A stretch of 49,883 nt of DNA from a virus. The stretch lies in the IMG/VR virus record IMGVR_UViG_3300033141_005088, positions 1 to 49,883 of that record. The stretch is one strand, 5' to 3'. The position numbers and the translations under genes were made by a program. The notes beneath the pieces were generated by a model. The model was given only the letters and a program-made list of their open reading frames with translations. It was not told where the DNA came from and ran no database searches. Shown one piece after another: positions 1 to 49,883 of this stretch; position 1 is the stretch's first letter; every line of letters starts with the position of its first letter.

Positions 1-69
1 TATTCCTGCTCTTATAAACTCATTAAATAAACTTCTTATATCTTCTTTGGTTACTAAATATTGTTCCAT
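1..69 (-). CDS. 5' part of a small hypothetical protein split by the window ends
   Basis: The start codon is at 69 with a GAGGAGAAATGAA ribosome site; 23 codons run off the left edge at base 1 with the phase complete. The visible product begins MEQYLVTKEDIRSLFNEF. Read on from base 49883 of the minus strand, the frame stays open to a stop at 49725, giving 75 residues. I therefore treat this and the right-edge fragment as one gene on a circular molecule. No family is recognised. The upstream gene's TGA stop lies at 71-73, just before this ATG, so translation is probably coupled. Confidence 0.75.
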   Translation of the reverse strand, partial: MEQYLVTKEDIRSLFNEFIRAGI

Positions 70-70
70 T

Positions 71-226
71 TCATTTCTCCTCACTTTCTTCACTATCCAG
101 CCTATCTAAAAATTTTCGTAATGCTCTTGGTAGCAACTCATATATAGCTACACCCAAAATTTCAATCGCAATTGTAAATAAAGCTAATTGCCACCAGTTC
201 ATTGTTATTACATATATTTCGTTCAT
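71..226 (-). CDS. Small single-span membrane protein, 51 aa
   Basis: The ATG at 226 follows a good AGGAAATAAGT ribosome site and comes two bases after the stop of the upstream 141-residue gene. The product has a short N-terminal stretch with paired Trp, one hydrophobic segment (about residues 12-31, LALFTIAIEILGVAIY) and a charged tail rich in Lys, Arg and Glu. This suggests an inner-membrane protein with a cytosolic tail. Its role is unknown. It sits in the leftward early operon rather than the lysis cassette, so a holin role is less likely. Confidence 0.7.
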   Translation of the reverse strand: MNEIYVITMNWWQLALFTIAIEILGVAIYELLPRALRKFLDRLDSEESEEK

Positions 227-228
227 AC

Positions 229-654
229 TTATTTCCTAAAGTATTGGTTAAAATATTTAATGAAATAATCTTTCTTTTTCTTTATCTCGGTGAGTTCTAG
301 CTCTTTCTCGCTGATTTTCTTATCAAATTGAGAAATCACATCCTCTTTTTTAAGTATTACCTCTTCTGGCTGTGCATGAGTGATTTCAATATCTTTACTC
401 TGTTCATTAAGGTAAGCAAATTTTAAATCAGGGTCATAACCTTCTGTGAGGTAAGCGATTATAATTGTCGGTAATTTCTCAAATGCATCAAAACCAACAA
501 TCACTCCAGGATAACTCTCATAATTATCATTATATTTTCTAATCAGCACTTTTACATTATCGCCCACCTTATAGCTTTCTAGTGTTTTTGCTTCTCTTAA
601 ATCAACCTCCATTTTAACACCTGCTATTTCAACTATTCTTTTTGACTCGCCCAC
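229..654 (-). CDS. Hypothetical early protein, 141 aa, C-terminal coiled coil
   Basis: First gene after the promoter at 690-717; a strong AAAGGAGGTTAAAG site precedes the ATG. Residues 1-95 look like a compact beta-rich domain with a KVGDNVKVLIRKYNDNYESY-type segment typical of SH3-like barrels. Residues 105-130 form a Lys/Glu heptad-like helix. The stop is two bases before the next small membrane-protein gene, so the two are probably co-translated. I do not recognise a family; a nucleic-acid or protein adaptor role would fit the fold impression but is only inference. Confidence 0.75.
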   Translation of the reverse strand: MGESKRIVEIAGVKMEVDLREAKTLESYKVGDNVKVLIRKYNDNYESYPGVIVGFDAFEKLPTIIIAYLTEGYDPDLKFAYLNEQSKDIEITHAQPEEVILKKEDVISQFDKKISEKELELTEIKKKKDYFIKYFNQYFRK

Positions 655-689
655 TTTAACCTCCTTTTAGTTTTCTATTATATTTTATA

Positions 690-717
690 ATTATAATAAA
701 GATAAATCAAAAATCAA
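690..717 (-). promoter_or_regulatory. Sigma-A-type promoter for the leftward early genes
   Basis: On the minus strand, TTGATT (712-717), 16 bases, then TATAAT (690-695), directly upstream of the gene starting at 654. The -35 is embedded in GGGTTGATTTTTGAT, the same string used by the rightward promoter at 3297-3325. It lies in the gap after the primase-helicase stop and can re-initiate early transcription. Confidence 0.6.
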
Positions 718-720
718 CCC

Positions 721-2739
721 CTATTGCAAAAATTTATATTCATACGGATTATTTTTGGTACCTTCTCCTCTTCTTAGAATTCTTTGTTTCTCGTAAAGCG
801 TGGAAATTGAAGTCCGGGTTGAGTAAGCGCTCAAATTAAGTATTTCCTGAACCTCTTCTATAACAAACCACCTCTCGGGTTCTCTCTGGAACAGTGATAA
901 GACATCGGTCGCTATGGCTTCTTGTCTGGTGAGTCTCCTTCTACCCTCAGTGGTAACAATTACATCAGTTAGTCGGTGTTTACCGGTTTTCCTATCAAAC
1001 ATAAACTCATAATTTTGGCTCTCATCCTCAATAAAGTCTCTCCCTTCTATATCCAGCTTTATATTTCCAGATTCTAGTTTTCTTACTTCTAATTTCATAT
1101 CAACACTTCCCCACAATGCTCCACTTCCTCTAGCACCTTTACCTCCTTTAGGAGTGTGATGGATAATAAAGATTGTGGTTTTAGGAAGTGCTCTCAGCAG
1201 TAGATTTACACTACGCATTACTACTGCTACTCCTTGAGCTGAGTTTTCATCTTGAAGATGAAGAGAATGATAAGGGTCTAAAATTATTATATCAGGTCTT
1301 ACTCTCAAACAATCCTGCCTTAGCTGGCTAAATGATTTTTCGTTATCAAGCAGGGTACTTTGCCGATAAACTACCCTAAAAGAATTCTCTGGAATAGGCC
1401 TGTTTCCTATAAGCTTTTTGAGTCTCTGGGCCAGTCTAACCAAGGACCCTTCTTCTTCAACAAGAAGGGCTTTTAGATTTTCTTGGGTAGGAGTCCAAGT
1501 CTCAACTCCGAGAAACGGCTCTTTATATATAATAGAGACCAACAACTGGAGTGAAATCCAAGTTTTAAAAGTCTTAGGTTCTCCAACCAACAACACTTTA
1601 GTTCCTCTTTCAATCAACTCGGGAATAATCCAGGAAACGTCTTTTTCGGCTTCTTTGAGAACTCTGCTCGGTGGTATGAGCCTGGGAATAGGTTCGATAT
1701 CCTCTGTTGACAGTCCCAGGAGCTCGACTAATACTTTTTCGTTTTTCTTATCCAGCATTACAAAGTCTGCTACATCTTTTCCGTGACTCAAAGGACCAAA
1801 CGGTGGGTAGACTATCTCGCATTTGGTAGCTAGTTCAGTATCTGCGGTTTGAATGTTGTAAACAAGCCTTCTGGAGGCTTTATCAGTTTGTGCAATAACT
1901 ATTATACGGGTAAATAGTGAGAGGTGTCTTGCCCATTCAAGTTTGAAGTAATTTCCAGGAATCCCAAGAACTGGTATTTCTCCATAACCGTATTTTTTGA
2001 GTATTTGTTTTGTAACTAGAGTATCTGTTTCTCCTTCGCAGAGTACAACCGTTTGAGATTTTGTTTCCAGGATTGAATCAAGTTGATATAAGGTTGCATA
2101 GCTGTTTTTGACTCCTGATTTTGCTCCACTAAATGAGCGAGCACGAATTCCGACAACTGTTTTGTTTTGAGTATATGGAAAAAGGAGACATTCCTGTCCT
2201 CCATTGTTATCCTCCGAGGATAGATAACCAACTCCTGCTTCTTTCAGGGTTTCAAACAGGAGGCCTCTAGAGGACATATACTCTCTAACAATATCTAAAT
2301 CAGGTGATAGTGCTTGTTGAGCTTTAGCTACTACTTGGTTCCAATGAGCAAGAGGACTGTATGCTTTTGTAAACGGGTCAATATGGGTTTTCTCAGGTTG
2401 TTCACCAATTTCAGAGACCCGAAAACTTTCAACAATTTGGTTGGCTTCAGACCTAGGGAGGTCTTGAGTTAGCATAAGGAACTCAGCTGCTGAAAGTGTT
2501 TCGCTGTTAGTGGCTAGTTTTGCCATATAGGCTTCTTGGCAATTGGTATTCCAACACTTAAACTGGCCGGTAAACAGGCAAACTCCTCCTTTTTTGCCAG
2601 TATCTTTTTTAGGATGCGTAGGAAGAGGGCAGTTGAAGTTTACCCATCCTTTTTCATTCGGTTCTCCAAGCTCTATATGGTAGTGGGTGTAGAAACGATA
2701 CCATAAAGGCTTTGTATCTCGGAATTCTACTGTTACCAT
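721..2739 (-). CDS. TOPRIM primase fused to RecA-like (AAA_25/RepA) helicase
   Basis: A 672-residue replication protein. A CHC2-like zinc finger is at residues 37-67 (C37, H42, C62, C67). A TOPRIM domain at about 230-300 carries CEGETD with E235 and a later TDK acid. A RecA-fold helicase spans about 360-600 with Walker A GEPKTFKT (386-393), Walker B IIILD (about 484-488) and an IIHHTPKGG sensor-like segment. A winged-helix-like tail follows. Such fusions prime and unwind at phage origins, and this one ends its operon next to the repeat-rich candidate origin. Its start overlaps the stop of the upstream RHH gene, so translation is coupled. Family assignment is firm; hexamer polarity cannot be read. 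Confidence 0.92.
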   Translation of the reverse strand: MVTVEFRDTKPLWYRFYTHYHIELGEPNEKGWVNFNCPLPTHPKKDTGKKGGVCLFTGQFKCWNTNCQEAYMAKLATNSETLSAAEFLMLTQDLPRSEANQIVESFRVSEIGEQPEKTHIDPFTKAYSPLAHWNQVVAKAQQALSPDLDIVREYMSSRGLLFETLKEAGVGYLSSEDNNGGQECLLFPYTQNKTVVGIRARSFSGAKSGVKNSYATLYQLDSILETKSQTVVLCEGETDTLVTKQILKKYGYGEIPVLGIPGNYFKLEWARHLSLFTRIIVIAQTDKASRRLVYNIQTADTELATKCEIVYPPFGPLSHGKDVADFVMLDKKNEKVLVELLGLSTEDIEPIPRLIPPSRVLKEAEKDVSWIIPELIERGTKVLLVGEPKTFKTWISLQLLVSIIYKEPFLGVETWTPTQENLKALLVEEEGSLVRLAQRLKKLIGNRPIPENSFRVVYRQSTLLDNEKSFSQLRQDCLRVRPDIIILDPYHSLHLQDENSAQGVAVVMRSVNLLLRALPKTTIFIIHHTPKGGKGARGSGALWGSVDMKLEVRKLESGNIKLDIEGRDFIEDESQNYEFMFDRKTGKHRLTDVIVTTEGRRRLTRQEAIATDVLSLFQREPERWFVIEEVQEILNLSAYSTRTSISTLYEKQRILRRGEGTKNNPYEYKFLQ

Positions 2740-2877
2740 TTATTTGCTTTCTTCTTTTGATAACCAGAGTTCGATAGCCTCTTTGATTGCTTGTGAAATA
2801 GTTGTTCCTCGTAGCGCTACAGAGGCTTTAAACTCACGGTATAGATTTTCTTCTATAGGAACATTTAATTGTCTCAT
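2740..2877 (-). CDS. Ribbon-helix-helix DNA-binding protein, 45 aa
   Basis: Starts with MRQLNVPIEENLYREFKASV, a beta strand followed by a helix, then RGTTISQAIKEAIELWL, the usual second helix of the CopG/Arc/MetJ fold. The length is right for a minimal RHH dimer. The gene is first in the leftward operon, only a few bases from the -10 at 2884-2889, so the leader is nearly absent and no strong ribosome site is seen. Inference: it may autoregulate and/or bind the flanking inverted repeats to control replication, like plasmid CopG proteins. Confidence 0.85.
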   Translation of the reverse strand: MRQLNVPIEENLYREFKASVALRGTTISQAIKEAIELWLSKEESK

Positions 2878-2883
2878 GCTTTA

Positions 2884-2912
2884 ATTTTATAGATTTTTTA
2901 AACTAATGTCAA
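2884..2912 (-). promoter_or_regulatory. Leftward promoter from the origin region
   Basis: Minus strand TTGACA (2907-2912), 17-base spacer, TAAAAT (2884-2889): a near-consensus sigma-A promoter. The expected transcript starts at or just before the RHH ATG at 2877, giving a leaderless or very short-leader message. It drives the RHH and primase-helicase genes away from the repeats. Confidence 0.7.
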
Positions 2913-2936
2913 GGGGTAAAAATCATTTTGCGTTTG

Positions 2937-2989
2937 AATTCGTTTGATATAGAGGGTATATTATATATACCCTCTATATCAAACGAATT
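2937..2989. repeat. Perfect palindrome, 24-bp arms, in the putative origin
   Basis: Arms 2937-2960 and 2966-2989 are exact reverse complements around the 5-base centre TTATA. Each arm ends in the AATTCGTTTGA iteron and the centre is very AT-rich (GGGTATATTATATATACCC). This can extrude as a cruciform or serve as a two-fold protein site. It lies just upstream of the leftward promoter, next to the replication genes. Confidence 0.9.
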
Positions 2990-3058
2990 TTTCGAACGAG
3001 TTTGAAATTCGTTTGAAATCAAAAGAAACTAACACCTATGATATGCTAAGGTTTTTCC

Positions 3059-3136
3059 ATTCGTTTGAAATTCGTTTGAAGCTCAAAATCAAATTTTTTT
3101 CCCTTCAAACGAATTTCAAACGAATTTCAAACGAAT
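3059..3136. repeat. 11-bp iterons (ATTCGTTTGAA) in direct and inverted arrays
   Basis: Two forward copies abut at 3059-3069 and 3070-3080; three reverse copies (TTCAAACGAAT) follow at 3104-3114, 3115-3125 and 3126-3136 with an exact 11-bp period. Further copies or near copies occur near 2930, 2938, 2979 and 3007. One helical turn per copy suggests cooperative binding of an initiator on one DNA face. The gap between the arrays (3081-3103) is AT-rich. Confidence 0.85.
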
Positions 3137-3140
3137 TTTC

Positions 3141-3180
3141 AGTTATTATCAGTTATTATCAGTTATTATCAGTTATTATC
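3141..3180. repeat. Four exact 10-bp tandem repeats (AGTTATTATC)
   Basis: Positions 3141-3150, 3151-3160, 3161-3170 and 3171-3180 are identical and are flanked by partial units. AT-rich 10-bp direct repeats resemble DNA-unwinding elements beside iterons in replicons. There is no spacer variation, so this is not a CRISPR array. Confidence 0.85.
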
Positions 3181-3187
3181 AGCTCTA

Positions 3188-3235
3188 AAGTATTAAAACA
3201 TGTATTCTTTCGAAAGAATAGTTGTATTAATACTT
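3188..3235. repeat. Nested symmetric dyad in the origin region
   Basis: A perfect 16-bp palindrome ATTCTTTCGAAAGAAT (3204-3219) sits exactly centred inside a second inverted repeat, AAGTATTAA (3188-3196) and TTAATACTT (3227-3235); the gap is 7 bases on each side. The whole structure shares one dyad axis. It could be an operator for a tetramer or two dimers controlling rightward transcription or replication start. A TATAAT lies just downstream at 3247-3252 without a good -35. Confidence 0.8.
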
Positions 3236-3296
3236 GTGTTAATGTTTATAATAGCTGGTTATTTGCTGACGTTTTTCAAAAATTTCAAAAAAAGGG

Positions 3297-3325
3297 TTGA
3301 TTTTTGATGGATATTAGGGTATTAT
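3297..3325 (+). promoter_or_regulatory. Rightward promoter for the packaging/structural genes
   Basis: TTGATT (3297-3302), 17 bases, TATTAT (3320-3325), followed by the first gene of the late block at 3344. The sequence GGGTTGATTTTTGAT matches that of the leftward promoter near 0.7 kb, so both may be read by the same holoenzyme and regulator. Confidence 0.6.
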
Positions 3326-3343
3326 TATGAACGGAGGAGAAGT

Positions 3344-3685
3344 ATGGCCTCAAAATGGGATTTATGTAGATTATTTCGCAGGCAGTACTGGCTCTACTTC
3401 CGCCTTTTTCCAGGTTCAAACCGTGATTTCTCCACTCAATTTTTCAGCCCCTCATTCGAGTACTCTAAAGTTGAAGAGTATGGAATTAGGAGGGCTGAAG
3501 AACTTTGGTTTATCAACAGGGTACTCAGATATCCTTGGACCAAGGACCAAGTAGAATCGTTGGAGTATATTATCCAGGGTAGAGATAGATGGGTAAGAAG
3601 AGATGTGATTAAGATACTGAGGAGGTTATATGCCAGGAGGGAGACCAAGCAAGTTGACCCCAGAGGTACAGGAAAAGTTAGTTAA
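3344..3685 (+). CDS. Hypothetical protein before terminase, 113 aa
   Basis: A strong GGAGGAGAAGT site precedes the ATG at 3344, which decides this frame over the overlapping one that starts at 3327. The product is very rich in Arg, Tyr, Phe and Trp (RLFRRQYWLYFRLF near the start), with a helical, basic C-terminal half. The gene overlaps the terminase small subunit by 56 bases in another frame. No family is recognised. A DNA-binding helper for packaging would suit its charge and place, but that is inference. Confidence 0.6.
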   Translation: MASKWDLCRLFRRQYWLYFRLFPGSNRDFSTQFFSPSFEYSKVEEYGIRRAEELWFINRVLRYPWTKDQVESLEYIIQGRDRWVRRDVIKILRRLYARRETKQVDPRGTGKVS

Positions 3686-4100
3686 ATATATAAGAGATGG
3701 AAATTTTTATTATACAGCATGCGCGTGCGTAGGTGTAAGTTATCCACGCTTCCGGGCTTGGATGTTAAAAGGGATGGAGGCTAAGTCCGGGAAATACCGA
3801 GAGTTGTATAATGCGGTTTTAAAAGCTGAAGCTGAATGCGAGGATAGACTGGTTAAGCAGTGGCTTAAACAAGGGCCTCGAGATTGGCACGCGATTAAAG
3901 ACTTTTTGGAAAAGAGAAGTTATGTTAGATGGGGTAAGAGAGAAAAGCTTACACTTGAAACTGAAGAGCCTTTGAAGGTTGAAATCTCAGAGAAGCGCAG
4001 TGCTCTAAAAGAACTCCTGTCAGCAATAGCAGAGAGGGTAAAGGATGACAGAGAGCCTGATAACAAAGATAGCTCGGATGAATCCAAAAGAGAGGGATAA
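3630..4100 (+). CDS. Terminase small subunit
   Basis: 156 residues; the ATG at 3630 follows GGAGGTTAT. The N-terminus, MPGGRPSKLTPEVQEKLVKY then ACACVGVSYPRFRAWM, is the helix-turn-helix typical of phage small terminases that recognise the packaging site. The middle (LYNAVLKAEAECEDRLVKQW) fits the oligomerisation helices. The charged tail (about residues 120-156) overlaps the large-subunit start by 56 bases, and likely contacts that subunit. The gene order small then large terminase supports the call. Confidence 0.88.
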   Translation: MPGGRPSKLTPEVQEKLVKYIRDGNFYYTACACVGVSYPRFRAWMLKGMEAKSGKYRELYNAVLKAEAECEDRLVKQWLKQGPRDWHAIKDFLEKRSYVRWGKREKLTLETEEPLKVEISEKRSALKELLSAIAERVKDDREPDNKDSSDESKREG

Positions 4101-5343
4101 GTATATTGATAGGTTGAGCGGTGAAGAAATAGATAAGCTGATGTACACTTGGAGATTCTGGGCACGTCCAGAACAACTCCCACCACCAGAACCTTGGTCA
4201 GTTTGGCTTGTTATGGCAGGGCGAGGTTGGGGAAAGACAAGAGTAGGAGCTGAATGGATAAGAGCTCAAGCAGAATCAGGACGTTCAGGAGATAGACTAG
4301 GGTTAATTGGGCCTACAGCGGCAGATGTTAGAGATGTTATGGTTGAAGGAGAATCAGGGATTATGTCCATTTCTCCACCAAATTTCAGGCCTGTTTATGA
4401 GCCTTCAAAACGCCGTTTGATTTGGCCTAATGGAGTTATGGCGATTACTTATTCAGCAGAAGAACCCGAAAGGCTTAGAGGTCCACAGCACCATAAGATA
4501 TGGGCGGATGAGTTTGCTTCCTGGAAGTATCCTGAGGCTTGGGACATGGCCTTACTTGGTTTAAGGCTTGGTTCGAATCCTCAGGCGGTTGTTACAGCAA
4601 CTCCGAAACCTGTTAGGATTCTCAGAGAGCTCCTAAAGTCAAAATCTACAGTTGTTACAGGTGGTTCGACTTATGATAACAAGGCGAATCTCCCTCCTCT
4701 GTTCTTTGAGAAGATAATCTCAAAGTATGAAGGTACAAGACTTGGTAAACAGGAGCTATATGCTGAACTACTTGAAGATTTACCCGGAGCTTTGTGGACA
4801 AGAAAGATGATAGAAGATGCTAGAGTCAAGAGTCATCCAGATTTAGTTCGAGTTGTGGTCGCTATTGACCCGGCTGTAACCAGTAAGGATGATTCCGATG
4901 AAACTGGAATTACTGTTACAGGTTTAGGGACAGACGGGTATGGGTATGTACTTGATGATTTGTCTTTGAGAGCGTCTCCGGATGTTTGGTGTGGAAGAGC
5001 AGTTAAAGCTTTTTATAAGTGGAAGGCAGATAGAATTATTGGTGAGGTGAATAACGGAGGAGATTTGATTGAGACTGTGTTAAGAACTGTTGACCCTAAT
5101 GTTTCTTATAAGGCTGTAAGAGCAAGCAGGGGTAAAAGAGTTAGAGCAGAGCCAGTTTCAGCTCTCTATGAACAAGGCAAAGTAAAGCATGTTGGTGAGT
5201 TCCCTGATTTAGAAGACCAAATGTGCTCGTTTCTCCCGGAATCAACGGAGAGCCCTGATAGAGTAGATAGTTTAGTTTGGGGGTTAACAGAGTTGATGCT
5301 TGGTGAGAGGCATGAAATTCATATAGGAAGGGTATTTGATTGA
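4045..5343 (+). CDS. Terminase large subunit (packaging ATPase/nuclease)
   Basis: 432 residues. ATPase half: Walker A GRGWGKT at 59-65, Walker B with KIWADE at about 151-156, and a coupling segment VVTATPKP near 183. Nuclease half (RNase H fold): AIDPA with D275, GEVNNGG with E334, and a last acid in DSLVWGL near 413. Motor and nuclease together translocate DNA into the prohead and cut concatemers. The size and the unbroken motifs argue for an active enzyme. The stop overlaps the portal start. Confidence 0.95.
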   Translation: MTESLITKIARMNPKERDKYIDRLSGEEIDKLMYTWRFWARPEQLPPPEPWSVWLVMAGRGWGKTRVGAEWIRAQAESGRSGDRLGLIGPTAADVRDVMVEGESGIMSISPPNFRPVYEPSKRRLIWPNGVMAITYSAEEPERLRGPQHHKIWADEFASWKYPEAWDMALLGLRLGSNPQAVVTATPKPVRILRELLKSKSTVVTGGSTYDNKANLPPLFFEKIISKYEGTRLGKQELYAELLEDLPGALWTRKMIEDARVKSHPDLVRVVVAIDPAVTSKDDSDETGITVTGLGTDGYGYVLDDLSLRASPDVWCGRAVKAFYKWKADRIIGEVNNGGDLIETVLRTVDPNVSYKAVRASRGKRVRAEPVSALYEQGKVKHVGEFPDLEDQMCSFLPESTESPDRVDSLVWGLTELMLGERHEIHIGRVFD

Positions 5344-7892
5344 TGAATTTTTTAGATAGAGTTAAATTTTTATTTAGATTTAACACAAAAAGTTACAAGC
5401 TTTCAGAACTACTACCATCATGGTATTCGGGAAGGCCTGTATGGACGGACTGGAGTACAAAGAGAGCAATAAAGTACGGCTTTAAGTCCTCCACATGGGT
5501 TTATGCATGTATATATAAGATTATGAAAGCAGTAGCGAGTGTTCCTTGGAAAGTAAGAGATGCAAACACAAAAGAAGATATAGAAAACAGTCCACTGGAG
5601 GAACTTTTAAGAAAACCAAATCCTTGGATGAGTGGGCAGAATTTATTTGAAAGGCTGGTTACTCATCTCTATCTTGGAGGCAATGGTATCTGGGGGAAGG
5701 TAAGAGTAAATAGAATAGTTGTTGAACTCTGGCCGTATCATCCTGATTCAATAAGACCGGTACCTTCAAGAACTGAGTTTATATTAAAGTATACGTATAA
5801 AGATGGAAACATTGTAAGGGATATAGATTCAGCAGATATAATTCATTTTATGTTTTGTGACCCTGATAATCCTTATTGGGGGCTTGCGCCTCTCCAGGCA
5901 GGAGCAAAAACTGTAGATACAGATGTTGAGGCAGTAAATTGGAATAAGATAGCGCTTCAAAATAGAGCTATAACAGACGGGGTATTTTCTTTTAAAGATT
6001 TTCTTACAAATGCCCAGTGGCAAGCAGCAAGAGAAAAACTGAGGGAGCAGCACCAAGGTTCTACTAATGCAAGAAATCCATGGGTGCTTGATGGTGGAGC
6101 AACTTGGCAACAGATGAGTCTATCGCCTGCAGAGATGGATTTTATAAATTCAAGGAAAATGACTGCTACTGAAATCTGTGCAATTTTTCAAGTACCTCCA
6201 CCACTTGTAGGGTTAACCGAGAAAACTCCCTACGCCAATATGAAAGAGGCAAGGGCAATATTTTGGCTTGATACAATAATACCACTACTTGAGGACCTTC
6301 AAAGTGGAATAAATTTGGTACTTACTCCTGAGTTTGGGCAGGGTATTGAGGTTTATCCTGACCTATCAGGGGTTGAAGCGTTAAAGAAGTATTTTGCTGA
6401 ACAAGTAGAAACTGCTGAAAAACTGTGGAATATGGGAGTTCCATTTAATGAAATAAATAGAAGGTTAGAGCTTGGATTTGATGAAATACCAGGCGGAGAT
6501 ACAGCTTATGTTGCAGGAAATAAACTACCTGTTGGAACCATAGAAGAAGGAAAAGAGATAGCTTACTTTAGGATAAAAAAAAATCCTAAAACGTTAAACC
6601 TGCAAACTGAGGAGCAAAAAGCTGCTTACTGGAAAGCATTTGATAGGAGAAGGATTGGTTGGTTTGGTCAAGCTTCGAGAATGTTTAGGAACAATTTTAA
6701 CGAAGAAGCAGAGTTATTAAGTGAAGCTTATAAAAAAGGGAAAGATATAAATGAGGTTTTAGATAGCCGTCTCAATCGGTGGATAGACACATTGAAAAGG
6801 TTGTACTTGCTTGTGATAGAGGATTTTGGCACAGAAACTTACGAAGAGCTTTTGAAGGGCCATTCAGATTATAGAAGAAAGGATTTTAACCCGTTTGGTT
6901 CATTTATATTAGCCTGGGCGGAAGAGACTGCAGCTAAAAGAGCAACTTTGCTTTTAGGGACGTCCAAGAAGTTTGCAAATAAAATAATAACCCAAGGAGT
7001 AGAAGAAAACTTGACTACCGACAAGATATCAAGAAATTTAAGAGAATTCTATAGTGAAGATGCAAACTATCGTGCTATGAGGATGGCTCGTACTGAGGTT
7101 GTAGCTGCTTCAAATTATGGCTCTTATATGGGGGCAAAGGATACCGCAGTACAAAATTTAAAGAAGACCTGGATATCTGCAAGGGATAGTAGAGTAAGAG
7201 ATAGTCATTCTAATATAGATGGTCAAACTGTGGATATTGATGGTAAATTTAATGTAAACGGGTATATGATGGGATACCCGGGAGACCCTGCAGGGCCAGC
7301 AGAAGAGGTTATACATTGTAGATGTACTTTGGCTTATAAGACTGTTGTAACCAGAACAACAAAACCTTCTTATGCAGAAGAATATAGTGAGGATTTCAAG
7401 AAATCAGCTGCTGAAGTAGAAAATGAAATTAAGACTAGAAGGACAGAAAAGGCATTTGTTTTAGATAAGGATGGTAAGATTTTACTTGAGAAGGAAGGGG
7501 CAAAAGAGAATGTAACCTTTACTTCATATGAACTTGAGCGGCTTGAAGGCAATACTCTTATTCATAATCACCCTAATGGATTTAGTTTTTCGTTAGATGA
7601 TGTAACAATGTTTCTTTCGTACAAAGAAAGGGAGATGAGAGCTATAGGGAAATTGCGTGGCAAAGACGTATATAGATATATCTTAAAAACAAGGAAGCCA
7701 GGAGTTTACCCTAATGAAGCTCAAGTAAGAGCTGATTACTTAGCTGAATATAGAAGAGCTAGAGAGAATTATGCGAAAAGAATAAGTAAAGTTGGTGTAA
7801 ACCGGGCAGGCTTTGAGGCTTACAATGAAATGATGGAAAACCTTGTAAAAAAACACAAGGAACTTATTTATATATGTGAGAAGGTGGAATGA
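5340..7892 (+). CDS. Portal protein fused to MuF-like and JAB-like domains
   Basis: 850 residues, about twice a normal HK97-type portal. Residues 1 to about 400 match the portal family ([20 protein letters not shown]; later [17 protein letters not shown]). About 545-670 is a MuF minor-head domain with the hallmark [17 protein letters not shown] and ending in [12 protein letters not shown]. About 690-850 carries [14 protein letters not shown] (HNHP near 741), reminiscent of JAB/MPN metallopeptidases and RadC. The portal forms the DNA-entry ring, and MuF domains are carried inside the head. The frame is continuous, so this is a true fusion. Confidence 0.88.
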
Positions 7893-8125
7893 AAATGATA
7901 GTAGTATTAGATGATAGGATGTCATATCTGGGACCGTTTTCAAGCGTTTGTTCTAGGTGTAAGCACTATAAACCCGATGATTTTGATTTAGAGAAGGGAA
8001 TAATAGGAACCTGTGAGGCGTTCCCAGATGGAATCCCGGATGATATATGGCTTGGTGAGGTAACTCATAGAAAGCCATACCCAGGTGATAATGGTATAAG
8101 ATTTGAGGAAATAGAAGGAGGGTAG
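7889..8125 (+). CDS. Small CxxC head-region protein, 78 aa
   Basis: Overlaps the portal stop (ATGA). It has CSRCKHY near residues 22-28, a later Cys in [17 protein letters not shown], and ends [16 protein letters not shown] recognise this pattern as a short conserved protein often found near phage portal and protease genes; its function is not known. Three Cys plus a His could hold a metal. Same operon, with the protease gene starting after three bases. Confidence 0.75.
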
Positions 8126-8127
8126 CC

Positions 8128-9219
8128 GTGTTAACAAAAGATTTTAAAGTGGATTTTGATGTTCATTTGAAAAAGTGGGAGTTTGAGGGATATGCTGCTA
8201 TAAAAAACAATGTTGACCTAGTAGGTGAAAGAATAAGGGATGGTGCGTTCACTAAGACACTTAGAGAGCGGTTCCCTAAAGGAAAGATAAAGGTATTTTG
8301 GAGGCATGTTGACCCTATGGGACTTCCTAAGCACATGGAAGAGGATTCTACAGGACTGTTTACAGTATCAAAAGTGTCGGAAACAAGAACCAATGAGGAA
8401 TATTTAGTACTATTGCGGGATAAAGTAGTTGATGAAATGAGTATTGGCTACGACGTAATAAAAGATAATATTGTAACAGAGGATGGAAAAGAGATAAGGG
8501 ATTTGCTTGAGCTCAAGCTTTACGAGTATTCTCCGGTTCCTTTTGGTGCGAATGAGCTAACCCAGATAACGGCAGTAAAAAATTTAGATATTAAAGATGT
8601 AGTAAATCTTCTGAATGTAATTGATATTAAGTTTAACACCAAAAAAGCTACCTCTTTTTCTGACCTGCCACTGGCAGATAGAGGTAGAAGTTGGGATGCT
8701 ACTGCTGCAGAAGGCAGAGTTAGAAAATGGGCGGGTGGACCTGATAAAGAGGATATAGACTGGACTAAGTACAGGAAGGCTTTTTTCTGGTATGATGCCG
8801 ATGATAGAGAAAATTTTGGAGCTTATAAGCTCCCATTTGCAGATGTAATAGGAGGGGCTTTGACCGCAGTACCAAAAGGAGTATTTGCAGCTGCCGCAGC
8901 CATTCAGGGAGCAAGAGGAGGAGTAGATATACCTTCAGCTGATGTAAACGGTGTTAAGAGTCATATTGAGAAGTATTATGCTAAAATGAGAAGAAAATTT
9001 GATGATGAAGATATAATAGCGCCCTGGAATAAAGAGCTTTTGAAAGAAGGTAGAATTCTTTCAGCTTCTAACAGACAAAAGATAGTTGAGGCGGTAAGAG
9101 TACTCCAGGAACTACTGGAAATAGCAGATGCAGCAGGCAGAGAAAATGGAAAAGGTTTAGAAGCCGAGTTCAATGATATGTTAAATGAACTAAGAACCTA
9201 TATACAATCTAGAAGGTAA
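8128..9219 (+). CDS. HK97-family prohead protease with C-terminal extension
   Basis: GTG start at 8128 after AAGGAGGGTAGCC. Residues 1-155 are the protease: VFWRHVDPMGLP with H60, DEMSIGY with S105, and LYEYSPVPFG with an acid near 133, matching the Ser-His-acid arrangement of the family. It cleaves the capsid scaffold domain during maturation. The extra domain at about 175-300 (KLPFADVIGGALTAVPKG, then a helical KSHIEKYYAKM segment) is seen in several phage proteases of this size. A helical tail follows. It sits directly before the capsid gene, as expected. Confidence 0.9.
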   Translation: MLTKDFKVDFDVHLKKWEFEGYAAIKNNVDLVGERIRDGAFTKTLRERFPKGKIKVFWRHVDPMGLPKHMEEDSTGLFTVSKVSETRTNEEYLVLLRDKVVDEMSIGYDVIKDNIVTEDGKEIRDLLELKLYEYSPVPFGANELTQITAVKNLDIKDVVNLLNVIDIKFNTKKATSFSDLPLADRGRSWDATAAEGRVRKWAGGPDKEDIDWTKYRKAFFWYDADDRENFGAYKLPFADVIGGALTAVPKGVFAAAAAIQGARGGVDIPSADVNGVKSHIEKYYAKMRRKFDDEDIIAPWNKELLKEGRILSASNRQKIVEAVRVLQELLEIADAAGRENGKGLEAEFNDMLNELRTYIQSRR

Positions 9220-9240
9220 ATTTTACAGATAGGAGGTAAA

Positions 9241-9360
9241 ATGGGAAGAAGAGATGGAAGTGGACACGGTAGAGGAGATAACAGAAACACGAATCCCTGC
9301 CCAAGTGGTGGACCTGGATATGGTCAAGGAGGCGGAAGAGGTAGAGGCAGGAATAGGTAA
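9241..9360 (+). CDS. Gly/Arg-rich micro-protein, 39 aa
   Basis: A textbook AGGAGGTAAA site precedes the ATG. The product is almost entirely Gly, Arg, Asn and Ser (starts MGRRDGSGHGRGDNRN, ends GRGRGRNR) with one Cys. It looks disordered, basic and RNA- or DNA-binding. It lies between protease and capsid and is followed by a terminator-like hairpin. No family is recognised; the strong ribosome site and clean length make translation likely. Confidence 0.6.
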   Translation: MGRRDGSGHGRGDNRNTNPCPSGGPGYGQGGGRGRGRNR

Positions 9361-9378
9361 AGGTAATCTAGATATTTA

Positions 9379-9403
9379 AAGGCACTCTTTTGAGCGCTTT
9401 TTT
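9379..9403 (+). terminator. Terminator-like hairpin before the capsid gene
   Basis: AAAGGCACTC, loop TTTT, GAGCGCTTTTTT: the stem holds except for one A-C mismatch, and six T follow. It may partly end the packaging transcript so that the capsid message is set separately. Confidence 0.5.
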
Positions 9404-9565
9404 GTCTGCACTTTTTATTTTTCTGGAGCCGGCAAGACCCACTCCAGTAAAAAGTAGAAAGCCGCAAAGGGATAGGACACTTTTAAGTCGCTATGCACTT
9501 AGAAGTCGTGTTAGTAAGGTCAAAACTAAACTAAATAATAATTTAACTATTATGGAGGTAAAAAG
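9404..9565 (+). promoter_or_regulatory. Capsid leader with further stem-loops
   Basis: No convincing gene lies here. CTGGAG (near 9422) pairs with CTCCAG (near 9442), flanked by T5 and A5 runs, and a second region contains the related strings TTAAGTCG and TTAGAAGTCG. The segment ends in TGGAGGTAAAAAG before the capsid ATG. It may be a structured 5' leader that stabilises the highly expressed capsid mRNA. No clear -35/-10 was found. Confidence 0.35.
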
Positions 9566-10843
9566 ATGGATTTAAAAGAATTAAAAGAACTTTTTGAAAA
9601 AGAGTTTAAGGAGTTAAAAGAAGCTTCTGCTAAGGAGTACGAGAATCTTAAAAACTTAGTAGAAGAGCAAGAAAAAGAGATAAAAACCTTAGGGCAGTCT
9701 AAGAAGGAAACCGCAGAAAAGATTGACAAAGCTGATAAGAGGATTACTCAGTTGGCGGAAGAGCTTAAATCAAAAGAGGACAGGATAGCTGAATTTGAGG
9801 AGAGCTTAAAGAGACTGGATAAGGTAGAGAAAAAGCTCGGCAGACCCGGATGGAGCACTGGAGAGGAAAGAAAAAGTGTAGGTAGGATGTTTGTAGAAAG
9901 CGATGCCTACAAAAACATGATAGCTAATAACCAGCTTACCAGCGCTCCTATGAGGGTAAAAAGTCTCTTTGGTAGCTTTGCCAAAAAGCAAATAACTTCT
10001 GATATTACTGACGGTACTCTAACTGATTACTTTAGGTTCCCTGAAATAATTCAGGCTCCGGAAAGAGCGCTTAGAATAAGGGACTTACTTTCAGTTAGAA
10101 CTATTGGAACTGACAGTATTAAGTATGTTGAGGAAACCGGGTTTACCAATAATGCCGCACCAGTAGCAGAAGGAGCTGAAAAACCAGAATCTAATATAAC
10201 CTTTAAGGAAAAAACTGCTTCTGTAGAGGTAATAGCTCACTGGATACCTGTATCAAGACAGGTACTAAATGATGTATCCCAGCTTGAAGGCTATATTGAT
10301 ACTAGACTGATATACGGGGTTAAGTTAGCCGAAGAAAATCAGATACTCTACGGTAACGGAGTATCTCCCAACCTAAATGGTATTATGCCAGTCGCTTCCA
10401 CTTATAGTTGGTCAAGCGGTCAGGCAGGAGATACAAAGCTTGATTGTATACGTAGAGCTATGACTGTAGCAAGATTGGCTGAATATCCGGTTGACGGTAT
10501 TGTACTTCACCCTTCTGATTGGGAAGATATAGAACTCCTTAAAGGGTCGGATGGGAAGTATATCTGGATAGTAGTAACCGAAGGTGGAGTTCCAAGGCTG
10601 TTTAGAGTACCGGTGGTTGATACTACTGCTATAAACGTAGGTGAGGCTCTAACTGGAGCATTTAAGCTTGGAGCTATGCTCTGGGATAGGGAGGATGCAA
10701 ATGTAAGAGTGGCTGAACAGCATGCAGACTACTTCATTAAGAATTTAGTTCTGCTACTTGGAGAAGAGAGGGTAACCTTAACTGTATTCAGACCTCAAGC
10801 ATTTGTAAATATAACCTTCGATAGCGCACCAACTGGTTCATAA
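9566..10843 (+). CDS. HK97-fold major capsid protein with scaffold domain
   Basis: 425 residues. The first 90 or so are a Lys/Glu-rich coiled coil (LKELFEKEFKELKEASAKEY), the built-in scaffold (delta) domain. The fold proper begins after about residue 110. Family signs include ALRIRDLLSVRTIGTDSIKY, APVAEGAEKPES, an ISRQ-like WIPVSRQVLNDV and the C-terminal DANVRVAEQHADYF. The upstream protease should remove the helical part. Strong ribosome site. A hairpin right after the stop could protect the message. Confidence 0.93.
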   Translation: MDLKELKELFEKEFKELKEASAKEYENLKNLVEEQEKEIKTLGQSKKETAEKIDKADKRITQLAEELKSKEDRIAEFEESLKRLDKVEKKLGRPGWSTGEERKSVGRMFVESDAYKNMIANNQLTSAPMRVKSLFGSFAKKQITSDITDGTLTDYFRFPEIIQAPERALRIRDLLSVRTIGTDSIKYVEETGFTNNAAPVAEGAEKPESNITFKEKTASVEVIAHWIPVSRQVLNDVSQLEGYIDTRLIYGVKLAEENQILYGNGVSPNLNGIMPVASTYSWSSGQAGDTKLDCIRRAMTVARLAEYPVDGIVLHPSDWEDIELLKGSDGKYIWIVVTEGGVPRLFRVPVVDTTAINVGEALTGAFKLGAMLWDREDANVRVAEQHADYFIKNLVLLLGEERVTLTVFRPQAFVNITFDSAPTGS

Positions 10844-10856
10844 GGTTAAGATAAAC

Positions 10857-10887
10857 GCGGGAGCAGGGCAGTAGCTCTGTTTCCCGC
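10857..10887 (+). terminator. Strong hairpin after the capsid gene
   Basis: GCGGGA (10857-10862) pairs with TCCCGC (10882-10887); inside, AGGGC (10865-10869) pairs with GCTCT (10874-10878) around the loop AGTA. No T run follows, so it is more likely an mRNA 3'-end stabiliser, processing site or partial attenuator than a full terminator. Confidence 0.5.
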
Positions 10888-10910
10888 TAGATTTGAGAGG
10901 AAAGCAAAAA

Positions 10911-12605
10911 GTGGAGGAAGTAAAGGAAGTAAAAGTAGTAGCTTTGAAGACTTTTGCTCATTATTCCAAAACATATAGGAAAGGTACTGTTTTTAATTTG
11001 GATGCCGGTCTTGCTGAGAGGTTGAGGGATAACAGACTGGTAAGAATCCTCATAGAAGACGCTACCTCAGTACACGATAAAGTAAGTATAGTAATTCTGG
11101 TAAAAGATGCTCTAAAGTATGTTCAGAATTGTATAAGAAGTGTAAATAGGTACACTAATAACTTTGAACTTATAATTGTTGATAACGGTTCAAACGCGGA
11201 GACTAAAAAGTGGTTATCTGACCTTGACTGGTTAGACTTTACGCTCATTGAAAATGAAAAAAATATGGGAGTAGCATACGGGTGGAATCAAGGTATTAAG
11301 GTAGCAAAGTATGATTATATATGTTTTTTAAACTCGGACACTCTCGTTTCACCAGGCTGGCTTCCAAGACTTATGGAAGGGTTTAAGAGGTATCCTGAAG
11401 CTGGAATTGTTGGTCCCTCTACTTCTAAGAGTTCTACAGTTCAGTCTCCTCAGACTCTAAAAGATTTTAGAAAAGCTGGCCAGAAAGATGTAGACCAGAT
11501 TTCAGCTACCTTAAAGAAAACTTATGAGGTTACTCCGGTAGTAGGCTTTTGTTTTGTAGTTAGAAAAGAGGTATTTGAAACTATAGGTGTTTTTGACTAC
11601 AGACGCTATGGTCTTGCAACGCATGAGGATATAGATTTTGTATGGAGAGCAGGTCTAAAAGGCTTTAAGTCAGTATGGTGTAGAGGCTCTTATGTTCACC
11701 ACTACGGTAACAGAACTACTCATGAGATGGGACTTAATCCCAGAGAGATTAGATTGAAGAATAAACCCGTATGGGAACAGCGCAAAAGAGATAAAAATCT
11801 CTATGTAGAAAACGATGTAGAACTTGGTAAAGTTAAAAGGATTAAAGGTAGAGTTCCAATACTTATGATTACCTGGAACCGGCTTGACTATACCAAAAAA
11901 GCTATTAAAGCGATAAGAGAGAATACTAAAGATTACAAGCTTTTTATATTTGACAATCACTCAACTGATGGTACCAGGGAATGTCTGAGGGAATTAGAAG
12001 ATGTAGAAATATATTACTCAGATAAAAATACAGGCCTTGTACCGCCAATGAACTATTTTTTGAGAAAGTACCCGGACCACAGATATGTAGCAAAAGTGGA
12101 TAACGACACTGTGGTATCAAAAGGATGGCTAAGAAAATTAAAAGAGGTAATGGAAGAGATACCGCTATTTGCAGTGGAAGCAGACCATTATCTTATGCTT
12201 TCCTATGATATAAAAGAAAATATGGATTATTATAGGCATCTTTATAAAGTAGATTTTAAAGGAGAAAGTTTATATCTTTCGGATATTGTTGGTGGAACTG
12301 GAACTATAATTAGGAGGTCAATGGTAGAAAAGATACCAGATGTATCAGGAACGCTATCCGGCTGGATACTCTATCAGAAAAAGAATGACTTTGTAAGTGC
12401 TTTTTATACTGGAGCCTGGGTGGATAGATTAGACCAGGAGGGAACTAATAGGTATAAAAAGGTAAGTGATTACCCTGATTATGATAGGATAATTAACCAG
12501 ATGAGGCCGAGAAAGAAAATAGGTTCTAAAAGGATAACCTCTAAAACTTTTGCTAACGTTAGAGAGAGAATGGAAAAGTGGTATGAAAGTTTACAATTAC
12601 GCTAA
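10911..12605 (+). CDS. Tandem GT-A (family 2-like) glycosyltransferase with N-terminal virion-type domain
   Basis: I choose the GTG at 10911, ten bases after GAGAGG, over the upstream TTG at 10893, which lacks a ribosome site. The first 45 residues (VKVVALKTFAHYSKTYRKGT) resemble the start of the gene at 14079. Two GT-A domains follow: VSIVILVKDALKYVQNCIRS with IIVDNGS and CFLNSDT (DxD-like), then VPILMITWNRLDYTKKAI with IFDNHSTDGT and KVDNDT. Such enzymes move sugars from nucleotide sugars to acceptors. Its place next to the capsid gene suggests virion glycosylation, which is inference. Confidence 0.85.
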   Translation: MEEVKEVKVVALKTFAHYSKTYRKGTVFNLDAGLAERLRDNRLVRILIEDATSVHDKVSIVILVKDALKYVQNCIRSVNRYTNNFELIIVDNGSNAETKKWLSDLDWLDFTLIENEKNMGVAYGWNQGIKVAKYDYICFLNSDTLVSPGWLPRLMEGFKRYPEAGIVGPSTSKSSTVQSPQTLKDFRKAGQKDVDQISATLKKTYEVTPVVGFCFVVRKEVFETIGVFDYRRYGLATHEDIDFVWRAGLKGFKSVWCRGSYVHHYGNRTTHEMGLNPREIRLKNKPVWEQRKRDKNLYVENDVELGKVKRIKGRVPILMITWNRLDYTKKAIKAIRENTKDYKLFIFDNHSTDGTRECLRELEDVEIYYSDKNTGLVPPMNYFLRKYPDHRYVAKVDNDTVVSKGWLRKLKEVMEEIPLFAVEADHYLMLSYDIKENMDYYRHLYKVDFKGESLYLSDIVGGTGTIIRRSMVEKIPDVSGTLSGWILYQKKNDFVSAFYTGAWVDRLDQEGTNRYKKVSDYPDYDRIINQMRPRKKIGSKRITSKTFANVRERMEKWYESLQLR

Positions 12606-13068
12606 AGAGAATGACTTGTTTGTTCAGTCGGCAATCAAGGAAAAGGAATTCAGGGAGTTTTTTAAAACTATAAACATAAAGACTGTGGTTGAGATTGGAA
12701 CATATAGAGGAGTATCAGCGGCCTATATAGCACAATTTGCTAAGAAAGTGTTTACTTTTGATATTGTAGACTGGGAAGAAAAATATAGGGTATGGTATGA
12801 GCTTGGAGTTGGAGACAGGATTAGGTATTTTACAATTAAGGATAGAGAAGATATTAGGAAAGTTTTAGGTGGAATAGATTTTGATTTTGCATTTATAGAC
12901 GGAAAGCATACCTATGAAGATGTGAAGGCTGATTTTGAGTTGTTAAAAAGGTGCGGGAGAGTACTATTTCACGATGTGGCTAAGAGAAAGAATTATGGTT
13001 TGAGACGGTTTGTTAAGAGAATTGAAGCAAAAATAGAAGGTAATATAGCCTATTGGGAGAGTAGATGA
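12583..13068 (+). CDS. Class I SAM-dependent methyltransferase
   Basis: About 161 residues from the ATG at 12583 (a TTG at 12550 is an alternative). TVVEIGTYRGVSAAYIAQ is the SAM-binding motif I, FTFDIVDW is motif II, and DFAFIDGKHTYEDVKADFEL with VLFHDVAKR is the pattern of Methyltransf_24/CmcI-like enzymes that modify sugars or small molecules. The start lies inside the end of the glycosyltransferase gene, and the stop overlaps the next methyltransferase (ATGA). The three genes form one cassette. Confidence 0.82.
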   Translation: MKVYNYAKENDLFVQSAIKEKEFREFFKTINIKTVVEIGTYRGVSAAYIAQFAKKVFTFDIVDWEEKYRVWYELGVGDRIRYFTIKDREDIRKVLGGIDFDFAFIDGKHTYEDVKADFELLKRCGRVLFHDVAKRKNYGLRRFVKRIEAKIEGNIAYWESR

Positions 13069-13844
13069 AATACATAATAAAAGAGATTTTAGGTTCTAAA
13101 ATATGTCTTATCTCTTCTGATTTAGGACTTTCAAAACAGCTTTTAGAACACGGAGCCAGAGAGCAGGCTTCAACTGATTTTATTAAAAAGATACTAAGGC
13201 CTGACTGGACAGTTATAGATATAGGTTCAAATTTGGGTTACTACGCGCTCCTTGAAGCTAAGATATGTAGGTTTGTTTATGCAATTGAGCCTATAGGTGA
13301 AAGTGTAGAAGCACTAAAGGAAAGTATTAAACTAAATGGTTATAAGAATATAAAAGTTTACAGACTTGCAATATCGGATAAAGATGGGTATGCAGAAATA
13401 AGAACTTCAAGACGTTCTAACTGGGCAACTATGGTTGATGAAAGTAAAACGCAGGAAAGCTACAGGGAAAAGTTTAACAGGTTTAAATCTGTAACACAAA
13501 AGATAGATACAATGACTCTGGACAGCTTTGTAGAATTTGAAGGGATAGAAAAAATTGATTTTATAAGGATGGATGTAGAAGGCTATGAGGTAGAAATTGT
13601 AAAGGGAATAGATAAGACTTTTAAGCTTATGCCTTCTGGCTCGCACCTTTCAGTGGAATTTCATCCAGCTATTTTTAAAGATAGGAGTAATTTGATTGAT
13701 ACTTTAGATAGAATACTAAAAAATGGATTTGAGATAGTTAGAATAACTACTCATGATAGAAGTTATCTACCAGATGATGTGAACCTGCGAAAGTGGCTTT
13801 TAGAGAAAGGAGCTTGTCCACAGGTATTTTTTGTAAAAACCTAA
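13065..13844 (+). CDS. FkbM-family methyltransferase
   Basis: 259 residues. TVIDIGSNLGYYALLEAK binds SAM, YAIEPIGESVEALKESIKLN follows, and LDSFVEFEGIEKIDFIRMDV plus EGYEVEIVKGI is the FkbM signature. FkbM enzymes usually O-methylate sugars or polyketides. Next to a tandem glycosyltransferase, the likely substrate is a transferred sugar. The ATG overlaps the previous stop. Codon use is like its neighbours, so if it was acquired, that was not recent. Confidence 0.85.
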   Translation: MKYIIKEILGSKICLISSDLGLSKQLLEHGAREQASTDFIKKILRPDWTVIDIGSNLGYYALLEAKICRFVYAIEPIGESVEALKESIKLNGYKNIKVYRLAISDKDGYAEIRTSRRSNWATMVDESKTQESYREKFNRFKSVTQKIDTMTLDSFVEFEGIEKIDFIRMDVEGYEVEIVKGIDKTFKLMPSGSHLSVEFHPAIFKDRSNLIDTLDRILKNGFEIVRITTHDRSYLPDDVNLRKWLLEKGACPQVFFVKT

Positions 13845-13867
13845 TTTTCATATAGAAAGGGAAAACT

Positions 13868-14068
13868 ACGGCAGACTTAAAACAATTAACAATAGAAGTT
13901 AATTTAAAGACGGGAAAACTATTTAAGTTTTTAACATATAAGTTAGTTCAGTATCTTTTTGTACCTTTGCCCAGAATATGGTATTTCTGGCTTCTGGATA
14001 AAAGCATGAAGATAAAAATTGGAAGTTATGATTATAAAAGATTTGGTTTAAAATTTTTTAGATTGTAA
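13868..14068 (+). CDS. Probable small basic protein with an ACG start, 66 aa
   Basis: The gap between the FkbM gene and the next ORF holds an open frame with no ATG, GTG or TTG at its head. An in-frame TAG precedes it, then AGAAAGGGAAAACT and ACG at 13868. Read as Met, the product starts MADLKQLTIEVNLKTGKLF, has an aromatic LVQYLFVPLPRIWYFWLLDK segment and ends GYDYKRFGLKFFRL-like (basic). The stop TAA is followed at once by the next gene's ribosome site. The alternatives are a decayed start codon or a sequencing error in ATG. Confidence 0.5.
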   Translation, partial: TADLKQLTIEVNLKTGKLFKFLTYKLVQYLFVPLPRIWYFWLLDKSMKIKIGSYDYKRFGLKFFRL

Positions 14069-14078
14069 AGGAGAGATT

Positions 14079-14372
14079 ATGACAAAAGTAAAAGCATTGG
14101 TTTCCTTTCTTGATGGTTCTGGAAGGATGAGAAGGAGGGGAACTGTATTTGAAATTTCGGATAAAAGCGCACTCAGTATACTCAAAGCTCACAAACTGAT
14201 TGAGGTTATAGAGAGCAAGTCAGTAAAAGAGTATAAGAAAAAGATAGTTGAGCCTAAACAAGATAAAGGTATATCTGCTAAGATAGAGTATCTTGGCGGA
14301 GGTTGGTATAGGCTTCCAGACGGGAGTAAAGTACAAGGAAGGGGTAGTATTAAAGGTGGCACTCAAGGATAA
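14079..14372 (+). CDS. Head-region protein with SH3-like start, 97 aa
   Basis: Strong AAGGAGAGATT site. Residues 1-45 (TKVKALVSFLDGSGRMRRRG, TVFEI) share their plan with the N-terminus of the glycosyltransferase at 10911: a VKALxxF strand, then an RGTVF turn and a short helix. A Lys-rich linker follows, then a C-terminal IEYLGGGWYRLPDGSKVQGR motif often seen at the ends of small phage structural proteins. Probably a decoration or head-completion accessory; the exact role is not known. It overlaps the next start by 17 bases. Confidence 0.65.
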   Translation: MTKVKALVSFLDGSGRMRRRGTVFEISDKSALSILKAHKLIEVIESKSVKEYKKKIVEPKQDKGISAKIEYLGGGWYRLPDGSKVQGRGSIKGGTQG

Positions 14373-14673
14373 TATAACTATTACTTTAGAGGAACTAAAA
14401 AATTATCTAAAAGTAGAACATACTGAAGATGACAATTTGATTAGTAGCCTGCTTGAAAGTGCCTGTGAAGATGCGGAAAATTATATGGGTCAGGATTTTG
14501 AAGGTGAAACAGTTCCCAAAACCGTAGAAAAGTGGATAATGAAAAGAGTTGCAAAAGACTATGAGTTTAGGACTGAAGGAATGGAAAAGCAAAGGCTTGG
14601 AGATGAGAGTATTGAAGTTGAAAGAGAGGATTACTCAGATATTACACCGTATAGGATACTACCAGGGTTATAG
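14356..14673 (+). CDS. Head-tail connector (HK97 gp6-like)
   Basis: I choose GTG 14356, which gives MALKDNITITLEELKNYLKV and the normal family length of about 105 residues; a TTG at 14293 would add an unlikely leader. The pattern ITLEELKNYLKVEHTEDDNL, ISSLLESACEDAENYMG is the classic phage_connect_1/gp6 start. The protein forms the ring under the portal. Position before the gp7-like stopper supports it. Confidence 0.82.
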   Translation: MALKDNITITLEELKNYLKVEHTEDDNLISSLLESACEDAENYMGQDFEGETVPKTVEKWIMKRVAKDYEFRTEGMEKQRLGDESIEVEREDYSDITPYRILPGL

Positions 14674-14681
14674 GAGGTAAG

Positions 14682-14894
14682 ATGGTAACTGAAACTATAA
14701 CTGATGATGAGCTTGAAGAGGCTGGAGAAGATGGCTTTCCATTTGTAGCTGGAGGGTATACAGAAACCAAAACAGATTGTAAATACTGGGGCGAAGTAAA
14801 GCACGGGTTTTTAACGGTACCAGGTTGTACCAAAAATTATCTCAGGTGGTGCAAATTTTTTTGTACTAATTGTAAGAATTACGAACCAAAATGA
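14682..14894 (+). CDS. Cys-rich small protein, 70 aa
   Basis: ATAGGAGGTAAG precedes the ATG. The first 20 residues are acidic (TDDELEEAGEDGF); the rest has Cys at about 33, 49, 57, 61 and 64 (CKYWGEV, CTKNYLRWCKFFCTNCKNYE). This suggests one zinc site with a CxxxCxxC end. It lies between two connector genes and overlaps the next start (ATGA). No family is recognised. A metal-stabilised head-tail accessory is possible. Confidence 0.6.
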   Translation: MVTETITDDELEEAGEDGFPFVAGGYTETKTDCKYWGEVKHGFLTVPGCTKNYLRWCKFFCTNCKNYEPK

Positions 14895-15217
14895 TAGGAT
14901 TACTACGACATAGAATTAATATAAAAAAGAAAACAAAGGTTCCTGATGGTAGAGGAGGCTGGAAACAAGGCTATCAGGATTTGGGAACATTCTGGGCTGG
15001 AGTGTATCCTCTAAGAGGCAGAGAGATTGAGATTTATAAATCGGTTCTTCCTGAAGCAGATACGAAAATTATAATGCGGTGTAACAACGTGGTAGATTCT
15101 AGTTGTATTGCTTACTTAGGTGATAGAAAGTTTGAGATATCAGCAGTAATAGTTTCGGCTACGAGAGACAGGTTTATCGAAATTTTAGCAAAAGAAGTGG
15201 TGGATAGAGATGGCTAA
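14891..15217 (+). CDS. Head-tail adaptor/stopper (gp7/SPP1 gp16-like)
   Basis: 108 residues beginning MIGLLRHRINIKKKTKVPDG, with GGWKQGYQDLGTFWAGVYPL and RGREIEIYKS: the phage_H_T_join pattern (RHRI... DGxGGW... WAxVxPLxGxE). It closes the connector and docks the tail. It follows the gp6-like gene, as in many siphoviruses. The stop overlaps the next gene by eight bases. Confidence 0.85.
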   Translation: MIGLLRHRINIKKKTKVPDGRGGWKQGYQDLGTFWAGVYPLRGREIEIYKSVLPEADTKIIMRCNNVVDSSCIAYLGDRKFEISAVIVSATRDRFIEILAKEVVDRDG

Positions 15218-15632
15218 AGGAATATCTTTCAAAATTGCATTTAATAAGCTTCCTGAAGTTGCAAAAAAGCTTCCTACTATAGAAGAGGCAAGGGTAAGGC
15301 AAGCAACTCTTATCTGGCATGGAAGTGTAGTAAGAACTCTTGCCGGAACAAGAAGTGGAAGAGTTTACAGGGTTCCTGAGACTAAAAAGACGTATAGGGC
15401 TTCTGCACCAGGAGAGCCTCCAGCAGTAAGAACAGGAGCACTACGTTCAAGATATGGATTTAAGTTTACAAGAGAGAGAGGAAACTTTGTAGGGCAGGTA
15501 GGAAATCCTTTAGAATACTCGCTTTATTTGGAAAAAGGAACGTCAAGGATGGCACCAAGACCTCATCTTGTAGCTTCATTTGAAAAGGAAAGGCAGACTA
15601 TAATAAGGCTTCTTACGAGGCCGTGGTTTTAA
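15210..15632 (+). CDS. HK97 gp10-like tail-completion protein
   Basis: 140 residues. The Arg-rich centre (TYRASAPGEPPAVRTGALRS) and the end (YSLYLEKGTSRMAPRPHLV) are typical of the HK97 gp10/neck family: a xxPGEPPAxRTGxLRxS turn, then GTxxMxPRPfl. These proteins help fix the tail to the head. It lies between adaptor and tail terminator as expected. The stop abuts the next ATG. Confidence 0.85.
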   Translation: MAKGISFKIAFNKLPEVAKKLPTIEEARVRQATLIWHGSVVRTLAGTRSGRVYRVPETKKTYRASAPGEPPAVRTGALRSRYGFKFTRERGNFVGQVGNPLEYSLYLEKGTSRMAPRPHLVASFEKERQTIIRLLTRPWF

Positions 15633-16061
15633 ATGGAAAAAGTAATATCTACTATAAACAACATTCTAATAGAAGACAGTGTTTTGGAGGCTAAGCTCTC
15701 AAAAACAAGTTGGGGTGCTGTAGCTATTTATGAGAGCTGGGCTGAAAGGGAATCGAAGTATCCCTATGTAGTGCTGTCATGGAGATTTATTCCTGGAGAC
15801 CACTGGGCAAAAAGAGAAGGATATCTGACCTGTGATATTTTCACTAAAGGTTCATCTTCAATTGAAGCAGAAGACATAAAAGATAGAATTGTAGAGTTGT
15901 TGGATAAAAGACTTTTTAGTGCAGATGAGAGCGGAAAGATAAGGTGTTATCTGAACAATGATATGATAATTCCTGATGAGGAGCCTGATATATGCCACTG
16001 GAATATTGAATTTTCTGTTATTTATTGGAGGAAGGCTTTTATAGAGAGCTTGATTTCATAA
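15633..16061 (+). CDS. Tail terminator-like protein
   Basis: 142 residues with no gap after the gp10-like gene. Its architecture is an N-terminal helix (EKVISTINNILIEDSVLEAK), then YPYVVLSWRF, GDHWAKREGYLTCDIFTKG and a long helix EAEDIKDRIVELLDKRLF. That alternation fits minor tail U/DUF3168-type terminators that cap the tail tube. The call rests on position and secondary-structure pattern more than on a firm motif. Confidence 0.65.
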   Translation: MEKVISTINNILIEDSVLEAKLSKTSWGAVAIYESWAERESKYPYVVLSWRFIPGDHWAKREGYLTCDIFTKGSSSIEAEDIKDRIVELLDKRLFSADESGKIRCYLNNDMIIPDEEPDICHWNIEFSVIYWRKAFIESLIS

Positions 16062-16067
16062 AGCTAG

Positions 16068-16082
16068 ATGGATAGTATCCAT
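16068..16082 (+). terminator. Weak hairpin between tail terminator and tail tube genes
   Basis: ATGGATAGTATCCAT is a 7-bp inverted repeat around a single G, followed by TTTT. It may partly stop transcription or be chance; the tail tube gene follows after about 57 bases with its own strong ribosome site. Confidence 0.3.
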
Positions 16083-16139
16083 TTTCAGATAGATATGATT
16101 TGTAAAACCAACTTATTAACTTAGAAGGAGGAAGCAAGA

Positions 16140-16715
16140 ATGGCAAGCATACATGGAGTAACTACAGAAACGGTAAAAAGATTTCTGATTGATGCCGGAG
16201 CAGTATACCTAAACTACGATGAAGCAGATGAAAGGCTTCTGGGCGCCACTAGAGGCGGGAACAGCTTTGTAATTGAGCAGGATGTAAAAGAGATGGAAAT
16301 GGATGGCGCTAAAGGGCCTGTAAAAGGTGCAAGAAGGATAATAGAGGTAAGAGCTAGAATTACTGCAAATCTATTGGAGCTAACTGCCGATAATATCCAA
16401 AAGGCACTTGCAGGTTCAGCTGCAGAAGATTACCCGTCAGCTGAAGGGAAAACCCACGATAAGATAACCAGAGTAAGAGATATCTCTGATTCTGATTATC
16501 TTACCAACGTAGCGCTTGTGGGTAGAATTTCTGGTTCTGATAATAACTTTATCGGCATCGTCAAGAATGCTCTGGCAGTAGAAAACTTTGAACTGACTAC
16601 AGAACCCAGGGAAGAGGGAGTAATTGAAGTTACTTTTGAGGCTCATTTTGACCCGTCTGATTTAGACTCTGAGCCTTGGGAGATTTACTTCCCAGTAATT
16701 GAAACCGCATCATAA
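16140..16715 (+). CDS. Major tail (tube) protein
   Basis: 191 residues after AGAAGGAGGAAGCAAGA, one of the strongest ribosome sites in the window, which fits a high-copy protein. The beginning (LIDAGAVYLNYDEADERLLG with ATRGGNSFVI) and the beta-rich EVRARITANLLELTADNIQK segment match the siphovirus tube family. The end, EVTFEAHFDPSD, is also typical. Many copies stack to form the tail tube. The tail chaperone follows directly. Confidence 0.82.
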   Translation: MASIHGVTTETVKRFLIDAGAVYLNYDEADERLLGATRGGNSFVIEQDVKEMEMDGAKGPVKGARRIIEVRARITANLLELTADNIQKALAGSAAEDYPSAEGKTHDKITRVRDISDSDYLTNVALVGRISGSDNNFIGIVKNALAVENFELTTEPREEGVIEVTFEAHFDPSDLDSEPWEIYFPVIETAS

Positions 16716-16728
16716 AAGGAATTAAACG

Positions 16729-17187
16729 ATGAATCTAAAAGAAAAATATAAAGACGTAAAAATAAGAAAACTTACTACCAAAGACCTGCTTAATACTGCA
16801 AAGATTGCTGCTAGATTTATAGAGAAGCTAGCTGAAAGGGCAAAGTTGAAAGAGAACAAGACTGAAGTTGAAAAGAAGATAGCAGAGCTGACCAAAAAAT
16901 ATGAGGGTAGTGGGAAGTCTTTTGTCGAAATAGCGCAAGAAGCTACAGCCCTTACAGGCGGATTTAGCGGTTATGAGATGATGTCCCTCGTTTTTGATAG
17001 TGTAGGAGACCTGATAGTTCCACTTCTAGCCGATATATGCGGTATGAGTAGGGAAGAGTTTGAAAAGACTGATTTTGACTTCCCTCTCTATGTTATTTCC
17101 TACCTTGATGAGAAGGAGGACTTGAAAGGTTTTTTTACACAAGTCTTGGAATTGGTGAAAAGGTTTTCTGGGAAAATGCAGAAATAA
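16729..17187 (+). CDS. Tail assembly chaperone (gpG-like)
   Basis: 152 residues, helical and highly charged, between tail tube and tape measure, where gpG-type chaperones lie. Near its end the frame contains seven T (17130-17136) arranged as T TTT TTT for the reading frame. A -1 slip there enters the frame that runs open from 17112 to 17522. The unshifted product ends at 17187 with GKMQK. The pair should keep the tape measure soluble and load the tube protein. Confidence 0.82.
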   Translation: MNLKEKYKDVKIRKLTTKDLLNTAKIAARFIEKLAERAKLKENKTEVEKKIAELTKKYEGSGKSFVEIAQEATALTGGFSGYEMMSLVFDSVGDLIVPLLADICGMSREEFEKTDFDFPLYVISYLDEKEDLKGFFTQVLELVKRFSGKMQK

Positions 17188-17522
17188 TCCAGGAAAGGTG
17201 CGGTTGGTCAGATGAAGAGATACTGAGCCTTCCCTACAAAAGGTTTCTGCAAAAGATAGAAATAATAAAGGAAAGGCTTGAAGCTGAAAGTAGAGAGAGG
17301 CTTGTTAACTCTGCATTTATCGGCTGGCAGATGGGAGCAGGAGGGAAGAAGACCTTCAAGCAATATCTTAGAAGCTTGGGTCTTGATTATGAAGCGAAGA
17401 TTAAGACTTCTCCTGAAGAAATAAGGAGAGAAAAAGAAGCAGCATTAAGGCAGGCTAAAAATATTGTAAGCCTTGATAAGAAAAGAAGGGAGAAAAATGC
17501 CTCTTCCCAGACCAAGAAGTGA
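17112..17522 (+). CDS. Frameshift extension of the tail chaperone (gpGT-like T part)
   Basis: This open frame has no ribosome site or convincing start: stops lie at 17106 and 17109, and its first ATG (17331) is internal. In -1 frame relative to the gene at 16729 it encodes YTSLGIGEKVFWENAEIIQE and continues with CGWSDEEILSLPYKRFLQKI, then a helical Lys-rich tail. I infer it is made only as a G-T fusion by -1 slippage at 17130-17136. The length, about 130 residues, fits T domains. Confidence 0.75.
   Translation, partial: EGGLERFFYTSLGIGEKVFWENAEIIQERCGWSDEEILSLPYKRFLQKIEIIKERLEAESRERLVNSAFIGWQMGAGGKKTFKQYLRSLGLDYEAKIKTSPEEIRREKEAALRQAKNIVSLDKKRREKNASSQTKK
17130..17136 (+). promoter_or_regulatory. 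Slippery heptamer for -1 ribosomal frameshift
   Basis: Zero-frame GGT TTT TTT ACA contains T TTT TTT, on which both tRNAs can re-pair after a -1 slip. It is the best site in the overlap between the G frame and the T frame; GTG AAA AGG (17154-17162) is a weaker alternative. Confidence 0.65.
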
Positions 17523-17688
17523 TGAAAATCATGATGAGTTTATAGGACGCTGTATGTCTGATGAAGTAATGAAACGGGAGTTTTCTGATACTGACCAGAG
17601 GTATGCAGTATGTGAAAGCCTCTGGGATAGGTTAGGAAAAGAGATTGTATCAATGTTTGAGAAACTGAGAGATTGGAGAAATAGGTAA
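17497..17688 (+). CDS. Stand-alone small conserved phage domain, 63 aa
   Basis: The ATG at 17497 follows GAAGGGAGAAAA and is better than the earlier ATG at 17473, which has no ribosome site. The sequence MPLPRPRSDENHDEF, GRCMSDEVMKREFSDTDQRY, AVCESLW resembles a short module I recall from the ends of capsid or protease genes of other phages; here it is its own gene between chaperone and tape measure. Two conserved Cys. Function unknown. The stop overlaps the tape-measure start. Confidence 0.7.
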   Translation: MPLPRPRSDENHDEFIGRCMSDEVMKREFSDTDQRYAVCESLWDRLGKEIVSMFEKLRDWRNR

Positions 17689-20348
17689 TGGCTTTTGGTG
17701 GAGTTGAAGTATTTAGAATGTTCGGTACCCTGGCTATGGAGGGTGTGGATAAGGTCGAAAGCCAGATGAAAGGGCTTTCCTCAAAACTTCAGGGCTGGGG
17801 TCAAAATCTAACCAGCATTGGTGGAAAGCTATCCATGGGTCTAACCCTTCCCATTTTGGGAGCGGGTACGGCTGCCTATAAGATGAGTGGAGATTTAGAT
17901 ACCGTTCTAAGGCAGGTTAATGTTATGCTGGGCGGGACAGAAGAAGACTTGGCGGAGATGCGCGATAATATTTTAAAAATGTCTAGTGAAACAGGAAAAT
18001 CTGCTGTAGAACTTGGCCAGAGTTTATTTGGGGTAGTTTCAGCAGGTCATAGAGGCGCTGATATGTATAAAATTTTGGAAACTACGGCAAGAGGTGCAGT
18101 AGGTGGAAATGCAGACCTGATTGCTACTACTGGAGCATTAACAAAAGCTATGGATATATTTAGGCTCAAAGGGGTAGAAGGCTCACAAAGAGCTATGGAT
18201 ACGTTTTTTGGGATTGTAGATACCGGACTTTTGACCTTTGAAGAAATGGCAATTGCGTTCCCAAGAGCTACTGCATCTGCAGCGGGGCTTGGAATTTCAA
18301 TTGAGGAATCTGGTGCTGCGCTTGGTGTTTTAACTAAAGTATCCGGTTCTACTGAAGAAGCTGCTACTGCTCTAAACGGTGTATTTATGCAGCTTATTAA
18401 ACCATCAGAAGATATGCAGACTCTATATGAAGAGTGGGGGGTGAAAAATGGTCCTCAAGCTATAGAAAGGTTTGGCGGGCTAAAAGGAGTACTGGATAAA
18501 GTTTTAGAGGCTACAGGAGGAAATGTCGACGAACTAGCAAAACTCTTTCCAAATGTTAGAGCAATTAGAGCAGCTCTACCACTAGTTACCACTAATGCAG
18601 AAGATTTTGCAAGTGCAATTGAAACAGTTACAAACTCTACGGGTAAAACAAATAAAGCTTTTGATGAGATGAGCAAGTCCAAAGGAGTAGCACTTCAAAA
18701 AATGATACAGACCTTAAAGAATGCTCTTATAAAGCTGGGAGACACGATTGGTCCCTACATTACACCGCTGATTGAAAAAATAGGTCAAAAGATAGGAGAA
18801 TTTGTAAGTTGGTTTCAGAGTTTAGACCCAAGATGGCAAAAAATAATTTTAGGGATAGTAGCGGCACTAGCAGCAGTAGGCCCTGTTCTTATGGTAATTG
18901 GAACTGCGATGATTTTTCTAAACGCGGTCATGGCGGCATCTCCTGTTACCTGGATTGTTTTAGGAATAGTAGCAGCACTAGCAGCTCTCATAGCAATAGG
19001 GATTTTAGTCTGGAAAAACTGGGATAAGATAAAACAATTCTTCATTAATCTCTGGGATAAAGTTAAAAATGCTTTTAAAACTGCCTGGGAGTGGATAAAG
19101 AATATGTTCCTTAATTACACTCCATATGGCCTTATAATCCAACATTGGGATAAGATTAAGCAGTTTTTTGTAGATTTGTGGGACAAGGTTAAACAGATAT
19201 TTATAAATGTTTGGGAAGGGATAAAGAATATATTTTTCAATTATACTCCCTATGGACTTGTTATATCGCATTGGGAAGAAATTGTATCCTGGTTTCAGGA
19301 TATGTGGGCAAGAGTAAAAGAAGCTTTTGTAGTAGCAGGAGAAGCTATCTGGAACTGGATGCTTGACTGGATACCTGGGCTCAATATAATTGTTGAGAAT
19401 TGGGATTTAATTGTAGAAGCTTTTAGAGCCGGCTGGGATAAAATAAAAGACTTCTTTGTAACTATAGGAACTGCTGTAAAAGATTTCTTTGTAAATCAAT
19501 TTAATATAATGCGAAATGTTGCAGTAACAATTTGGACTGCTATATCAAACTTCTTTAAGAAAGTTTGGAATGGGATATATGAGTTCTTTAAATCAAAAAT
19601 TGATGCAATTAGAAACTATTTTAAGGTTCGGTTCGAAGCAATGAAACAGATAGCTGTTTCTATTTGGACTGCGGTTTCAAATTTCTTCAGGCAAGTATGG
19701 GAAACTATAAAAGGGATTTTCGAGCCTCCTATTCTATACATTAAAAATCTTATAATGACTGCTTTTAACTGGCTAAAAGACAGTTTCATTATTCCTGTGT
19801 GGACTTCTATTAAGGATTTCTTTTCAAATTTGTGGGAAGGAATAAAACGCAGTTTAAGAGCATTTAAAGATACTTTTATAGAGATTTGGAATAGAATTGT
19901 ACAAGGTTTAAAAGGCCCTATAAATAAAATAATCGGATTCTTTAACAGACTTATTGACGGGGTAGAAAATGCTATAAACTGGATTGTTAATGGCCTTAAT
20001 AGAATACATATAAGCGTACCTGATTGGGTTGGAAAGCTCATTCCCGGACTTGCAGGTAAAGAATGGGGAATAAATCTTGGGAAAGTATCATTTGGTGAGA
20101 TACCTTTACTTCAGTATGGAGGTAGAATTCTACGGCCAGGAGCTGCAATAGTTGGAGATAGAGGTCCGGAGCTTTTAAGTTTGCCGCGAGGTGCAGAAGT
20201 AAGACCTCTTACAGAAACAGGGGTCACTATAACTAATGTATTTCACATTGCAGAAATGATTGTAAGAGAGGAAGCAGACATACACAGAGTTGCAGAAGAA
20301 CTATTAGACATGCAGCAAACACAACAAAGAGGGGTAGGTTATAAATAA
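17688..20348 (+). CDS. Tape measure protein
   Basis: 886 residues. The first 350 or so hold the TP901-type core (LSMGLTLPILGAGTAAYKMS, then EMRDNILKMSSETGKSAVEL). A hydrophobic block at about 384-440 (IILGIVAALAAVGPVLMVIG) may cross the host membrane during DNA entry. From about 440 to 720 it has Trp-rich repeats such as HWDKIKQFFVDLWDKVKQIF with YTPYGLVI spacers. The C-terminus is glycine-rich and globular. Using the usual rule of about 0.15 nm per residue, the tail would be near 130 nm (inference). The start overlaps the previous stop. Confidence 0.93.
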   Translation: MAFGGVEVFRMFGTLAMEGVDKVESQMKGLSSKLQGWGQNLTSIGGKLSMGLTLPILGAGTAAYKMSGDLDTVLRQVNVMLGGTEEDLAEMRDNILKMSSETGKSAVELGQSLFGVVSAGHRGADMYKILETTARGAVGGNADLIATTGALTKAMDIFRLKGVEGSQRAMDTFFGIVDTGLLTFEEMAIAFPRATASAAGLGISIEESGAALGVLTKVSGSTEEAATALNGVFMQLIKPSEDMQTLYEEWGVKNGPQAIERFGGLKGVLDKVLEATGGNVDELAKLFPNVRAIRAALPLVTTNAEDFASAIETVTNSTGKTNKAFDEMSKSKGVALQKMIQTLKNALIKLGDTIGPYITPLIEKIGQKIGEFVSWFQSLDPRWQKIILGIVAALAAVGPVLMVIGTAMIFLNAVMAASPVTWIVLGIVAALAALIAIGILVWKNWDKIKQFFINLWDKVKNAFKTAWEWIKNMFLNYTPYGLIIQHWDKIKQFFVDLWDKVKQIFINVWEGIKNIFFNYTPYGLVISHWEEIVSWFQDMWARVKEAFVVAGEAIWNWMLDWIPGLNIIVENWDLIVEAFRAGWDKIKDFFVTIGTAVKDFFVNQFNIMRNVAVTIWTAISNFFKKVWNGIYEFFKSKIDAIRNYFKVRFEAMKQIAVSIWTAVSNFFRQVWETIKGIFEPPILYIKNLIMTAFNWLKDSFIIPVWTSIKDFFSNLWEGIKRSLRAFKDTFIEIWNRIVQGLKGPINKIIGFFNRLIDGVENAINWIVNGLNRIHISVPDWVGKLIPGLAGKEWGINLGKVSFGEIPLLQYGGRILRPGAAIVGDRGPELLSLPRGAEVRPLTETGVTITNVFHIAEMIVREEADIHRVAEELLDMQQTQQRGVGYK

Positions 20349-21130
20349 TGGCTAGATTAGACTTTTCGTTTGCAGCGGTAAGTGCTTTAACTAAGAATTT
20401 TGATACTCAGAAGATAATAATCCCACCGCTTGCAGAACAAAAAGAAACAAAGATAGATATTCCTAAAGTACCAGGACTTACTCAGCTATTTAAAAAGTTT
20501 ACCAAGCGAGAGATAAAAGTGCGAGGAATGTTGCATGGAACAAACCATGAGGACCTAATTGCAAAGATAGAGAATTTTTCTGCCTTTCTTTTTAGTGAGG
20601 ATGACGAGCAACTTATATTCAATAACCAACCAGATAGGTTCTATCTTGCACAGCATATAAAAAGCATCGAACTTATAAGAAATCCTACTTTTGCTCTTTT
20701 AGAGCTTCAGTTTACTTGTAATGACCCGTTTGGGTATGCAATTACAGCGGATAGTGATACTCAAAGTGGAATTACAGTAAAGGATACAACTTGGGATATT
20801 ACAAATAGTGGACAATACTGGGCTTTTCCGGTTATTACTATTACTTTTAACCAGGTTCAGACTCACATCTATTTGCAAAATAACAACATATCTGGTAATC
20901 GTTTTGATATATCTAAAAGTTTCGGGCCTGGCAATATACTAGAGGTAGATTCAAAAAATATGACAATAAAACTAAATTCTGCTCATAGTCCAGCGGGTTT
21001 TGGAGATGGCGGAGAAAGTAGGGCTGACTTTATATTACTAAAGAAAGGATTGAATCAAATGCAAATAGGAACAGATGATGCGAGCATAGATGTTGATGTA
21101 ACTATAACTTTTAGGAAGGTGTATCTATAA
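20348..21130 (+). CDS. Distal tail protein (Dit-like)
   Basis: 260 residues, overlapping the tape-measure stop. The N-terminal half has the siphovirus tail-component plan (IKVRGMLHGTNHEDLIAKIE, NFSAFL, then LIFNNQPDRFYLAQH), ending in LLELQFTCNDPFGYA. The C-terminal half is a beta sandwich (WAFPVITITF, MTIKLNSA). Dit forms the hexameric hub that links tube and tip. Gene order tape measure then Dit supports it. Confidence 0.87.
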   Translation: MARLDFSFAAVSALTKNFDTQKIIIPPLAEQKETKIDIPKVPGLTQLFKKFTKREIKVRGMLHGTNHEDLIAKIENFSAFLFSEDDEQLIFNNQPDRFYLAQHIKSIELIRNPTFALLELQFTCNDPFGYAITADSDTQSGITVKDTTWDITNSGQYWAFPVITITFNQVQTHIYLQNNNISGNRFDISKSFGPGNILEVDSKNMTIKLNSAHSPAGFGDGGESRADFILLKKGLNQMQIGTDDASIDVDVTITFRKVYL

Positions 21131-21295
21131 ATGGGAAGAGTAATAAAAGTAATTGAGGATGAAAAACGAGTAGGAGGTCGATTGACTGCTCGTGTAAAAA
21201 AGAAAGGCAAGCAGAAATTTAGTGAAGTTATTACTTTAAAGGAGGGTAAAAATGTTAAGAAAAATCGCAAGAAAGATAAAAGAGTTAGCGAATAG
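21131..21295 (+). CDS. Small basic protein overlapping the next tail gene, 54 aa
   Basis: The ATG lies directly after the Dit stop, with AGGAAGGTG upstream. The product is strongly basic (RLTARVKKKGKQKFSEVITL, KNVKKNRKKDKRVSE). It overlaps the following gene by 44 bases in another frame; that gene's ribosome site is inside it. The first 35 residues look like a small beta hairpin, the rest is disordered. No family is recognised. It could be a real accessory or a fortuitous frame. Confidence 0.5.
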   Translation: MGRVIKVIEDEKRVGGRLTARVKKKGKQKFSEVITLKEGKNVKKNRKKDKRVSE

Positions 21296-21779
21296 AGTTT
21301 TAGATATCCACGCTATAGAGATACAAGGGATACTTTCAGCAAAGTTAATTAAAAAAGATGGTTCAACTAAAGATTTTGGGGTAATTGCTACTAAAAAAGT
21401 TACTACTGAATTTGTGAATTTTTTAGTGGATTGTATGCAAAGTTCAGATACTAAATTTGCGGATTTCAAGTACCATATATCTGGAACTGGAACGAATGCT
21501 GAATCTAATGCAGATACTCAACTTCAAACCCCAATTGGGACTACTAGAGAAGTTGGTACTCAAACTGAAGGAGCAAGTGCGAATATCTATAAATCTGTTG
21601 CAACTATTACCTACTCGGGAAGTTATGCTGTAACTGAACATGCTATATTTAATGAACAGTATAGCGCAGCACAAGATGACGGTATATTGTTAGACAGGTC
21701 GATATTTAGCGCTATTAACGTTGATAATGGCGATAGTATTGAATTTACTTATGAACTAGAAGTTAAGAGCGAGACCTAA
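21252..21779 (+). CDS. Tail tip/baseplate wedge-like protein, 175 aa
   Basis: AAGGAGGGTAAAA precedes the ATG. The plan is a basic helix, then a beta-rich domain with KYHISGTGTNAESNADTQLQ, TPIG, AVTEHAIFNEQY, and the end LLDRSIFSAINVDNGDSIEF. This GTGT...SDTxL...E.G.F...G..L.R pattern recurs in phage tail-tip proteins that lie before fiber genes. It probably links the hub to the fibers. The exact homologue is not identified. Confidence 0.65.
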   Translation: MLRKIARKIKELANRVLDIHAIEIQGILSAKLIKKDGSTKDFGVIATKKVTTEFVNFLVDCMQSSDTKFADFKYHISGTGTNAESNADTQLQTPIGTTREVGTQTEGASANIYKSVATITYSGSYAVTEHAIFNEQYSAAQDDGILLDRSIFSAINVDNGDSIEFTYELEVKSET

Positions 21780-21804
21780 ATGAGAAAGAGGGAGATGATA
21801 TAAG

Positions 21805-23364
21805 ATGGCAGACCCGCGGATAGGAAAAGATGCTGCCGATAATTTAGTGATAAAAAATGGCGGTGTAGTACCTGAAGTTGATAATAATAAAGATTTAGGA
21901 ACGTCTTCAAAATACTGGAAAGATTTGTATATTAAGGGTAGTTTGAAGAGCGCTTCTAACAGTGTTACAGTAGATGACCTTGCTGCAATATCTACCCCTA
22001 CTGCTTCTGATGTCGAGGTAGAAAAGCTGGGTACTCCTACTTACAATAATTTGCAGGATTGGCTTAATAGTACTCAGTCTGCTGGGTATATTGTTGGCGG
22101 AGATATTACAGCTACTGACCCTCCTGATGGTACAGTTGCTATATCAGCGGTTAAAGGATTTATTAAGACTACCGATAGCGACATTGGAGTTACTAAATTC
22201 TTTGATTTAGATGGTGTAACAGATTTTGTACTGACTAATAACAGCATAAATTATATTTATGTAGACTATAATGCAGGTTCTCCACAATTTACAGTAACCA
22301 CTGATAGGTCTACTATTGAGCTAAACAGACATTTTGAAATCGGCAAAGTTTATAGAGAAGATAATACAGTACATATATTACAATCTGGTGTTAAGCTGCC
22401 TAATTTTTTAAGAAATGAACATGAAAGGTTACTTGCGGTTAGAGGATTTGAAAGAGGTTCTGGTGGAGTAATTTCTGAAAGCGGAACAAGATATTTACAA
22501 TCTACTGGTGGAGAATTTTATTTAGGTGTAAACAAAATAACCACTACTGGAAAAGATACATCTGGCGCAGATACATTCACACGCCATTATCATTCGGGCG
22601 GGACTTGGACTTCAGACGAGAAATCACAAATTGCTGAAGGCGATGTTTATCAATATGATAATGGTACTAATCTGACAAACTTATCAAACAATAAATATGG
22701 TGTATGGTGGGTATATATAGGTTATGATAGTCATCTGCATGTTGTAGTTGGTAGAGGAGATTATACACTGCTTGAAGCACAAACAGCTTTATTGCCCGAT
22801 GTTCCTGATTTTGTGAGTGAATTCGCTAAACTTGCCGCTAAAATAATTCTCAAGGAAGGCGGGACTAATTTTACAGCAGTTGTGAGTGCCTATGAGACAT
22901 TATTTCCTATGAGTGGAGAATTTAATCACAACGATTTAGGTGGTATACAGGGTGGAGCTGCAGATGATTATTACCATTTAACGCAAGCTCAACATGCTAC
23001 TGTAGTATATACAGCTGAAACTCAAACTCTAACTAATAAGCGTATCACAAAGCGTGTAGGTTCTATTGCTTCGACATCTTCTCTTACAATAGATTCTGAC
23101 AGCTACGATGTTTATTGTGTTACAGCTCTTAGTGAAGAAATAACTATAAATGAACCTTCCGGAACTCCTACAAATGGTCAATCACTAATTTTGAGATTCA
23201 AAGATGACGGAACCGGTAGAGCTATAAACTGGAATGTTATTTTTAGAGCGATTGGAGTAGATTTACCTACAGGGACGACGGCAGGCAAAACTTTATATGT
23301 CGGTCTTATATATAACTCTGCAGATAGTAAATGGGATGCACTGGCAGTAGGAGAGGAGGAATAA
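21805..23364 (+). CDS. Tail fiber / receptor-binding protein
   Basis: 519 residues. The N-terminus (KNGGVVPEVDNNKDLGTSSK, YWKDLYIKGSL) is a repeat found at the attachment ends of fibers. The middle is beta-rich with many Thr, Asn and Gly. HNDLGGIQGGAADDYYHLTQ near residue 374 is a hallmark of phage fibers, and the C-terminal beta domain (ITINEPSGTP, ILRFKDDGTGRAINW) resembles fiber tips. It should bind the host surface. Ribosome site AAAGAGGGAG. Confidence 0.85.
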   Translation: MADPRIGKDAADNLVIKNGGVVPEVDNNKDLGTSSKYWKDLYIKGSLKSASNSVTVDDLAAISTPTASDVEVEKLGTPTYNNLQDWLNSTQSAGYIVGGDITATDPPDGTVAISAVKGFIKTTDSDIGVTKFFDLDGVTDFVLTNNSINYIYVDYNAGSPQFTVTTDRSTIELNRHFEIGKVYREDNTVHILQSGVKLPNFLRNEHERLLAVRGFERGSGGVISESGTRYLQSTGGEFYLGVNKITTTGKDTSGADTFTRHYHSGGTWTSDEKSQIAEGDVYQYDNGTNLTNLSNNKYGVWWVYIGYDSHLHVVVGRGDYTLLEAQTALLPDVPDFVSEFAKLAAKIILKEGGTNFTAVVSAYETLFPMSGEFNHNDLGGIQGGAADDYYHLTQAQHATVVYTAETQTLTNKRITKRVGSIASTSSLTIDSDSYDVYCVTALSEEITINEPSGTPTNGQSLILRFKDDGTGRAINWNVIFRAIGVDLPTGTTAGKTLYVGLIYNSADSKWDALAVGEEE

Positions 23365-23365
23365 T

Positions 23366-24403
23366 ATGGCAATAAAACTTTTAGATAATTGTGACAATGT
23401 TACCAATTGGGTTTCTTCTGATAATACTAATTTTGCTAAAAGCCAGGATACTGGAGATAAACAGGAAGGCACAGGTTCTATAAAAGTTATAGCTTCTTCT
23501 GAGCCTACTTGGGATTTGATTTATTCTGGCGATGTAGAACCAGACGCCGATGGTTGGACTTTATCAGGTGCTGATTATTGTTCGGTAGCTGGAGGAATTT
23601 GCACAATTGATACTGTTACTCCAGGTGGAACGGCAAAATGCAGTTACCAAAAAACACCTGCAGTGGATTTTGATAGCGGAATAACTGCCGAGATAAGAGT
23701 AAAAGTTATTTCAAGTTCAGCAGCTGGAAATCTGACGTTCCTTGTTGGAGATAATGCACAAGATGAAACTATCCACTTGTTTTTATATACTGACCATATA
23801 CTTTTTAAAGGCTCTACCACTGAGACCTACAATATGAATACCACAGATGACTTTCACACGTATCGAATTACAGTTAGCGGAACAACAGCCAAACTTTATA
23901 TAGATGGAATTCTTAGGATAACTTTAACAGTAAGGTCATTGACTTTAACTTATAATTTTATTAGATTCGGGGACGATAGTTCTACCGATGGATATAATTC
24001 AAAATCTGAATGGGATTATGTGAAACTTGCATTAGGAGAAGTCAAATCACCTAATGAATTTTTGAACGATGTCATAACCAGAGATTTAGGAGCAGGGAAC
24101 GAAGTAGATTTATCAAATTACACTAAAATTAGGTTTTGGATTAAGTCTACAAGAACTGGTTCTTATCTTCAGTTTGGTGTTGGTGAAACTGCATGGAATA
24201 ATAATACATATAACATAACTATAAATTCTGCTGACACTTGGGAAGAAAAAGAATGGGATATATCAGGCATCTCAAGTGCAAATAAGAACGCAATCAGATA
24301 TTTAGGTTTTAAGTGTACAAATGCAGATGTTAACTTTACTATGAAATATGACTTCATAAGAGCTTATCCTGTAACAAGTAACTTTTTTCCATTTTTGCTA
24401 TAA
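23366..24403 (+). CDS. Fiber-associated carbohydrate-binding protein with an inserted LamG-like domain
   Basis: 345 residues. Residues 1-45 (LLDNCDNVTNWVSSDNTNFA) and about 227-340 (ITRDLGAGNEVDLSNYTKIR, then EEKEWDISGISSANKNAIRY) are two halves of one beta-sandwich domain that occurs uninterrupted in the tail lysin at 24966. Between them, about 50-225 looks like a concanavalin/LamG fold (FHTYRITVSGTTAKLYIDG). Both folds commonly bind sugars, so a role in cell-surface attachment is likely. The ATG follows GAGGAGGAATAAT. Confidence 0.75.
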   Translation: MAIKLLDNCDNVTNWVSSDNTNFAKSQDTGDKQEGTGSIKVIASSEPTWDLIYSGDVEPDADGWTLSGADYCSVAGGICTIDTVTPGGTAKCSYQKTPAVDFDSGITAEIRVKVISSSAAGNLTFLVGDNAQDETIHLFLYTDHILFKGSTTETYNMNTTDDFHTYRITVSGTTAKLYIDGILRITLTVRSLTLTYNFIRFGDDSSTDGYNSKSEWDYVKLALGEVKSPNEFLNDVITRDLGAGNEVDLSNYTKIRFWIKSTRTGSYLQFGVGETAWNNNTYNITINSADTWEEKEWDISGISSANKNAIRYLGFKCTNADVNFTMKYDFIRAYPVTSNFFPFLL

Positions 24404-24417
24404 AGAAGGGATTTAAT

Positions 24418-24969
24418 ATGAAAGCAGAAGAATTTGTAATATCAGCAGGAGCAGGAAAATTATATACAGAAGAAATTGAAGTTGAAACAGGGCAGGGTAT
24501 AAAAACCTATGAAGAGATAATAATTACGGATGCTGGAGTTCAAGTTGGTACTTTAAGTGCAATTGGTAACGCAATAAAGAAAACTGAAAAGAGTATCATA
24601 GGTGTACTAAGCTCTATAGGATTGGCAGCTAAAAAAAGTACAGAAGTTTTGGCAGGCGTACTAAGGATAGTAGGTACACTTCAGAAGGTAACAAGCAAAG
24701 CATTGGGCGGTATCTTAAGTGCAATAGGTACTTTACGTAGGGTAGTTAGAATAACGGTAAGCGGAGTTTTAAGCGCCGCAGGAGTACTTACAAAATTATT
24801 GAGATTTACTGTAGGTGGCATCTTAACTTTTGGTGCAGTAGTCGGCAGATTAGTAAGAATAACAATTGTTGGTAGTCTTAGATTTTTTGGTACAATTAGT
24901 GATTTTCTGATTAAATTATTTCCAAGAAGTTTACGTAGGATAATACTTTTAATAAGGGATAAAAAATGA
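24418..24969 (+). CDS. Protein made of seven 18-residue amphipathic repeats
   Basis: 183 residues. After a 43-residue head come seven units of 18 residues (starting at about 44, 62, 80, 98, 116, 134 and 152; the last is 17 long), each like GVLSSIGLAAKKSTEVLA: Gly, a hydrophobic pair, Gly at position 7, then a basic stretch. Eighteen residues are five helical turns. The repeats grow more hydrophobic toward the C-terminus, so membrane or hub-channel contact is possible. It lies between the fiber protein and the tail lysin; the stop overlaps the lysin start. Confidence 0.65.
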   Translation: MKAEEFVISAGAGKLYTEEIEVETGQGIKTYEEIIITDAGVQVGTLSAIGNAIKKTEKSIIGVLSSIGLAAKKSTEVLAGVLRIVGTLQKVTSKALGGILSAIGTLRRVVRITVSGVLSAAGVLTKLLRFTVGGILTFGAVVGRLVRITIVGSLRFFGTISDFLIKLFPRSLRRIILLIRDKK

Positions 24970-27257
24970 GTGAACCAAACGTAATAAGTGTAAAAAGTCC
25001 ATTAAAGCTAGTAGTTACGAAAGAAATAAATGGGTTATGGTATGCTGACTTAAATATAGAAAGCGATGATTATATAGAGAATGAGTGCTATGTAGAATTT
25101 GACGGTGAGCTCTATATTGTTAAGAAAATAGATAAGATAAAAGATGGCGAAGGAAATTTTTATTTCAAAGTTCGGCTTGAGCACTTAATGACAGAACTCA
25201 ACGATTGGACTATTGAAAGTTTTGATAAGAATAATATTACTGCAGAAGATTATTTAGATTTTGTTTTGGCTGGAACTACCTGGAGCAAAGGCACTGTTGC
25301 AAACTTAGGTACAGAAAATGTCAATAGCGATAGACGGATTACAGTACTTGAAGCTATTAGCAGAGGAGTAAAGGTTTTTGGCGGAGAGTTATATTTTAAT
25401 CAAGATAGAACAGTTGATTGGAAGTCTACTATTGGAACATCCACAAAAGTACAAATCAGATATGACAAAAATAGCAATTATATTGAAAGAAAACAAGATA
25501 CAAGTAAGTTAGTAACAAGACTATATCCGTATGGAGAAGACAATATTACAATTAACACCAAAATATTAGAAAATTGTGATAAGCCTGCTAATTGGGAAAC
25601 AACAGATGAAGAAAATTTTGCTAAATCTCCTGACAGCAATGATAAAAAACAAGGGTCTGCTTGTATTAAGATAGATGCTACGATGACTAATTCGTTGAAT
25701 GATATAATTAGTAGAGATTTAGGTGCTGGGTCAGAGATAGATTTAAGCAGTTATACAAAAATAAAATTCTTTATAAAAGCCTCTCGTACTGGAACAAATC
25801 TACAAATAGGAATAGGCGAATCAGCTTGGAATGACAATACACATAATATTAATATAACTACAGCAGATGAATGGCAGGAAGAAGAATGGGATATTTCAGG
25901 TATTGCAGATGCTGATAAAGATGCAATTAGATATATAGGACTAAAATGCACAAATGCAGATGCCGCAAATACTATTAGGCTTGATTATATAAGAGCTTTT
26001 AACGGTGAGATATATCTGGAAAGCGCTCATATAAATGACTATAAAAATCCTAAAGAAGTTGCATTGTTTACTACTTTTAGTGATGCTGATGAGTTAAAAG
26101 CATATGCTCAAGATTATTTGGATTTGTATGATACTCCTATCTATAGCTATAAAGTTAATATTGTTGATTTGTCAGTTATGCCGACTTGGACAAATGAAGA
26201 AATTAATCTGGGTGATACAGTTAGAGTTTACGATGCAGATTTAGGATTAAATGTAGACTGTAGAGTTAAGAAGATTGTAAAAGATTTGTTAGACCCTACA
26301 AAAATACAATTAGAACTAACAAATAGTATAGAAAATGCGGCTTACTCGCTTGCAAACTATTATCAGAAGTTAGGCTACTCAATGCCGTTTCATAATGATG
26401 ATAGAGTTGTAAATGCGGCTTCTGTTAGGATAGGTTATTTAGCTTCATCTGTAATTAGAACAGGTTCTATATTTGCTAACCATTACAACCAACTTCGAAA
26501 TGTATGGCAAATGAATTGGCAAGATAGCTTAGATAGCAGTTATCCTTTGGAATGCGAGTTTTTTATGCCTAAAAATGTAGACGAGATTAAGTCTTGCTGG
26601 GTTCATATAGTTGGTAGGAATTTTAGAGCTTATAGCAAAGGTGCGGCTTCTGGTGGCGGGCAGACTTCAAGTGCAGGCGGTGGGCAAACAACATCTAGTG
26701 GTAGTTCTCATGACCATACTGTAAGTGGACAGACTGCAGAAAGTAGTGGAGCGCATGACCATGATGTAATTTATGATTTAACTGGTACATCTGACCAAAC
26801 CGACAATGACGTCTATGGTATAAGTGGTGAAACTTCTGGTCATACTCATGCTTCAGGTAGTTATAAAGCAGCTGACCATTATCATCAATATTATTGGACG
26901 CACTCAACAGGAGCTTCTGGCGGCCATTCACATCCTGTAACAGGTACAACTTCATCTTCAGAAAGTTCACATACTCATACAGTATCAAACCATACACATA
27001 CAGTATCAGACCATACGCATAATTTAGTTTTTGGAATTTATGAATCTACAGACCCTACAGGAGTTAACGTGTATGTAGATGATGGAGATGGTTATGGAAG
27101 TTCAGTAGCTTCAGACGATAGTCCAGTTGCGATAGATGTGAATATTGCAAGTGAACTTACTACGGTTTCTGGATGGAAGAAAATAAAAATAACTTCAACT
27201 AGACTTGGAAGAGTATCAGTTGCAGTAATTATGGATTTAACATTATCAAGTATTTGA
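24966..27257 (+). CDS. Tail-associated hub/endopeptidase-like protein with sugar-binding and HxH fiber domains
   Basis: 763 residues. About 1-195 and 345-470 form the prophage-tail/gp27-like hub (LYIVKKIDKIKDGEGNFYFK; INLGDTVRVYDADLGLNVDC). At about 197-340 a beta-sandwich is inserted, paralogous to the protein at 23366. From about 560 to 690 there is a Ser/Gly/His-rich stretch with many HxH motifs (SSHDHTVSGQ, SGHTHASG, SHTHTVSNHTHTVSDHTH), as in metal-knitted fiber tips. A small beta domain ends it. It should sit at the tail tip; no clear catalytic peptidase motif is visible. Confidence 0.8.
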   Translation: MSEPNVISVKSPLKLVVTKEINGLWYADLNIESDDYIENECYVEFDGELYIVKKIDKIKDGEGNFYFKVRLEHLMTELNDWTIESFDKNNITAEDYLDFVLAGTTWSKGTVANLGTENVNSDRRITVLEAISRGVKVFGGELYFNQDRTVDWKSTIGTSTKVQIRYDKNSNYIERKQDTSKLVTRLYPYGEDNITINTKILENCDKPANWETTDEENFAKSPDSNDKKQGSACIKIDATMTNSLNDIISRDLGAGSEIDLSSYTKIKFFIKASRTGTNLQIGIGESAWNDNTHNINITTADEWQEEEWDISGIADADKDAIRYIGLKCTNADAANTIRLDYIRAFNGEIYLESAHINDYKNPKEVALFTTFSDADELKAYAQDYLDLYDTPIYSYKVNIVDLSVMPTWTNEEINLGDTVRVYDADLGLNVDCRVKKIVKDLLDPTKIQLELTNSIENAAYSLANYYQKLGYSMPFHNDDRVVNAASVRIGYLASSVIRTGSIFANHYNQLRNVWQMNWQDSLDSSYPLECEFFMPKNVDEIKSCWVHIVGRNFRAYSKGAASGGGQTSSAGGGQTTSSGSSHDHTVSGQTAESSGAHDHDVIYDLTGTSDQTDNDVYGISGETSGHTHASGSYKAADHYHQYYWTHSTGASGGHSHPVTGTTSSSESSHTHTVSNHTHTVSDHTHNLVFGIYESTDPTGVNVYVDDGDGYGSSVASDDSPVAIDVNIASELTTVSGWKKIKITSTRLGRVSVAVIMDLTLSSI

Positions 27258-27270
27258 GAAGGGAGATAAA

Positions 27271-27468
27271 ATGAGATTGAATAAATTAGTAAAAATATTA
27301 GTAATAGTTATTGCAGTCTTAGTTATTTGTGTTGGATTTTTGTCTTATACTAATATAGAAAAATCTAACAAAATACATCATTTATCGTGGTGGATAAGTA
27401 GAGATACTGCCACAATCAATGATTTATTGGAAAAATTGAATAATTTAGAAAATAATGTTCAAAAGTAA
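27271..27468 (+). CDS. Small membrane protein with coiled coil, 65 aa
   Basis: Strong AAGGGAGATAAA site. One transmembrane segment near residues 8-26 (ILVIVIAVLVICVGFLSYT) after a basic start, then a helical tail ending LLEKLNNLENNVQK. The topology should be N-in. It is the first gene of the lysis-proximal block, so it may help holin or spanin-like functions, but no family is recognised. Confidence 0.65.
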   Translation: MRLNKLVKILVIVIAVLVICVGFLSYTNIEKSNKIHHLSWWISRDTATINDLLEKLNNLENNVQK

Positions 27469-27492
27469 AATTTTTAATAGAAAGGAGACAAA

Positions 27493-27729
27493 ATGAATGA
27501 TGATAAGATAATTTTTGAAGGGAAACTGGAAGTCCCAAAAGAATTTGGCTCTATAATGACAAAAGAGGAAATTAAAAGTATGGTAATTAATAAAATTGTT
27601 AGAAAAGTTGATAGAGCTCTTAGAGACGCAAGTGCCGAAAATAAGAATATAAAGATTAAATTAGATATTGTAGCTATTGATGATACAGGCAAAAAAACTG
27701 ATTTGCTATCTAAAGTTAAGGAGAAATAA
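27493..27729 (+). CDS. Hypothetical protein, 78 aa
   Basis: AGAAAGGAGACAAA precedes the ATG. The product is charged, with a predicted beta-helix-beta plan: IIFEGKLEVPKEF, a helix EEIKSMVINKIVRKVDRALR, then IKIKLDIVAIDD. No Cys, no membrane segment. The stop overlaps the next ATG. Role unknown; it lies between tail and lysis genes and could be a tail accessory. Confidence 0.65.
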   Translation: MNDDKIIFEGKLEVPKEFGSIMTKEEIKSMVINKIVRKVDRALRDASAENKNIKIKLDIVAIDDTGKKTDLLSKVKEK

Positions 27730-27923
27730 TGGCTAAAAAAGAGAATGAAAGAAGAAAAACAAAAGATAAAAAGATAGAAAAGTTACCGGATATTAAAATT
27801 GAGATTACGGTGACTCCAGATGTAATAAAATGGAAAGCGAATGTTGACAGTATTGCGATGATTTTTTATTTGACACGAGTTATTCACTTCATCAATAAAG
27901 AACTGGACAAAGGGAAGGAGTAA
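27729..27923 (+). CDS. Hypothetical basic protein, 64 aa
   Basis: ATG overlaps the previous stop (TAATGG). A very basic N-terminus (KKENERRKTKDKKIEKL) leads to beta strand IKIEITVTPDVIKWKA and a helix MIFYLTRVIHFINKELDKG. Coupled translation with both neighbours suggests joint function. No family is recognised. Confidence 0.62.
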   Translation: MAKKENERRKTKDKKIEKLPDIKIEITVTPDVIKWKANVDSIAMIFYLTRVIHFINKELDKGKE

Positions 27924-27924
27924 T

Positions 27925-28164
27925 ATGAACAGCCAATTACAAAAAGTTGCCGAGATGATTAAGAAAACATTTCATACAAAAGAACAAGAAGATTGCTTTG
28001 ACGGATGTATTCTTTATGTTGAAGAACATTGCGCCGATGCTAGACTAATATGCATGAAGCAATTAGAGGAGAAATTTGACAAAATCGATAAAAAACTTGA
28101 TAATATTGATAGATGCACTCAGGAAATTAAGAAAGTAGTAGGTATAAATGGTAACGACTCATGA
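27925..28164 (+). CDS. Cys-containing helical protein, 79 aa
   Basis: GGGAAGGAGTAAT precedes the ATG, one base after the previous stop. The middle has four Cys (CFDGCILYVEEHC, ARLICMKQL), and the C-terminal half is a coiled coil (LEEKFDKIDKKLDNIDRCTQ). It may form disulphide or metal-linked oligomers. It overlaps the XhlA-like gene start. Function unknown. Confidence 0.62.
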   Translation: MNSQLQKVAEMIKKTFHTKEQEDCFDGCILYVEEHCADARLICMKQLEEKFDKIDKKLDNIDRCTQEIKKVVGINGNDS

Positions 28165-28327
28165 AAAACGAATCAGAGATTTAGAGAGAAGAGTATTAAG
28201 GTTAGAAAAATGGCAGATTAAAATAGCTATTTATTGCTCCATTGCCTATTTAGTACTTAGTACCATCATAATATGGCTAATTACATGGAGTCTAAATAGG
28301 TTAGCCGAGAAATTGTTAGGAGGCTGA
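28148..28327 (+). CDS. XhlA-like lysis accessory protein, 59 aa
   Basis: ATG at 28148 with AGTAGGTATAA upstream. The N-terminus is a basic coiled coil (KRIRDLERRVLRLEKWQIK), the C-terminal half a transmembrane helix (IAIYCSIAYLVLSTIIIWLI) with a short tail. That is the architecture of Bacillus XhlA, which works with holin and endolysin. The gene is directly before the endolysin. The call rests on architecture and place, not strong sequence identity. Confidence 0.65.
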   Translation: MVTTHEKRIRDLERRVLRLEKWQIKIAIYCSIAYLVLSTIIIWLITWSLNRLAEKLLGG

Positions 28328-28332
28328 TAAAT

Positions 28333-30006
28333 ATGTTTAAAGATTTTACAGTATTTCAAATTCATACTCCCAATCGAGTTGCATCTATGTACTTTGGCGG
28401 GTTCTATTATAAGTTTAAAGGAGATTATCCCAGTGGGACTTATGAAGAAATAAAACATTTTCTTCTCAACACATCTGCAAAAGATAAAGTTTATACTGTA
28501 CCTTTTACTTTACGTGATGCAATAAGACAAGCTAAACAATATAGCATGAAGTTAGTAATCGGTATGAATGAAGTAATGCGTGAAAATATTCCTCTAGTAC
28601 CACCAGAACACTTTGGTTTAGTTGCTGGAATTTTAGCAGATATTTTAATAGAAAATGGATTTAACGATACTAATGCGGCATTAAATTTAATCAATGAACC
28701 TTGTGAAAGGTGGAAATTGCATGAAATGGGATATGTGCAGTACTGCTATAGAACTAATGATTATGTAAAGGGCAGACTTCCTTTAATTATTTCAAATGAA
28801 GAATATCATCGTTGGAATGAAAGAATAATTTTTGAACAAACAGCTAATATTCCACAAAGGATTTGGGGGGTACACCACCTATCAAGCCTGGATAAGGGTA
28901 TGAAAAATGTAGTATATGCAAAAACTCAAGCGAACGAGTGGAAAGTTCCAATTATATGCAACGAAGGTGGAAGTTGGTTTAAAAGCTATCATTCTGAAGA
29001 AGGACATAATATAAATGTTGAGTTGCTTCATAAGTGCAAGAGATATAACTATTTAGGCTTTGGAATTTGCCTAAACGACGTTAATCAAGCAGGTAGAGAA
29101 ATATGGCCATGCTTAGGTTATAGAATTTGGAGTAACGATTATTCAAAGATTTTATCTCAAACTAACTGGGATAAGTTTAAAAACGAGATAAAAAAGTATT
29201 GGAAAGGAGAAACAGTGTCAAAAGACAGAGTTATAAAGCTTTCCACCCCTGCAATGGAAGGCGAGGATGTAAAGAAAATTGAAAATAAATTAAGAGAACT
29301 GGGTTTTGATATAAAGGCCAACTCAAGGTACGAAAGTGACGATTATTATGCTGTTAGAGTATTTCAGAGAGAAACTAAAATCACTATTGATGGGATAGTT
29401 GGGCCGCAGACAAAAGGAAAATTAGAAGAAACAACTGTAGATAATTTTTATCCGGAAGTCTTTAAAAATATATATGAGAAGAAAGATTATTCTATAGAAG
29501 CTGTAGATTATTTTTTGTCTGAATATGCTCATCCAAATCTTTTAGGACACGGAAAATATTTTAAGCAGGCTGAAGAAGAAACAGGAATCCCTGTTGAGTG
29601 GCAACTGGCTAACGGCATGCAGGAAAGCGGGGTTGCTGATTCTACGGGTAGGGTACTTTTAGGAAATAGCTATTATGGAAGAGAATGGAAAAATCTCTAT
29701 GGTTGGGCGATTACTGATAGCGGACCTCTATCTCAGGGCAGATTTGAAACTTATAGAGACTGCATATTAATCGTTACACATAAAATTAAGGATTTATTTT
29801 TAGAACCTAATAATTGGCGATATGCGGGAGACCATATATTCGGAATTGAAAAATATTATTCTACAGCTCCATATAATGCGATTAATAAAGCTAAGTGGTA
29901 CAGATTTATATGTGAATTTCTGGATAAAGGAATTAAAACAAAAATGCCCGAATACGTGGAAGATTTAGTTCCGATTTTGAGTGAATATTTTATAAGGAGG
30001 GATTAA
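28333..30006 (+). CDS. Three-domain endolysin: glycosidase-like barrel, PG-binding domain, glucosaminidase-like domain
   Basis: 557 residues after TTAGGAGGCTGATAAAT. About 1-290 looks like a clan-A TIM-barrel glycosidase: LNLINEP supplies the acid/base Glu after strand 4, and PIICNEGG the nucleophile Glu on strand 7. About 300-365 is a PG_binding_1 module (AMEGEDVKKIENKLRELGFD, GIVGPQTKGKLEE). About 380-540 resembles GH73 glucosaminidase (EETGIPVEWQLANGMQESGV). It should cut the peptidoglycan glycan strand and perhaps another cell-wall sugar. No signal peptide, so holin-dependent. Confidence 0.82.
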   Translation: MFKDFTVFQIHTPNRVASMYFGGFYYKFKGDYPSGTYEEIKHFLLNTSAKDKVYTVPFTLRDAIRQAKQYSMKLVIGMNEVMRENIPLVPPEHFGLVAGILADILIENGFNDTNAALNLINEPCERWKLHEMGYVQYCYRTNDYVKGRLPLIISNEEYHRWNERIIFEQTANIPQRIWGVHHLSSLDKGMKNVVYAKTQANEWKVPIICNEGGSWFKSYHSEEGHNINVELLHKCKRYNYLGFGICLNDVNQAGREIWPCLGYRIWSNDYSKILSQTNWDKFKNEIKKYWKGETVSKDRVIKLSTPAMEGEDVKKIENKLRELGFDIKANSRYESDDYYAVRVFQRETKITIDGIVGPQTKGKLEETTVDNFYPEVFKNIYEKKDYSIEAVDYFLSEYAHPNLLGHGKYFKQAEEETGIPVEWQLANGMQESGVADSTGRVLLGNSYYGREWKNLYGWAITDSGPLSQGRFETYRDCILIVTHKIKDLFLEPNNWRYAGDHIFGIEKYYSTAPYNAINKAKWYRFICEFLDKGIKTKMPEYVEDLVPILSEYFIRRD

Positions 30007-30081
30007 TCCTGGCGAGTTAGCCTGATTGGTAGCAGGTGAGTAGAAGGTCGCCGAGCCATAATACGAAACCACCGTCAGGAT
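30006..30081 (+). ncRNA. Candidate structured RNA between endolysin and holin
   Basis: The gap folds on paper into a closed element: ATCCTGGCG (30006-30014) pairs with CGTCAGGAT (30073-30081) with one G-U. Inside, CCTG (30021-30024) and CAGG (30033-30036) close the loop ATTGGTAG, very like a tRNA D-arm. An alternative GGCGA/TCGCC pairing (30011-30015 with 30048-30052) would compete with the outer stem. There is no T-arm or CCA, so it is not a normal tRNA. The holin ribosome site follows. Confidence 0.45.
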
Positions 30082-30106
30082 GTAAATTTACTTAAGGAGG
30101 TGAATT

Positions 30107-30367
30107 ATGGAATTTGAAAGTATTTTTATACAGGCTTTCATAGGATTTGCAGGAATACCGGCAGTTGTAGGGATTGTAGACCTTATAAAAGACATAAAGG
30201 ATTTCGGCAAATACAATAGACTTGTATCACTATTCTTTGCAATGCTCTTTAATATAGGCGGCGCAGTCCTATTTATAGGCACAGATTTAAAAACTATAGT
30301 TTCTGCTGCTGGTGTAGGATTACTCGTTAGCCTCGCTGCAAATGGCTATTATGACGTGAATAAATAA
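30107..30367 (+). CDS. Holin
   Basis: 86 residues; TAAGGAGGTGAATT ribosome site. Two or three hydrophobic segments: about 6-24 (FIQAFIGFAGIPAVVGIV), 38-58 (RLVSLFFAMLFNIGGAVLFI) and 62-80 (IVSAAGVGLLVSLAANG), with charged turns between. Size, topology and the place after the endolysin fit a phage holin that releases the lysin. Family class cannot be fixed by eye. Confidence 0.8.
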   Translation: MEFESIFIQAFIGFAGIPAVVGIVDLIKDIKDFGKYNRLVSLFFAMLFNIGGAVLFIGTDLKTIVSAAGVGLLVSLAANGYYDVNK

Positions 30368-30409
30368 GTTGGTCAAGATACTATTATAATTGAATATGCT
30401 GCCTGCCTT

Positions 30410-30447
30410 GGGAGTGGGTACTATGTATCTGCTCCCTCTAATTTTTA
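30410..30447 (+). terminator. Intrinsic terminator of the late operon
   Basis: An 11-bp stem with wobbles, GGGAGTGGGTA (30410-30420) and TATCTGCTCCC (30426-30436), with a 5-base loop, is followed by TCTAATTTTT. It should end the structural transcript after the holin. Confidence 0.7.
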
Positions 30448-30471
30448 AGAACTTTAAGGAAACTTGAAAAG

Positions 30472-30657
30472 ATGAGTGACCCAGAACTTACAGAATACAG
30501 AATTAAAGCAATCGGACGAGAGAGTTCTCATAGAAAACTTGATGAAAAGCTCCAGAAGATTTTTGTTCAGCTCCTTGAAACAATAGGTCAAGAGTTCGAG
30601 TCCTTTGAATACTACAAGTATTATAAGAAAAACTCAGCTAGAAAGAAGAGAAAATAG
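30472..30657 (+). CDS. Small hypothetical protein convergent with SNF2 gene, 61 aa
   Basis: ATG preceded by AAGGAAACTTGAAAAG. Helical and charged (KLDEKLQKIFVQLLETIGQE), ending in a basic tail KKNSARKKRK. It lies beyond the late terminator and overlaps the convergent SNF2-like gene by 24 bases. No promoter is visible. It may be expressed by read-through; function unknown. Confidence 0.45.
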   Translation: MSDPELTEYRIKAIGRESSHRKLDEKLQKIFVQLLETIGQEFESFEYYKYYKKNSARKKRK

Positions 30658-32028
30658 AAAGTCCTTATAGTCCCTCACAACTAAAGAACTTCTACCAAGC
30701 TGAAAGAGTTCCTCAAAAACCTCCATCTTCTTCAAAAGAAGCTTTTCTATTTTCTCTTCTATAGTTTCTTTTACAAGGAGTTCAACTATTGTAACGGGAA
30801 GCTTTTGACCAATCCTGTGAAGCCGGTCTTGAGCTTGAGTATTAATAGCTGGAACCCAAGCCTTATCAAGAAAGATAGCAATTGAAGCTGCTGTTAAGGT
30901 AAGGCCTTGACCTCCTACTTGAATTGTTGCAAGGAAAACTTTGCACTGAGGGTCTTCTTGAAATCTTCTTACTGAACGGTCTCGGCTTTCCCGGCGAGTA
31001 TTGCCAGTTAGCACCTCACAATCGTATCCCAAATCTGAAAGGACGTTAGCAAGACTGCGAATAGCTTTCGCAAACTGAGAAAATATTACAACTTTTTGTT
31101 CTCCAATTCCCTCAAGAATTTCGGTTACTGCGTTTACTTTGACCCCTCTTAGATATTCTGGTTCCTCTACCATCAATCTCGGGTCTATTAGAATCTGTTT
31201 GAGGCGGGTAATCTGAGCTATTACAACAGCCGCTGAAACACGTTCTTTCTCGGAGAGTTCTACGTACATATTCTCTACCATCTCCCGATAAATTTTTTTC
31301 TGTTTAAAAGGCATCTCAAGCCAAATCTGCTGGATAGTTTTCTTGGGAAGTTCTTTGAGAACTTCGCTCTTCAACCGTCTTAAGCAAAAAGCCTTTAGTT
31401 CTCTCTTCAATACTTCTGCCATTCCTGGGAGAAGATTTCCTACTTCCCAAGCAAACCCGTTATAAAAAACAAAACAATACCTTCCTACAAATCTCCAGTA
31501 ACTTCGGTACTCTCTCTTCTCAGGAAAGAGAACCCGAAGTAAACTCCAAAGTTCATCAGGCCGATTGAGGATTGGTGTTCCGGTAAGAAGGTACAAATTT
31601 TGGATACTTTTAAGCCTGCTGAGCCGAAAGGCGCTTTTTGTAACTTTTGCTCGTCGGTTCTTTATACGATGAGCTTCATCTATTATAACTGTATCCCAGT
31701 TTATTCTCAGAATATCCTCAATCTGAATCCTAAAGCCTTCAAAGTGAATAATAACAACATCTGAACCGGAATTGATTTGAGAGATTCTTGCAGCCCTGCC
31801 TCCTTCAACTACTTGAGTTCTATATTGAGGAGCCCATTGGTTGAACTCAAGCTCCCAAAACCACTTTACAGAGTTTGGACAAATAACAAGAACCCTCTTG
31901 GCTTGAACTCTCCTGCAAGCAACCACTGCTTGACAGGTCTTCCCAACCCCCATATCATCACAAAGAAGAGCTCTCCTGGTTTTTACCAGGAACTGAACAC
32001 CCTCTGTTTGGTATTGATATAGCTTCAT
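30634..32028 (-). CDS. SNF2-family (DEAD/H-like) helicase
   Basis: 464 residues starting YQYQTEGVQFLVKTRRALLC with Walker A DDMGVGKT, DEAH box (IDEAHRIKN), LTGTP, and the C-terminal lobe with VVIFSQFAKAI, LTGNTRRESRD, GGQGLTLTAAS and QAQDRLHRIGQ. All helicase motifs are intact. Phage SNF2 proteins translocate on double-stranded DNA and may help replication, recombination or removal of host proteins. Last gene of the leftward replication block, with no clear terminator after it. Confidence 0.93.
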   Translation of the reverse strand: MKLYQYQTEGVQFLVKTRRALLCDDMGVGKTCQAVVACRRVQAKRVLVICPNSVKWFWELEFNQWAPQYRTQVVEGGRAARISQINSGSDVVIIHFEGFRIQIEDILRINWDTVIIDEAHRIKNRRAKVTKSAFRLSRLKSIQNLYLLTGTPILNRPDELWSLLRVLFPEKREYRSYWRFVGRYCFVFYNGFAWEVGNLLPGMAEVLKRELKAFCLRRLKSEVLKELPKKTIQQIWLEMPFKQKKIYREMVENMYVELSEKERVSAAVVIAQITRLKQILIDPRLMVEEPEYLRGVKVNAVTEILEGIGEQKVVIFSQFAKAIRSLANVLSDLGYDCEVLTGNTRRESRDRSVRRFQEDPQCKVFLATIQVGGQGLTLTAASIAIFLDKAWVPAINTQAQDRLHRIGQKLPVTIVELLVKETIEEKIEKLLLKKMEVFEELFQLGRSSLVVRDYKDFLFSLLSS

Positions 32029-32071
32029 ATAATCCTCTTAAAAAGATTTTATTGTGTATGTCTTGTCCTTC

Positions 32072-34411
32072 TTACTTATTTCTCTTATCAAGGCTACCCC
32101 AACGCTCTCCAATATTAATACCTATCTTAAATGGAATTGGAGAATCAATAGGACAATTTTCCTCCATCTCATACTTTACCACTGAGATGACTTCATCGAC
32201 TTTATCCGGCTTAACCTCTATTAGGATTGAATCATGAACTGTTAGCAGAATACGTGCTTCATCTGGATTAAAACGATTGTGCAGTCTTACCAGAGCTGTT
32301 AAACATAAATCAGATGCCATTGACTGAATTGGTGCGTTTACCGCTTGCCTAAGAATCTCTCCTTTATTGCTATTGAGGATAATCGGAAATCTCCTTTTTC
32401 TTCCAAAGGGAGTAGTTACATATCCTTGAGTGATAGCTTGGTTTCTAACTTCCTCCATCCATCCTGCCAGACCTCGAAATCTGGAGAGGAAGGAATCAAT
32501 GTATCGTTGAGCCTCTGCAACGGAACACTTTAGTTCTCCGAAAGCTAGAGACTTGGCTCCTCGTCCATAAATAATCCCAAAATCAATAAATTTAGCTACA
32601 TGGCGTTGGCGTTCTGTTACCTTTTCTGCCGGGATATTAAACACCTCTGAAGCTACCATTCTATGTACATCTTTGTCTTCTTTATAGTATTTTGTTAGGA
32701 GTTCATCTCCACTATAGTAAGTTGCACACCTGAGTTCTAGTTGGCTATAATCAGCTTCAACAAGTACCCATCCTGGAGTTGCGACAAAAGCATCCCGAAT
32801 TAAAGGGCCGACCAGAGCTGGGATATTCTGAAGATTCGGATTGCGGCTTGAAAGCCTTCCCGTAACCGTTCCATGGAGAAGGAAATCAGCGTGAACTCGA
32901 CTATCTGGAGAGACTTTACTTAAAAGACCTTCAACAAATGTCCCTTTTAGGGTTTGGAGCTTGCGGTATTCTAAAATAAGTTTCACAGCTTCGTGCTGGT
33001 CAGCCATCTGTCTGAGGGCTCTTTTATTTGTCGAAGTTCCTTTCAACCTAAGTTTGCCATACAAAAACTCGCTTACCTGTTTTGGTGAATTCGGGTTGAA
33101 CTTAGGGCCTGCAACCTCTTGAAGCTTTAGTAGAATACTACCCAGTTGCTGGTTTATTTGGTTTTGCAGGCTTGCCAAATATTCGATATCAAGTCGTACC
33201 CCTACCAACTCAATCTGGCTAAGAGCCAAAGAAGCAGGAACCAAGATTTTATCGTGAACATCTCTAACTTCATCTTTCTCCATATCTCGAACTAAATCTT
33301 GACTGAGAAGTAGAGTGTAATAGGTATCTAAAGCATTATATTTTGACAACATTTCAAAAGGTAAATCCTTATAATTTGGTTCTACATACTCAGGAGGCTC
33401 GAGATTAGACTTCTTTGCAAGCCGAATCTCCTTTAGTCTCTCCGCTCTCAAATCTCTGAGAAATTGTTTAACCGGAAGAGTGTAATCTGGAGCATCATAG
33501 TAATCTCGGGCTATCTCCTCGAGCCTATGCCCGCCTCGCCTTTCGTCTAAGGTATAATGAGCAAGCATCGTATCAATCTGAGGTTCCCACTGAATCCCAA
33601 GCTTGTAGTTTAGAAACTTAGCATCAAAGCTTACATTTTGACCGCCTGAGATTATAGGAGATTCAAAAAGCTCTTTCAATTTAGAGACTACAAATTTATT
33701 TCTAAGCAGTTCTCCGGGTATCTGATAGCATTTTTCTTTCCTTGATTGAATCCCTATCAGTAAGATTTCACCAACCAGAGGGTTTAAATCCGTTGTTTCA
33801 ATATCACAAACAAACCTACCATCGCGTTTAACATCTTCAATCATTTCAAGAACGTCCATAATATTTCTACAGACTTTAATCTCCGGTATTTTGTGTTCAA
33901 TAACGTTCTCAGAGTCAAAGTCAACTATTTTCTTTACATCTTTTGCAAAGTCTGTGAAATCTATAGGAACTCGGAGAATCTTAGCGGGATGCCAAGTTAT
34001 AATTGCGTGAGCCTGGAGTTCTTCAATCCAAAAAACTCTCCCTCGATTTGTTGTAATAGGCAATCGTTCAGGAGCCACTGATTGAGCTGCTATAGCCCCA
34101 ACCAGTAGAAGCTTCTTACACCCTCGAATCTCCTCAAAAAGCCTATCTCTGCAGCATTCAATAGCTAAACTATCGGGAGTTGCATTACCTGGAGGGTGGC
34201 AGAGGCAGGCATTTGTTATCCAGATAGATTCGGGTTTAATACCTGCTTCTTGGAGAGTCATCCGTAGAATCTGCCCTGCCTTCCCTACAAAAGGCTTTCC
34301 GAGTTTAGCTTCCATTTGTCCTGGAGCCTCTCCAACTACCACAAAATCTTTCTTGGTTCCAACTCCAGGGACTTTTGGTCTTCCATTTAATGGACACTCT
34401 TTACATCTCAA
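32072..34411 (-). CDS. Fusion of family-4-type uracil-DNA glycosylase and DNA polymerase I
   Basis: 779 residues, TTG start. About 1-185 is a uracil-DNA glycosylase: CKECPLNG, VVGEAPGQMEAKLGKPFVGK and ACLCHPPGN, with four Cys for an iron-sulphur cluster. About 195-370 is a 3'-5' exonuclease (FVCDIETTDLNP). About 430-779 is family-A polymerase: motif A VEADYSQLELR, motif B RHVAKFIDFGIIYG, motif C LTVHDS. No 5' nuclease domain. It should copy the phage genome while removing uracil. Fusion reading frame is continuous. Confidence 0.93.
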   Translation of the reverse strand: MRCKECPLNGRPKVPGVGTKKDFVVVGEAPGQMEAKLGKPFVGKAGQILRMTLQEAGIKPESIWITNACLCHPPGNATPDSLAIECCRDRLFEEIRGCKKLLLVGAIAAQSVAPERLPITTNRGRVFWIEELQAHAIITWHPAKILRVPIDFTDFAKDVKKIVDFDSENVIEHKIPEIKVCRNIMDVLEMIEDVKRDGRFVCDIETTDLNPLVGEILLIGIQSRKEKCYQIPGELLRNKFVVSKLKELFESPIISGGQNVSFDAKFLNYKLGIQWEPQIDTMLAHYTLDERRGGHRLEEIARDYYDAPDYTLPVKQFLRDLRAERLKEIRLAKKSNLEPPEYVEPNYKDLPFEMLSKYNALDTYYTLLLSQDLVRDMEKDEVRDVHDKILVPASLALSQIELVGVRLDIEYLASLQNQINQQLGSILLKLQEVAGPKFNPNSPKQVSEFLYGKLRLKGTSTNKRALRQMADQHEAVKLILEYRKLQTLKGTFVEGLLSKVSPDSRVHADFLLHGTVTGRLSSRNPNLQNIPALVGPLIRDAFVATPGWVLVEADYSQLELRCATYYSGDELLTKYYKEDKDVHRMVASEVFNIPAEKVTERQRHVAKFIDFGIIYGRGAKSLAFGELKCSVAEAQRYIDSFLSRFRGLAGWMEEVRNQAITQGYVTTPFGRKRRFPIILNSNKGEILRQAVNAPIQSMASDLCLTALVRLHNRFNPDEARILLTVHDSILIEVKPDKVDEVISVVKYEMEENCPIDSPIPFKIGINIGERWGSLDKRNK

Positions 34412-35198
34412 GAGAACTCACCCTCTTACCTCGAGCCCACTTCTTCATAATAAGTATATTTCTCTTTGCAGCCTCAATATCTATATCAGTCAACTCAAAG
34501 AAGTTTACCTGCCGTGTAGGGTACTTGGGCTGACTTCCGCGAGGATTAGAGTTCAACACAAGTCCACCAGCTGCATACACAATAGGTTTTGAACTATCAA
34601 CCCCTCTAATATGAGAAGATAGCCAGTCATTGCTTGCGATTTCAAAGAATTGAGAGAAATTCCTTCCAATTCCCAGAAGGTGAATGGCAACGTCTCGGTT
34701 GAGTCTCCTAGCTGCCAAAATAGTTGAGAAGACTAAAACGGGAATCCCTCCATCCCAGCCTTCAAGAGCTTTAGGGATTCCTATTGTATCAACCCCGAGT
34801 TCCAGAAGACCTTCTAAACAAACCAAGAATTCCCGGAACGTTCGTCCTTGAGGAACTCCCATAATTCTAATACCAGGGAGCTCTTCCCGGATACGGTGGT
34901 ATGCTTCAATAGACCTTTCCAAAGTATCATCTCCAAAGAACTGACGGTCTGGTAAAACTATTTCTTGGCACTTGATTTCCTTTGCAAGTGAAATTTGCAA
35001 GTCTAAAGAACCTGCTTCGCCCATCTCATGCGCAGAGTTGTCTAAGATAACAAAGTCTCCTTCTCGGATTCTTGTTTGATAGAAATTAATGTAAGCAACT
35101 GAGCTCTCTGCGACATGAGGGAGAATCAAATGGTATCTGTCTCCGTAACGGGTCAACCACTCGAGAAAATGAATTGGGGTTATTACAGCAAGCTGCAT
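34401..35198 (-). CDS. dpdA: DpdA-like DNA 7-deazaguanine transglycosylase
   Basis: 265 residues, AGGAGGAGCA site. A TIM-barrel protein of the tRNA-guanine transglycosylase superfamily: VILDNSAHE and EIVLPDRQFFGDD provide the two Asp in positions used for base exchange; MGVPQGR and LGVDTIGIPKAL continue the barrel. It lacks the zinc-site tail of bacterial Tgt. With queC, queE, folE and queD nearby, it most likely inserts preQ0 into phage DNA. The start overlaps the upstream gene by 16 bases. Short-form DpdA is my best match. Confidence 0.75.
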   Translation of the reverse strand: MQLAVITPIHFLEWLTRYGDRYHLILPHVAESSVAYINFYQTRIREGDFVILDNSAHEMGEAGSLDLQISLAKEIKCQEIVLPDRQFFGDDTLERSIEAYHRIREELPGIRIMGVPQGRTFREFLVCLEGLLELGVDTIGIPKALEGWDGGIPVLVFSTILAARRLNRDVAIHLLGIGRNFSQFFEIASNDWLSSHIRGVDSSKPIVYAAGGLVLNSNPRGSQPKYPTRQVNFFELTDIDIEAAKRNILIMKKWARGKRVSSLEM

Positions 35199-35533
35199 TG
35201 CTCCTCCTTTCCTTCTCCCTTGTGCTGTTCTTCTATCATTAAAACCAAAGCTCCAGCAAAGGCTGCGTAATTAATGATATCAATGAAACTGTCCAGAGTC
35301 TCTCTATAGTTCTGGACTTTAGAGAGACTCTCGGCTCTCATAACCTTCTTGTAAATCTCAAAGATGCAATCCTGTATACCATGAATGAAGTACTCGGGAA
35401 TTGAAAAATCATTATTATACCCTTTGCCTCTTTCTACCAGGATTGATTCAGCTCGATTCTTTATATCTTCAACCTTTTTTAGGAAGTCAGACTGAAGATT
35501 GTCTCTACTGAAATAAGAATCTGTAATTTTCAT
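35183..35533 (-). CDS. Nmad1/DUF1599-like protein, 116 aa
   Basis: Helical protein with ILVERGKGYNNDF, then IFEIYKKVMRAESLSK and DSFIDIINYAAFAGAL. The G..Y, K..R and D..N-Y-A spacing recalls the nucleotide-modification-associated domain 1 (DUF1599), a MazG-like helical fold. That would suit its place directly before the DpdA-like gene, with which it overlaps. The match is by pattern only, so the call is tentative. Confidence 0.5.
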   Translation of the reverse strand: MKITDSYFSRDNLQSDFLKKVEDIKNRAESILVERGKGYNNDFSIPEYFIHGIQDCIFEIYKKVMRAESLSKVQNYRETLDSFIDIINYAAFAGALVLMIEEQHKGEGKEEQCSLL

Positions 35534-35541
35534 CTCTTCTC

Positions 35542-36018
35542 CTATTGAATCTTGATTCTCGGTGACTTTGTAGGTCCTAAACCTTTTGGAACCGCTGCCT
35601 GAGACCCTTTATTAAGAGGAACCTTCTGCCCAGAGTCAAAAGCAAAATCCTTAATTTTATTCACAATCCCTCCTGCATAAGCCTCTTGGATAATTACTGC
35701 ACGACACTCAGCCCCAACGAGACTTTCAAAAAAGCCTTCTGGGAACTCTACCTCTCCTTTTAGAGAATCAGGGTCAACCCCTAAAGCTACAAGAGTTCTC
35801 TGGAGATAATAGGCAGGACCTCCACCAGGAGTTAGACTGTTTGTATGCCATATTTTTCTCCCTTGAAAGTCTCCTTCCCTTATCTCAAAGGTCCAGTTAA
35901 TATAAGGGTATTCAGACCTCTGACTCTCCCTGATTTCAGCTCCCACAAGCTGGAGTTTATAAACTCCTCCGGGAATCGGCTCAAAAGTTCCAACTTCAGA
36001 AAAATTTACTTTTATCAT
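35542..36018 (-). CDS. Probable single-stranded-DNA-binding protein (DUF669-like)
   Basis: 158 residues after AAGGAGGTAAAGAAA. GTFEPIPGGVYKLQLVGAEI, YPYINWTFEI, GRKIWHTNSLTPGG, and a C-terminal disordered tail with Gly, Pro, Ser and Lys. This is the plan of DUF669 proteins, which replace SSB in many phages and pair with a Sak4/RecA-like ATPase, as here. It lies between that ATPase and the modification genes. Confidence 0.75.
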   Translation of the reverse strand: MIKVNFSEVGTFEPIPGGVYKLQLVGAEIRESQRSEYPYINWTFEIREGDFQGRKIWHTNSLTPGGGPAYYLQRTLVALGVDPDSLKGEVEFPEGFFESLVGAECRAVIIQEAYAGGIVNKIKDFAFDSGQKVPLNKGSQAAVPKGLGPTKSPRIKIQ

Positions 36019-36041
36019 TTTCTTTACCTCCTTCTTACCTT

Positions 36042-36809
36042 TTATTTACTTACTAAATCTAAAATCTTCGGGAGTGTGGGCTCGACTACCATCCCTCCCA
36101 ACTTACCGCCTTCAGTTCGGTCCTTAGCTATAATCCCTTCTGTTGGTTGAGTAAACAGAGCTCTATATTGAACTTCCTGCCCTTCCTTAACCTCTGTAAC
36201 TACAGCTAAATAACCAACAATTGTGAGTAGTCCAGGTATCTCAAGCGCAAGCTGGCCGATTAGAGAAGGCCAATACTGAGTCTGTTTAGTTCTTGGGTCA
36301 GTCATTTGTTTAACCGCAGCTGAGAAGAAGACATGCATTGGCAGGTCTCGGAAGTACCTGATTAGCTTTCTCATCTGCGCAGCACTTTTCAGATAATCAT
36401 CTTGGTAAGCAATGTCTGGGTCATGTCTGGGATTAGTTTGAACTCCAGTCTCAACAATGCTTGTAAGGTTTAGGTAGTTCATTTCTGACAAGCTATCAAG
36501 CGCAACAGACCTGTAAGGGTTATCTTCATTAGTAGCTAGATACTCGTACACAATGTCAAAATCACTCCAGGACTTAATCTTAACCACATCAACCCTATCA
36601 ACTGAAGGCTTGACCTTCTTATTAGCCAGGTCTTCCAAAGAAATCTTGTGCACCAGTGATTCAATTGACTGTACTCCGGCTTCGAAATCAAGGAGCAAGG
36701 TCGGAGCAAGTCTTTGGTCCTTCATCTTAGTAGCAGATGCAAGTAGTGTTGTCTTCCCGTGCCCGGTTGGCCCGAAAACTATTAACTTCAGTGGATTTTG
36801 TATAATCAT
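36042..36809 (-). CDS. RecA-like recombination ATPase (Sak4/AAA_24)
   Basis: 255 residues. KLIVFGPTGHGKTTLLASA is Walker A; TLLLDFEAG and VALDSLSEMNYLNL supply the acidic residues of Walker B. The core fits the AAA_24 family, to which phage Sak4 annealing/recombination ATPases belong. It should act with the neighbouring DUF669-like protein and the PD-(D/E)XK nuclease in recombination-dependent replication or repair. Strong ribosome site. Confidence 0.85.
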   Translation of the reverse strand: MIIQNPLKLIVFGPTGHGKTTLLASATKMKDQRLAPTLLLDFEAGVQSIESLVHKISLEDLANKKVKPSVDRVDVVKIKSWSDFDIVYEYLATNEDNPYRSVALDSLSEMNYLNLTSIVETGVQTNPRHDPDIAYQDDYLKSAAQMRKLIRYFRDLPMHVFFSAAVKQMTDPRTKQTQYWPSLIGQLALEIPGLLTIVGYLAVVTEVKEGQEVQYRALFTQPTEGIIAKDRTEGGKLGGMVVEPTLPKILDLVSK

Positions 36810-36813
36810 CTCT

Positions 36814-37782
36814 TTACCTCCTTCTTCCTTCCTCTTTTATAAATAAAACATCCTTCAACGCTTCAACATCTCCTTTCTCATTTTCTACCTTGCAGAGAAC
36901 TCTGTAGGGACACGCCCAAACGCAATCCTTTGTTGAGCTTGGGTATATTGCTGTAGAAGGACTTCTCATCTCTCTTGACTCGTAAACTAAATTCTCCATA
37001 AAAGAAGTAAGCTCATTAGGATTCCTTGGAATAAGCTCTCTTTTGTAGAAGGTGTTTCCTTTCTGCTTCAAGAATTCCAGTACCTCTCCATAATCTTTTG
37101 GGTCCAGTCCTTCTTCAAGAATAGTCTCTAGATAAACTTTATAAGTAGTATCTACTGATTTGACCTTCGACAAAGCGCCGGACTTAAGCCTCAAAGGAGT
37201 GGTAGGGACTTTCTTCCTTAACTGGTTATAAATAGCACCCATAGGCATCTCTCCGTAAACAGTCCAAACCAACCATAGATACGCTGTCATTTGGTCATCG
37301 AGCTCTAAAACGTTAGGTTCAACAAAAGACCCAACTGTTTTATGGTCAACTACCCAGAGCTTTCCTTTTCTTCTTACAAGTAGGTCTAAAGTCCCGACAA
37401 GATAGTTATAGGTTCTTGGAATTCGAGCCTGCAGAGGAGTTTCAACAGCAATTACCTCAAAATCATCGTTAGCTTTAGCAAAATCAATATATCCTTTTAA
37501 CATCACCTCCATTAACTTGACTTTTTCTTGATAATCTCGAACATCCTCGGATGTAAAGTCCCTAAAAGCTTCTTCTGGAACAACCTCCTCTAACCAGCTT
37601 GATATTGCTTTAATAGGGTCTTCACCTCTGTAATACGCTGCAAGTCCAACATGAACACCTCTCCCAACCCAAAGCGCGTTTCTGGGTTCAGTTTTTGGAA
37701 ACAAATTCTGCCTATAACTATAGTCCCACAACCGTCTACAGAATTTGAACCGGGACCTTTCCGTAACATGTATAATACTCAA
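36814..37782 (-). CDS. PD-(D/E)XK nuclease (RecB/Cas4-like)
   Basis: 322 residues, TTG start after GAGGAGGTCAAGGCAA. ALWVGRGVHVGLAAYYRG holds the conserved His; LVGTLDLLVRRKGKLWVVDH gives the GxxD...D-K catalytic core (VDHKT). Cys near residue 16 (KFCRRLWD) and a final CVWACPYRVLC can bind an iron-sulphur cluster as in AddB/Cas4. First gene after the promoter at 37812-37840; operon with the RecA-like ATPase. Confidence 0.88.
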   Translation of the reverse strand: MSIIHVTERSRFKFCRRLWDYSYRQNLFPKTEPRNALWVGRGVHVGLAAYYRGEDPIKAISSWLEEVVPEEAFRDFTSEDVRDYQEKVKLMEVMLKGYIDFAKANDDFEVIAVETPLQARIPRTYNYLVGTLDLLVRRKGKLWVVDHKTVGSFVEPNVLELDDQMTAYLWLVWTVYGEMPMGAIYNQLRKKVPTTPLRLKSGALSKVKSVDTTYKVYLETILEEGLDPKDYGEVLEFLKQKGNTFYKRELIPRNPNELTSFMENLVYESREMRSPSTAIYPSSTKDCVWACPYRVLCKVENEKGDVEALKDVLFIKEEGRRR

Positions 37783-37811
37783 TTGCCTTGACCTCCTCTC
37801 ATATTATAATA

Positions 37812-37840
37812 ATTATAACCTGTTAAGGAAACGAAATCAA
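37812..37840 (-). promoter_or_regulatory. Promoter with TAACNNGTTA operator, recombination genes
   Basis: Minus strand TTGATT (37835-37840), 17 bases, TATAAT (37812-37817). The spacer end contains the dyad TAACCTGTTA (37816-37825, plus strand), overlapping the -10. Almost the same promoter and dyad occur at 41056-41084. Confidence 0.7.
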
Positions 37841-37845
37841 GTACT

Positions 37846-38235
37846 TTATTTTAAAAATTTTTGAGGAATCTTTGCCTTCTCGAGACCTAAGTAAACAATT
37901 CCATGACAAATAGCATCAGTTATATGCTGTGACCTGATTTCTGAAAAGTCGTACATCGGCCATTGATAAGCTCCTTTTATCTGAGAAGGGAACTGGCTTG
38001 TATATTTAACCTTAGCTCTTTCACAAAGGAACTTAACTACTCCTATAACCTCTAACCCAATCGGGTTAAATGACGCACGAGCAACTCTAATTTCCTCATA
38101 CAGAACAAGGTCTGACTCAGGAATAAGCACCGGAAGACCCTCCCAAGTCGGAAACTCACCGTAGTTAACCAAATACCCGTCCTGAAAGATAGCAAATCCG
38201 GTTATTCCCCCTGTATCGAGGGTTAACAGTTTCAA
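37846..38235 (-). CDS. RuvC-like Holliday junction resolvase
   Basis: 129 residues, TTG start with AGGAGGTATC. RNase-H fold: LLTLDTGGITGFAIF (first Asp), VLYEEIRV (Glu), and SQHITDAICHGIVYLG (last Asp on the C-terminal helix). Phage relatives cut branched DNA before packaging. Short, but the three acidic positions are in place. It follows queD after eight bases. Confidence 0.78.
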   Translation of the reverse strand: MKLLTLDTGGITGFAIFQDGYLVNYGEFPTWEGLPVLIPESDLVLYEEIRVARASFNPIGLEVIGVVKFLCERAKVKYTSQFPSQIKGAYQWPMYDFSEIRSQHITDAICHGIVYLGLEKAKIPQKFLK

Positions 38236-38243
38236 GATACCTC

Positions 38244-38621
38244 CTATTCTCTATACGTAACTCCTGCTTTTTCACTTTCCCAAATTGTCACAGACTCGAC
38301 CTCAAGTACATATAAATCCTCATCTTTCCTTAACAGCCTCTCTATATCTCTGTATATCCTTTTTGCAAGAAACTCGGCCGTAGGATTTTCGGTCTCATAC
38401 AACTCATTGAGGTACACATGGTCCGGGATAACTGCTTTCAAAATTCCTTTCAACTTTTTGAAATCCACAAACATGTTATCCTTTGGTAATGTCCGTCCAA
38501 GATGAGTAAATTCAACCTCAGCTTTTATAGTGTGCCCGTGTAAATTTCGGCAGGGTCCCTTGTAACTCTCGAGCTTGTGAGCTACGGCTCCGGTCGCTCT
38601 TATAATATACGCAAATGACAC
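38244..38621 (-). CDS. queD: 6-carboxy-tetrahydropterin synthase QueD
   Basis: I choose GTG 38621, directly after GAGGAGGAGTAAA; the upstream TTG (38636) lies inside that site. About 125 residues: GAVAHKLE, CRNLHGHTIKAEVEF with the catalytic Cys and two zinc His, DFKKLKGILK, and the terminal VTIWESEKAG. It makes 6-carboxytetrahydropterin from dihydroneopterin triphosphate, the second step to preQ0. Part of the block with folE, queE and queC. Confidence 0.9.
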   Translation of the reverse strand: MSFAYIIRATGAVAHKLESYKGPCRNLHGHTIKAEVEFTHLGRTLPKDNMFVDFKKLKGILKAVIPDHVYLNELYETENPTAEFLAKRIYRDIERLLRKDEDLYVLEVESVTIWESEKAGVTYRE

Positions 38622-38622
38622 T

Positions 38623-38817
38623 TTACTCCTCCTCAAAAATTTTCTTTAGTTTTTTAAACATTACATCATAGTCTAATAGTTTATGATTAACTACTTTTTC
38701 TACAAAGCTATCTAAAAGCTTCTCCATTTTTTTATATTTTATATTTTCTCTATATTGTTTTCTATCAGCTTCTTTTTCCATATTATATACTGTTAAAAAT
38801 CCGTCTTTCTGCACCAT
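38623..38817 (-). CDS. Hypothetical charged protein between folE and queD, 64 aa
   Basis: GCGAGGAAAAATA precedes the ATG. Lys/Glu-rich and mostly helical (MEKLLDSFVEKVVNHKLLDY, KKLKKIFEEE). The stop lies just ahead of the queD start, so the two are coupled. No motif is recognised and its A/T content is higher than the flanking queuosine genes. It may be a recent insertion in that block. Confidence 0.6.
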   Translation of the reverse strand: MVQKDGFLTVYNMEKEADRKQYRENIKYKKMEKLLDSFVEKVVNHKLLDYDVMFKKLKKIFEEE

Positions 38818-38839
38818 TATTTTTCCTCGCCTCTCCCTC

Positions 38840-39421
38840 CTAAATTCTTCTATCTTCGTAAGACCTAATCAAGCTTAAGAACTCGCTTTTTGCATTAGGG
38901 TTGTCGCGGAATATCCCTTTGAGAGAACTTGTTATAACTGCTGAATTCTGCTTAATACCTCTAGCTACCATACACATGTGCACTCCTTTTATCATAACGA
39001 TACTTCCTAAACACTCGAGCTCCTTATATAGAGCGTCTGCCAGAACCTCGGTATAAGTTTCCTGAAGAAATGGGTACTTGGCCATCACTACAACAAACCT
39101 GGCTATCTTCGATAGTCCAATAACATACTTCTTCGGAATGTACCCGACACTTACCCTATACAAAACCGGAAGTAGATGGTGGGGGCAGAGAGAAGATGCT
39201 TGAATCCCCGGTACAATCACCATCTCATTATTTGTTGAAGGGAATCTGGCTTTTGTAAACTTCCGAATCTGTGAATCAATTTCTTCTCGCGGTGAAATGT
39301 ACTCAGACAAATATGTAGCAATCCTCTTAGGGGTATCAACAAAATTCGGGTCATTAAGGTCAACCCCTAAGGCTTTCAACCCTTGTCTAATAGCTTCAGT
39401 AGTTAGTGTTATCTTTTTCAT
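38840..39421 (-). CDS. folE: GTP cyclohydrolase I (FolE)
   Basis: Start at 39421, after AAGGAGGAGAGT and overlapping the queE stop; an earlier in-frame start at 39445 is unlikely. About 193 residues: VDTPKRIATYLSE, SSLCPHHLLPV with the zinc Cys/His, GYIPKKYVIGLSKIARFV, LQETYTEVLADAL, MCMVARGIKQ. It converts GTP to dihydroneopterin triphosphate, the entry to preQ0. All expected active-site residues seem present. Confidence 0.93.
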   Translation of the reverse strand: MKKITLTTEAIRQGLKALGVDLNDPNFVDTPKRIATYLSEYISPREEIDSQIRKFTKARFPSTNNEMVIVPGIQASSLCPHHLLPVLYRVSVGYIPKKYVIGLSKIARFVVVMAKYPFLQETYTEVLADALYKELECLGSIVMIKGVHMCMVARGIKQNSAVITSSLKGIFRDNPNAKSEFLSLIRSYEDRRI

Positions 39422-40089
39422 ACTCTCCTCCTTTTTGAGCCCCAAATTACCTTATGTAATTGGGTTTGCAAAATACAATGTCTAAACGCGCTATCTTTGA
39501 CCATTAAAGCTGCTACATCTTGCATTAGCTTCTTATCCCCCCAAACCGGTGAAATATAAACAGGAGGGAGAAACTTCCTATATAGCTGCAGAACCTCTCT
39601 TACGAAAGCCATATCATCCAAGCTAGTTACTACAAACTTTACTACACCAGTATCCCTCAATTTTGGCAGGTTTTCTTTATAAATTCTAATATTCTTGTTC
39701 CCACTGCCTGGAGTTTTTATATCCATAACGACTTGTACTTGTAACCCCTGAGTAAACAACGCAGACGGAATTATCACCTCACCATTAGTCTCAAGTACAA
39801 TGTTTATAGATGGCTTCTTGGCAACTAACTTCTTTATGAGAATTAACGTACTCGCTGCTTGTAATAGTGGCTCACCACCTGTAATACATACATAGCTGGC
39901 TTGAGAATCTATTACCCTGGAGACTAAAGAGCTAATTTGTGCTACATATCCTGAGCTCTTGTCTTGAGCGTAGATTGTATCACAATAATTGCAACGTAGA
40001 TTGCAACCGGCTGTACGTATGAAATAGGTAACCCTGCCAGAAGAAGGCCCTTCGCCTTGAATGGATGTAAATTCTTCATTTACAAGCAT
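39418..40089 (-). CDS. queE: 7-carboxy-7-deazaguanine synthase QueE (radical SAM)
   Basis: Start at 40089, after ACGAAGGAGGAAGAC. About 223 residues. EEFTSIQGEGPSSGRVTYFI, then AGCNLRCNYCDT with the CxxxCxxC iron-sulphur cluster motif, ITGGEPLLQ and VLETNGE. It rearranges carboxytetrahydropterin to CDG. It overlaps both queC (start inside its end) and folE (ATGA), so the three are translated as a unit. Confidence 0.93.
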   Translation of the reverse strand: MLVNEEFTSIQGEGPSSGRVTYFIRTAGCNLRCNYCDTIYAQDKSSGYVAQISSLVSRVIDSQASYVCITGGEPLLQAASTLILIKKLVAKKPSINIVLETNGEVIIPSALFTQGLQVQVVMDIKTPGSGNKNIRIYKENLPKLRDTGVVKFVVTSLDDMAFVREVLQLYRKFLPPVYISPVWGDKKLMQDVAALMVKDSAFRHCILQTQLHKVIWGSKRRRV

Positions 40090-40765
40090 GTCTTCCTCCT
40101 TCGTACTCAATCGGGTCCGCAACTCCTGCTTTTGAAAAAGCCTCAAGCCTGCTTAAACAAGCTGAACACTTCCCGCAGGCTTTCTCTTTCCCGTTATAAC
40201 AAGTCCAGGTTAAATGGAATGGGGCACCGAGCTGAACTCCTACTTCAACAATTTCAGCTTTTGTTAAGTACTGGAATGGAACTATGAGACGGACTTGGTG
40301 ATAAGTCCCAACATAAATCGCGCTGCCTATTGCTCCATTAAACTCGGGAGTACAGTCGGGGTAAGCCCACTCAGCAGCATCATCAGCGTGAGCTCCATAG
40401 TAAATCAAGTCGGCTCCTTGACTCAAAGCTACTGCCGCTGCGCTCGAGAGAAGAACTCCATTTCGAAAAGGTACATATGTTGGAGAAACTCCTTGAATTT
40501 CAGCATAAGACTTCTCGGGAACTCCCTTTCTCCAGTTGATTAAGGAACTATCTGACCCCTTGAAAATATCCGGGATTACTATCTCCTGCCATAAGAGAAT
40601 CCCTAAGAACTTCGCAACTTTCTTCGCGGAGCTAATCTCTTTTTGATGCCTTTGTCCGTAATTAATAGTCAGTCCAATCACATTTTTTGCTCCGTGGTTC
40701 TTTACGGCCAGAGCTCCAACCGTTGTACTATCCATCCCTCCGGATAGTAATACTATAGCTGTCAT
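40076..40765 (-). CDS. queC: PreQ0 synthase QueC
   Basis: 229 residues, AAAGGAAATTACA site. PP-loop SGGMDSTTVGALAV for ATP, TINYGQRHQKEI, PTYVPFRNGVLLSSAAAVAL, and the C-terminal zinc site TCYNGKEKACGKCSACLSRL. It turns CDG into preQ0 with ammonia and ATP. The product can feed the DpdA-like enzyme. No QueF is seen in the window, so reduction to preQ1 is not expected. Confidence 0.94.
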   Translation of the reverse strand: MTAIVLLSGGMDSTTVGALAVKNHGAKNVIGLTINYGQRHQKEISSAKKVAKFLGILLWQEIVIPDIFKGSDSSLINWRKGVPEKSYAEIQGVSPTYVPFRNGVLLSSAAAVALSQGADLIYYGAHADDAAEWAYPDCTPEFNGAIGSAIYVGTYHQVRLIVPFQYLTKAEIVEVGVQLGAPFHLTWTCYNGKEKACGKCSACLSRLEAFSKAGVADPIEYEGGRHACK

Positions 40766-40793
40766 TGTAATTTCCTTTCTTGTCTCAATTGTC

Positions 40794-41030
40794 TCAAACT
40801 TTTACTTCCTTTAAATATCTCTCATAAGGAAGTAAGAGGTCTTCAGGATTGCCTTTAAACCTAAGAGTTTTGGCAATCTTTTTTAGAATTTCTTGGTTCG
40901 GAGAAATATAAGAGTTCTCTATGTATGATATCTCTGGTTGAGAAACTCCTGCAGCTTGAGCTAGTTCTATCTGCGTTATTTTCTTCTCTTTTCGGATAAC
41001 AGCTAAGGTTAATATCACACTCTTATTCAT
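40794..41030 (-). CDS. XRE-family transcription regulator, 78 aa
   Basis: AAGGAGGTGTGGA site. ITQIELAQAAGVSQPEISYI is a full helix-turn-helix, followed by ENSYISPNQEILKKIAKTLR, and a short tail, so it is only a DNA-binding domain. It is the first gene after the promoter with the TAACNNGTTA dyad, and heads the queuosine block. Inference: it binds that dyad at 41060-41069 and the copy at 37816-37825. Confidence 0.9.
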   Translation of the reverse strand: MNKSVILTLAVIRKEKKITQIELAQAAGVSQPEISYIENSYISPNQEILKKIAKTLRFKGNPEDLLLPYERYLKEVKV

Positions 41031-41055
41031 TCCACACCTCCTTATTTCTATAATA

Positions 41056-41084
41056 ATTATAACTTGTTAAAAGAACAAAATCAA
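41056..41084 (-). promoter_or_regulatory. Promoter with TAACNNGTTA operator, XRE/queuosine genes
   Basis: Minus strand TTGATT (41079-41084), 17 bases, TATAAT (41056-41061). The dyad TAACTTGTTA (41060-41069, plus strand) overlaps the -10. Closely matches 37812-37840 in both boxes, spacing and flanks. Confidence 0.7.
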
Positions 41085-41434
41085 GGCTCTATTACAGAAT
41101 CTATTACAACAGATATAGCTGCCTTGAGCCTAAAAAGGAGTTTTGGGTTTACAACAACCCCAGCAACTAAAACCATTAGGACCTGCTGCAGGAGTATTCT
41201 TATATACTCCTCAATCGCATCCGCTGTACCATCCATTTCTGGTCGGGCTTTCTCGTGCTCCCTAAGCTCTTCAAACAGACCGTCAAGACCTTCAGGCAAT
41301 GTGAGTTCCAGCCGGCTCCCGTTGTAGAGTTTCTTCATTACTTCTTCCACTTCTTTAAAAGAGCGGGCAGAGCCAGCAAACTCAAACGTTTCTTTTACAC
41401 AGTCTTCACCTTTAACGTCAAATGTCTTTGACAT
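41081..41434 (-). CDS. Hypothetical protein, 117 aa
   Basis: AAAGGAGATTAAG site. The first 75 residues are acidic and helical (SFKEVEEVMKKLYNGSRLEL), the last 40 hydrophobic (ILLQQVLMVLVAGVVVNPKL). The hydrophobic part may pack in an oligomer or touch the membrane. The end overlaps the -35 of the following promoter. No family is recognised. Confidence 0.65.
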   Translation of the reverse strand: MSKTFDVKGEDCVKETFEFAGSARSFKEVEEVMKKLYNGSRLELTLPEGLDGLFEELREHEKARPEMDGTADAIEEYIRILLQQVLMVLVAGVVVNPKLLFRLKAAISVVIDSVIEP

Positions 41435-41468
41435 CTTAATCTCCTTTCTCTTTTAATTGATAATGAAC

Positions 41469-41654
41469 TTACTCAATTGGACTAATCTTAACAAGGATTT
41501 TGTTCGGATTTCCCAGAACCTCAGCTTCTTCTTTTCTCAGGTAAATACTCTTTGGATATGGAGTTCCTTTATCTGAGTATCTTACAGCTCCTTTTGTTTC
41601 CTTGTCCTTTTCCATCTCAATCTGCAGTTTTGTCAGTTTTGTCAGTTTTGTCAT
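41469..41654 (-). CDS. Small hypothetical protein with N-terminal TKL repeats, 61 aa
   Basis: AAGGAGGCGTTAA site. The start MTKLTKLTKL comes from a 9-base DNA repeat. The rest (GTPYPKSIYLRKEEAEVLG, NPNKILVKISP) is a short beta domain like those found in small phage and clostridial proteins. The ATG overlaps the upstream stop. Role unknown. Confidence 0.65.
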   Translation of the reverse strand: MTKLTKLTKLQIEMEKDKETKGAVRYSDKGTPYPKSIYLRKEEAEVLGNPNKILVKISPIE

Positions 41655-41806
41655 TTAACGCCTCCTTTCTTTCGAGTCTTAAAGAAGATTGCATACAGTT
41701 CATTTTTCTTCTTCTTACGTAACTCACTTTGGTTCCAGTCCGGTCTATTCTCTTTAAACCATAACAACAACTGATATTTATACCTTGGTACCCAAAATGT
41801 TCTCAT
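41651..41806 (-). CDS. Small basic hypothetical protein, 51 aa
   Basis: Start at 41806, after TTGAGGAGGGTAAA; the frame upstream (to 41833) lacks a site. MRTFWVPRYKYQLLLWFKEN, then RPDWNQSELRKKKKNELYAI: basic and aromatic, ending in KTRKKGGVK. The RPDWN...L.KK.K..LYAI pattern is common in short phage proteins; function unknown. Coupled to the TKL-repeat gene. Confidence 0.62.
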   Translation of the reverse strand: MRTFWVPRYKYQLLLWFKENRPDWNQSELRKKKKNELYAIFFKTRKKGGVK

Positions 41807-41827
41807 TTTACCCTCCTCAATTTTCCC

Positions 41828-41873
41828 GCGCAACTTAACTCAATCAAGTACTTGAATGAGTATGCGCTTTTTT
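41828..41873 (+). terminator. Hairpin followed by T-run, opposite to gene direction
   Basis: GCGC (41828-41831) and GCGC (41864-41867) enclose a near-perfect inverted repeat (41838-41848 with 41851-41861, one mismatch); six T follow on the plus strand. It would stop rightward antisense transcription. Read leftward it forms a hairpin before the ribosome site of the gene at 41806. Confidence 0.45.
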
Positions 41874-41877
41874 ATTG

Positions 41878-42081
41878 TTATCGCCTTATACTAACACGCT
41901 TTCTAAAATCTGAATATGCCAATGTAATACCTTTTTTAAAACAATTAAAACAAATCTCAATATAAATCTGCGGTTTTGCCAAATAAAAAAGTTGCCCGAC
42001 TTTTGCTTTATACATGTTCACTACATAATAATAATCCTTAATTTCCTTTTTGCAGATATCGCATTGTTTAATATCACTCAT
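41878..42081 (-). CDS. Zinc-ribbon small protein, 67 aa
   Basis: AGGAGGTAAAAA site. CDICKKEI near the start and CFNCFKKG near residue 44-51 make a CxxC/CxxC zinc ribbon separated by about 35 residues with an aromatic strand-rich spacer. The C-terminus is basic (FRKRVSIRR). Perhaps a nucleic-acid-binding or host-takeover factor; no specific family. Confidence 0.68.
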   Translation of the reverse strand: MSDIKQCDICKKEIKDYYYVVNMYKAKVGQLFYLAKPQIYIEICFNCFKKGITLAYSDFRKRVSIRR

Positions 42082-42131
42082 TTTTTACCTCCTTCATACA
42101 TTCTTTTTTGAACCTTGTATTCTGAACATCT

Positions 42132-42524
42132 TTATAGGTATTCCTTCTTAGGTTTGGGTTTCTTCGCCTTCCCTAAAGAATACCTGGTAACATAATCAGG
42201 TATTCCTAGCTTCCTCTCTGCCAACCTATTTATCCTTTTCATTTCTTTCTTAAAATCTCTATCGTGTCCTCCTTCGGTGTACAGATGAATCATTTCATGC
42301 GCAAGAAGCTGACCTAAGCTATCCTCACCCTTCTCAATGTAATTCTTAATGTACCAGTACGAGAGTTTTATCAACCTGTGAGGTTTCCAACAACATGCTG
42401 CATTTGTAGTTAATCTTTTACTGATTTCGAATCTTACTTTTTCAACTTTAGGGACTCTACTGCCGAAAAATAGCTTCTTCAGCTTTTGGTACTCACTTTT
42501 TACTTCTTCTATTTCCATCTTCAT
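42132..42524 (-). CDS. SprT-like metallopeptidase
   Basis: 130 residues, AAAAGGAGGAAA site. LGQLLAHEMIHLYTEGGHDR contains HExxH plus a third His, the zinc site of SprT/Spartan-like proteases; ISKRLTTNAACCWKPHRLIK, with LSYWYI, is the usual preceding beta segment. No C-terminal zinc ribbon; the tail is basic. Eukaryotic relatives cut DNA-protein crosslinks. In the phage, a role in clearing proteins from DNA is inference. Confidence 0.82.
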   Translation of the reverse strand: MKMEIEEVKSEYQKLKKLFFGSRVPKVEKVRFEISKRLTTNAACCWKPHRLIKLSYWYIKNYIEKGEDSLGQLLAHEMIHLYTEGGHDRDFKKEMKRINRLAERKLGIPDYVTRYSLGKAKKPKPKKEYL

Positions 42525-42535
42525 TTTCCTCCTTT

Positions 42536-42727
42536 TTACATATTCTTAATCTTAATGCAAGCATAATATAGCTTTCTACTTTTTTTATGACAGTGTGGGC
42601 ATTCCAAACTACACATGTGTGTATGCTCCTGCCATAAAATTTTATCAAGCTTCTCAAGTAGGTCAGGTATAGGAATAACCGCCTTACAATACGGACATGT
42701 TACAAATTTTATTCCTCTATAATTCAT
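42536..42727 (-). CDS. Small zinc-finger protein, 63 aa
   Basis: AAGGAGATAAAAG site. CPYCKAVIPIPDLL near residue 11 and CSLECPHCHKKSRKLYYAC near 39-57 give two Cys pairs and extra Cys/His for one or two zinc ions. HTHMC adds His. It lies directly upstream of the SprT-like gene and could be its partner. No named family. Confidence 0.65.
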   Translation of the reverse strand: MNYRGIKFVTCPYCKAVIPIPDLLEKLDKILWQEHTHMCSLECPHCHKKSRKLYYACIKIKNM

Positions 42728-42745
42728 CTTTTATCTCCTTTAATT

Positions 42746-42976
42746 TTAGATTGTGTTATATAGATTTAAGAACCAATGGTACGTATTCCAGGCTGGCTTA
42801 TATTCATATCCTAATACGTAAAACTTTTCTTCGTTGATATTTTCAATGTAAGTACCTTTTTTAAGTGTGAATACTTTTTTATCAGTTTGCTTTTTAAAAA
42901 CCTCTTCTAGTCTATACACATCAGTAATTGTTTTGACAATCCCGCTACTGATTGTTGTGTATTTATATCTCTTCAT
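42746..42976 (-). CDS. Hypothetical protein, 76 aa
   Basis: AGGAGGTAAAA site. Basic start MKRYKYTTISSGIVKTITDV, then a helix, then a beta-rich aromatic end (EKFYVLGYEYKPAWNTYHWF). No Cys. Compact globular protein likely. Two bases separate it from the upstream gene, so it is in the same operon. Function unknown. Confidence 0.62.
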   Translation of the reverse strand: MKRYKYTTISSGIVKTITDVYRLEEVFKKQTDKKVFTLKKGTYIENINEEKFYVLGYEYKPAWNTYHWFLNLYNTI

Positions 42977-42978
42977 TT

Positions 42979-43176
42979 TTACCTCCTAACAAACTCGTCT
43001 AATATATCATTTAAATTATACCGACGGCCGTGATAAAAAACAAAGTAGCTGTCATTATCTTTTTGGACTTGATAATATCTATTAAAAAACCACAACAGTG
43101 AAAATTTATCTCTATGATAGCCGTATTTTTTACACCATTTACAGTACCGTGCCTGTACCTGCTTTTTAGTTTTCAT
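42979..43176 (-). CDS. Small CxxC basic protein, 65 aa
   Basis: ATG at 43176 after AGAGGTTTGAA; the earlier TTG (43191) lies in that site. KTKKQVQARYCKWCKKYGYH has one CxxC and Trp between the Cys, then an aromatic stretch (FSLLWFFNRYYQVQKD) and YHGRRYNLNDILDEFV. Basic; perhaps nucleic-acid binding. Unknown family. Confidence 0.6.
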   Translation of the reverse strand: MKTKKQVQARYCKWCKKYGYHRDKFSLLWFFNRYYQVQKDNDSYFVFYHGRRYNLNDILDEFVRR

Positions 43177-43187
43177 TTCAAACCTCT

Positions 43188-43268
43188 TCAACGGAGTATT
43201 ATTAATAAAATTATGATACCTACTATAACAAGTCCAAGAGCATACGGATACAATCCGTCAATATCCAT
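43188..43268 (-). CDS. Micro membrane protein, 26 aa
   Basis: ATG at 43268 after AAAGGAGGTAAAAG, overlapping the upstream stop. The product has a short acidic head (MDIDGLYPYA) and one membrane helix (LGLVIVGIIILLIILR). It is too short for most gene callers. The strong site and coupled overlap make translation plausible. Role unknown. Confidence 0.55.
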   Translation of the reverse strand: MDIDGLYPYALGLVIVGIIILLIILR

Positions 43269-43464
43269 CTTTTACCTCCTTTTTACTTTTTAATACTATC
43301 AACTCAATTAAGCACTTTGGCATTCTTGGGTCATCAAAATCAAGGTTCCGTCTTTTTAATACTACTTCATGACCCTGCCGTTCGATTTTCCTTTTTTCTT
43401 CTAACGCTTGAGACTCTTTAAAGCACGTCCGAATCTCCAATATGTCTTCTCTTTCTATTTTCAT
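43258..43464 (-). CDS. Hypothetical charged protein, 68 aa
   Basis: AAGGAGGTAAAAG site after the first intergenic hairpin. MKIEREDILEIRTCFKESQA, then a basic helix and DFDDPRMPKCLIELIVLKSK. Two Cys. It overlaps the micro membrane-protein gene. No family is recognised. Confidence 0.6.
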   Translation of the reverse strand: MKIEREDILEIRTCFKESQALEEKRKIERQGHEVVLKRRNLDFDDPRMPKCLIELIVLKSKKEVKDGY

Positions 43465-43483
43465 CTTTTACCTCCTTAATTTT

Positions 43484-43531
43484 AATAATCTCAACTAAGC
43501 CTCCATTCCTGGAGGCAAAGTTCAAATTATT
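43484..43531 (-). repeat. Intergenic structured repeat, copy 1
   Basis: On the minus strand an outer stem AATAATTTGAAC/GTTGAGATTATT encloses an inner stem GCCTCCA-GGAA-TGGAGGC. It has the same plan as the copies at 43840, 44186 and 44419 but with compensatory base changes (AAC/GTT for AAGG/CCTT and a wholly different inner stem). It lies between two gene ends and directly before a ribosome site. Confidence 0.75.
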
Positions 43532-43820
43532 TCAACAGTTTCTCTTCACGCAAAAATGTGCATACACCATCATAGTCATCCTCGGTATAAACGGCGTTGT
43601 CAATTCCGCTTCCAAGCTGGGGTAGATGTTCGGTGTTCTCCCAGAAATGCCCATCTGCCCATTCTGCGGTTTTTCTGTCATGGTCTACAATAATAATGAG
43701 ACGATAGCCTTCTCTTTCGTATGGTGTGAGACTTTCTAGAAGTTCCGGTACATCAACATCGGATGAAAAATATCTCTTTGCTTCTTCATAATCGAGTTCA
43801 AATTCTTGTATACCTTTCAT
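43527..43820 (-). CDS. Hypothetical acidic protein, 97 aa
   Basis: ATG at 43820 after AGGAGGTATAAA; the frame upstream lacks a site. MKGIQEFELDYEEAKRYFSS, a beta hairpin GYRLIIIVDHDRKTAEWADG, and YTEDDYDGVCTFLREEKLL. The net charge is strongly negative, which may hint at DNA mimicry or host-protein binding, but this is only inference. Flanked by structured repeats on both sides; its stop codon is inside copy 1. Confidence 0.65.
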   Translation of the reverse strand: MKGIQEFELDYEEAKRYFSSDVDVPELLESLTPYEREGYRLIIIVDHDRKTAEWADGHFWENTEHLPQLGSGIDNAVYTEDDYDGVCTFLREEKLLK

Positions 43821-43839
43821 TTTATACCTCCTTGATTTT

Positions 43840-43889
43840 AATAATCTCAAGGAAGAGCATTATTTCTAATGCTCAACCTTCAAATTATT
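43840..43889 (-). repeat. Intergenic structured repeat, copy 2
   Basis: Minus strand: AATAATTTGAAGG pairs with CCTTGAGATTATT (12 of 13), a TT/TT internal loop follows, then GAGCATTA-GAAA-TAATGCTC with a GNRA loop. Identical core to copy 3. It precedes the ribosome site of the gene starting at 43820. Confidence 0.8.
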
Positions 43890-43901
43890 TATCTTCTTCA
43901 C

Positions 43902-44162
43902 TCAACTATTCAACCATTCAATAAGAGCTATCATATCATCTAATGCTGCTAATGTAACGGCTTCACTATCTATGGAACTTCCTGCTCCTTGGACAGGCCG
44001 TCTCTTGTAGAACCTGGCTTCAGGATTTTCTTCCAATTCTTTAATCATAGCCTGTAAGTCTCTAACCAACCATTTAGCACTGCTAATTAAGTCATCTCTA
44101 GCTCGATTTCTTTTTGATTTTAGTGTTCTCAACAGAGTTTCATTTTTCTCTTTTAAATTCAT
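43902..44162 (-). CDS. Hypothetical helical protein, 86 aa
   Basis: AGGAGATTACG site. Mostly helical: MNLKEKNETLLRTLKSKRNR, LISSAKWLVRDLQAMIKELE, then a loop YKRRPVQGAGSSIDSEAVTL and a last helix DDMIALIEWL. No Cys or membrane part. Flanked by structured repeat copies 2 and 3. Function unknown. Confidence 0.65.
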   Translation of the reverse strand: MNLKEKNETLLRTLKSKRNRARDDLISSAKWLVRDLQAMIKELEENPEARFYKRRPVQGAGSSIDSEAVTLAALDDMIALIEWLNS

Positions 44163-44185
44163 CGTAATCTCCTTTTCACAATTTT

Positions 44186-44235
44186 AATAATCTCAAGGAA
44201 GAGCATTATTTCTAATGCTCAACCTTCAAATTATT
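44186..44235 (-). repeat. Intergenic structured repeat, copy 3
   Basis: Same sequence core as copy 2 (outer stem, TT/TT loop, 8-bp inner stem with GAAA loop). The stop codon of the upstream 55-residue gene (44234-44236) lies at its edge, so the RNA begins exactly where translation ends. Confidence 0.8.
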
Positions 44236-44401
44236 AAACTCTCATTTGTGTTTTTAATATCTGACAATATTCAATTACCTTGTTCAGTAATACTCCCATA
44301 TCTTTTCTATTACCTTGATATAGAGCGCAGTGATTGATTGTGTCTTTAATTTCCTGGAATCCTTGTTTTACTTTTTTACTTTCTTTTCTTGCTTCTTTCA
44401 T
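44234..44401 (-). CDS. Small helical protein, 55 aa
   Basis: ATG at 44401 after AAAGGAGGAAAA. MKEARKESKKVKQGFQEIKD then HCALYQGNRKDMGVLLNKVI and EYCQILKTQMRV: a basic helix and an amphipathic helix with two Cys. Flanked by structured repeats 3 and 4. Unknown family. Confidence 0.6.
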   Translation of the reverse strand: MKEARKESKKVKQGFQEIKDTINHCALYQGNRKDMGVLLNKVIEYCQILKTQMRV

Positions 44402-44418
44402 TTTTCCTCCTTTAATTT

Positions 44419-44470
44419 AATAATACTCAAGGAGGGATACCGCTTAGAGTACCCAACCTTCAATATTATT
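44419..44470 (-). repeat. Intergenic structured repeat, copy 4
   Basis: Minus strand: AATAATATTGAAGG pairs with CCTTGAGTATTATT; the inner part GGGTAC...GTATCCC forms a stem with one bulged T and a larger loop. The outer stem is conserved and includes a further covarying pair (A-T added), while the inner stem is unrelated in sequence to the other copies. Confidence 0.7.
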
Positions 44471-44472
44471 AT

Positions 44473-44586
44473 CTATTTACCTATGACACTCCGCTTTGTA
44501 AGCCTTTCCACTCTGATTAGTTTGCCTCTGGTGCTTCCCCTTTGGCTTTTCCTCTTTATTCTTACTTCCTTATTTGTGTTTTTCAA
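44473..44586 (-). CDS. Possible very basic 37-aa peptide with TTG start
   Basis: Open frame just downstream of the promoter at 44614-44642: TTG at 44586, product MKNTNKEVRIKRKSQRGSTR then GKLIRVERLTKRSVIGK. The net charge is very high and the composition resembles ribosomal or DNA-condensing peptides. No good ribosome site is seen, so it may also be untranslated leader. The rest of the 210-base gap holds the promoter. Confidence 0.3.
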   Translation of the reverse strand: MKNTNKEVRIKRKSQRGSTRGKLIRVERLTKRSVIGK

Positions 44587-44613
44587 TGAACTTTTCTTAT
44601 TCTTCTTATTATT

Positions 44614-44642
44614 ATTATAAGGGAAAAAACTACAAAAGTCAA
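44614..44642 (-). promoter_or_regulatory. Strong promoter for the leftward small-gene block
   Basis: Minus strand TTGACT (44637-44642), 17 bases, TATAAT (44614-44619): near-consensus. It begins the transcript carrying the genes with intergenic hairpins. A T-rich run lies just upstream of the -35. Confidence 0.72.
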
Positions 44643-44682
44643 CCCCTTTTTCAAAAATTTTTTGAAAATTTTTTCTGTGAAT

Positions 44683-44904
44683 TTAGACTGTTTTCTCCTT
44701 ATAACAGCTAGTATGTAAGTGGGCGCCATCATCATCTATGGCGTGGGAAAGTGCTTCTATCTTCTTACCGCAGACACTACAATAAAGGATGTTTCCACAC
44801 TCATCTCTTGCATATCTGAACTGCTCACTGTATTCATCATAAGACCCGAAGTACCCTACTGGTTTATGCCCGTACTTGTTACTCTCTCCCATCTTAATGC
44901 TCAT
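44683..44904 (-). CDS. Zinc-binding small protein, 73 aa
   Basis: AGGAGGAGGAAAA site; ATGA overlap with the upstream gene. CGNILYCSVCGKKIEALSHA, then DDDGAHLHTSCYKE: Cys at about 36, 42, 45 and 67 with His near the end, a plausible LIM-like single zinc site. Last gene before the intergenic promoter at 44.6 kb. Function unknown. Confidence 0.65.
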   Translation of the reverse strand: MSIKMGESNKYGHKPVGYFGSYDEYSEQFRYARDECGNILYCSVCGKKIEALSHAIDDDGAHLHTSCYKEKTV

Positions 44905-45518
44905 TTTTCCTCCTCCTCCTTAAAAATAACTCCCTCATTTATTACTCTTACCTTTAATCTCTGCTTTCCAAACTTAAATGCTTTTTCTTTATCCTTAAAT
45001 AGAATGTCTATCCAATTTTCGTCTTCCCAACCATCTTCTGTTTTATAACCTAATCCTCTATCCAAGATTATAAAAGCACCCATTCCTTCTATTTCTACAA
45101 CAGAATAGAGTGGAATACAGTTAGAAGCTGCAATAGGAAGCTTGGACATATATGGTTTGTTTACATCAAACCCTGCAGCTACAATATTGTTCGTCCCTTG
45201 AGGATAAGTAGGGTCATTAGCAGTATAAGCGGTTACCGTGAATTCTCTCCACTTGTTACCCTCATTATCAAAATAATATGGTATCTCCCGCTTCACGTAT
45301 TTTATTCTTACGTCTCTGATTGTTTCTTTAATCTTTTGGGAATCAAAACTTTTAGTTTTATTATCCGACAATCTTGCCAAACTAAATTTCCCGCTTATAC
45401 CCAAGTAATTTAGACAAATTGATATAGTTAGCGCAACCAGCATAATGTAAATCACAAAAGTTTTCACTACGCTAATCAATGCTCTTCTTTTTTGCCAAGA
45501 AAACTTAAATTTGTTCAT
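44901..45518 (-). CDS. Membrane-anchored 3D-domain protein (cell-wall-active)
   Basis: 205 residues. A basic start and one transmembrane helix at about 17-38 (VVKTFVIYIMLVALTISICL). After a linker, residues 90-200 are a 3D domain: FTVTAYTANDPTYPQGTNNI, AASNCIPLYSVVEIEGMGAF, ILDRGLGY and WIDILF with its conserved Asp triad. The fold is shared with MltA, YuiC and Rpf-like lytic transglycosylases. Located in the early region, away from the lysis genes, so it may remodel the wall rather than lyse. Confidence 0.8.
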   Translation of the reverse strand: MNKFKFSWQKRRALISVVKTFVIYIMLVALTISICLNYLGISGKFSLARLSDNKTKSFDSQKIKETIRDVRIKYVKREIPYYFDNEGNKWREFTVTAYTANDPTYPQGTNNIVAAGFDVNKPYMSKLPIAASNCIPLYSVVEIEGMGAFIILDRGLGYKTEDGWEDENWIDILFKDKEKAFKFGKQRLKVRVINEGVIFKEEEEK

Positions 45519-45539
45519 TTTATAACCTCCAATTCTATC

Positions 45540-46373
45540 TTATTCATATCTTTTTAGCACTTTCCACGCTACAGTCTCATATACCTTACCAGACTTTGTG
45601 TCAACGAGGTTTAGACCTAAAAACTCATATTTCCCAGCACCTTTTGTGTGATAAGGCATGCAGACATAGATTGATTTTATGCGTCCATTTGAGAGCATAT
45701 ACTTTGTGTAACTTTCAAACTGTCTTACAATTGAGAGATTATTATATCCGAGCTTCTCTGAGCCATAGAAAAAACAATGCTTATTGTTTATAAATTTTGT
45801 ACCTCCTGGGAAGATTTCCAGGAAGTGACGCAAAGTGCGAACGTTACAAGCATTATCTGTATGAAACGAGATATAATCATAACTATAATCGCACCTCAAA
45901 AATGACCGGTAGTAATCAAAGAAGTTACAAGCCATTTCACCAACTGCAAGCGAGACGTTATACCAACTTTTCATAAACGTACTCATATATCTATTAATAT
46001 TATGTACCTCTGAAACACTAAAACGCTCTAGAGATTCATTCACAAATGAGAAGATTAACTCACCACTATAACCTGCCAGCCTAAAATAATCCTTCAAAAA
46101 AGCTGTAAAATCTATCATCCCTTTCACGTCACAACCGCGAGGGTCAATGACTAAAAATATCTCTTTAGGGTCAGATTTTATTGCATCTTCAATTTGCTGT
46201 TTATACGTTCTCATATCTAAATATACATATTTAGCCCAATCATCATAATCACAACGGCGACGAGCTAAGAAATTACCTTTATTATAGTCATCCAGCATCA
46301 TCCTGAGACATATACGATTACCCAGAGGAATAATAGGATGATAGCCAGAATGAACTACCCCGAGTTTATTCAT
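45540..46373 (-). CDS. Glycosidase-like TIM-barrel protein, probably inactive
   Basis: 277 residues. The plan resembles clan-A glycosidases and, loosely, the endolysin N-domain: EIFLVIDPRG, LIFSFVNES (Asn-Glu after strand 4), YISFHTDN (conserved His), but the strand-7 position reads KFINNKH, with Asn where the nucleophile Glu is expected. Many aromatic residues could still bind sugar. It lacks a signal peptide. Perhaps a carbohydrate-binding regulator or an unknown enzyme. The start overlaps the preceding membrane-peptide stop. Confidence 0.55.
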   Translation of the reverse strand: MNKLGVVHSGYHPIIPLGNRICLRMMLDDYNKGNFLARRRCDYDDWAKYVYLDMRTYKQQIEDAIKSDPKEIFLVIDPRGCDVKGMIDFTAFLKDYFRLAGYSGELIFSFVNESLERFSVSEVHNINRYMSTFMKSWYNVSLAVGEMACNFFDYYRSFLRCDYSYDYISFHTDNACNVRTLRHFLEIFPGGTKFINNKHCFFYGSEKLGYNNLSIVRQFESYTKYMLSNGRIKSIYVCMPYHTKGAGKYEFLGLNLVDTKSGKVYETVAWKVLKRYE

Positions 46374-46480
46374 AACACACCCTCACATTTTAAGATTAAT
46401 AATATCAGCAAAACAAGTAGCGTAAACAACAAATCGCAAAAAACAATTATATTCACTTTCACATCTTTATCCCACCACAC
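46370..46480 (-). CDS. Micro membrane protein with GTG start, 36 aa
   Basis: GTG at 46480 after AAAGGAGGTAAATA. The product MWWDKDVKVN then IIVFCDLLFTLLVLLILLIL is a single membrane helix with a short CEGVL tail. The TGA overlaps the ATG of the glycosidase-like gene, so the two are coupled. Too short for most gene callers. Role unknown; it might anchor its partner. Confidence 0.55.
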   Translation of the reverse strand: MWWDKDVKVNIIVFCDLLFTLLVLLILLILKCEGVL

Positions 46481-46494
46481 TATTTACCTCCTTT

Positions 46495-46842
46495 CTAATA
46501 AAATCTTACTAACCCTGATAAGGTTTTAGTCAGTTCATACATCAATATTTCTTCAAATTCCTGTACTTTTAGATACAAAGCAGAATTACTAGGCATACAT
46601 ACAACTATTAGGTTAAACAAAAATAACTCCAACGTCTTCCCAAACATAACTTTTAGCACTTCTTTCTCGCTTTCAGAGAGCTTTTTTGCTATCTCTTTAA
46701 TACCCTTCTCCATCCAATCTGGTAACTGTACTGATATAGATGCTCCTTTTATACTACTTTTCATCTGTTCTGGTATTTCTAATTTTGTCTCCTCTTCTAA
46801 TCTTTTTAATATATCTTTATAATCTGCTATTATTGCCTTCAT
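46495..46842 (-). CDS. Hypothetical helical protein, 115 aa
   Basis: GTGAGGAAAA site and ATGA overlap with the upstream gene. Helical throughout: ADYKDILKRLEEETKLEIPE, WMEKGIKEIAKKLSESEKEV, and a hydrophobic helix LELFLFNLIVVCMPSNSALY. No motif is recognised. It is separated from the micro membrane gene by 14 bases. Could be membrane-associated. Confidence 0.62.
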   Translation of the reverse strand: MKAIIADYKDILKRLEEETKLEIPEQMKSSIKGASISVQLPDWMEKGIKEIAKKLSESEKEVLKVMFGKTLELFLFNLIVVCMPSNSALYLKVQEFEEILMYELTKTLSGLVRFY

Positions 46843-47234
46843 TTTTCCTCACTTTCCAATAACTCTAACAACAATTTTATTTTAGCTATCAGAGGATTTG
46901 TATTTGAAATATTTGGAATATATTTATAACTATAAACTGTTACTTCGCAATTATCAGCAAAATAGTAAATCCCGTATTGTAAATTTCTTTTTTTAACTAT
47001 CTTTATTATCTCCTCATCTAACTGGTCTCCTGAGGGCAACCAGATTAAATCCTCTCTATCAGCAAATCCATTAGTCTCTTCTTCAAACCTTCTGCAATCT
47101 TCATCAAACAAATATATCTCAAAATCTTCTCTATCACTATACCAATCTCCAACTTTCAATTGAGGTCTTAACTTCTGTATTTCCTTACAATTACATTTAG
47201 CTATGTACTTCTTTGTAAAATATTTCATTTTCAT
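46839..47234 (-). CDS. Paralogous early protein A, 131 aa
   Basis: Shares its plan with the gene at 49064: KYFTKKYIAKC at the start, a VGDWY segment, DLIWLPSGDQLDEEIIKIV in the middle and NPLIAKIKLLLELLESEEK at the end. The variable part between GDWY and IWLP is acidic. Such tandem paralogues with one variable segment suggest diversification against host targets (inference). No known family. Coupled to the upstream gene. Confidence 0.68.
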   Translation of the reverse strand: MKMKYFTKKYIAKCNCKEIQKLRPQLKVGDWYSDREDFEIYLFDEDCRRFEEETNGFADREDLIWLPSGDQLDEEIIKIVKKRNLQYGIYYFADNCEVTVYSYKYIPNISNTNPLIAKIKLLLELLESEEK

Positions 47235-47647
47235 AAATCACTTCTTTCTGCCAACACCCTTGTCCTAATGTCGGTTGCTATTTTTTTAGCTTGCTCTTTT
47301 GATTTTGCCCAACAATAAACTTCTAAAAATTTAATACCTTCATAATCTTTATCCAAGATATAAGTTGTTTTCCTATTTAGGTTTCTTCCCGTTAGACTAA
47401 CAAATATTGTTTTTCCAGTTTGTAATTCCAACCTTACAGCGTAATGATTCTTATCTTTTGGATAATTAGGAAAATTCATATCTGAATCGTACAAATCATA
47501 TTCTTCTATAAATGCTCCTGTATATCCAAAATATCCAATCTTGTTCTTGAGCTCTACAAATTTTTCTGCCAATTCCTTTTTTGAGAATACTGCGTGTATC
47601 CCATAATCTGAATATTCTCCGCTTGTTACTATATAAACTTTTTTCAT
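47231..47647 (-). CDS. DUF7336-like hypothetical protein, 138 aa
   Basis: GTGAGGAACG site. MKKVYIVTSGEYSDYGIHAV, then FSKKELAEKFVELKNK, is the start of a small family I have seen annotated in phages and clostridia (KVYIVTSGxYSDYxIxxVFxxxxxA). The rest is alpha/beta with a final helix EQAKKIATDIRTRVL. Function unknown. Confidence 0.68.
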   Translation of the reverse strand: MKKVYIVTSGEYSDYGIHAVFSKKELAEKFVELKNKIGYFGYTGAFIEEYDLYDSDMNFPNYPKDKNHYAVRLELQTGKTIFVSLTGRNLNRKTTYILDKDYEGIKFLEVYCWAKSKEQAKKIATDIRTRVLAERSDL

Positions 47648-47666
47648 CGTTCCTCACTTTCTAATA

Positions 47667-47858
47667 TTAACTCTCTTTGTTTGTATAAAGTAACTTCCTT
47701 TGGACCTTTTTAATTGGTTCATCTGTAAATATTACATGATTGTAAAACTGTATTTTTGTTCCATTTTCCCTTCCAGCTTCTCTTTCTTCAAGAGAACATA
47801 CTTTTTCTGGATTAACAAATACAATACTTCCATTGTCTTTAAAACTTATTAGTTTCAT
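47667..47858 (-). CDS. Small hypothetical protein, FlbD-like plan, 63 aa
   Basis: GTGAGGGAGA site. MKLISFKDNGSIVFVNPEKV then TKIQFYNHVIFTDEPIKK: a short all-beta protein like the FlbD family (L..NG..IVN...V....TxIxF.N). Not a flagellar context here. Role unknown. Confidence 0.6.
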   Translation of the reverse strand: MKLISFKDNGSIVFVNPEKVCSLEEREAGRENGTKIQFYNHVIFTDEPIKKVQRKLLYTNKES

Positions 47859-47880
47859 TCTCCCTCACTTAGTTGACTTT

Positions 47881-48084
47881 TTAATTCCTCTTTTTCTTTA
47901 ACGCTTGAACTTCTTCTACTTCCAAAACTACTTTTACCTTTTTGCCATTGTAGTTTTTAAGGCCGTAAAAGCTGAGAACTTCATCAGGGAACGTACCATA
48001 CCCATCATCATCCACAATCCAATATGCACCCGTACCCTCTTCATGTTCTACTCTACCTCTTACCAACACTATTCGTTTAATCAT
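47881..48084 (-). CDS. Small hypothetical protein, 67 aa
   Basis: AGGAGGAGAAG site. IKRIVLVRGRVEHEEGTGAY, WIVDDDGYGTFPDEVL, and NGKKVKVVLEVEEVQ at the end. The final NGKxVxVxxExE strand recurs in the genes at 48759 and at the circle junction, which hints at a shared fold. No family named. Confidence 0.6.
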   Translation of the reverse strand: MIKRIVLVRGRVEHEEGTGAYWIVDDDGYGTFPDEVLSFYGLKNYNGKKVKVVLEVEEVQALKKKRN

Positions 48085-48102
48085 CTTCTCCTCCTGTCCT
48101 TC

Positions 48103-48354
48103 TTAAGGTCTTGGAATTATTCCACGCCCTCCACAGGTTCTACAGGTCTCAGGAATTAAATTAACTGCAGTAGTTTTCTGCTCCTCCGAAACTGAGTAAA
48201 AATTCCAAGGTACTATACCTCTACCTTCGCACACAGGGCATTTCTGGTATTCACTTTTATAACAATCTTCGCAAGAAAGCGTCGAACTATCTGGTGCAAA
48301 CGTCGAGTTATCCGGTATAGATACAGCCTTTCCGTACCTGCAATTTAAAACCAT
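48103..48354 (-). CDS. DnaJ-type zinc-finger small protein, 83 aa
   Basis: GCGAGGAGAAACA site. CEDCYKSEYQKCPVCEGRGI and later CRTCGGRGIIPRP: two CxxCxGRG units as in the DnaJ central domain, plus an extra CxxC. It probably binds two zinc ions and could act in protein or RNA binding. No J-domain. Confidence 0.7.
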   Translation of the reverse strand: MVLNCRYGKAVSIPDNSTFAPDSSTLSCEDCYKSEYQKCPVCEGRGIVPWNFYSVSEEQKTTAVNLIPETCRTCGGRGIIPRP

Positions 48355-48374
48355 TGTTTCTCCTCGCTTCCTTT

Positions 48375-48719
48375 TTAATATTCTTCATATCCCTGACGTG
48401 CTTCCCATTCTGCTTGCTTATATGCTTCCTCTTGGGCTTGCATTTCGGCTTCATATTTTGCCTTTTCTTCTGCTTCTGCTTCCGAGCTATAATATTCTCC
48501 TGGGTCTTCATTTTGGTTTCTTTCTGGTTTCTTTCCTGTTTTAATTCCTCTATCCTTTTTTTCTAATTTACTTTTCTTCCTGCTTTCTAAGTTTTTATCT
48601 CTCTTAAATCCAATTTCATTTAAAATTTTAATCAAATATTCCATCTTACTATCCCCAACATACCATTCCAAATTATCAAAATTATTAATTTTTATAATAT
48701 TACCTGGCATTTCATTCAC
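48375..48719 (-). CDS. Charged coiled-coil protein, 114 aa
   Basis: AGGTGTGA before the ATG; a second ATG two codons on is possible. The first 45 residues are globular (NIIKINNFDNLEWYVGDSKM, EYLIKILNEIG), a Lys/Arg-rich linker follows, then a Glu/Ala-rich helix (EAEAEEKAKYEAEMQAQEEA). The repetitive coding sequence also opens other frames, which are rejected. Unknown family. Confidence 0.6.
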   Translation of the reverse strand: MNEMPGNIIKINNFDNLEWYVGDSKMEYLIKILNEIGFKRDKNLESRKKSKLEKKDRGIKTGKKPERNQNEDPGEYYSSEAEAEEKAKYEAEMQAQEEAYKQAEWEARQGYEEY

Positions 48720-48758
48720 ACCTCACTTTATTGCAAATATTTAGCTTCTTGGTATACC

Positions 48759-49067
48759 TCATTTCTTCTCACTTTCTATTATTAATCTAATTTTTTTACC
48801 ATCATATTTATTAAAAATCGCCCCTGAGAACATTACCCCCTCAGAAGTTCCACCCCTGGGAAAATATAATATGTTTTTAACCATCTTTCCTTCTGCTATT
48901 ACTTCCCTTACATTGTTTGCATTTGTTTCAATTAATTTCGTAGAATCTAATTCTCTTACAGCTATTTTTGCAAGAGCTTTAGCTATTTTCCTATTCATCT
49001 GCGGGTCTATGAATAGAAAAGGTCTATCTACAAGATACCTATAAAATTTCTTCTCTAAATTATTCAT
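48759..49067 (-). CDS. Hypothetical protein, 102 aa
   Basis: GTGAGGAGAA site, ATGA overlap with the upstream gene. Helical first half (NRKIAKALAKIAVRELDSTK), then a beta end (MVKNILYFPRGGTSEGVMFS) and NKYDGKKIRLIIESEKK, which resembles the ends of the genes at 47881 and at the circle junction. No named family. Confidence 0.62.
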   Translation of the reverse strand: MNNLEKKFYRYLVDRPFLFIDPQMNRKIAKALAKIAVRELDSTKLIETNANNVREVIAEGKMVKNILYFPRGGTSEGVMFSGAIFNKYDGKKIRLIIESEKK

Positions 49068-49498
49068 TTCTCCTCACTTTCTTCCTCCTTTAGTTTCTTT
49101 AACAACTTTATCTTTCCTACTAGAGGATTTTTGTTCTTATAGGTATATTTAATCGTAACTTCTCCTACGCCCTGCACGTGCCACGAGTACTTTTCCATTA
49201 TCTCACTGCAAGAATAAGCACATCTATAGACATCAAAACTTGTACTAACTATTTTAATTATTTCCTCATCCAGTTGCTCGCCAGTGGGCAACCAGATTAT
49301 ATTTCGTCTATTATTACTAACTGTAGTTTCTAAATCCCAACTACCAATTACGTTTGGTGTCGGGTTTAGCGTTACTTCACCAGAGCACTCTTTTGGTATA
49401 TTTGGTATATACCAATCGCCATATCTAAGCCTCTTTTTTAGCCTTTGTATTCTCTCATCTTTACATAACTCAATATATTCTTTTGTAAAATATTTCAT
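49064..49498 (-). CDS. Paralogous early protein B, 144 aa
   Basis: Paralogue of the gene at 46839: MKYFTKEYIELC, RYGDWYIPNI, NIIWLPTGEQLDEEIIKIV and NPLVGKIKLLKKLKEEESEEK. The middle 45 residues differ completely (here Asn/Pro/Thr-rich). AAGCGAGGTAAA site; ATGA overlap with the upstream gene. Function unknown; see the finding on this pair. Confidence 0.68.
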   Translation of the reverse strand: MKYFTKEYIELCKDERIQRLKKRLRYGDWYIPNIPKECSGEVTLNPTPNVIGSWDLETTVSNNRRNIIWLPTGEQLDEEIIKIVSTSFDVYRCAYSCSEIMEKYSWHVQGVGEVTIKYTYKNKNPLVGKIKLLKKLKEEESEEK

Positions 49499-49725
49499 TT
49501 TACCTCGCTTTCTGATTTTCTTAATTTATTTATTTCTTCTCTTATCAAGCGATGACAATTCCGCTGGAAATTGCAATTCTTCCCTCCTAACTGGCAATTA
49601 TATAATCCAAGTACACCTTCCAACCTCTCTAGCTGGTCTATCAGTAACTTGTTAATTTGTTTATCATTTGATTGTTTATTACCAAACAAAAATTTAACCA
49701 TATCTCTAGTCCAAGGTACTCCCAT
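49495..49725 (-). CDS. Cys-containing hypothetical protein, 76 aa
   Basis: AAAGAGGACTA before the ATG, which overlaps the upstream stop (CATTA). MGVPWTRDMVKFLFGNKQSN, then a helix with LERLEGVLGLYNCQLGGKNC and NFQRNCHRLIREEIN: three Cys and one His spaced as for a zinc site. No family. Confidence 0.62.
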   Translation of the reverse strand: MGVPWTRDMVKFLFGNKQSNDKQINKLLIDQLERLEGVLGLYNCQLGGKNCNFQRNCHRLIREEINKLRKSESEVK

Positions 49726-49883
49726 TAGTCCTCTTTCATTTCCTCCACTATTATTCTTACATTTTTACCATTCTTCTTCTTTAAAACATCAGTATAATAA
49801 TCATTGAATTCTACTAATAACACCCCATCTTTTCTTATAATCTTAGAAGGATATCTTTCAGTAACCTCTACCTTGCCTTCTGC
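49725..49883 (-). CDS. 3' part of the small protein split by the window ends
   Basis: Open in phase from base 49883 to TAA at 49725-49727; 52 residues, AEGKVEVTERYPSKIIRKDG then VLLVEFNDYYTDVLKKKNGK and NVRIIVEEMKED. Joined to the fragment at 1-69 it makes a 75-residue protein without any frame break. The ending NGKNVRIIVEE resembles two other genes in this early region. Unknown function. Confidence 0.75.
   Translation of the reverse strand, partial: AEGKVEVTERYPSKIIRKDGVLLVEFNDYYTDVLKKKNGKNVRIIVEEMKED

Follow-up and report, generated by a model that had tools for sequence, protein, structure and literature searches.

A candidate replication origin combining iterons and a perfect palindrome between the divergent transcription arms of a phage genome

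The phage record IMGVR_UViG_3300033141_005088 (positions 1 to 49,883, analysed whole and called here the window) carries, between 2929 and 3235, a real and rare composite structure in which iterons, a perfect palindrome, an AT-rich tandem array and a nested dyad are packed into the gap between two divergent transcription arms. We take this element to be the replication origin of the phage, of the iteron type, with a probability of about 0.6, and it probably also controls the promoters of both flanking arms. An origin had been proposed in the original prediction, and it is the best supported of the readings weighed below; a related phage genome, G001, adds indirect evidence in the form of a shared order of parts, a near-identical iteron and shared replication genes alongside unrelated terminases. 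Rival readings remain, and the role given to the 10-bp array and the nested dyad is unsupported because neither has a counterpart in G001.

Anatomy of the element

The 2929-3235 region has a G+C content of 27% and contains the following parts.

2937-2989, no strand: perfect palindrome with 25-bp arms and a 3-nt spacer, one iteron in each arm
2938-3136: iteron cluster of eight strong 11-bp sites, at 2938, 3007, 3059 and 3070 on the plus strand and at 2978, 3104, 3115 and 3126 on the minus strand
3059-3125: inverted arrangement of iteron pairs with 30-bp arms, 90% complementary (hairpin -23.9 kcal/mol)
3135-3182, plus strand: AT-rich 10-bp tandem array, a candidate unwinding element (4.8 copies by TRF)
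3188-3235: nested dyad, AAGTATTAA / 7 nt / ATTCTTTCGAAAGAAT / 7 nt / TTAATACTT, read from the sequence

The palindrome had been predicted with arms of 24 bp; it is present, and its arms measure 25 bp. As single-stranded DNA it is predicted to fold into a hairpin of -24.1 kcal/mol (z -12.6). The iteron core TTCGTTTGA occurs in eight exact copies between 2939 and 3135, four in each orientation, and this 9-mer has no further copy in the whole 49.9-kb window. Spacing within the tandem pairs and triplets is exactly 11 bp. Six weaker sites were seen in 2880-3240 against 0.175 expected from the rest of the window, and because these accompany the eight exact cores, the predicted figure of about nine 11-bp iterons in both orientations is a fair one. 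The four AT-rich 10-bp repeats of the original prediction correspond to four exact copies of TTATTATCAG at 3143-3182, and the nested dyad likewise has the symmetric 7-base gaps described there; it was also scored as an 89% palindrome, and its centre is formed by two degenerate iterons (3204 and 3209) that overlap.

Two features of iteron-type origins are found together here, a repeat cluster unique to the site and an adjacent AT-rich segment. Of all 100-bp segments in the record, the one that begins at 3153 ranks fifth in instability (99.93rd percentile), behind four less stable places. Predicted curvature is not outstanding, with a maximum in 2881-3320 at the 98.45th percentile. No DnaA boxes (TTATNCACA) were found within the element, and no Rfam families or tRNA in the window.

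Chance does not readily produce such a structure. Among 300 dinucleotide shuffles of the region, no 9-mer reached more than 3 copies (8 observed) and the longest palindrome arms were 11 bp (25 observed), so that 0 of 300 come near. Of the ten best 307-bp segments listed for each measure, those outside the element hold at most 3 copies and arms of at most 10 bp. A base rate was taken from 89 other loci (L006-L094; L001-L005 are copies of the window and were excluded). In none of them does any 9-mer reach five copies within 300 bp, and palindrome arms of at least 20 bp occur only at L006 and L009, which lie on the same contig.

Genomic setting and promoters

The element occupies the gap from which two arms diverge: on the left (minus strand) a replication arm, which includes genes for an RHH protein, a Toprim/RepA-type primase-helicase and PolA, and on the right (plus strand) a terminase/structural arm. 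The features flanking it are listed here.

721-2739, minus strand: primase-helicase of 672 aa, the candidate initiator (AAA_25, E 2e-20; primase/helicase PHROGs)
2740-2877, minus strand: RHH protein of 45 aa, first gene of the replication arm (ParG 25.1 bits and RHH_1 21.8 bits, both above cut-off)
2884-2912, minus strand: predicted replication-arm promoter, TTGACA-17-TAAAAT, 11 of 12 consensus matches
3297-3325, plus strand: predicted structural-arm promoter, TTGATT-17-TATTAT, 9 of 12 consensus matches
3630-4100, plus strand: small terminase subunit (phrog_4102, E 2.7e-25), the near gene on the structural side

The primase-helicase and RHH genes thus adjoin the element as the original prediction had them. 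Its proposal that transcription diverges from here also agrees with the predicted arrangement, with outward promoter-like sites at both edges and arms on opposite strands. Besides these two sites, six promoter-like matches were listed in the gap, where shuffles gave a mean of 3.0. The palindrome and the iterons fall outside both predicted transcripts and therefore function at the DNA level. On the plus strand the palindrome resembles a terminator; we discarded this possibility, as it lies upstream of both predicted arm promoters and as a terminator would serve no gene. The predicted -10 box on the left ends 7 nt upstream of the RHH start codon, with no Shine-Dalgarno sequence visible (2875-2912, minus strand). 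The predicted transcription start coincides with that start codon, so the RHH message may be leaderless.

To the right of the element lie an unassigned ORF, the terminase genes and the portal gene; a single 850-aa ORF (5340-7892, plus strand) encodes the portal as a fusion with a Mu F-like head morphogenesis domain. Further along, a 21-bp tandem repeat of 2.5 copies (26970-27021), whose unit is a multiple of three, lies within a 763-aa ORF (24966-27257). Other replication genes occupy 30.6-40.8 kb on the primase strand, encoding PolA, an SNF2 helicase, an SSB-like protein, Sak4 and a PD-(D/E)XK nuclease. PolA (32072-34411, minus strand) carries an N-terminal uracil-DNA-glycosylase domain and has full-length tblastn matches of 27-31% identity in several phages (coverage 99%). 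A 7-deazaguanine (preQ0) gene set at 38244-40765 (minus strand), comprising PTPS/QueD, GTP cyclohydrolase I, a radical SAM (QueE-like) protein and QueC, suggests that the phage DNA is modified. An endolysin-like match to L-alanyl-D-glutamate peptidase (44901-45518, minus strand) also lies within the replication arm. End repeats are absent from the record. When its two ends (1 / 49883) are joined, a minus-strand ORF cut by them reads on without a stop for 87 codons, consistent with a genome that is complete and circularly permuted, even though the IMG/VR entry is classed as linear.

GC skew had been suggested as a check on the origin. A switch in whole-composition skew is indeed seen at about 2-3 kb, with another at 30.6 kb, but both coincide with changes in gene orientation, and because skew flips where orientation flips it cannot separate an origin from gene orientation. 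On the coding strand, third-position skew declines through the right arm, from 0.49 close to the element to values of -0.09 to 0.17 past 21.8 kb; the left arm has no such trend, with -0.05 in the primase gene. We consider GC skew not diagnostic and do not use it as evidence for or against an origin.

Comparison with a related phage

G001 (IMGVR_UViG_3300031746_000103, 32,224 bp; element locus L009) encodes a primase 49% identical and a PolA 47% identical to those of the window. Its terminases match other PHROGs than the window's, and the window's large terminase finds no tblastn match in G001; pairwise comparison gives E 1.0 for the small subunits and E 0.012 over 89 columns for the large. The divergent gap of G001 (L009:2764-3348) nevertheless contains a perfect palindrome with 29-bp arms (-34.5 kcal/mol as single-stranded DNA), TCAGAACGA in three copies and a pair of promoter-like sites pointing outward. 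Starting from the replication arm, the order of parts is the same in the two phages: a promoter, the palindrome, the iterons and the other promoter. G001 has three good iterons and lacks both the 10-bp array and the nested dyad, and about 4.6 kb separate its primase gene from the element; these differences count against the origin reading. Its iterons are at the divergence and not beside the RHH gene. A second G001 palindrome, at L009:15602-15643, has GC-rich 15-bp arms and a 12-nt spacer.

The motif itself is conserved in this one relative. The best G001 iteron, TTTCAGAACGAA, is one insertion away from the window's TTTCAAACGAA, and no other site in the three pieces of G001 lies within one edit of the latter. 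Of 20,000 letter-shuffled motifs, 16 match as closely; the motif was picked after inspection, so that this match is supportive and not a formal test. Random 12-mers gave 3 of 20,000 within one edit, but they were drawn from L009 and may include the motif itself, making the letter shuffle the fairer control.

Carriers of the element are scarce, and that G001 is the single relative with it counts against the origin reading. In primase and motif scans of viral_contigs it was the sole full-length primase-helicase relative; two partial 26-27% matches (L010 and L011) have no iteron-like sites, and the exact tandem-iteron pattern was found 0 times. Further carriers were found neither in genome_contigs nor in plasmids, the DNA of 2400-3900 had no match in phages, and a PolA scan yielded two distant loci. 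The more distant relatives MW202455, PMBT14, Serbin and Lebethron have the divergence without the repeats, which likewise weighs against an origin.

Alternatives to an origin

The element could be a regulatory hub alone, a bidirectional operator at which the RHH protein or another phage protein switches the early and late arms. This would suit a site that both phages have between a pair of divergent promoter-like sites; the RHH gene of the window is also the first of its arm, and a weak iteron (2897-2907, 8.0 bits) does fall in the spacer of the replication-arm promoter. We think it unlikely that this is the whole function: the eight strong iterons are all clear of the two predicted promoters, the G001 iterons are placed away from the RHH gene, and a perfect palindrome of 25-29 bp would seem unnecessary for an operator.

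A packaging start, a cos or pac site to which the small terminase subunit would bind, does not figure in the original prediction and also has to be weighed, because the element is on the terminase side, upstream of the small-terminase gene, in both phages; repeats and dyads are known at the cos sites of some phages. The site is not conserved with the terminase family, however. The best 80 of 198 matched large-terminase relatives, many with a short upstream flank, comprise 72 without a site, 8 with one and 0 with an iteron cluster. The record moreover reads through the element and ends elsewhere, inside the ORF that is open across the junction. The near-identical motif in two phages with unrelated terminases, together with 0 of 80 terminase relatives having the cluster, indicates that the element follows the replication module and not the packaging family, and makes a packaging start improbable. 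A partition, telomere-resolution or attachment site is, taken jointly, very improbable: among Pfam models the RHH protein matches ParG best, and the palindrome is long and perfect, but the record has no match to AAA_31 ParA-like proteins (PF13614), tyrosine integrases (PF00589) or telomere resolvases (PF16684), models that matched 14 of 14, 14 of 14 and 1 of 14 control genomes, respectively, in a search confined to these three families.

Candidate iteron-binding proteins

There are two candidates for binding the iterons, the RHH protein and the C-terminal winged helix of the primase-helicase, the latter being at least as likely. Toprim and zinc-finger motifs of the primase-helicase were read by eye; PHROG primase families match it, and Pfam Toprim does so below cut-off. 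Its AAA_25 helicase family, which we take to include RSF1010 RepA, presumably differs from that of the P4 protein. The model of the whole protein is poor (mean pLDDT 52.8), and the C-terminal domain was therefore used alone; it is modelled as a winged helix (pLDDT 90.1), with a best Foldseek match to 3r0a (E 1.2e-4) and VIA-align Z scores of up to 11.4 (1qgp, rmsd 1.7, 73 aligned). The winged helix is a common fold, and the model does not establish a function.

Identity of the domain between the window and G001 is 37%. The RHH proteins of the two phages give no BLASTP alignment, and while that of the window is above the ParG cut-off (phmmer E 5e-4 against ParG 1p94), that of G001 is slightly below it. 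Because the winged helix changes less, and the iteron changes little, we favour on these sequence comparisons the winged helix as the iteron reader and RHH as its partner or repressor.

In favour of the origin reading, several relatives have a small RHH- or HTH-like ORF immediately before the primase. Six phages have an ORF of 45-67 aa directly before the primase-helicase gene, as follows.

Small ORF before primase: window 2740-2877; L009:7816-7971; L099:43847-44047; L101:38782-38955; L100:39365-39547; L102:36870-37037

Two are RHH-like, three are HTH-like (one above cut-off) and one has no assignment: HTH_17 is above cut-off in MW202455, PMBT14 and Serbin have sub-threshold HTH matches, and Lebethron gave nothing helpful. 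Unrelated small DNA-binding folds seem to share this position.

Proposed mechanism and known systems

By analogy with P4 alpha and RSF1010, the best reading of the element is an origin with their logic, in which the palindrome would be a loading site for primase or helicase. The iterons would be bound by an initiator, for which the primase-helicase's C-terminal winged helix is the likeliest candidate, with the 45-aa RHH protein acting as a co-binder or autorepressor. Binding on one face of the helix, given the 11-bp spacing, would strain and open the AT-rich DNA at 3135-3245. The palindrome, with iterons in its arms, would then extrude, or fold when single-stranded, and mark where the primase-helicase loads and primes. 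Phage PolA would take over, and forks would leave both ways, co-directionally with transcription. The same iteron-bound complex probably regulates the two flanking promoters.

In P4 alpha, a Toprim-type primase, a helicase and a C-terminal winged helix form one protein, and the winged helix is reported to bind origin repeats before unwinding and priming (PMC4234260). The phage protein would combine the same three parts, its Toprim primase being a candidate assignment, and its origin would likewise have repeats; it differs in its RepA-type AAA_25 helicase, in the separate RHH gene that precedes it and in iterons that lie partly within a perfect palindrome. At RSF1010 oriV, the same source describes iterons bound by the initiator and unwinding by RepA helicase, which exposes the ssiA/ssiB stem-loops where primase starts (PMC4234260). 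Iterons, a RepA-type helicase and a stem-loop as the proposed priming site are common to both, whereas RSF1010 uses three separate proteins and two ssi stem-loops and the phage has one fused protein and one long perfect palindrome. RHH could stand in place of RSF1010 RepC as a separate iteron-binding initiator.

In the crenarchaeal plasmid pRN1, that source describes an operon in which a small repressor gene precedes that of a primase-helicase ending in a winged helix, and a long stem-loop that replication requires (PMC4234260). The phage resembles it in both the operon and the long stem-loop; pRN1 differs in its archaeo-eukaryotic primase and SF3 helicase, in lacking iterons and in having the stem-loop downstream of the operon. 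The G001 RHH protein matches the ORF56 model only far below cut-off. The origin of the Vibrio satellite PLE is a non-coding region of several repeats, one of them the demonstrated iteron, which contains inverted sub-repeats (PMC7145576). That combination of iterons and inverted repeats is similar to the phage element, but the proteins are unrelated, the PLE initiator being a RepA_N protein that is not predicted to act as a primase or helicase. For phage TLS, no lambda-like repeats were found (PMC11447400).

The origin proposed here is not described in the open-access literature searched, and the fusion of iterons and palindrome in what is most likely an iteron-type origin is unusual. It is possible, as a tentative extension, that the element represents an undescribed class of phage origin, in which iterons lie in the arms of a perfect palindrome and a single protein with Toprim primase, RepA-type helicase and winged helix can read the repeats as duplex as well as the hairpin once extruded. 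In such a class, the gene immediately upstream would encode a small DNA-binding partner, an RHH protein in this phage and an HTH-like one in some of the distant relatives, and the module would travel with the replication genes across exchanges of the packaging module.

If the origin reading is true, features like those of P4 (a winged helix that reads repeats), RSF1010 (priming at a stem-loop) and pRN1 (a small DNA-binding protein with a primase-helicase) would be united in one phage. Little-known PolA-encoding phages with 7-deazaguanine genes would gain a compact origin with a defined candidate initiator, and the combination of iterons and a long palindrome at a transcription divergence would provide a sequence handle for finding origins in uncultivated phages.

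What the first reader, a model, noticed from the sequence alone, without database searches (positions are those of the whole stretch)
10911..13844. Glycosyltransferase-methyltransferase cassette inserted between capsid and connector genes
A tandem GT-A enzyme and two methyltransferases, overlapping and in one operon, interrupt the normal capsid-connector order. The GT has an N-terminal domain shared with the head-region gene at 14079. This suggests that virion proteins are decorated with methylated sugars, with the extra domain docking the enzyme to the capsid or a decoration protein.
Basis: partly seen in the sequence, partly recalled or inferred. Interest (0 to 1): 0.7.

Follow-up and report, generated by a model that had tools for sequence, protein, structure and literature searches.

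The report
Sugar-coating cassette in phage head genes
An uncultured tailed phage carries, in the middle of the genes that build its head, three enzyme genes that most likely attach and methylate sugars on its own particle, a known phage trick seen here with an unusual exchangeable front domain on the sugar-adding enzyme.

Summary
Between the major capsid gene (9566-10843) and the head-tail connector (14356-14673) lie a 564-aa protein with two GT-A domains (10911-12605), a Methyltransf_24 methyltransferase (12583-13068) and an FkbM methyltransferase (13065-13844). The genes overlap, have no promoter or terminator of their own and encode no membrane protein. The GT's first ~50 residues share predicted fold and weak sequence similarity with the small head-region protein at 14079.

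Eleven of twelve distinct relatives of this GT found elsewhere also sit in head operons, either after the portal or after the capsid. They come with FkbM and Methyltransf_24 genes, and sometimes an aminotransferase, an acetyltransferase or radical-SAM enzymes.

GT-methyltransferase cassettes in these same two places are published for mycobacteriophage clusters O and J, and cluster O capsid and tail tube are reported to be glycosylated. Virion decoration is therefore the best explanation (about 0.75), as a variant of a known kind.

New here: the GT's N-domain behaves as a separate module. It differs between two phages that are ~95% identical on both sides of it, and across phages it follows the head genes, not the catalytic core. 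Docking is plausible but unproven. Acceptor, sugar and host are unknown.

The parts
9566..10843 (+). major capsid protein, HK97 fold (upstream neighbour; C-terminus ...APTGS)
   Evidence: PF05065 E 2e-52; phrog_10 E 1.7e-78
10857..10887 (+). strong RNA stem-loop between capsid and GT, no U-run (not a canonical terminator)
   Evidence: -22.6 kcal/mol, z -3.1 against shuffles; not in terminator scan
10911..12605 (+). glycosyltransferase, 564 aa: N-domain (residues 1-50) + GT-A domain 1 (57-300, NSD 141-143, HEDID 238) + GT-A domain 2 (315-510, DND 397)
   Evidence: PF00535 E 7.8e-47 in two stretches; AlphaFold pLDDT 79.5; Foldseek to K4 chondroitin polymerase E 1.9e-19; motifs
10911..11060 (+). 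N-domain of the GT (strand order b-b-b-b-a-b, DUF7210-like)
   Evidence: PF23843 E 1.9e-4, below cut-off; pLDDT 86-88 over residues 11-40
12583..13068 (+). methyltransferase 1 (Methyltransf_24), 161 aa
   Evidence: PF13578 E 1.2e-13; 57% identical to L074 gene in the same kind of cassette
13065..13844 (+). methyltransferase 2 (FkbM family), 259 aa
   Evidence: PF05050 E 3.8e-17; TIGR01444 89 bits, cut-off 37.7; 75% identical in L071
13868..14068 (+). small protein, 66 aa, apparent ACG start; also in L071 and L064 next to their cassettes
   Evidence: 56% to L071:885-1112, E 2e-25; 35% to L064:7648-7860, E 3e-10
14079..14372 (+). small head-region protein whose N-half resembles the GT N-domain
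   Evidence: phrog_2616 E 6.7e-6; model b-b-b-b-a-b over residues 2-43; BLASTP to GT N-domain E 0.004
14356..14673 (+). head-tail connector Ad1 (downstream neighbour; GTG start inferred from L071)
   Evidence: PF05135 E 5.1e-13; phrog_40 E 2e-17; 83% to L071
16140..16715 (+). major tail (tube) protein, possible second acceptor (C-terminus ...IETAS)
   Evidence: phrog_885 E 5.9e-55; C-terminal comparison

Best explanation
The cassette is part of the late head operon and decorates the phage's own particle. The bifunctional GT transfers sugar from a host nucleotide-sugar to an abundant virion protein (capsid and/or tail tube), its second GT-A domain adds a further sugar, and the two methyltransferases cap or modify the glycan. 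The N-domain is a head-module domain that probably brings the enzyme to a shell protein during assembly. Shown: gene content, order, motifs, folds, conservation, recurrence in head operons, modular exchange of the N-domain. Inferred: late expression, virion proteins as acceptors, order of sugar and methyl steps, docking.
For: Relatives of the GT core (43% identity or more) lie next to portal, protease or capsid genes in 11 of 12 distinct records, in two alternative places. L074 carries the same set (GT 58%, FkbM 59%, Methyltransf_24 57%) before protease and capsid, although its capsid is only 22% identical, so the set moves as a unit. L063 has the set expanded with a DegT aminotransferase and a GNAT acetyltransferase, typical of nucleotide-sugar making, between capsid and connector. 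No own promoter above chance or terminator, no membrane segment. Precedent: cluster O has portal - O-methyltransferase (also PF13578) - GTs - protease - capsid (PMC4351075), and capsid and tail tube are reported to be modified by these enzymes (PMC11600133, PMC12363180). Cluster J phage Redno2 has capsid - GT, kinase, methyltransferase, GTs - connector, the same place as here (PMC3706429). Lead on the acceptor: tail tube proteins end in Ser in 4 of 4 cassette phages against 0 of 8 distinct relatives without, p 0.002; capsids 6 of 8 against 11 of 50 prophage capsids, p 0.006.
Against: No glycan has been measured. The GT is not closely related to the proven mycobacteriophage GTs (one search finds no Mycobacterium phage; profile probability 34%). 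The same GT core serves phages with unrelated capsids, so one capsid sequence cannot be its acceptor. Terminal Ser is not specific: Fulbright, with no annotated GT, has it on both proteins, while Redno2 and L066/L075 capsids lack it. The sampled cassette phages are few and related, so the p values are optimistic. One relative, L076, shows no recognised head gene nearby.
Confidence: 0.75

Rival explanations
1. The enzymes remodel the host surface (for example to block superinfection or change a receptor), as in serotype conversion.
For: GT2 and FkbM enzymes are common in envelope polysaccharide clusters; generic NCBIfam matches of the GT are to polysaccharide enzymes. PMC3706429 leaves open whether targets are viral or host.
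Against: No flippase, lipid carrier transferase or membrane-spanning protein in the cassette; it is embedded in the late head operon, too late for useful surface change; head-operon position recurs in unrelated phages.
Confidence: 0.1
2. The enzymes modify phage DNA; the phage already encodes FolE, QueD, QueE and QueC and so probably makes 7-deazaguanine DNA, which could carry sugars.
For: 7-deazaguanine precursor genes at 38244-40765 on the minus strand. DNA-glycosylating phage GTs exist (work cited in PMC12619734).
Against: The cassette lies in the head operon, some 24 kb from the que genes and on the other strand; proven mycobacteriophage cassettes in the same places act on protein; FkbM and Methyltransf_24 are small-molecule or sugar O-methyltransferase families.
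Confidence: 0.07
3. The cassette modifies virion proteins, but the N-domain is only a relic of gene fusion or translational coupling and has no docking role; its history simply follows the neighbouring head genes. (A rival to the docking step only, so its confidence overlaps with the best explanation.)
For: N-domain identity correlates with terminase as well as with portal and capsid (Mantel r 0.57, 0.67, 0.63); relatives without it exist (L063 GT, second GT of L064).
Against: In L065 and L002 the N-domain differs (about 50% DNA identity) between a portal end and a GT core both about 95% identical, so it is exchanged on its own rather than carried along; the domain is kept in 10 of the GTs examined.
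Confidence: 0.4

Closest known systems
Mycobacteriophage cluster J interruption between capsid and connector (Omega, Thibault, Redno2; PMC3706429)
   Same: Same place in the operon; several GTs with SAM methyltransferases; Omega gp16 has two GT domains like chondroitin synthase, as here.
   Different: Other GT and methyltransferase families (no Mycobacterium phage hit for this GT), extra kinase and zinc protease genes; a DUF7210-like N-domain on those GTs was not looked for; actinobacterial host.
Mycobacteriophage cluster O virion glycosylation cassette (Corndog gp35-gp38; PMC4351075, PMC11600133, PMC12363180)
   Same: O-methyltransferase of the same Pfam family (PF13578) plus GTs inside the head operon; enzymes made in infected cells but not found in virions; capsid and tail tube modified.
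   Different: Lies between portal and protease (as in L064, L065, L073), GTs are single-domain and only remotely related, no FkbM gene.
E. coli K4 chondroitin polymerase and Pasteurella heparosan synthase 2 (tandem GT-A enzymes)
   Same: Two GT-A domains in one chain; best structural hits, E 1.9e-19 and 3.7e-17.
   Different: About 16% identity and low whole-chain TM-score (0.28), so the domains are arranged differently or the model's interdomain pose is loose; polymerase activity not implied.
FkbM family methyltransferases (TIGR01444, PF05050)
   Same: Full-length match above curated cut-offs.
   Different: Substrate unknown; phage head-operon setting.

Membership tests
Glycosyltransferase family 2 (PF00535) | Profile match above curated cut-off, GT-A fold, DxD-like and catalytic acidic motif | tested here: met
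   159.8 bits against 23.3; GT-A model; NSD 141, HEDID 238, DND 397
Methyltransf_24 (PF13578) | Profile match above cut-off with SAM-binding motif | tested here: met
   52.3 bits against 26.3; VVEIGTYRG and FIDGKHTYEDV in sequence
FkbM methyltransferase (PF05050 / TIGR01444) | Profile match above cut-off | tested here: met
   63.4 against 22.7; 89 against 37.7
DUF7210 (PF23843) for the GT N-domain | Score above Pfam's curated cut-off | tested here: inconclusive
   21.3 bits, E 1.9e-4, cut-off 27; domain boundaries and predicted topology fit
DUF7210 (PF23843) for the 14079 protein | Profile match | tested here: inconclusive
   No Pfam hit but phrog_2616 E 6.7e-6 and the same predicted topology as the GT N-domain
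Phage virion-glycosylation cassette (mycobacteriophage clusters O, J, F type) | GT genes together with methyltransferase in or near the virion structure operon | tested here: met
   compared with Idergollasper and Redno2
Phage virion-glycosylation cassette (mycobacteriophage clusters O, J, F type) | Glycans on capsid or tail tube | not testable with these tools
   Needs mass spectrometry of virions; C-terminal Ser pattern is only a lead
Phage virion-glycosylation cassette (mycobacteriophage clusters O, J, F type) | GTs homologous to the proven mycobacteriophage GTs | tested here: inconclusive
   Remote GT2 similarity to Idergollasper gp35 (probability 34%), none to gp36; no close match among 50,697 phage records
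Serotype-conversion (Gtr) cassette | Membrane flippase and membrane-bound transferases next to the GT | tested here: not met
   No segment in the cassette enzymes reaches a membrane-like hydropathy (maximum 1.39 over 19 residues)

The most novel reading that the evidence does not exclude
The GT N-domain is an exchangeable address tag, derived from a small head-module protein family, that docks head-operon glycosyltransferases onto the assembling shell, so phages can keep or swap catalytic cores while re-addressing them to their own capsid by swapping a ~50-residue domain.
Probability: 0.3. Interest if true: 0.65.

Novelty: new variant of a known kind. Interest (0 to 1): 0.48.

Why it matters
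It extends virion-modification cassettes beyond the published mycobacteriophage examples to a family of uncultured phages with unrelated capsids, and shows that the cassette travels as a unit between two places in the head operon. If the N-domain is an address tag, it would explain how a phage enzyme finds an assembling shell and would give a simple handle for directing enzymes to capsids. If the terminal-serine lead holds, it predicts the acceptor site from sequence, which makes the question testable by intact mass of two proteins.

Tried and rejected
Genome-collection scan for prophage relatives gave only generic GTs of low identity, so the host is unassigned. Foldseek and VIA-align of the 14079 model gave no significant fold match; the top row, YqbF of the B. 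subtilis skin element, is weak (E 0.79) and Z values stay under 4. Close-relative scans with L065 and L074 GTs found no further members. Terminal Ser as a clean marker of glycosylation: rejected as a marker, kept as a lead, because Fulbright (no annotated GT; two unannotated genes checked gave no GT match) has it and Redno2's capsid lacks it. The phrog_885 survey for a tail tube baseline mostly hit Ig-like repeats; only five complete tail-tube proteins were usable (L210-L213, L240). The mycobacteriophages Corndog, BPs, TM4 and L5 are not held under the accessions tried. DNA-modification reading considered because of the que genes, judged unlikely.

Full report
What is there. The window is a 49,883-base virus record of IMG/VR, 37% G+C, with a siphovirus-like late operon on the plus strand: terminase, portal fused to a Mu F-like head domain, prohead protease, HK97-type capsid, connectors, tail tube, tape measure, tail and lysis genes. 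Between capsid (ends 10843) and connector (starts 14356) lie a 564-aa glycosyltransferase, a Methyltransf_24 methyltransferase, an FkbM methyltransferase, a 66-aa ORF with an apparent ACG start, and a 97-aa head-region protein. The coordinates in the finding are right. The GT matches PF00535 twice, the second methyltransferase starts inside the stop of the first (ATGA), and the first starts inside the GT. Promoter-like and terminator-like sites are no more frequent than in shuffled sequence, so the cassette looks like part of the late operon; a strong stem-loop without a U-run (10857-10887, z -3.1) follows the capsid gene and may set the capsid-to-GT ratio (inference).

Is it more than chance? 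The enzymes have intact motifs and, for the GT, a largely confident fold. FkbM is 75% identical in relative L071 with dN/dS about 0.16, close to the structural neighbours. Viruses with a related capsid and tail tube but no cassette (L005-L014) have three small genes in the interval and no PF00535 gene in the held records. So the cassette is an insertion relative to those relatives and is under purifying selection.

Relatives. Scans of IMG/VR gave 14 records with a GT core of 43% identity or more, 12 of them distinct. In eleven the GT is in the head operon: after the portal in L002, L064, L065, L068, L069/L070, L073 and L077, before the protease in L074, and between capsid and connector in L063, L066/L067 and L075. 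L076 is the exception. The companion genes recur: FkbM in L063, L071, L074 and fused to a GT in L064; Methyltransf_24 in L063, L073, L074; a DegT aminotransferase and GNAT in L063; B12-binding and SPASM radical-SAM proteins in L066, L069/L070 and L073. L074 has the window's whole set at 57-59% identity although its capsid is only 22% identical. The 66-aa ORF recurs beside the cassette of L071 (56%) and L064 (35%).

The N-domain. Window GT residues 8-47 and the 14079 protein align at 33% identity, E 0.004 for a single comparison. Profile comparison gives P 0.0004. Pfam DUF7210 hits the GT N-domain at E 1.9e-4, below its cut-off. Independent models give the same order of elements, four strands, a helix and a strand. 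Shared ancestry is likely, not proven. Two results are new. First, across ten GTs the N-domain's identity follows portal (Mantel r 0.67, p 0.007), capsid (0.63, p 0.02) and terminase (0.57, p 0.03) but not the GT core to which it is fused (r about 0, p 0.48). Second, L065 and L002 are about 95% identical in DNA over the portal's 3' end and over the GT core, yet only about 50% over the N-domain between them, both in frame. So the N-domain is an independently exchanged module. That fits a docking domain, but the terminase correlation shows that linkage to the head module is a sufficient alternative.

How it most likely works. The tandem GT resembles bifunctional GT-A enzymes (K4 chondroitin polymerase, heparosan synthase 2), and single-domain hits include polypeptide GalNAc-transferases. 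I infer that domain 1 or 2 primes a virion protein with a host-supplied sugar, the other extends it, and the methyltransferases cap it. No membrane segment is encoded by the three enzymes, so a cytoplasmic acceptor is likely.

A lead on the acceptor. Tail tube proteins of all four cassette phages with a complete gene of this family end in Ser (window, L064, L071, L073), against none of eight distinct relatives without the cassette (p 0.002). Capsids end in Ser in 6 of 8 against 11 of 50 prophage capsids (p 0.006). Mycobacteriophages of glycosylated types end likewise (Idergollasper VGS and GDS, Maravista TGS and DGS), and glycans at capsid and tail tube C-termini are reported (PMC12619734, citing Freeman 2023). 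Against it: Fulbright, with no annotated GT, ends SGS and PAS; Redno2's capsid and the L066/L075 capsids do not end in Ser; several non-cassette capsid relatives also end in Ser; two viruses with a different head-region GT, L082 and L092, have tail tubes that do not; and the sampled phages are related. It is a lead only.

Comparison with what is known. PMC3706429 describes 8-10 genes between capsid and connector in cluster J mycobacteriophages, with GTs including a two-domain chondroitin-synthase-like one and SAM methyltransferases, and asks whether the targets are viral or host; Redno2 shows it directly. PMC4351075 describes an O-methyltransferase and GTs between portal and protease in cluster O and suggests they modify the capsid; Idergollasper shows it, and its methyltransferase is in the same Pfam family as the window's first. 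Later papers report glycosylated capsid and tail tube in Che8, Corndog and Myrna types (PMC12363180, PMC11600133, PMC11256854, all citing Freeman 2023, which is not held here). The kind is therefore known. The differences are the gene families, the FkbM partner, the unrelated phage group and the exchangeable N-domain. No paper in the held library mentions DUF7210 or DUF7302.

Verdict. Observation confirmed; interpretation partly supported; a new variant of a known kind. Interest is moderate, raised by the modular N-domain and by a testable acceptor prediction.

Noticed in passing
window 38244-40765 (-): FolE, QueD, QueE and QueC homologues in one cluster: a 7-deazaguanine precursor pathway, suggesting modified guanine in the phage DNA; no DpdA-like inserting enzyme was recognised among the genes scanned.
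   Followed up: partly
window 32072-34411 (-): One 779-aa ORF carries an N-terminal uracil-DNA glycosylase domain, a 3'-5' exonuclease and a family A DNA polymerase.
   Followed up: no
L065:5639-9047 and L002:2152-5011: GT N-domain about 50% identical in DNA between flanks about 95% identical: a small in-frame domain swap.
   Followed up: yes
window 13868-14068: Unlisted 66-aa ORF with apparent ACG start, conserved next to cassettes in L071 and L064.
   Followed up: partly
window 10857-10887: Strong stem-loop right after the capsid gene, without a U-run; may tune expression downstream of the capsid.
   Followed up: partly
L063:6434-11425: Expanded cassette between capsid and connector with DegT aminotransferase and GNAT acetyltransferase, suggesting the phage makes its own amino sugar.
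   Followed up: partly
L069:7763-9830, L073:6446-7735: B12-binding radical-SAM enzymes (L069, L073), with a SPASM protein as well in L069, beside head-operon GTs; possible C-methylation of sugars or proteins.
   Followed up: no
window 9566-10843 and 16140-16715; L064, L073, L145, L148: Capsid and tail tube proteins both end in Ser in many phages with GT cassettes; counter-examples exist.
   Followed up: partly
window 5340-7892: Portal gene fused in frame to a Mu F-like head morphogenesis domain, 850 aa.
   Followed up: no

Follow-up and report, generated by a model that had tools for sequence, protein, structure and literature searches.

The window analysed here is the whole of a viral record of 49,883 nucleotides (IMG/VR IMGVR_UViG_3300033141_005088), which carries on its minus strand folE, queD, queE, queC and a gene for a 265-aa DpdA-like protein, all five at the positions where an earlier note on this DNA had placed them (Table 1). 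That note had described the four preQ0 genes as overlapping, and this holds for queC/queE (14 nt) and queE/folE (4 nt), counted from ATG starts supported by Shine-Dalgarno sequences (GGAGG precedes ATG 39421 of folE, whose open frame extends to 39445, and ATG 40089 of queE, whose open frame extends to 40146); between queD and folE come an ORF of 64 codons and a gap of 22 nt. The dpdA gene lies about 3 kb beyond queD, with genes for RuvC-like, Cas4-like exonuclease, Sak4-like and DUF669 proteins in between. Its start is overlapped by 16 nt by the gene for a 116-aa protein, and its stop is overlapped by the start of a gene for a UDG-exonuclease-PolA polymerase, a neighbour conserved in 28 related loci. 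No tRNA genes were found in the window, and no preQ1 riboswitch was found before queC in Rfam at the gathering threshold, the nearby match being one expected by chance.

Table 1. Features of the preQ0 and dpdA region, in window coordinates.
Feature	Position	Strand	Basis
queC, 7-cyano-7-deazaguanine synthase, 229 aa	40076..40765	-	PF06508 2.4e-56; canonical QueC signature
queE, 7-carboxy-7-deazaguanine synthase (radical SAM)	39418..40089	-	PHROG QueE 7.9e-42; CxxxCxxC; SD
folE, GTP cyclohydrolase I	38840..39421	-	Pfam PF01227 1.6e-48; CPHH and HMCMVARG motifs
64-codon ORF between folE and queD	38623..38817	-	ORF list only
queD, 6-carboxytetrahydropterin synthase, 130 aa, start codon uncertain	38244..38636	-	Pfam PF01242 2e-24; CRNLHGH, DHVYLN
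116-aa 'Nmad1-like' protein, probable all-alpha NTP-pyrophosphohydrolase superfamily	35183..35533	-	PF07659 0.0058 (below cut-off); weak fold matches; relatives upstream of dpdA
dpdA (short type), TGT-fold DNA-guanine transglycosylase (predicted), 265 aa	34401..35198	-	family profile, fold, conserved residues
UDG-exonuclease-PolA DNA polymerase	32072..34411	-	ORF; downstream cluster and Pfam of relatives

The gene set for preQ0 synthesis from GTP is complete, as the earlier note had proposed: each of the four enzymes has a family match and intact active-site motifs, namely CxHH and HxCMxxRG in FolE, CxxxHGH and DHxxLN in QueD, CxxxCxxC and GGEP in QueE (Pfam Radical_SAM 2e-10), and SGGMDS, YGQRHQKE, VPFRN, YPDC and C-x7-CxxCxxC in QueC, whose closest phage match is that of Streptococcus phage MS1 (53%). 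The matches of QueD to TIGR03367 (6.4e-19) and of QueE to TIGR03963 (6.6e-48) lie below the NCBIfam equivalog cut-offs. These sequence features support the assignment of FolE, QueD, QueE and QueC as the putative preQ0 part of a phage 7-deazaguanine DNA-modification system.

The 265-aa protein on its own gave no Pfam or NCBIfam match, and it is placed in the TGT superfamily because of its family profile and predicted fold, the two kinds of check (structure prediction and HMM search) that the earlier note had suggested. Its AlphaFold2 model is a barrel (pLDDT 96.7) for which every PDB fold match listed is a TGT (Z 17.7, rmsd 3.3, 230 residues), and among PDB sequences the family profile matched a DpdA crystal structure, the DNA-guanine transglycosylase 7ui4 (5e-5), as the only sequence at E<0.01. 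The acid motifs ascribed to the protein are well conserved: D53, N54, E58, H173, G176 and D201 are invariant in 60 relatives and D84 is kept in 59 of them, D201, in 'GVDSSKP', being a third acidic residue absent from the earlier list. The motifs LDN..E, PD, HLLG and D(T/S)S, conserved across the short family, are all present; the C-terminal zinc cysteine motif of TGT is absent (the 265 residues hold two cysteines, C77 and C127), and the protein is acidic, with a family median pI of 5.5. From its sequence and modelled fold, this is a TGT-fold enzyme with a predicted base-exchange activity.

A single-sequence search of viral contigs returned 0 confirmed relatives, and a search with a four-sequence alignment returned 310 from IMG/VR, mostly beside preQ0 genes; folE, queD, queE and queC adjoin the short dpdA in most of these loci, and dozens of virus contigs repeat the combined neighbourhood. 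When 84,980 genomes of bacteria and archaea were scanned, no more than 4 loci turned up, all on small or MAG contigs, so that the family appears to be essentially a viral one. Its profile matches proteins of Flavobacterium phage immuto (1.2e-95), where the copy carries a DpdA annotation, and of Campylobacter phage CP220 (1.1e-59), and the best named BFVD fold match is in Cellulophaga phage phiST. This kind of system is thus already known, and the 265-aa protein is one more member of what we take to be the 'DpdA3' family described by Cui et al. in 2023. Assignment to the DpdA1 of 9g and CAjan was rejected, since the window's DpdA has no sequence match at E<=10 in the records of CAjan, 9g and Dp-1; profile-profile comparison with DpdA1 is weak (Prob 39, E 3e-4), with the DNS/DSS, HLLG/HAFG and VDSS/ADST motifs aligned, and the short-DpdA profile picks up one DpdA1-type locus at 5.7e-4. 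The DpdA2 type was likewise rejected, ordinary sequence search finding no match in nt-1, whose 464-aa protein (R9TGF0) appears only in the fold search.

The 116-aa protein is probably a member of the all-alpha NTP-pyrophosphohydrolase superfamily: its model (pLDDT 83.5) has AF_0060 as best Foldseek match (E 0.26), followed by HisE/MazG-type chains, none at E<0.1, and profiles of its relatives cross-match MazG at 1.8e-6 to 7e-4 (hhalign E 0.004, Prob 8). The suggestion that it belongs to the same system looks right, as close relatives lie directly upstream of dpdA, usually with a short overlap, in at least 8 non-redundant loci. More broadly, an NTP-pyrophosphohydrolase-type gene stands beside dpdA or within about 1.2 kb of it in 30 of 59 non-redundant relatives (8 Nmad1-like, 9 MazG, 11 PRA-PH, 1 PF18909 dATP/dGTP diphosphohydrolase and 1 DUF6378, the last counted although its function is not established), compared with 1 of 47 DpdA1 loci (Fisher p 5e-9, to be read with caveats). 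This neighbour, present in about half of the short-DpdA relatives, is newly described here, and the 116-aa gene of the window fills the same slot. Adjacency to PolA was rejected as a feature specific to short DpdA, PolA being found near DpdA1 too.

Taken together, the locus most probably encodes a phage system for 7-deazaguanine modification of DNA, of the kind that uses a short DpdA (probability about 0.8). FolE, QueD, QueE and QueC would convert GTP to preQ0, and the 265-aa enzyme would release guanine from DNA by cleaving its N-glycosidic bond, keep the deoxyribose bound through a covalent link (probably to D201, D53 and D84 acting on the base) and then attach preQ0 to that sugar, giving dPreQ0. 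The likely benefit would be resistance to host restriction enzymes, and the level of modification may be high, as it is in relatives in which all dG is replaced. An enzyme acting purely at the level of DNA does not account for the nucleotide-pool enzymes encoded nearby.

Genes for QueF, YhhQ, GATase, formyltransferase, kinase or PF18909-type proteins were absent from the window, a linear record of unknown completeness beyond which a later-step gene could lie; the weak QueF match falls inside folE, as do those of Youna2 and BSTP5. The earlier report of no QueF or amidotransferase-type partner is thereby confirmed within this record, and dPreQ0, the base expected from it, is the likely end product, because no further base-acting enzyme was found in the record and the canonical signature of preQ0 synthesis (PMC13329287) is intact in the window's QueC. 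That expectation is nonetheless short of certain, and dADG, with QueC stopping at or releasing the amide intermediate, is a possible if distinctly less likely final base: 'preQ0 or ADG' was predicted for this gene set (Hutinet 2019), and CP220, whose short DpdA and QueC are relatives of the window's and which has neither QueF nor GATase, is reported to have dG replaced 100% by dADG (PMC8306585). CP220's QueC, however, has FPDC and YGSNH (the Y of YPDC has become F, and the Q of YxQxHxxE has become S), changes at residues that the window's QueC retains in canonical form.

It is unlikely, though less so than the readings that follow, that short DpdA swaps guanine for 7-deazaguanine on a deoxynucleotide outside DNA (such as dGMP that the pyrophosphohydrolase encoded next to it had produced from dGTP), which a kinase would recharge and the phage polymerase incorporate, in parallel with the way PurZ/MazZ/DatZ phages handle 2-aminoadenine. 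Exchange on free deoxynucleotides is left open because pyrophosphohydrolase-type neighbours recur; P-loop/dNK-like kinases are present in 13 downstream neighbours of short dpdA relatives, the copy in CP220 has an HD hydrolase and a kinase at its sides, and the acidity and missing zinc motif of the protein, the complete replacement quoted for CP220/CPt10 (PMC8306585) and the precedent of MazZ (PMC8342488) point the same way. In the Z-genome cluster of cyanophage S-2L (datZ, mazZ, purZ), alike in working only, the base-replacing genes adjoin a MazG-type (d)GTP diphosphohydrolase, and PolA is present in most Z-genome phages (PMC8342488); the base and the chemistry are different, and neither purZ nor datZ was identified among the proteins scanned. 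Against this route, pyrophosphohydrolases are common in phages, PolA is not confined to short-DpdA loci, and no kinase resembling those that accompany the relatives could be recognised in the window. We know of no TGT-fold enzyme that uses mononucleotides, and Cui et al. in 2023 reportedly concluded that insertion is post-replicative, both of which count against it. DpdA1, moreover, works on DNA without the polymerase of its phage (PMC6884629). If true, the route would give the 2-aminoadenine Z-genome a counterpart based on guanine and would account for the replacement of all dG. The recurrent pyrophosphohydrolase neighbour makes it a testable question how some phages come to replace their guanine completely, and whether exchange takes place on DNA or on free nucleotides.

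Far less probable is an auxiliary metabolic role, in which the phage would raise preQ0 for the queuosine of host tRNA, with the 265-aa protein as a tRNA transglycosylase; the four preQ0 genes alone cannot tell these fates apart and it is tRNA TGT that the fold matches, but the protein lacks TGT's zinc motif, QueF is missing, the PDB sequence matched by the family profile is DpdA rather than TGT, and dpdA overlaps a DNA polymerase gene. Service of the QueC-like protein in Qat or CBASS-type protein deazaguanylation, systems in which the QueC fold is reused (PMC13329287), can be set aside as exceedingly improbable, given its canonical signature, the full preQ0 pathway alongside and a QatC model match of 6.5e-5, weak and far under the cut-off.

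Among known systems, the proposed DNA-modification module shares with DpdA1 phages (CAjan, 9g, Dp-1) the preQ0 pathway and the TGT superfamily, whereas DpdA1 is about 306-311 aa, has different motifs and often adjoins QueF and rarely a pyrophosphohydrolase; with bacterial tRNA TGT the 265-aa protein has the barrel fold in common. With the short DpdA of immuto, phiST and CP220 it shares sequence family, catalytic residues and preQ0 genes in the same genomes, although the window belongs to a PolA-adjacent clade with loci L005, L007 and L008, lacks QueF and formyltransferase and has the Nmad1-like neighbour in place of PRA-PH. The window adds to the family a phage that combines a single short DpdA with a minimal complement of preQ0 genes, and the family explains the Campylobacter phages classed in 2019 as having a preQ0 pathway without DpdA. 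Similar in layout are Bacillus phages BSP7/BSTP5 and Weizmannia phage Youna2, in which queC, queD, queE, folE, dpdA and polA likewise lie in one replication region with an SNF2 helicase, Cas4-type exonuclease, Sak4-type ATPase and DUF669 SSB; in BSTP5 and Youna2 both the junction of dpdA with polA and most of the module are as in the window. Their DpdA proteins are about 29-33% identical to that of the window, and a P-loop kinase-like gene precedes dpdA where the window has its Nmad1-like gene, so that equating the 116-aa gene with the upstream gene of Youna2 and BSTP5 was rejected. In BSP7/BSTP5, phages of Bacillus subtilis, the same module is found in a laboratory-friendly host.

The window spans an entire IMG/VR virus record, which is linear (49,883 bases) and possibly an incomplete genome. 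By sequence, its FolE, QueC, QueD and QueE products match their families well beyond chance, and their active-site motifs are intact on inspection, which upholds the identification of a 7-deazaguanine DNA-modification set in the earlier note. That note described four overlapping genes; queC/queE and queE/folE do overlap, but queD does not overlap folE. Immediately ahead of queC, a gene at 40794-41030 (−) encodes a small regulator of XRE type that may control the operon.

Genes of the modification region in order of transcription, with their best family evidence
Gene	Position	Strand	Evidence
queC	40765-40076	−	QueC match 2.4e-56
queE	ATG at 40089, SD-supported	−	PHROG QueE 7.9e-42
folE	ATG at 39421	−	FolE match 1.6e-48
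64-codon ORF	between folE and queD	−	
queD	38636-38244	−	QueD match 2e-24
RuvC-like, Cas4-type exonuclease, Sak4-like ATPase, DUF669 SSB	after queD, before Nmad1-like gene	−	
116-aa Nmad1-like gene	35533-35183	−	Pfam Nmad1 (PF07659) 0.0058, below cut-off
265-aa gene	35198-34401	−	TGT-superfamily, DpdA kind
polA (UDG-exonuclease-PolA polymerase)	32072-34411, after 265-aa gene	−	

The 265-aa protein on its own matches no Pfam or NCBIfam model; in tblastn against phages it shares ~31% identity with Weizmannia phage Youna2, ~30% with Bacillus BSTP phages and 24% with a Flavobacterium phage immuto protein annotated DpdA. A four-sequence alignment used as query gave 310 confirmed relatives in IMG/VR, 80 of which were kept. 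Across 60 aligned short DpdA proteins, L26, Y36, D53, N54, E58, H173, G176 and D201 are invariant, and residue 84 is D in 59. The AlphaFold2 model is a barrel (pLDDT 96.7), and two PDB structure comparisons each list 50 matches, every one of them a tRNA-guanine transglycosylase (best Foldseek E 2.7e-7; structural comparison Z 17.7 with an rmsd of 3.3 across 230 residues); the sole match below 0.01 of the sequence profile against PDB is the DNA-guanine transglycosylase 7ui4 (5e-5). The C-terminal TGT zinc motif is absent from the protein, which has two cysteines only. Because of these fold matches, the 7ui4 match and the missing zinc motif, the protein is assigned, in agreement with the DpdA-like protein proposed earlier, as a predicted minimal TGT-superfamily enzyme of the DpdA kind, whose catalysis we infer. 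At the alignment column of residue 152, an arginine present in 54/60 proteins is missing from the window and from loci L005, L007, L010, L018 and L021, which share a single clade with the window.

Campylobacter phages have been grouped as having the pathway and lacking DpdA (Hutinet 2019), yet CP220 carries an unannotated short-DpdA homologue (6995-7771), with an HD-hydrolase/P-loop protein on one side and a P-loop kinase on the other. The immuto protein as query finds a homologue in 14 Campylobacter phage records, annotated hypothetical wherever annotated. The same survey cites a report of high dADG modification in Campylobacter phage DNA (Hutinet 2019), and for CP220 and CPt10 a figure of 100% of dG is given in the MED16 paper (PMC8306585).

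The expected base of the window phage is dPreQ0, because the window lacks QueF and GATase, as the earlier note had it, and also YhhQ and any relative of the formyltransferases and kinases encoded beside other short dpdA genes. By analogy dADG is possible, since neither QueF nor GATase was found in CP220. The window QueC has all canonical signature residues (as defined in PMC13329287), except for a zinc loop one residue shorter, whereas CP220 QueC has FPDC for YPDC and YGSNH for YxQxH; this single comparison hints at preQ0 for the window. In three short-dpdA loci (L014, L019, L026), a fused class-II glutamine amidotransferase-QueC protein is encoded downstream of dpdA, which suggests dG+ over dPreQ0 there. 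Elsewhere in the window, the major head protein gene is immediately followed by three genes (10893-13844, +), one for a 570-aa protein that matches glycosyltransferases and two that are methyltransferase-like; they possibly serve capsid or surface glycosylation, or conceivably a second modification.

Most likely, FolE, QueD, QueE and QueC would convert GTP to preQ0, which short DpdA would exchange into DNA; restriction resistance would follow, as demonstrated for CAjan (PMC6884629). The four pathway genes lie near dpdA in most short-dpdA loci, and polA directly follows it in 28. The window polymerase has an apparent N-terminal uracil-DNA-glycosylase-like domain, an architecture common to ~20 dpdA-neighbouring polymerases in related loci. 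A pyrophosphohydrolase-type gene stands beside or within ~1.2 kb of dpdA in 30/59 non-redundant short-dpdA loci (PRA-PH 11, MazG 9, Nmad1-like 8, PF18909 dATP/dGTP diphosphohydrolase 1, putative DUF6378 1) vs 1/47 non-redundant DpdA1-type loci (Fisher p 5e-9). This comparison is qualified by the origin of its three profiles in the test set itself, by non-independence among loci (those with PRA-PH form a single clade) and by a small difference between the identity levels at which redundancy was removed from the two sets. A Pfam comparison, free of this profile bias, agrees in direction: 105 upstream neighbours include 9 PRA-PH and 5 MazG, neither being among the 25 commonest of 66 control families. 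Where an Nmad1-like gene is present, it usually overlaps the start of dpdA by a few bases, as it does in the window. The 116-aa model (pLDDT 83.5) has weak best fold matches that include AF_0060, HisE and MazG-type chains, with scores that helical proteins may attain by chance (Foldseek E at least 0.26, Z 8.3). Profiles built from its relatives and from the MazG neighbours match each other (1.8e-6 to 7e-4), and our best guess is a pyrophosphohydrolase. In the immuto-like clade, formyltransferases and dNK/AAA_28 kinases lie downstream of dpdA; in 23 loci, among them L002 and many of L031-L083, the gene after dpdA is formyltransferase-like, and a deoxynucleoside-kinase-like gene often adjoins it.

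By analogy with the MazZ/PurZ/DatZ cluster (PMC8342488), short DpdA could instead act on free deoxynucleotides, which would explain both full dG replacement and the pyrophosphohydrolases and kinases encoded around it. This is improbable, however, as we know of no TGT-fold enzyme that uses mononucleotides, and preQ0 synthesis with subsequent exchange on DNA is preferred.

A 9g/CAjan-type identity was rejected for the 265-aa protein, since the CAjan and 9g records contain no sequence match to it and profile-profile alignment with CAjan/Dp-1/MS1 DpdA is weak (Prob 39, E 3e-4); nt-1 DpdA2 was likewise rejected, the nt-1 record giving no match. Corresponding motifs in short and CAjan/Dp-1/MS1 DpdA are DNS/DSS, HLLG/HAFG and VDSS/ADST, and the short-DpdA profile reaches one DpdA1-type locus at 5.7e-4. 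Profile matches group the window's DpdA with immuto (1.2e-95), CP220 (1.1e-59), Youna2 and BSTP5, and among named BFVD entries its best fold match comes from Cellulophaga phage phiST. This short phage family is probably DpdA3, a subfamily reportedly named by Cui et al. in 2023 as permitting complete replacement; the same authors reportedly concluded that insertion is post-replicative. The pyrophosphohydrolase neighbourhood pattern is unexplained but testable, and the system itself is of a kind already known.

Follow-up and report, generated by a model that had tools for sequence, protein, structure and literature searches.

A repeated hairpin module with covarying arms, sense to a small-gene operon of an uncultured phage

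Why would a phage place nearly the same hairpin just ahead of four successive small genes, and is it the folded RNA or merely the DNA repeat that is kept? The question is raised by a locus of an uncultured virus, IMG/VR record IMGVR_UViG_3300033141_005088, whose whole record of 49,883 bases constitutes the window analysed here. The genome has a GC content of 37% and encodes terminase, portal, head, family A DNA polymerase, helicase and primase; the virus is a tailed phage. Catalogued phages are distant, the best records being about 33% identical for the portal and about 30% for the polymerase, and the nearest viral contigs found share 67% (7 kb contig) and 64% (38 kb contig) identity in the large terminase. 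Among relatives with long records, the closest (L278/G793, terminase 64%) has structural genes in common with this phage and lacks the hairpin operon. The ribosome sites are of the form AAGGAGG, which suggests a Gram-positive host.

The earlier note on this DNA described four hairpins, one in each gap of a small-gene operon. All four are present where it placed them, with the correction that the structured strand is the minus strand, on which all the genes around 43-45 kb also lie; the hairpins are therefore sense to the operon. In the order of transcription, the features are the following.

44614..44642, minus strand: near-consensus sigma-70/sigma-A promoter, TTGACT-17-TATAAT (11/12), reading into the hairpin operon
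44419..44470, minus strand: hairpin copy 4, the first to be transcribed; its outer stem has 9 bp, followed by G·G, 4 bp, a UU/CU loop, an inner stem of 7 bp and a terminal loop of 6 nt
44234..44401, minus strand: 55-aa orphan gene, start codon 17 nt past hairpin copy 4
44186..44235, minus strand: hairpin copy 3; the stop of the 55-aa gene overlaps its 5' edge and the next start is 23 nt on
43902..44162, minus strand: 86-aa orphan gene
43840..43889, minus strand: hairpin copy 2, with the same sequence as copy 3; upstream stop 12 nt before, next start 19 nt after
43527..43820, minus strand: 97-aa orphan gene
43484..43531, minus strand: hairpin copy 1, in which AACU/AGUU replaces AAGG/CCUU; upstream stop TAA inside the 5' arm, next start 19 nt after
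43258..43464, minus strand: 68-aa orphan gene, the last with a hairpin leader

Promoter-like sites in the region occur in total at chance level, so only the best of them (44642-44614) is used here, and from it the four hairpin-led genes would be transcribed as one unit. Copies 3, 2 and 1 sit between the 55-, 86-, 97- and 68-aa genes. Copy 4 belongs to the leader, some 136 nt downstream of the expected transcript start, with no certain gene upstream (a possible 37-aa reading frame there has no convincing ribosome site), and further genes follow in the same operon whose gaps carry no hairpin; "each gap" thus holds for copies 1-3 and neither for copy 4 nor for the operon as a whole. The distance from stem end to start codon varies little along the transcript (17, 23, 19 and 19 nt), and the ribosome site lies 3' of the hairpin in every copy, as had been claimed. 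The accompanying claim that the upstream stop codon lies at or in the element is borne out by copies 3 and 1 and fails for copy 2, where the stop precedes the arm. The term "operon punctuation" fits these stop-codon and ribosome-site positions. Searches of the four hairpin-led small proteins against Pfam and PHROG found no family above noise. Two familiar identities were considered for the elements and rejected: none of the four is called as an intrinsic terminator, the stem being followed by a AAAAUUAAGGAGG-type sequence without a U-tract, and a tRNA-like identity was likewise set aside.

The four hairpins share one plan of about 50 nt: an A/U outer stem of 8-9 bp, an invariant 1x1 G·G mismatch, 4 bp, a 2x2 pyrimidine loop, an inner stem of 7-8 bp and a small terminal loop. 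Counting the mismatch and the 2x2 loop, the helix has 22-23 levels from base to loop. The outer stem is 8 bp long in copies 1-3 and 9 bp in copy 4, owing to an added A-U pair, and the 2x2 loop is UU/UU, or UU/CU in copy 4. The outer stem of 12-14 bp described earlier is thus right in its paired arms and wrong in being unbroken, as it consists of the 8-9 bp, the G·G mismatch and the following 4 bp. The terminal loops are GGAA in copy 1, GAAA in copies 2 and 3 and six bases in copy 4, so that the GNRA type is confined to copies 1 and 2/3, the larger loop being that of copy 4. The inner stem of copy 1, GCCUCCA/UGGAGGC, is unrelated to the inner stems of the other copies. Folded with their flanks, the four copies reach −23.5 to −27.9 kcal/mol, and in a scan of both genome strands they all belong to the nine lowest-energy 60-nt windows that do not overlap; the sense-strand z-scores are −7.0, −6.2, −7.2 and −4.1, with none of 200 shuffles as stable. 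The complement strand folds 8-10 kcal/mol more weakly, an effect of the mismatch and the wobbles: U·G pairs form on the sense strand only, and G·G is the sole non-pair.

Base changes among the copies of this genome that keep the pairing point to maintenance of the RNA fold. Since copies 2 and 3 do not differ anywhere in the 50-nt hairpin, there are three independent sequences. These were aligned with the inner stems in register, two N being placed in copy 1 to hold it; of the 21 pairs, 12 are invariant, 8 are changed on both sides and 1 departs by a non-pair only, and 98.3% of alignment cells pair against 40-55% in slid-partner controls (0/500 shuffles), figures that describe covariation and do not prove it, since the alignment was made with the structure in mind and has only three sequences. 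The compensatory outer-stem changes reported earlier are real: C-G/U-A in one sequence stands against G-C/G-C in the others within the 4-bp stem, in addition to the A-U pair gained by copy 4. So is the replacement of inner stems that nevertheless pair, among the three distinct sequences. Independently of any alignment, 7-8 positions of each inner segment, counted inwards from its ends, form pairs, and letter shuffling of the inner segments gives at least 7 nested pairs in only 33, 55 and 356 per 200,000 cases. Between copies, identity is 83-97% in the outer arms together with the 2x2 loops and 28-40% in the inner segments. A selected RNA structure is thus supported by copy covariation, sense-only wobbles and fixed architecture. 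As copies 2 and 3 are identical although the genes flanking them are unrelated, the hairpin module has evidently been copied at least once recently.

Relatives of the module were sought in sets that may omit records very near this genome, which bears on every homologue negative that follows. No Rfam covariance model matches above its gathering score in the window. The covariance-model search that the earlier note had proposed returned no credible match in 786 Clostridia and Bacilli genomes and 30 related viral records: model R2 matched nothing in the 395 Bacilli genomes, the viral records were equally negative, and its one match in the 391 Clostridia genomes, antisense inside a glycosyltransferase-like gene, was rejected as a homologue because its score is at the level expected by chance. 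Matches to a DNA pattern in viral contigs lacked the architecture on folding, with one exception, and in the corresponding scan of genome contigs none of the matches listed showed it. The exception, L003:3408-3475 in another viral contig, is an intergenic hairpin with the same outer arms and G·G and a 13-bp inner stem; being single-copy and pattern-selected, it is ambiguous as a homologue. A second inverted repeat (ACCACTCTGGCTC) overlaps its loop. No comparable family of repeated hairpins was found in 77 other loci, blastn of single copies against phages gave chance matches only, and the 2.9-kb region had no blastn match in phages or plasmids. The novelty suggested for the element accordingly extends to its sequence family and not to its principle, as operon stem-loops are known from cip-cel, cggR-gapA and T7/SP82; what is new is a repeated, sequence-related module in a phage operon.

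The RNase III sites of T7 early mRNA and of Bacillus phage SP82 lie between cistrons and are hairpins whose helix, interrupted by internal loops, makes about two turns. The present hairpins resemble them in being imperfect helices of that length, with internal loops, upstream of the next gene of a phage message; the comparison is one of form and not of sequence, the internal loops here being 1x1 and symmetric 2x2, and to our knowledge there is no sequence relation between the two. The second precedent comes from bacteria. The cleaved gaps of the Ruminiclostridium cellulolyticum cip-cel operon are marked by intergenic stem-loops below −15 kcal/mol, which stabilise the products and have no common sequence (PMC10311766). 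For B. subtilis cggR and glnR, the abundance of the products is set by a hairpin directly 3' of an RNase Y cut, an effect that depends on RNase J1 in the case of cggR, and RNase III sites of this species are well paired around the cut (PMC11780869). The phage hairpins have in common with these elements of selective RNA processing and stabilisation (SRPS; cip-cel, B. subtilis cggR-gapA and glnRA) that they are large stem-loops of similar energies in successive gaps, lying between the stop and the next ribosome site, and a stem-loop below about −15 kcal/mol is found in four of four gaps. They differ from the cip-cel stem-loops, which vary in sequence and structure, in constituting one related module with a fixed mismatch, and cleavage here is putative.

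The reading that we tentatively prefer, at somewhat less than an even chance, is that the hairpins are intercistronic elements that process or stabilise the message of one operon. The four, copies of one module just upstream of the ribosome sites of four small genes, would direct the cutting of a polycistronic message at or beside each hairpin. The cut would be made either in the AU-rich sequence at the hairpin foot, by an endonuclease of the RNase Y type, or within the two-turn helix, by a double-strand nuclease of the RNase III type. The hairpin would then form the new 5' end of the piece (the 3' end, were the cut downstream) and shield it from exonucleases, so that message lifetime would be set gene by gene and each ribosome site would remain open. 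In folds of the full element, copies 1, 3 and 4 leave this site unpaired, and copy 2 leaves it about half free. Both the cleavage and the effect on stability are proposed from the observed fold, its sense orientation and its position. Against this reading, the hairpin is missing from the later gaps of the operon, and constancy of the outer-arm sequence is not something that a generic stabiliser should require; against the RNase III option in particular, the 4-bp segment is flanked by mismatch and loop, unlike the well-paired B. subtilis sites. The fixed outer module keeps a specific protein or nuclease site in play.

It is this constancy that recommends a different reading, less probable than processing though the nearest to it, in which a specific RNA-binding protein of phage or host recognises the sequence-fixed outer module and the four genes form a post-transcriptional regulon. 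The protein would contact UUGAA/UUGAG around the G·G together with the UU/YU loop, the inner stem serving as a mere cap, and would coordinate translation or stability. The outer arms and loops are far more conserved than the inner stems (Fisher p 9e-5, 4e-3 and 1e-5), the mismatch and wobble are invariant in all copies, and the similar distance to the start codon (17-23 nt) suits such a site; however, identity among three independent sequences may partly reflect recent copying, the end of the element roughly coincides with the edge of the usual 30S footprint, and no RNA-binding family was found among the scanned proteins. A narrower form, a phage-specific RNA regulon in which a fixed G·G module with a replaceable pairing cap before successive genes is read by a dedicated protein or nuclease, is more doubtful; if true, it would give the phage a tunable control of each gene.

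Two further readings are weaker still. The stop codons in or at the 5' arm of copies 1 and 3 would suit a translational device, in which the hairpin bridges the gap for a terminating ribosome or its 3' arm pairs with the Shine-Dalgarno site; copy 4, with no certain upstream gene, does not suit it, and the reading is improbable. As a switch, melting of the 5' arm would free the 3' arm (CUUCCUUGA, CCUCCUU) for that pairing, and removal of the 5' arm indeed lowers the probability of an unpaired Shine-Dalgarno site to 0.09 (copy 4) and 0.07 (copy 2), but dinucleotide-shuffled arms are equally low in 62, 248, 190 and 589 per 1000, and copy 1, which has lost CCUU through the compensatory change, shows weak sequestration. 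The sequestration switch, suggestive in the folds of two copies but within the shuffle range, is therefore not supported. Least probable of all, at a slim chance, is a palindromic cassette or recombination/operator site acting as DNA and spread by copying, with RNA structure as a by-product: the identity of copies 2 and 3 between unrelated genes shows that the element can move as a unit, but the strand-specific pairing, in which wobbles and mismatch favour the transcribed strand, makes this account less likely, as do the compensatory replacement of inner stems, the single orientation of all four copies and the absence of promoter or U-tract from the element.

Two described phage repeats invite comparison here. 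The extended start-associated sequences (ESAS) of cluster K mycobacteriophages consist of a 17-bp inverted repeat by the 13-bp start-associated sequence GGGATAGGAGCCC, and their authors found that departures in the arms do not support RNA pairing and favoured DNA binding (PMC3203893). Like them, the present hairpins are inverted repeats directly upstream of the ribosome sites of a subset of small phage genes, in several copies per genome; unlike those of ESAS, their arms covary, and membership is rejected as the 13-mer GGGATAGGAGCCC is absent at the ribosome sites of the four genes. The PeSL cassettes of T4-like phages, as described at second hand in PMC4503421, are composite promoter-terminator stem-loop motifs and resemble the present elements as hairpin cassettes dispersed among small orphan genes. 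Membership in PeSL so described is rejected, one strong promoter lying upstream of all four copies and no terminator being called at any of them.

With processing or stabilisation as the preferred reading, the locus would add a phage case to the operon mRNAs partitioned by intergenic hairpins, which come mainly from host operons and a few model phages. Whatever reads them, covarying copies within one operon constitute a natural mutational series, in which the outer module is held in sequence and the inner cap in pairing, and this series separates the recognised part from the merely structural one.

Elsewhere in the genome, a perfect 26-bp hairpin at 2933-2992 (−36.6 kcal/mol) is the most stable of all. 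It has TTCGTTTGA-type arms in common with a second long inverted repeat at 3060-3124, and both lie in the gap from which the primase and structural gene blocks diverge. On the minus strand at 38244-40765, clustered genes for a QueD-like protein (6-pyruvoyl tetrahydropterin synthase-like), GTP cyclohydrolase I, a radical SAM protein (QueE-like) and QueC suggest a deazaguanine modification pathway. The proteins encoded at 46839-47234 and 49064-49498 (minus strand) are probably paralogues, as both match the same G793 gene (L357:1709-2101) at 34-36% identity. The right-hand minus-strand operon at 46495-49725 carries a start-site motif, GAAAGYGAGG, directly before start codons, which differs from the AAGGAGG sites of the hairpin operon. 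Exact copies lie at 46847-46856, 47652-47661, 49072-49081, 49503-49512 and 79-88, and with at most one mismatch there are 16 matches in the window for 5.8 expected. The motif resembles an extended Shine-Dalgarno sequence with one inserted pyrimidine.
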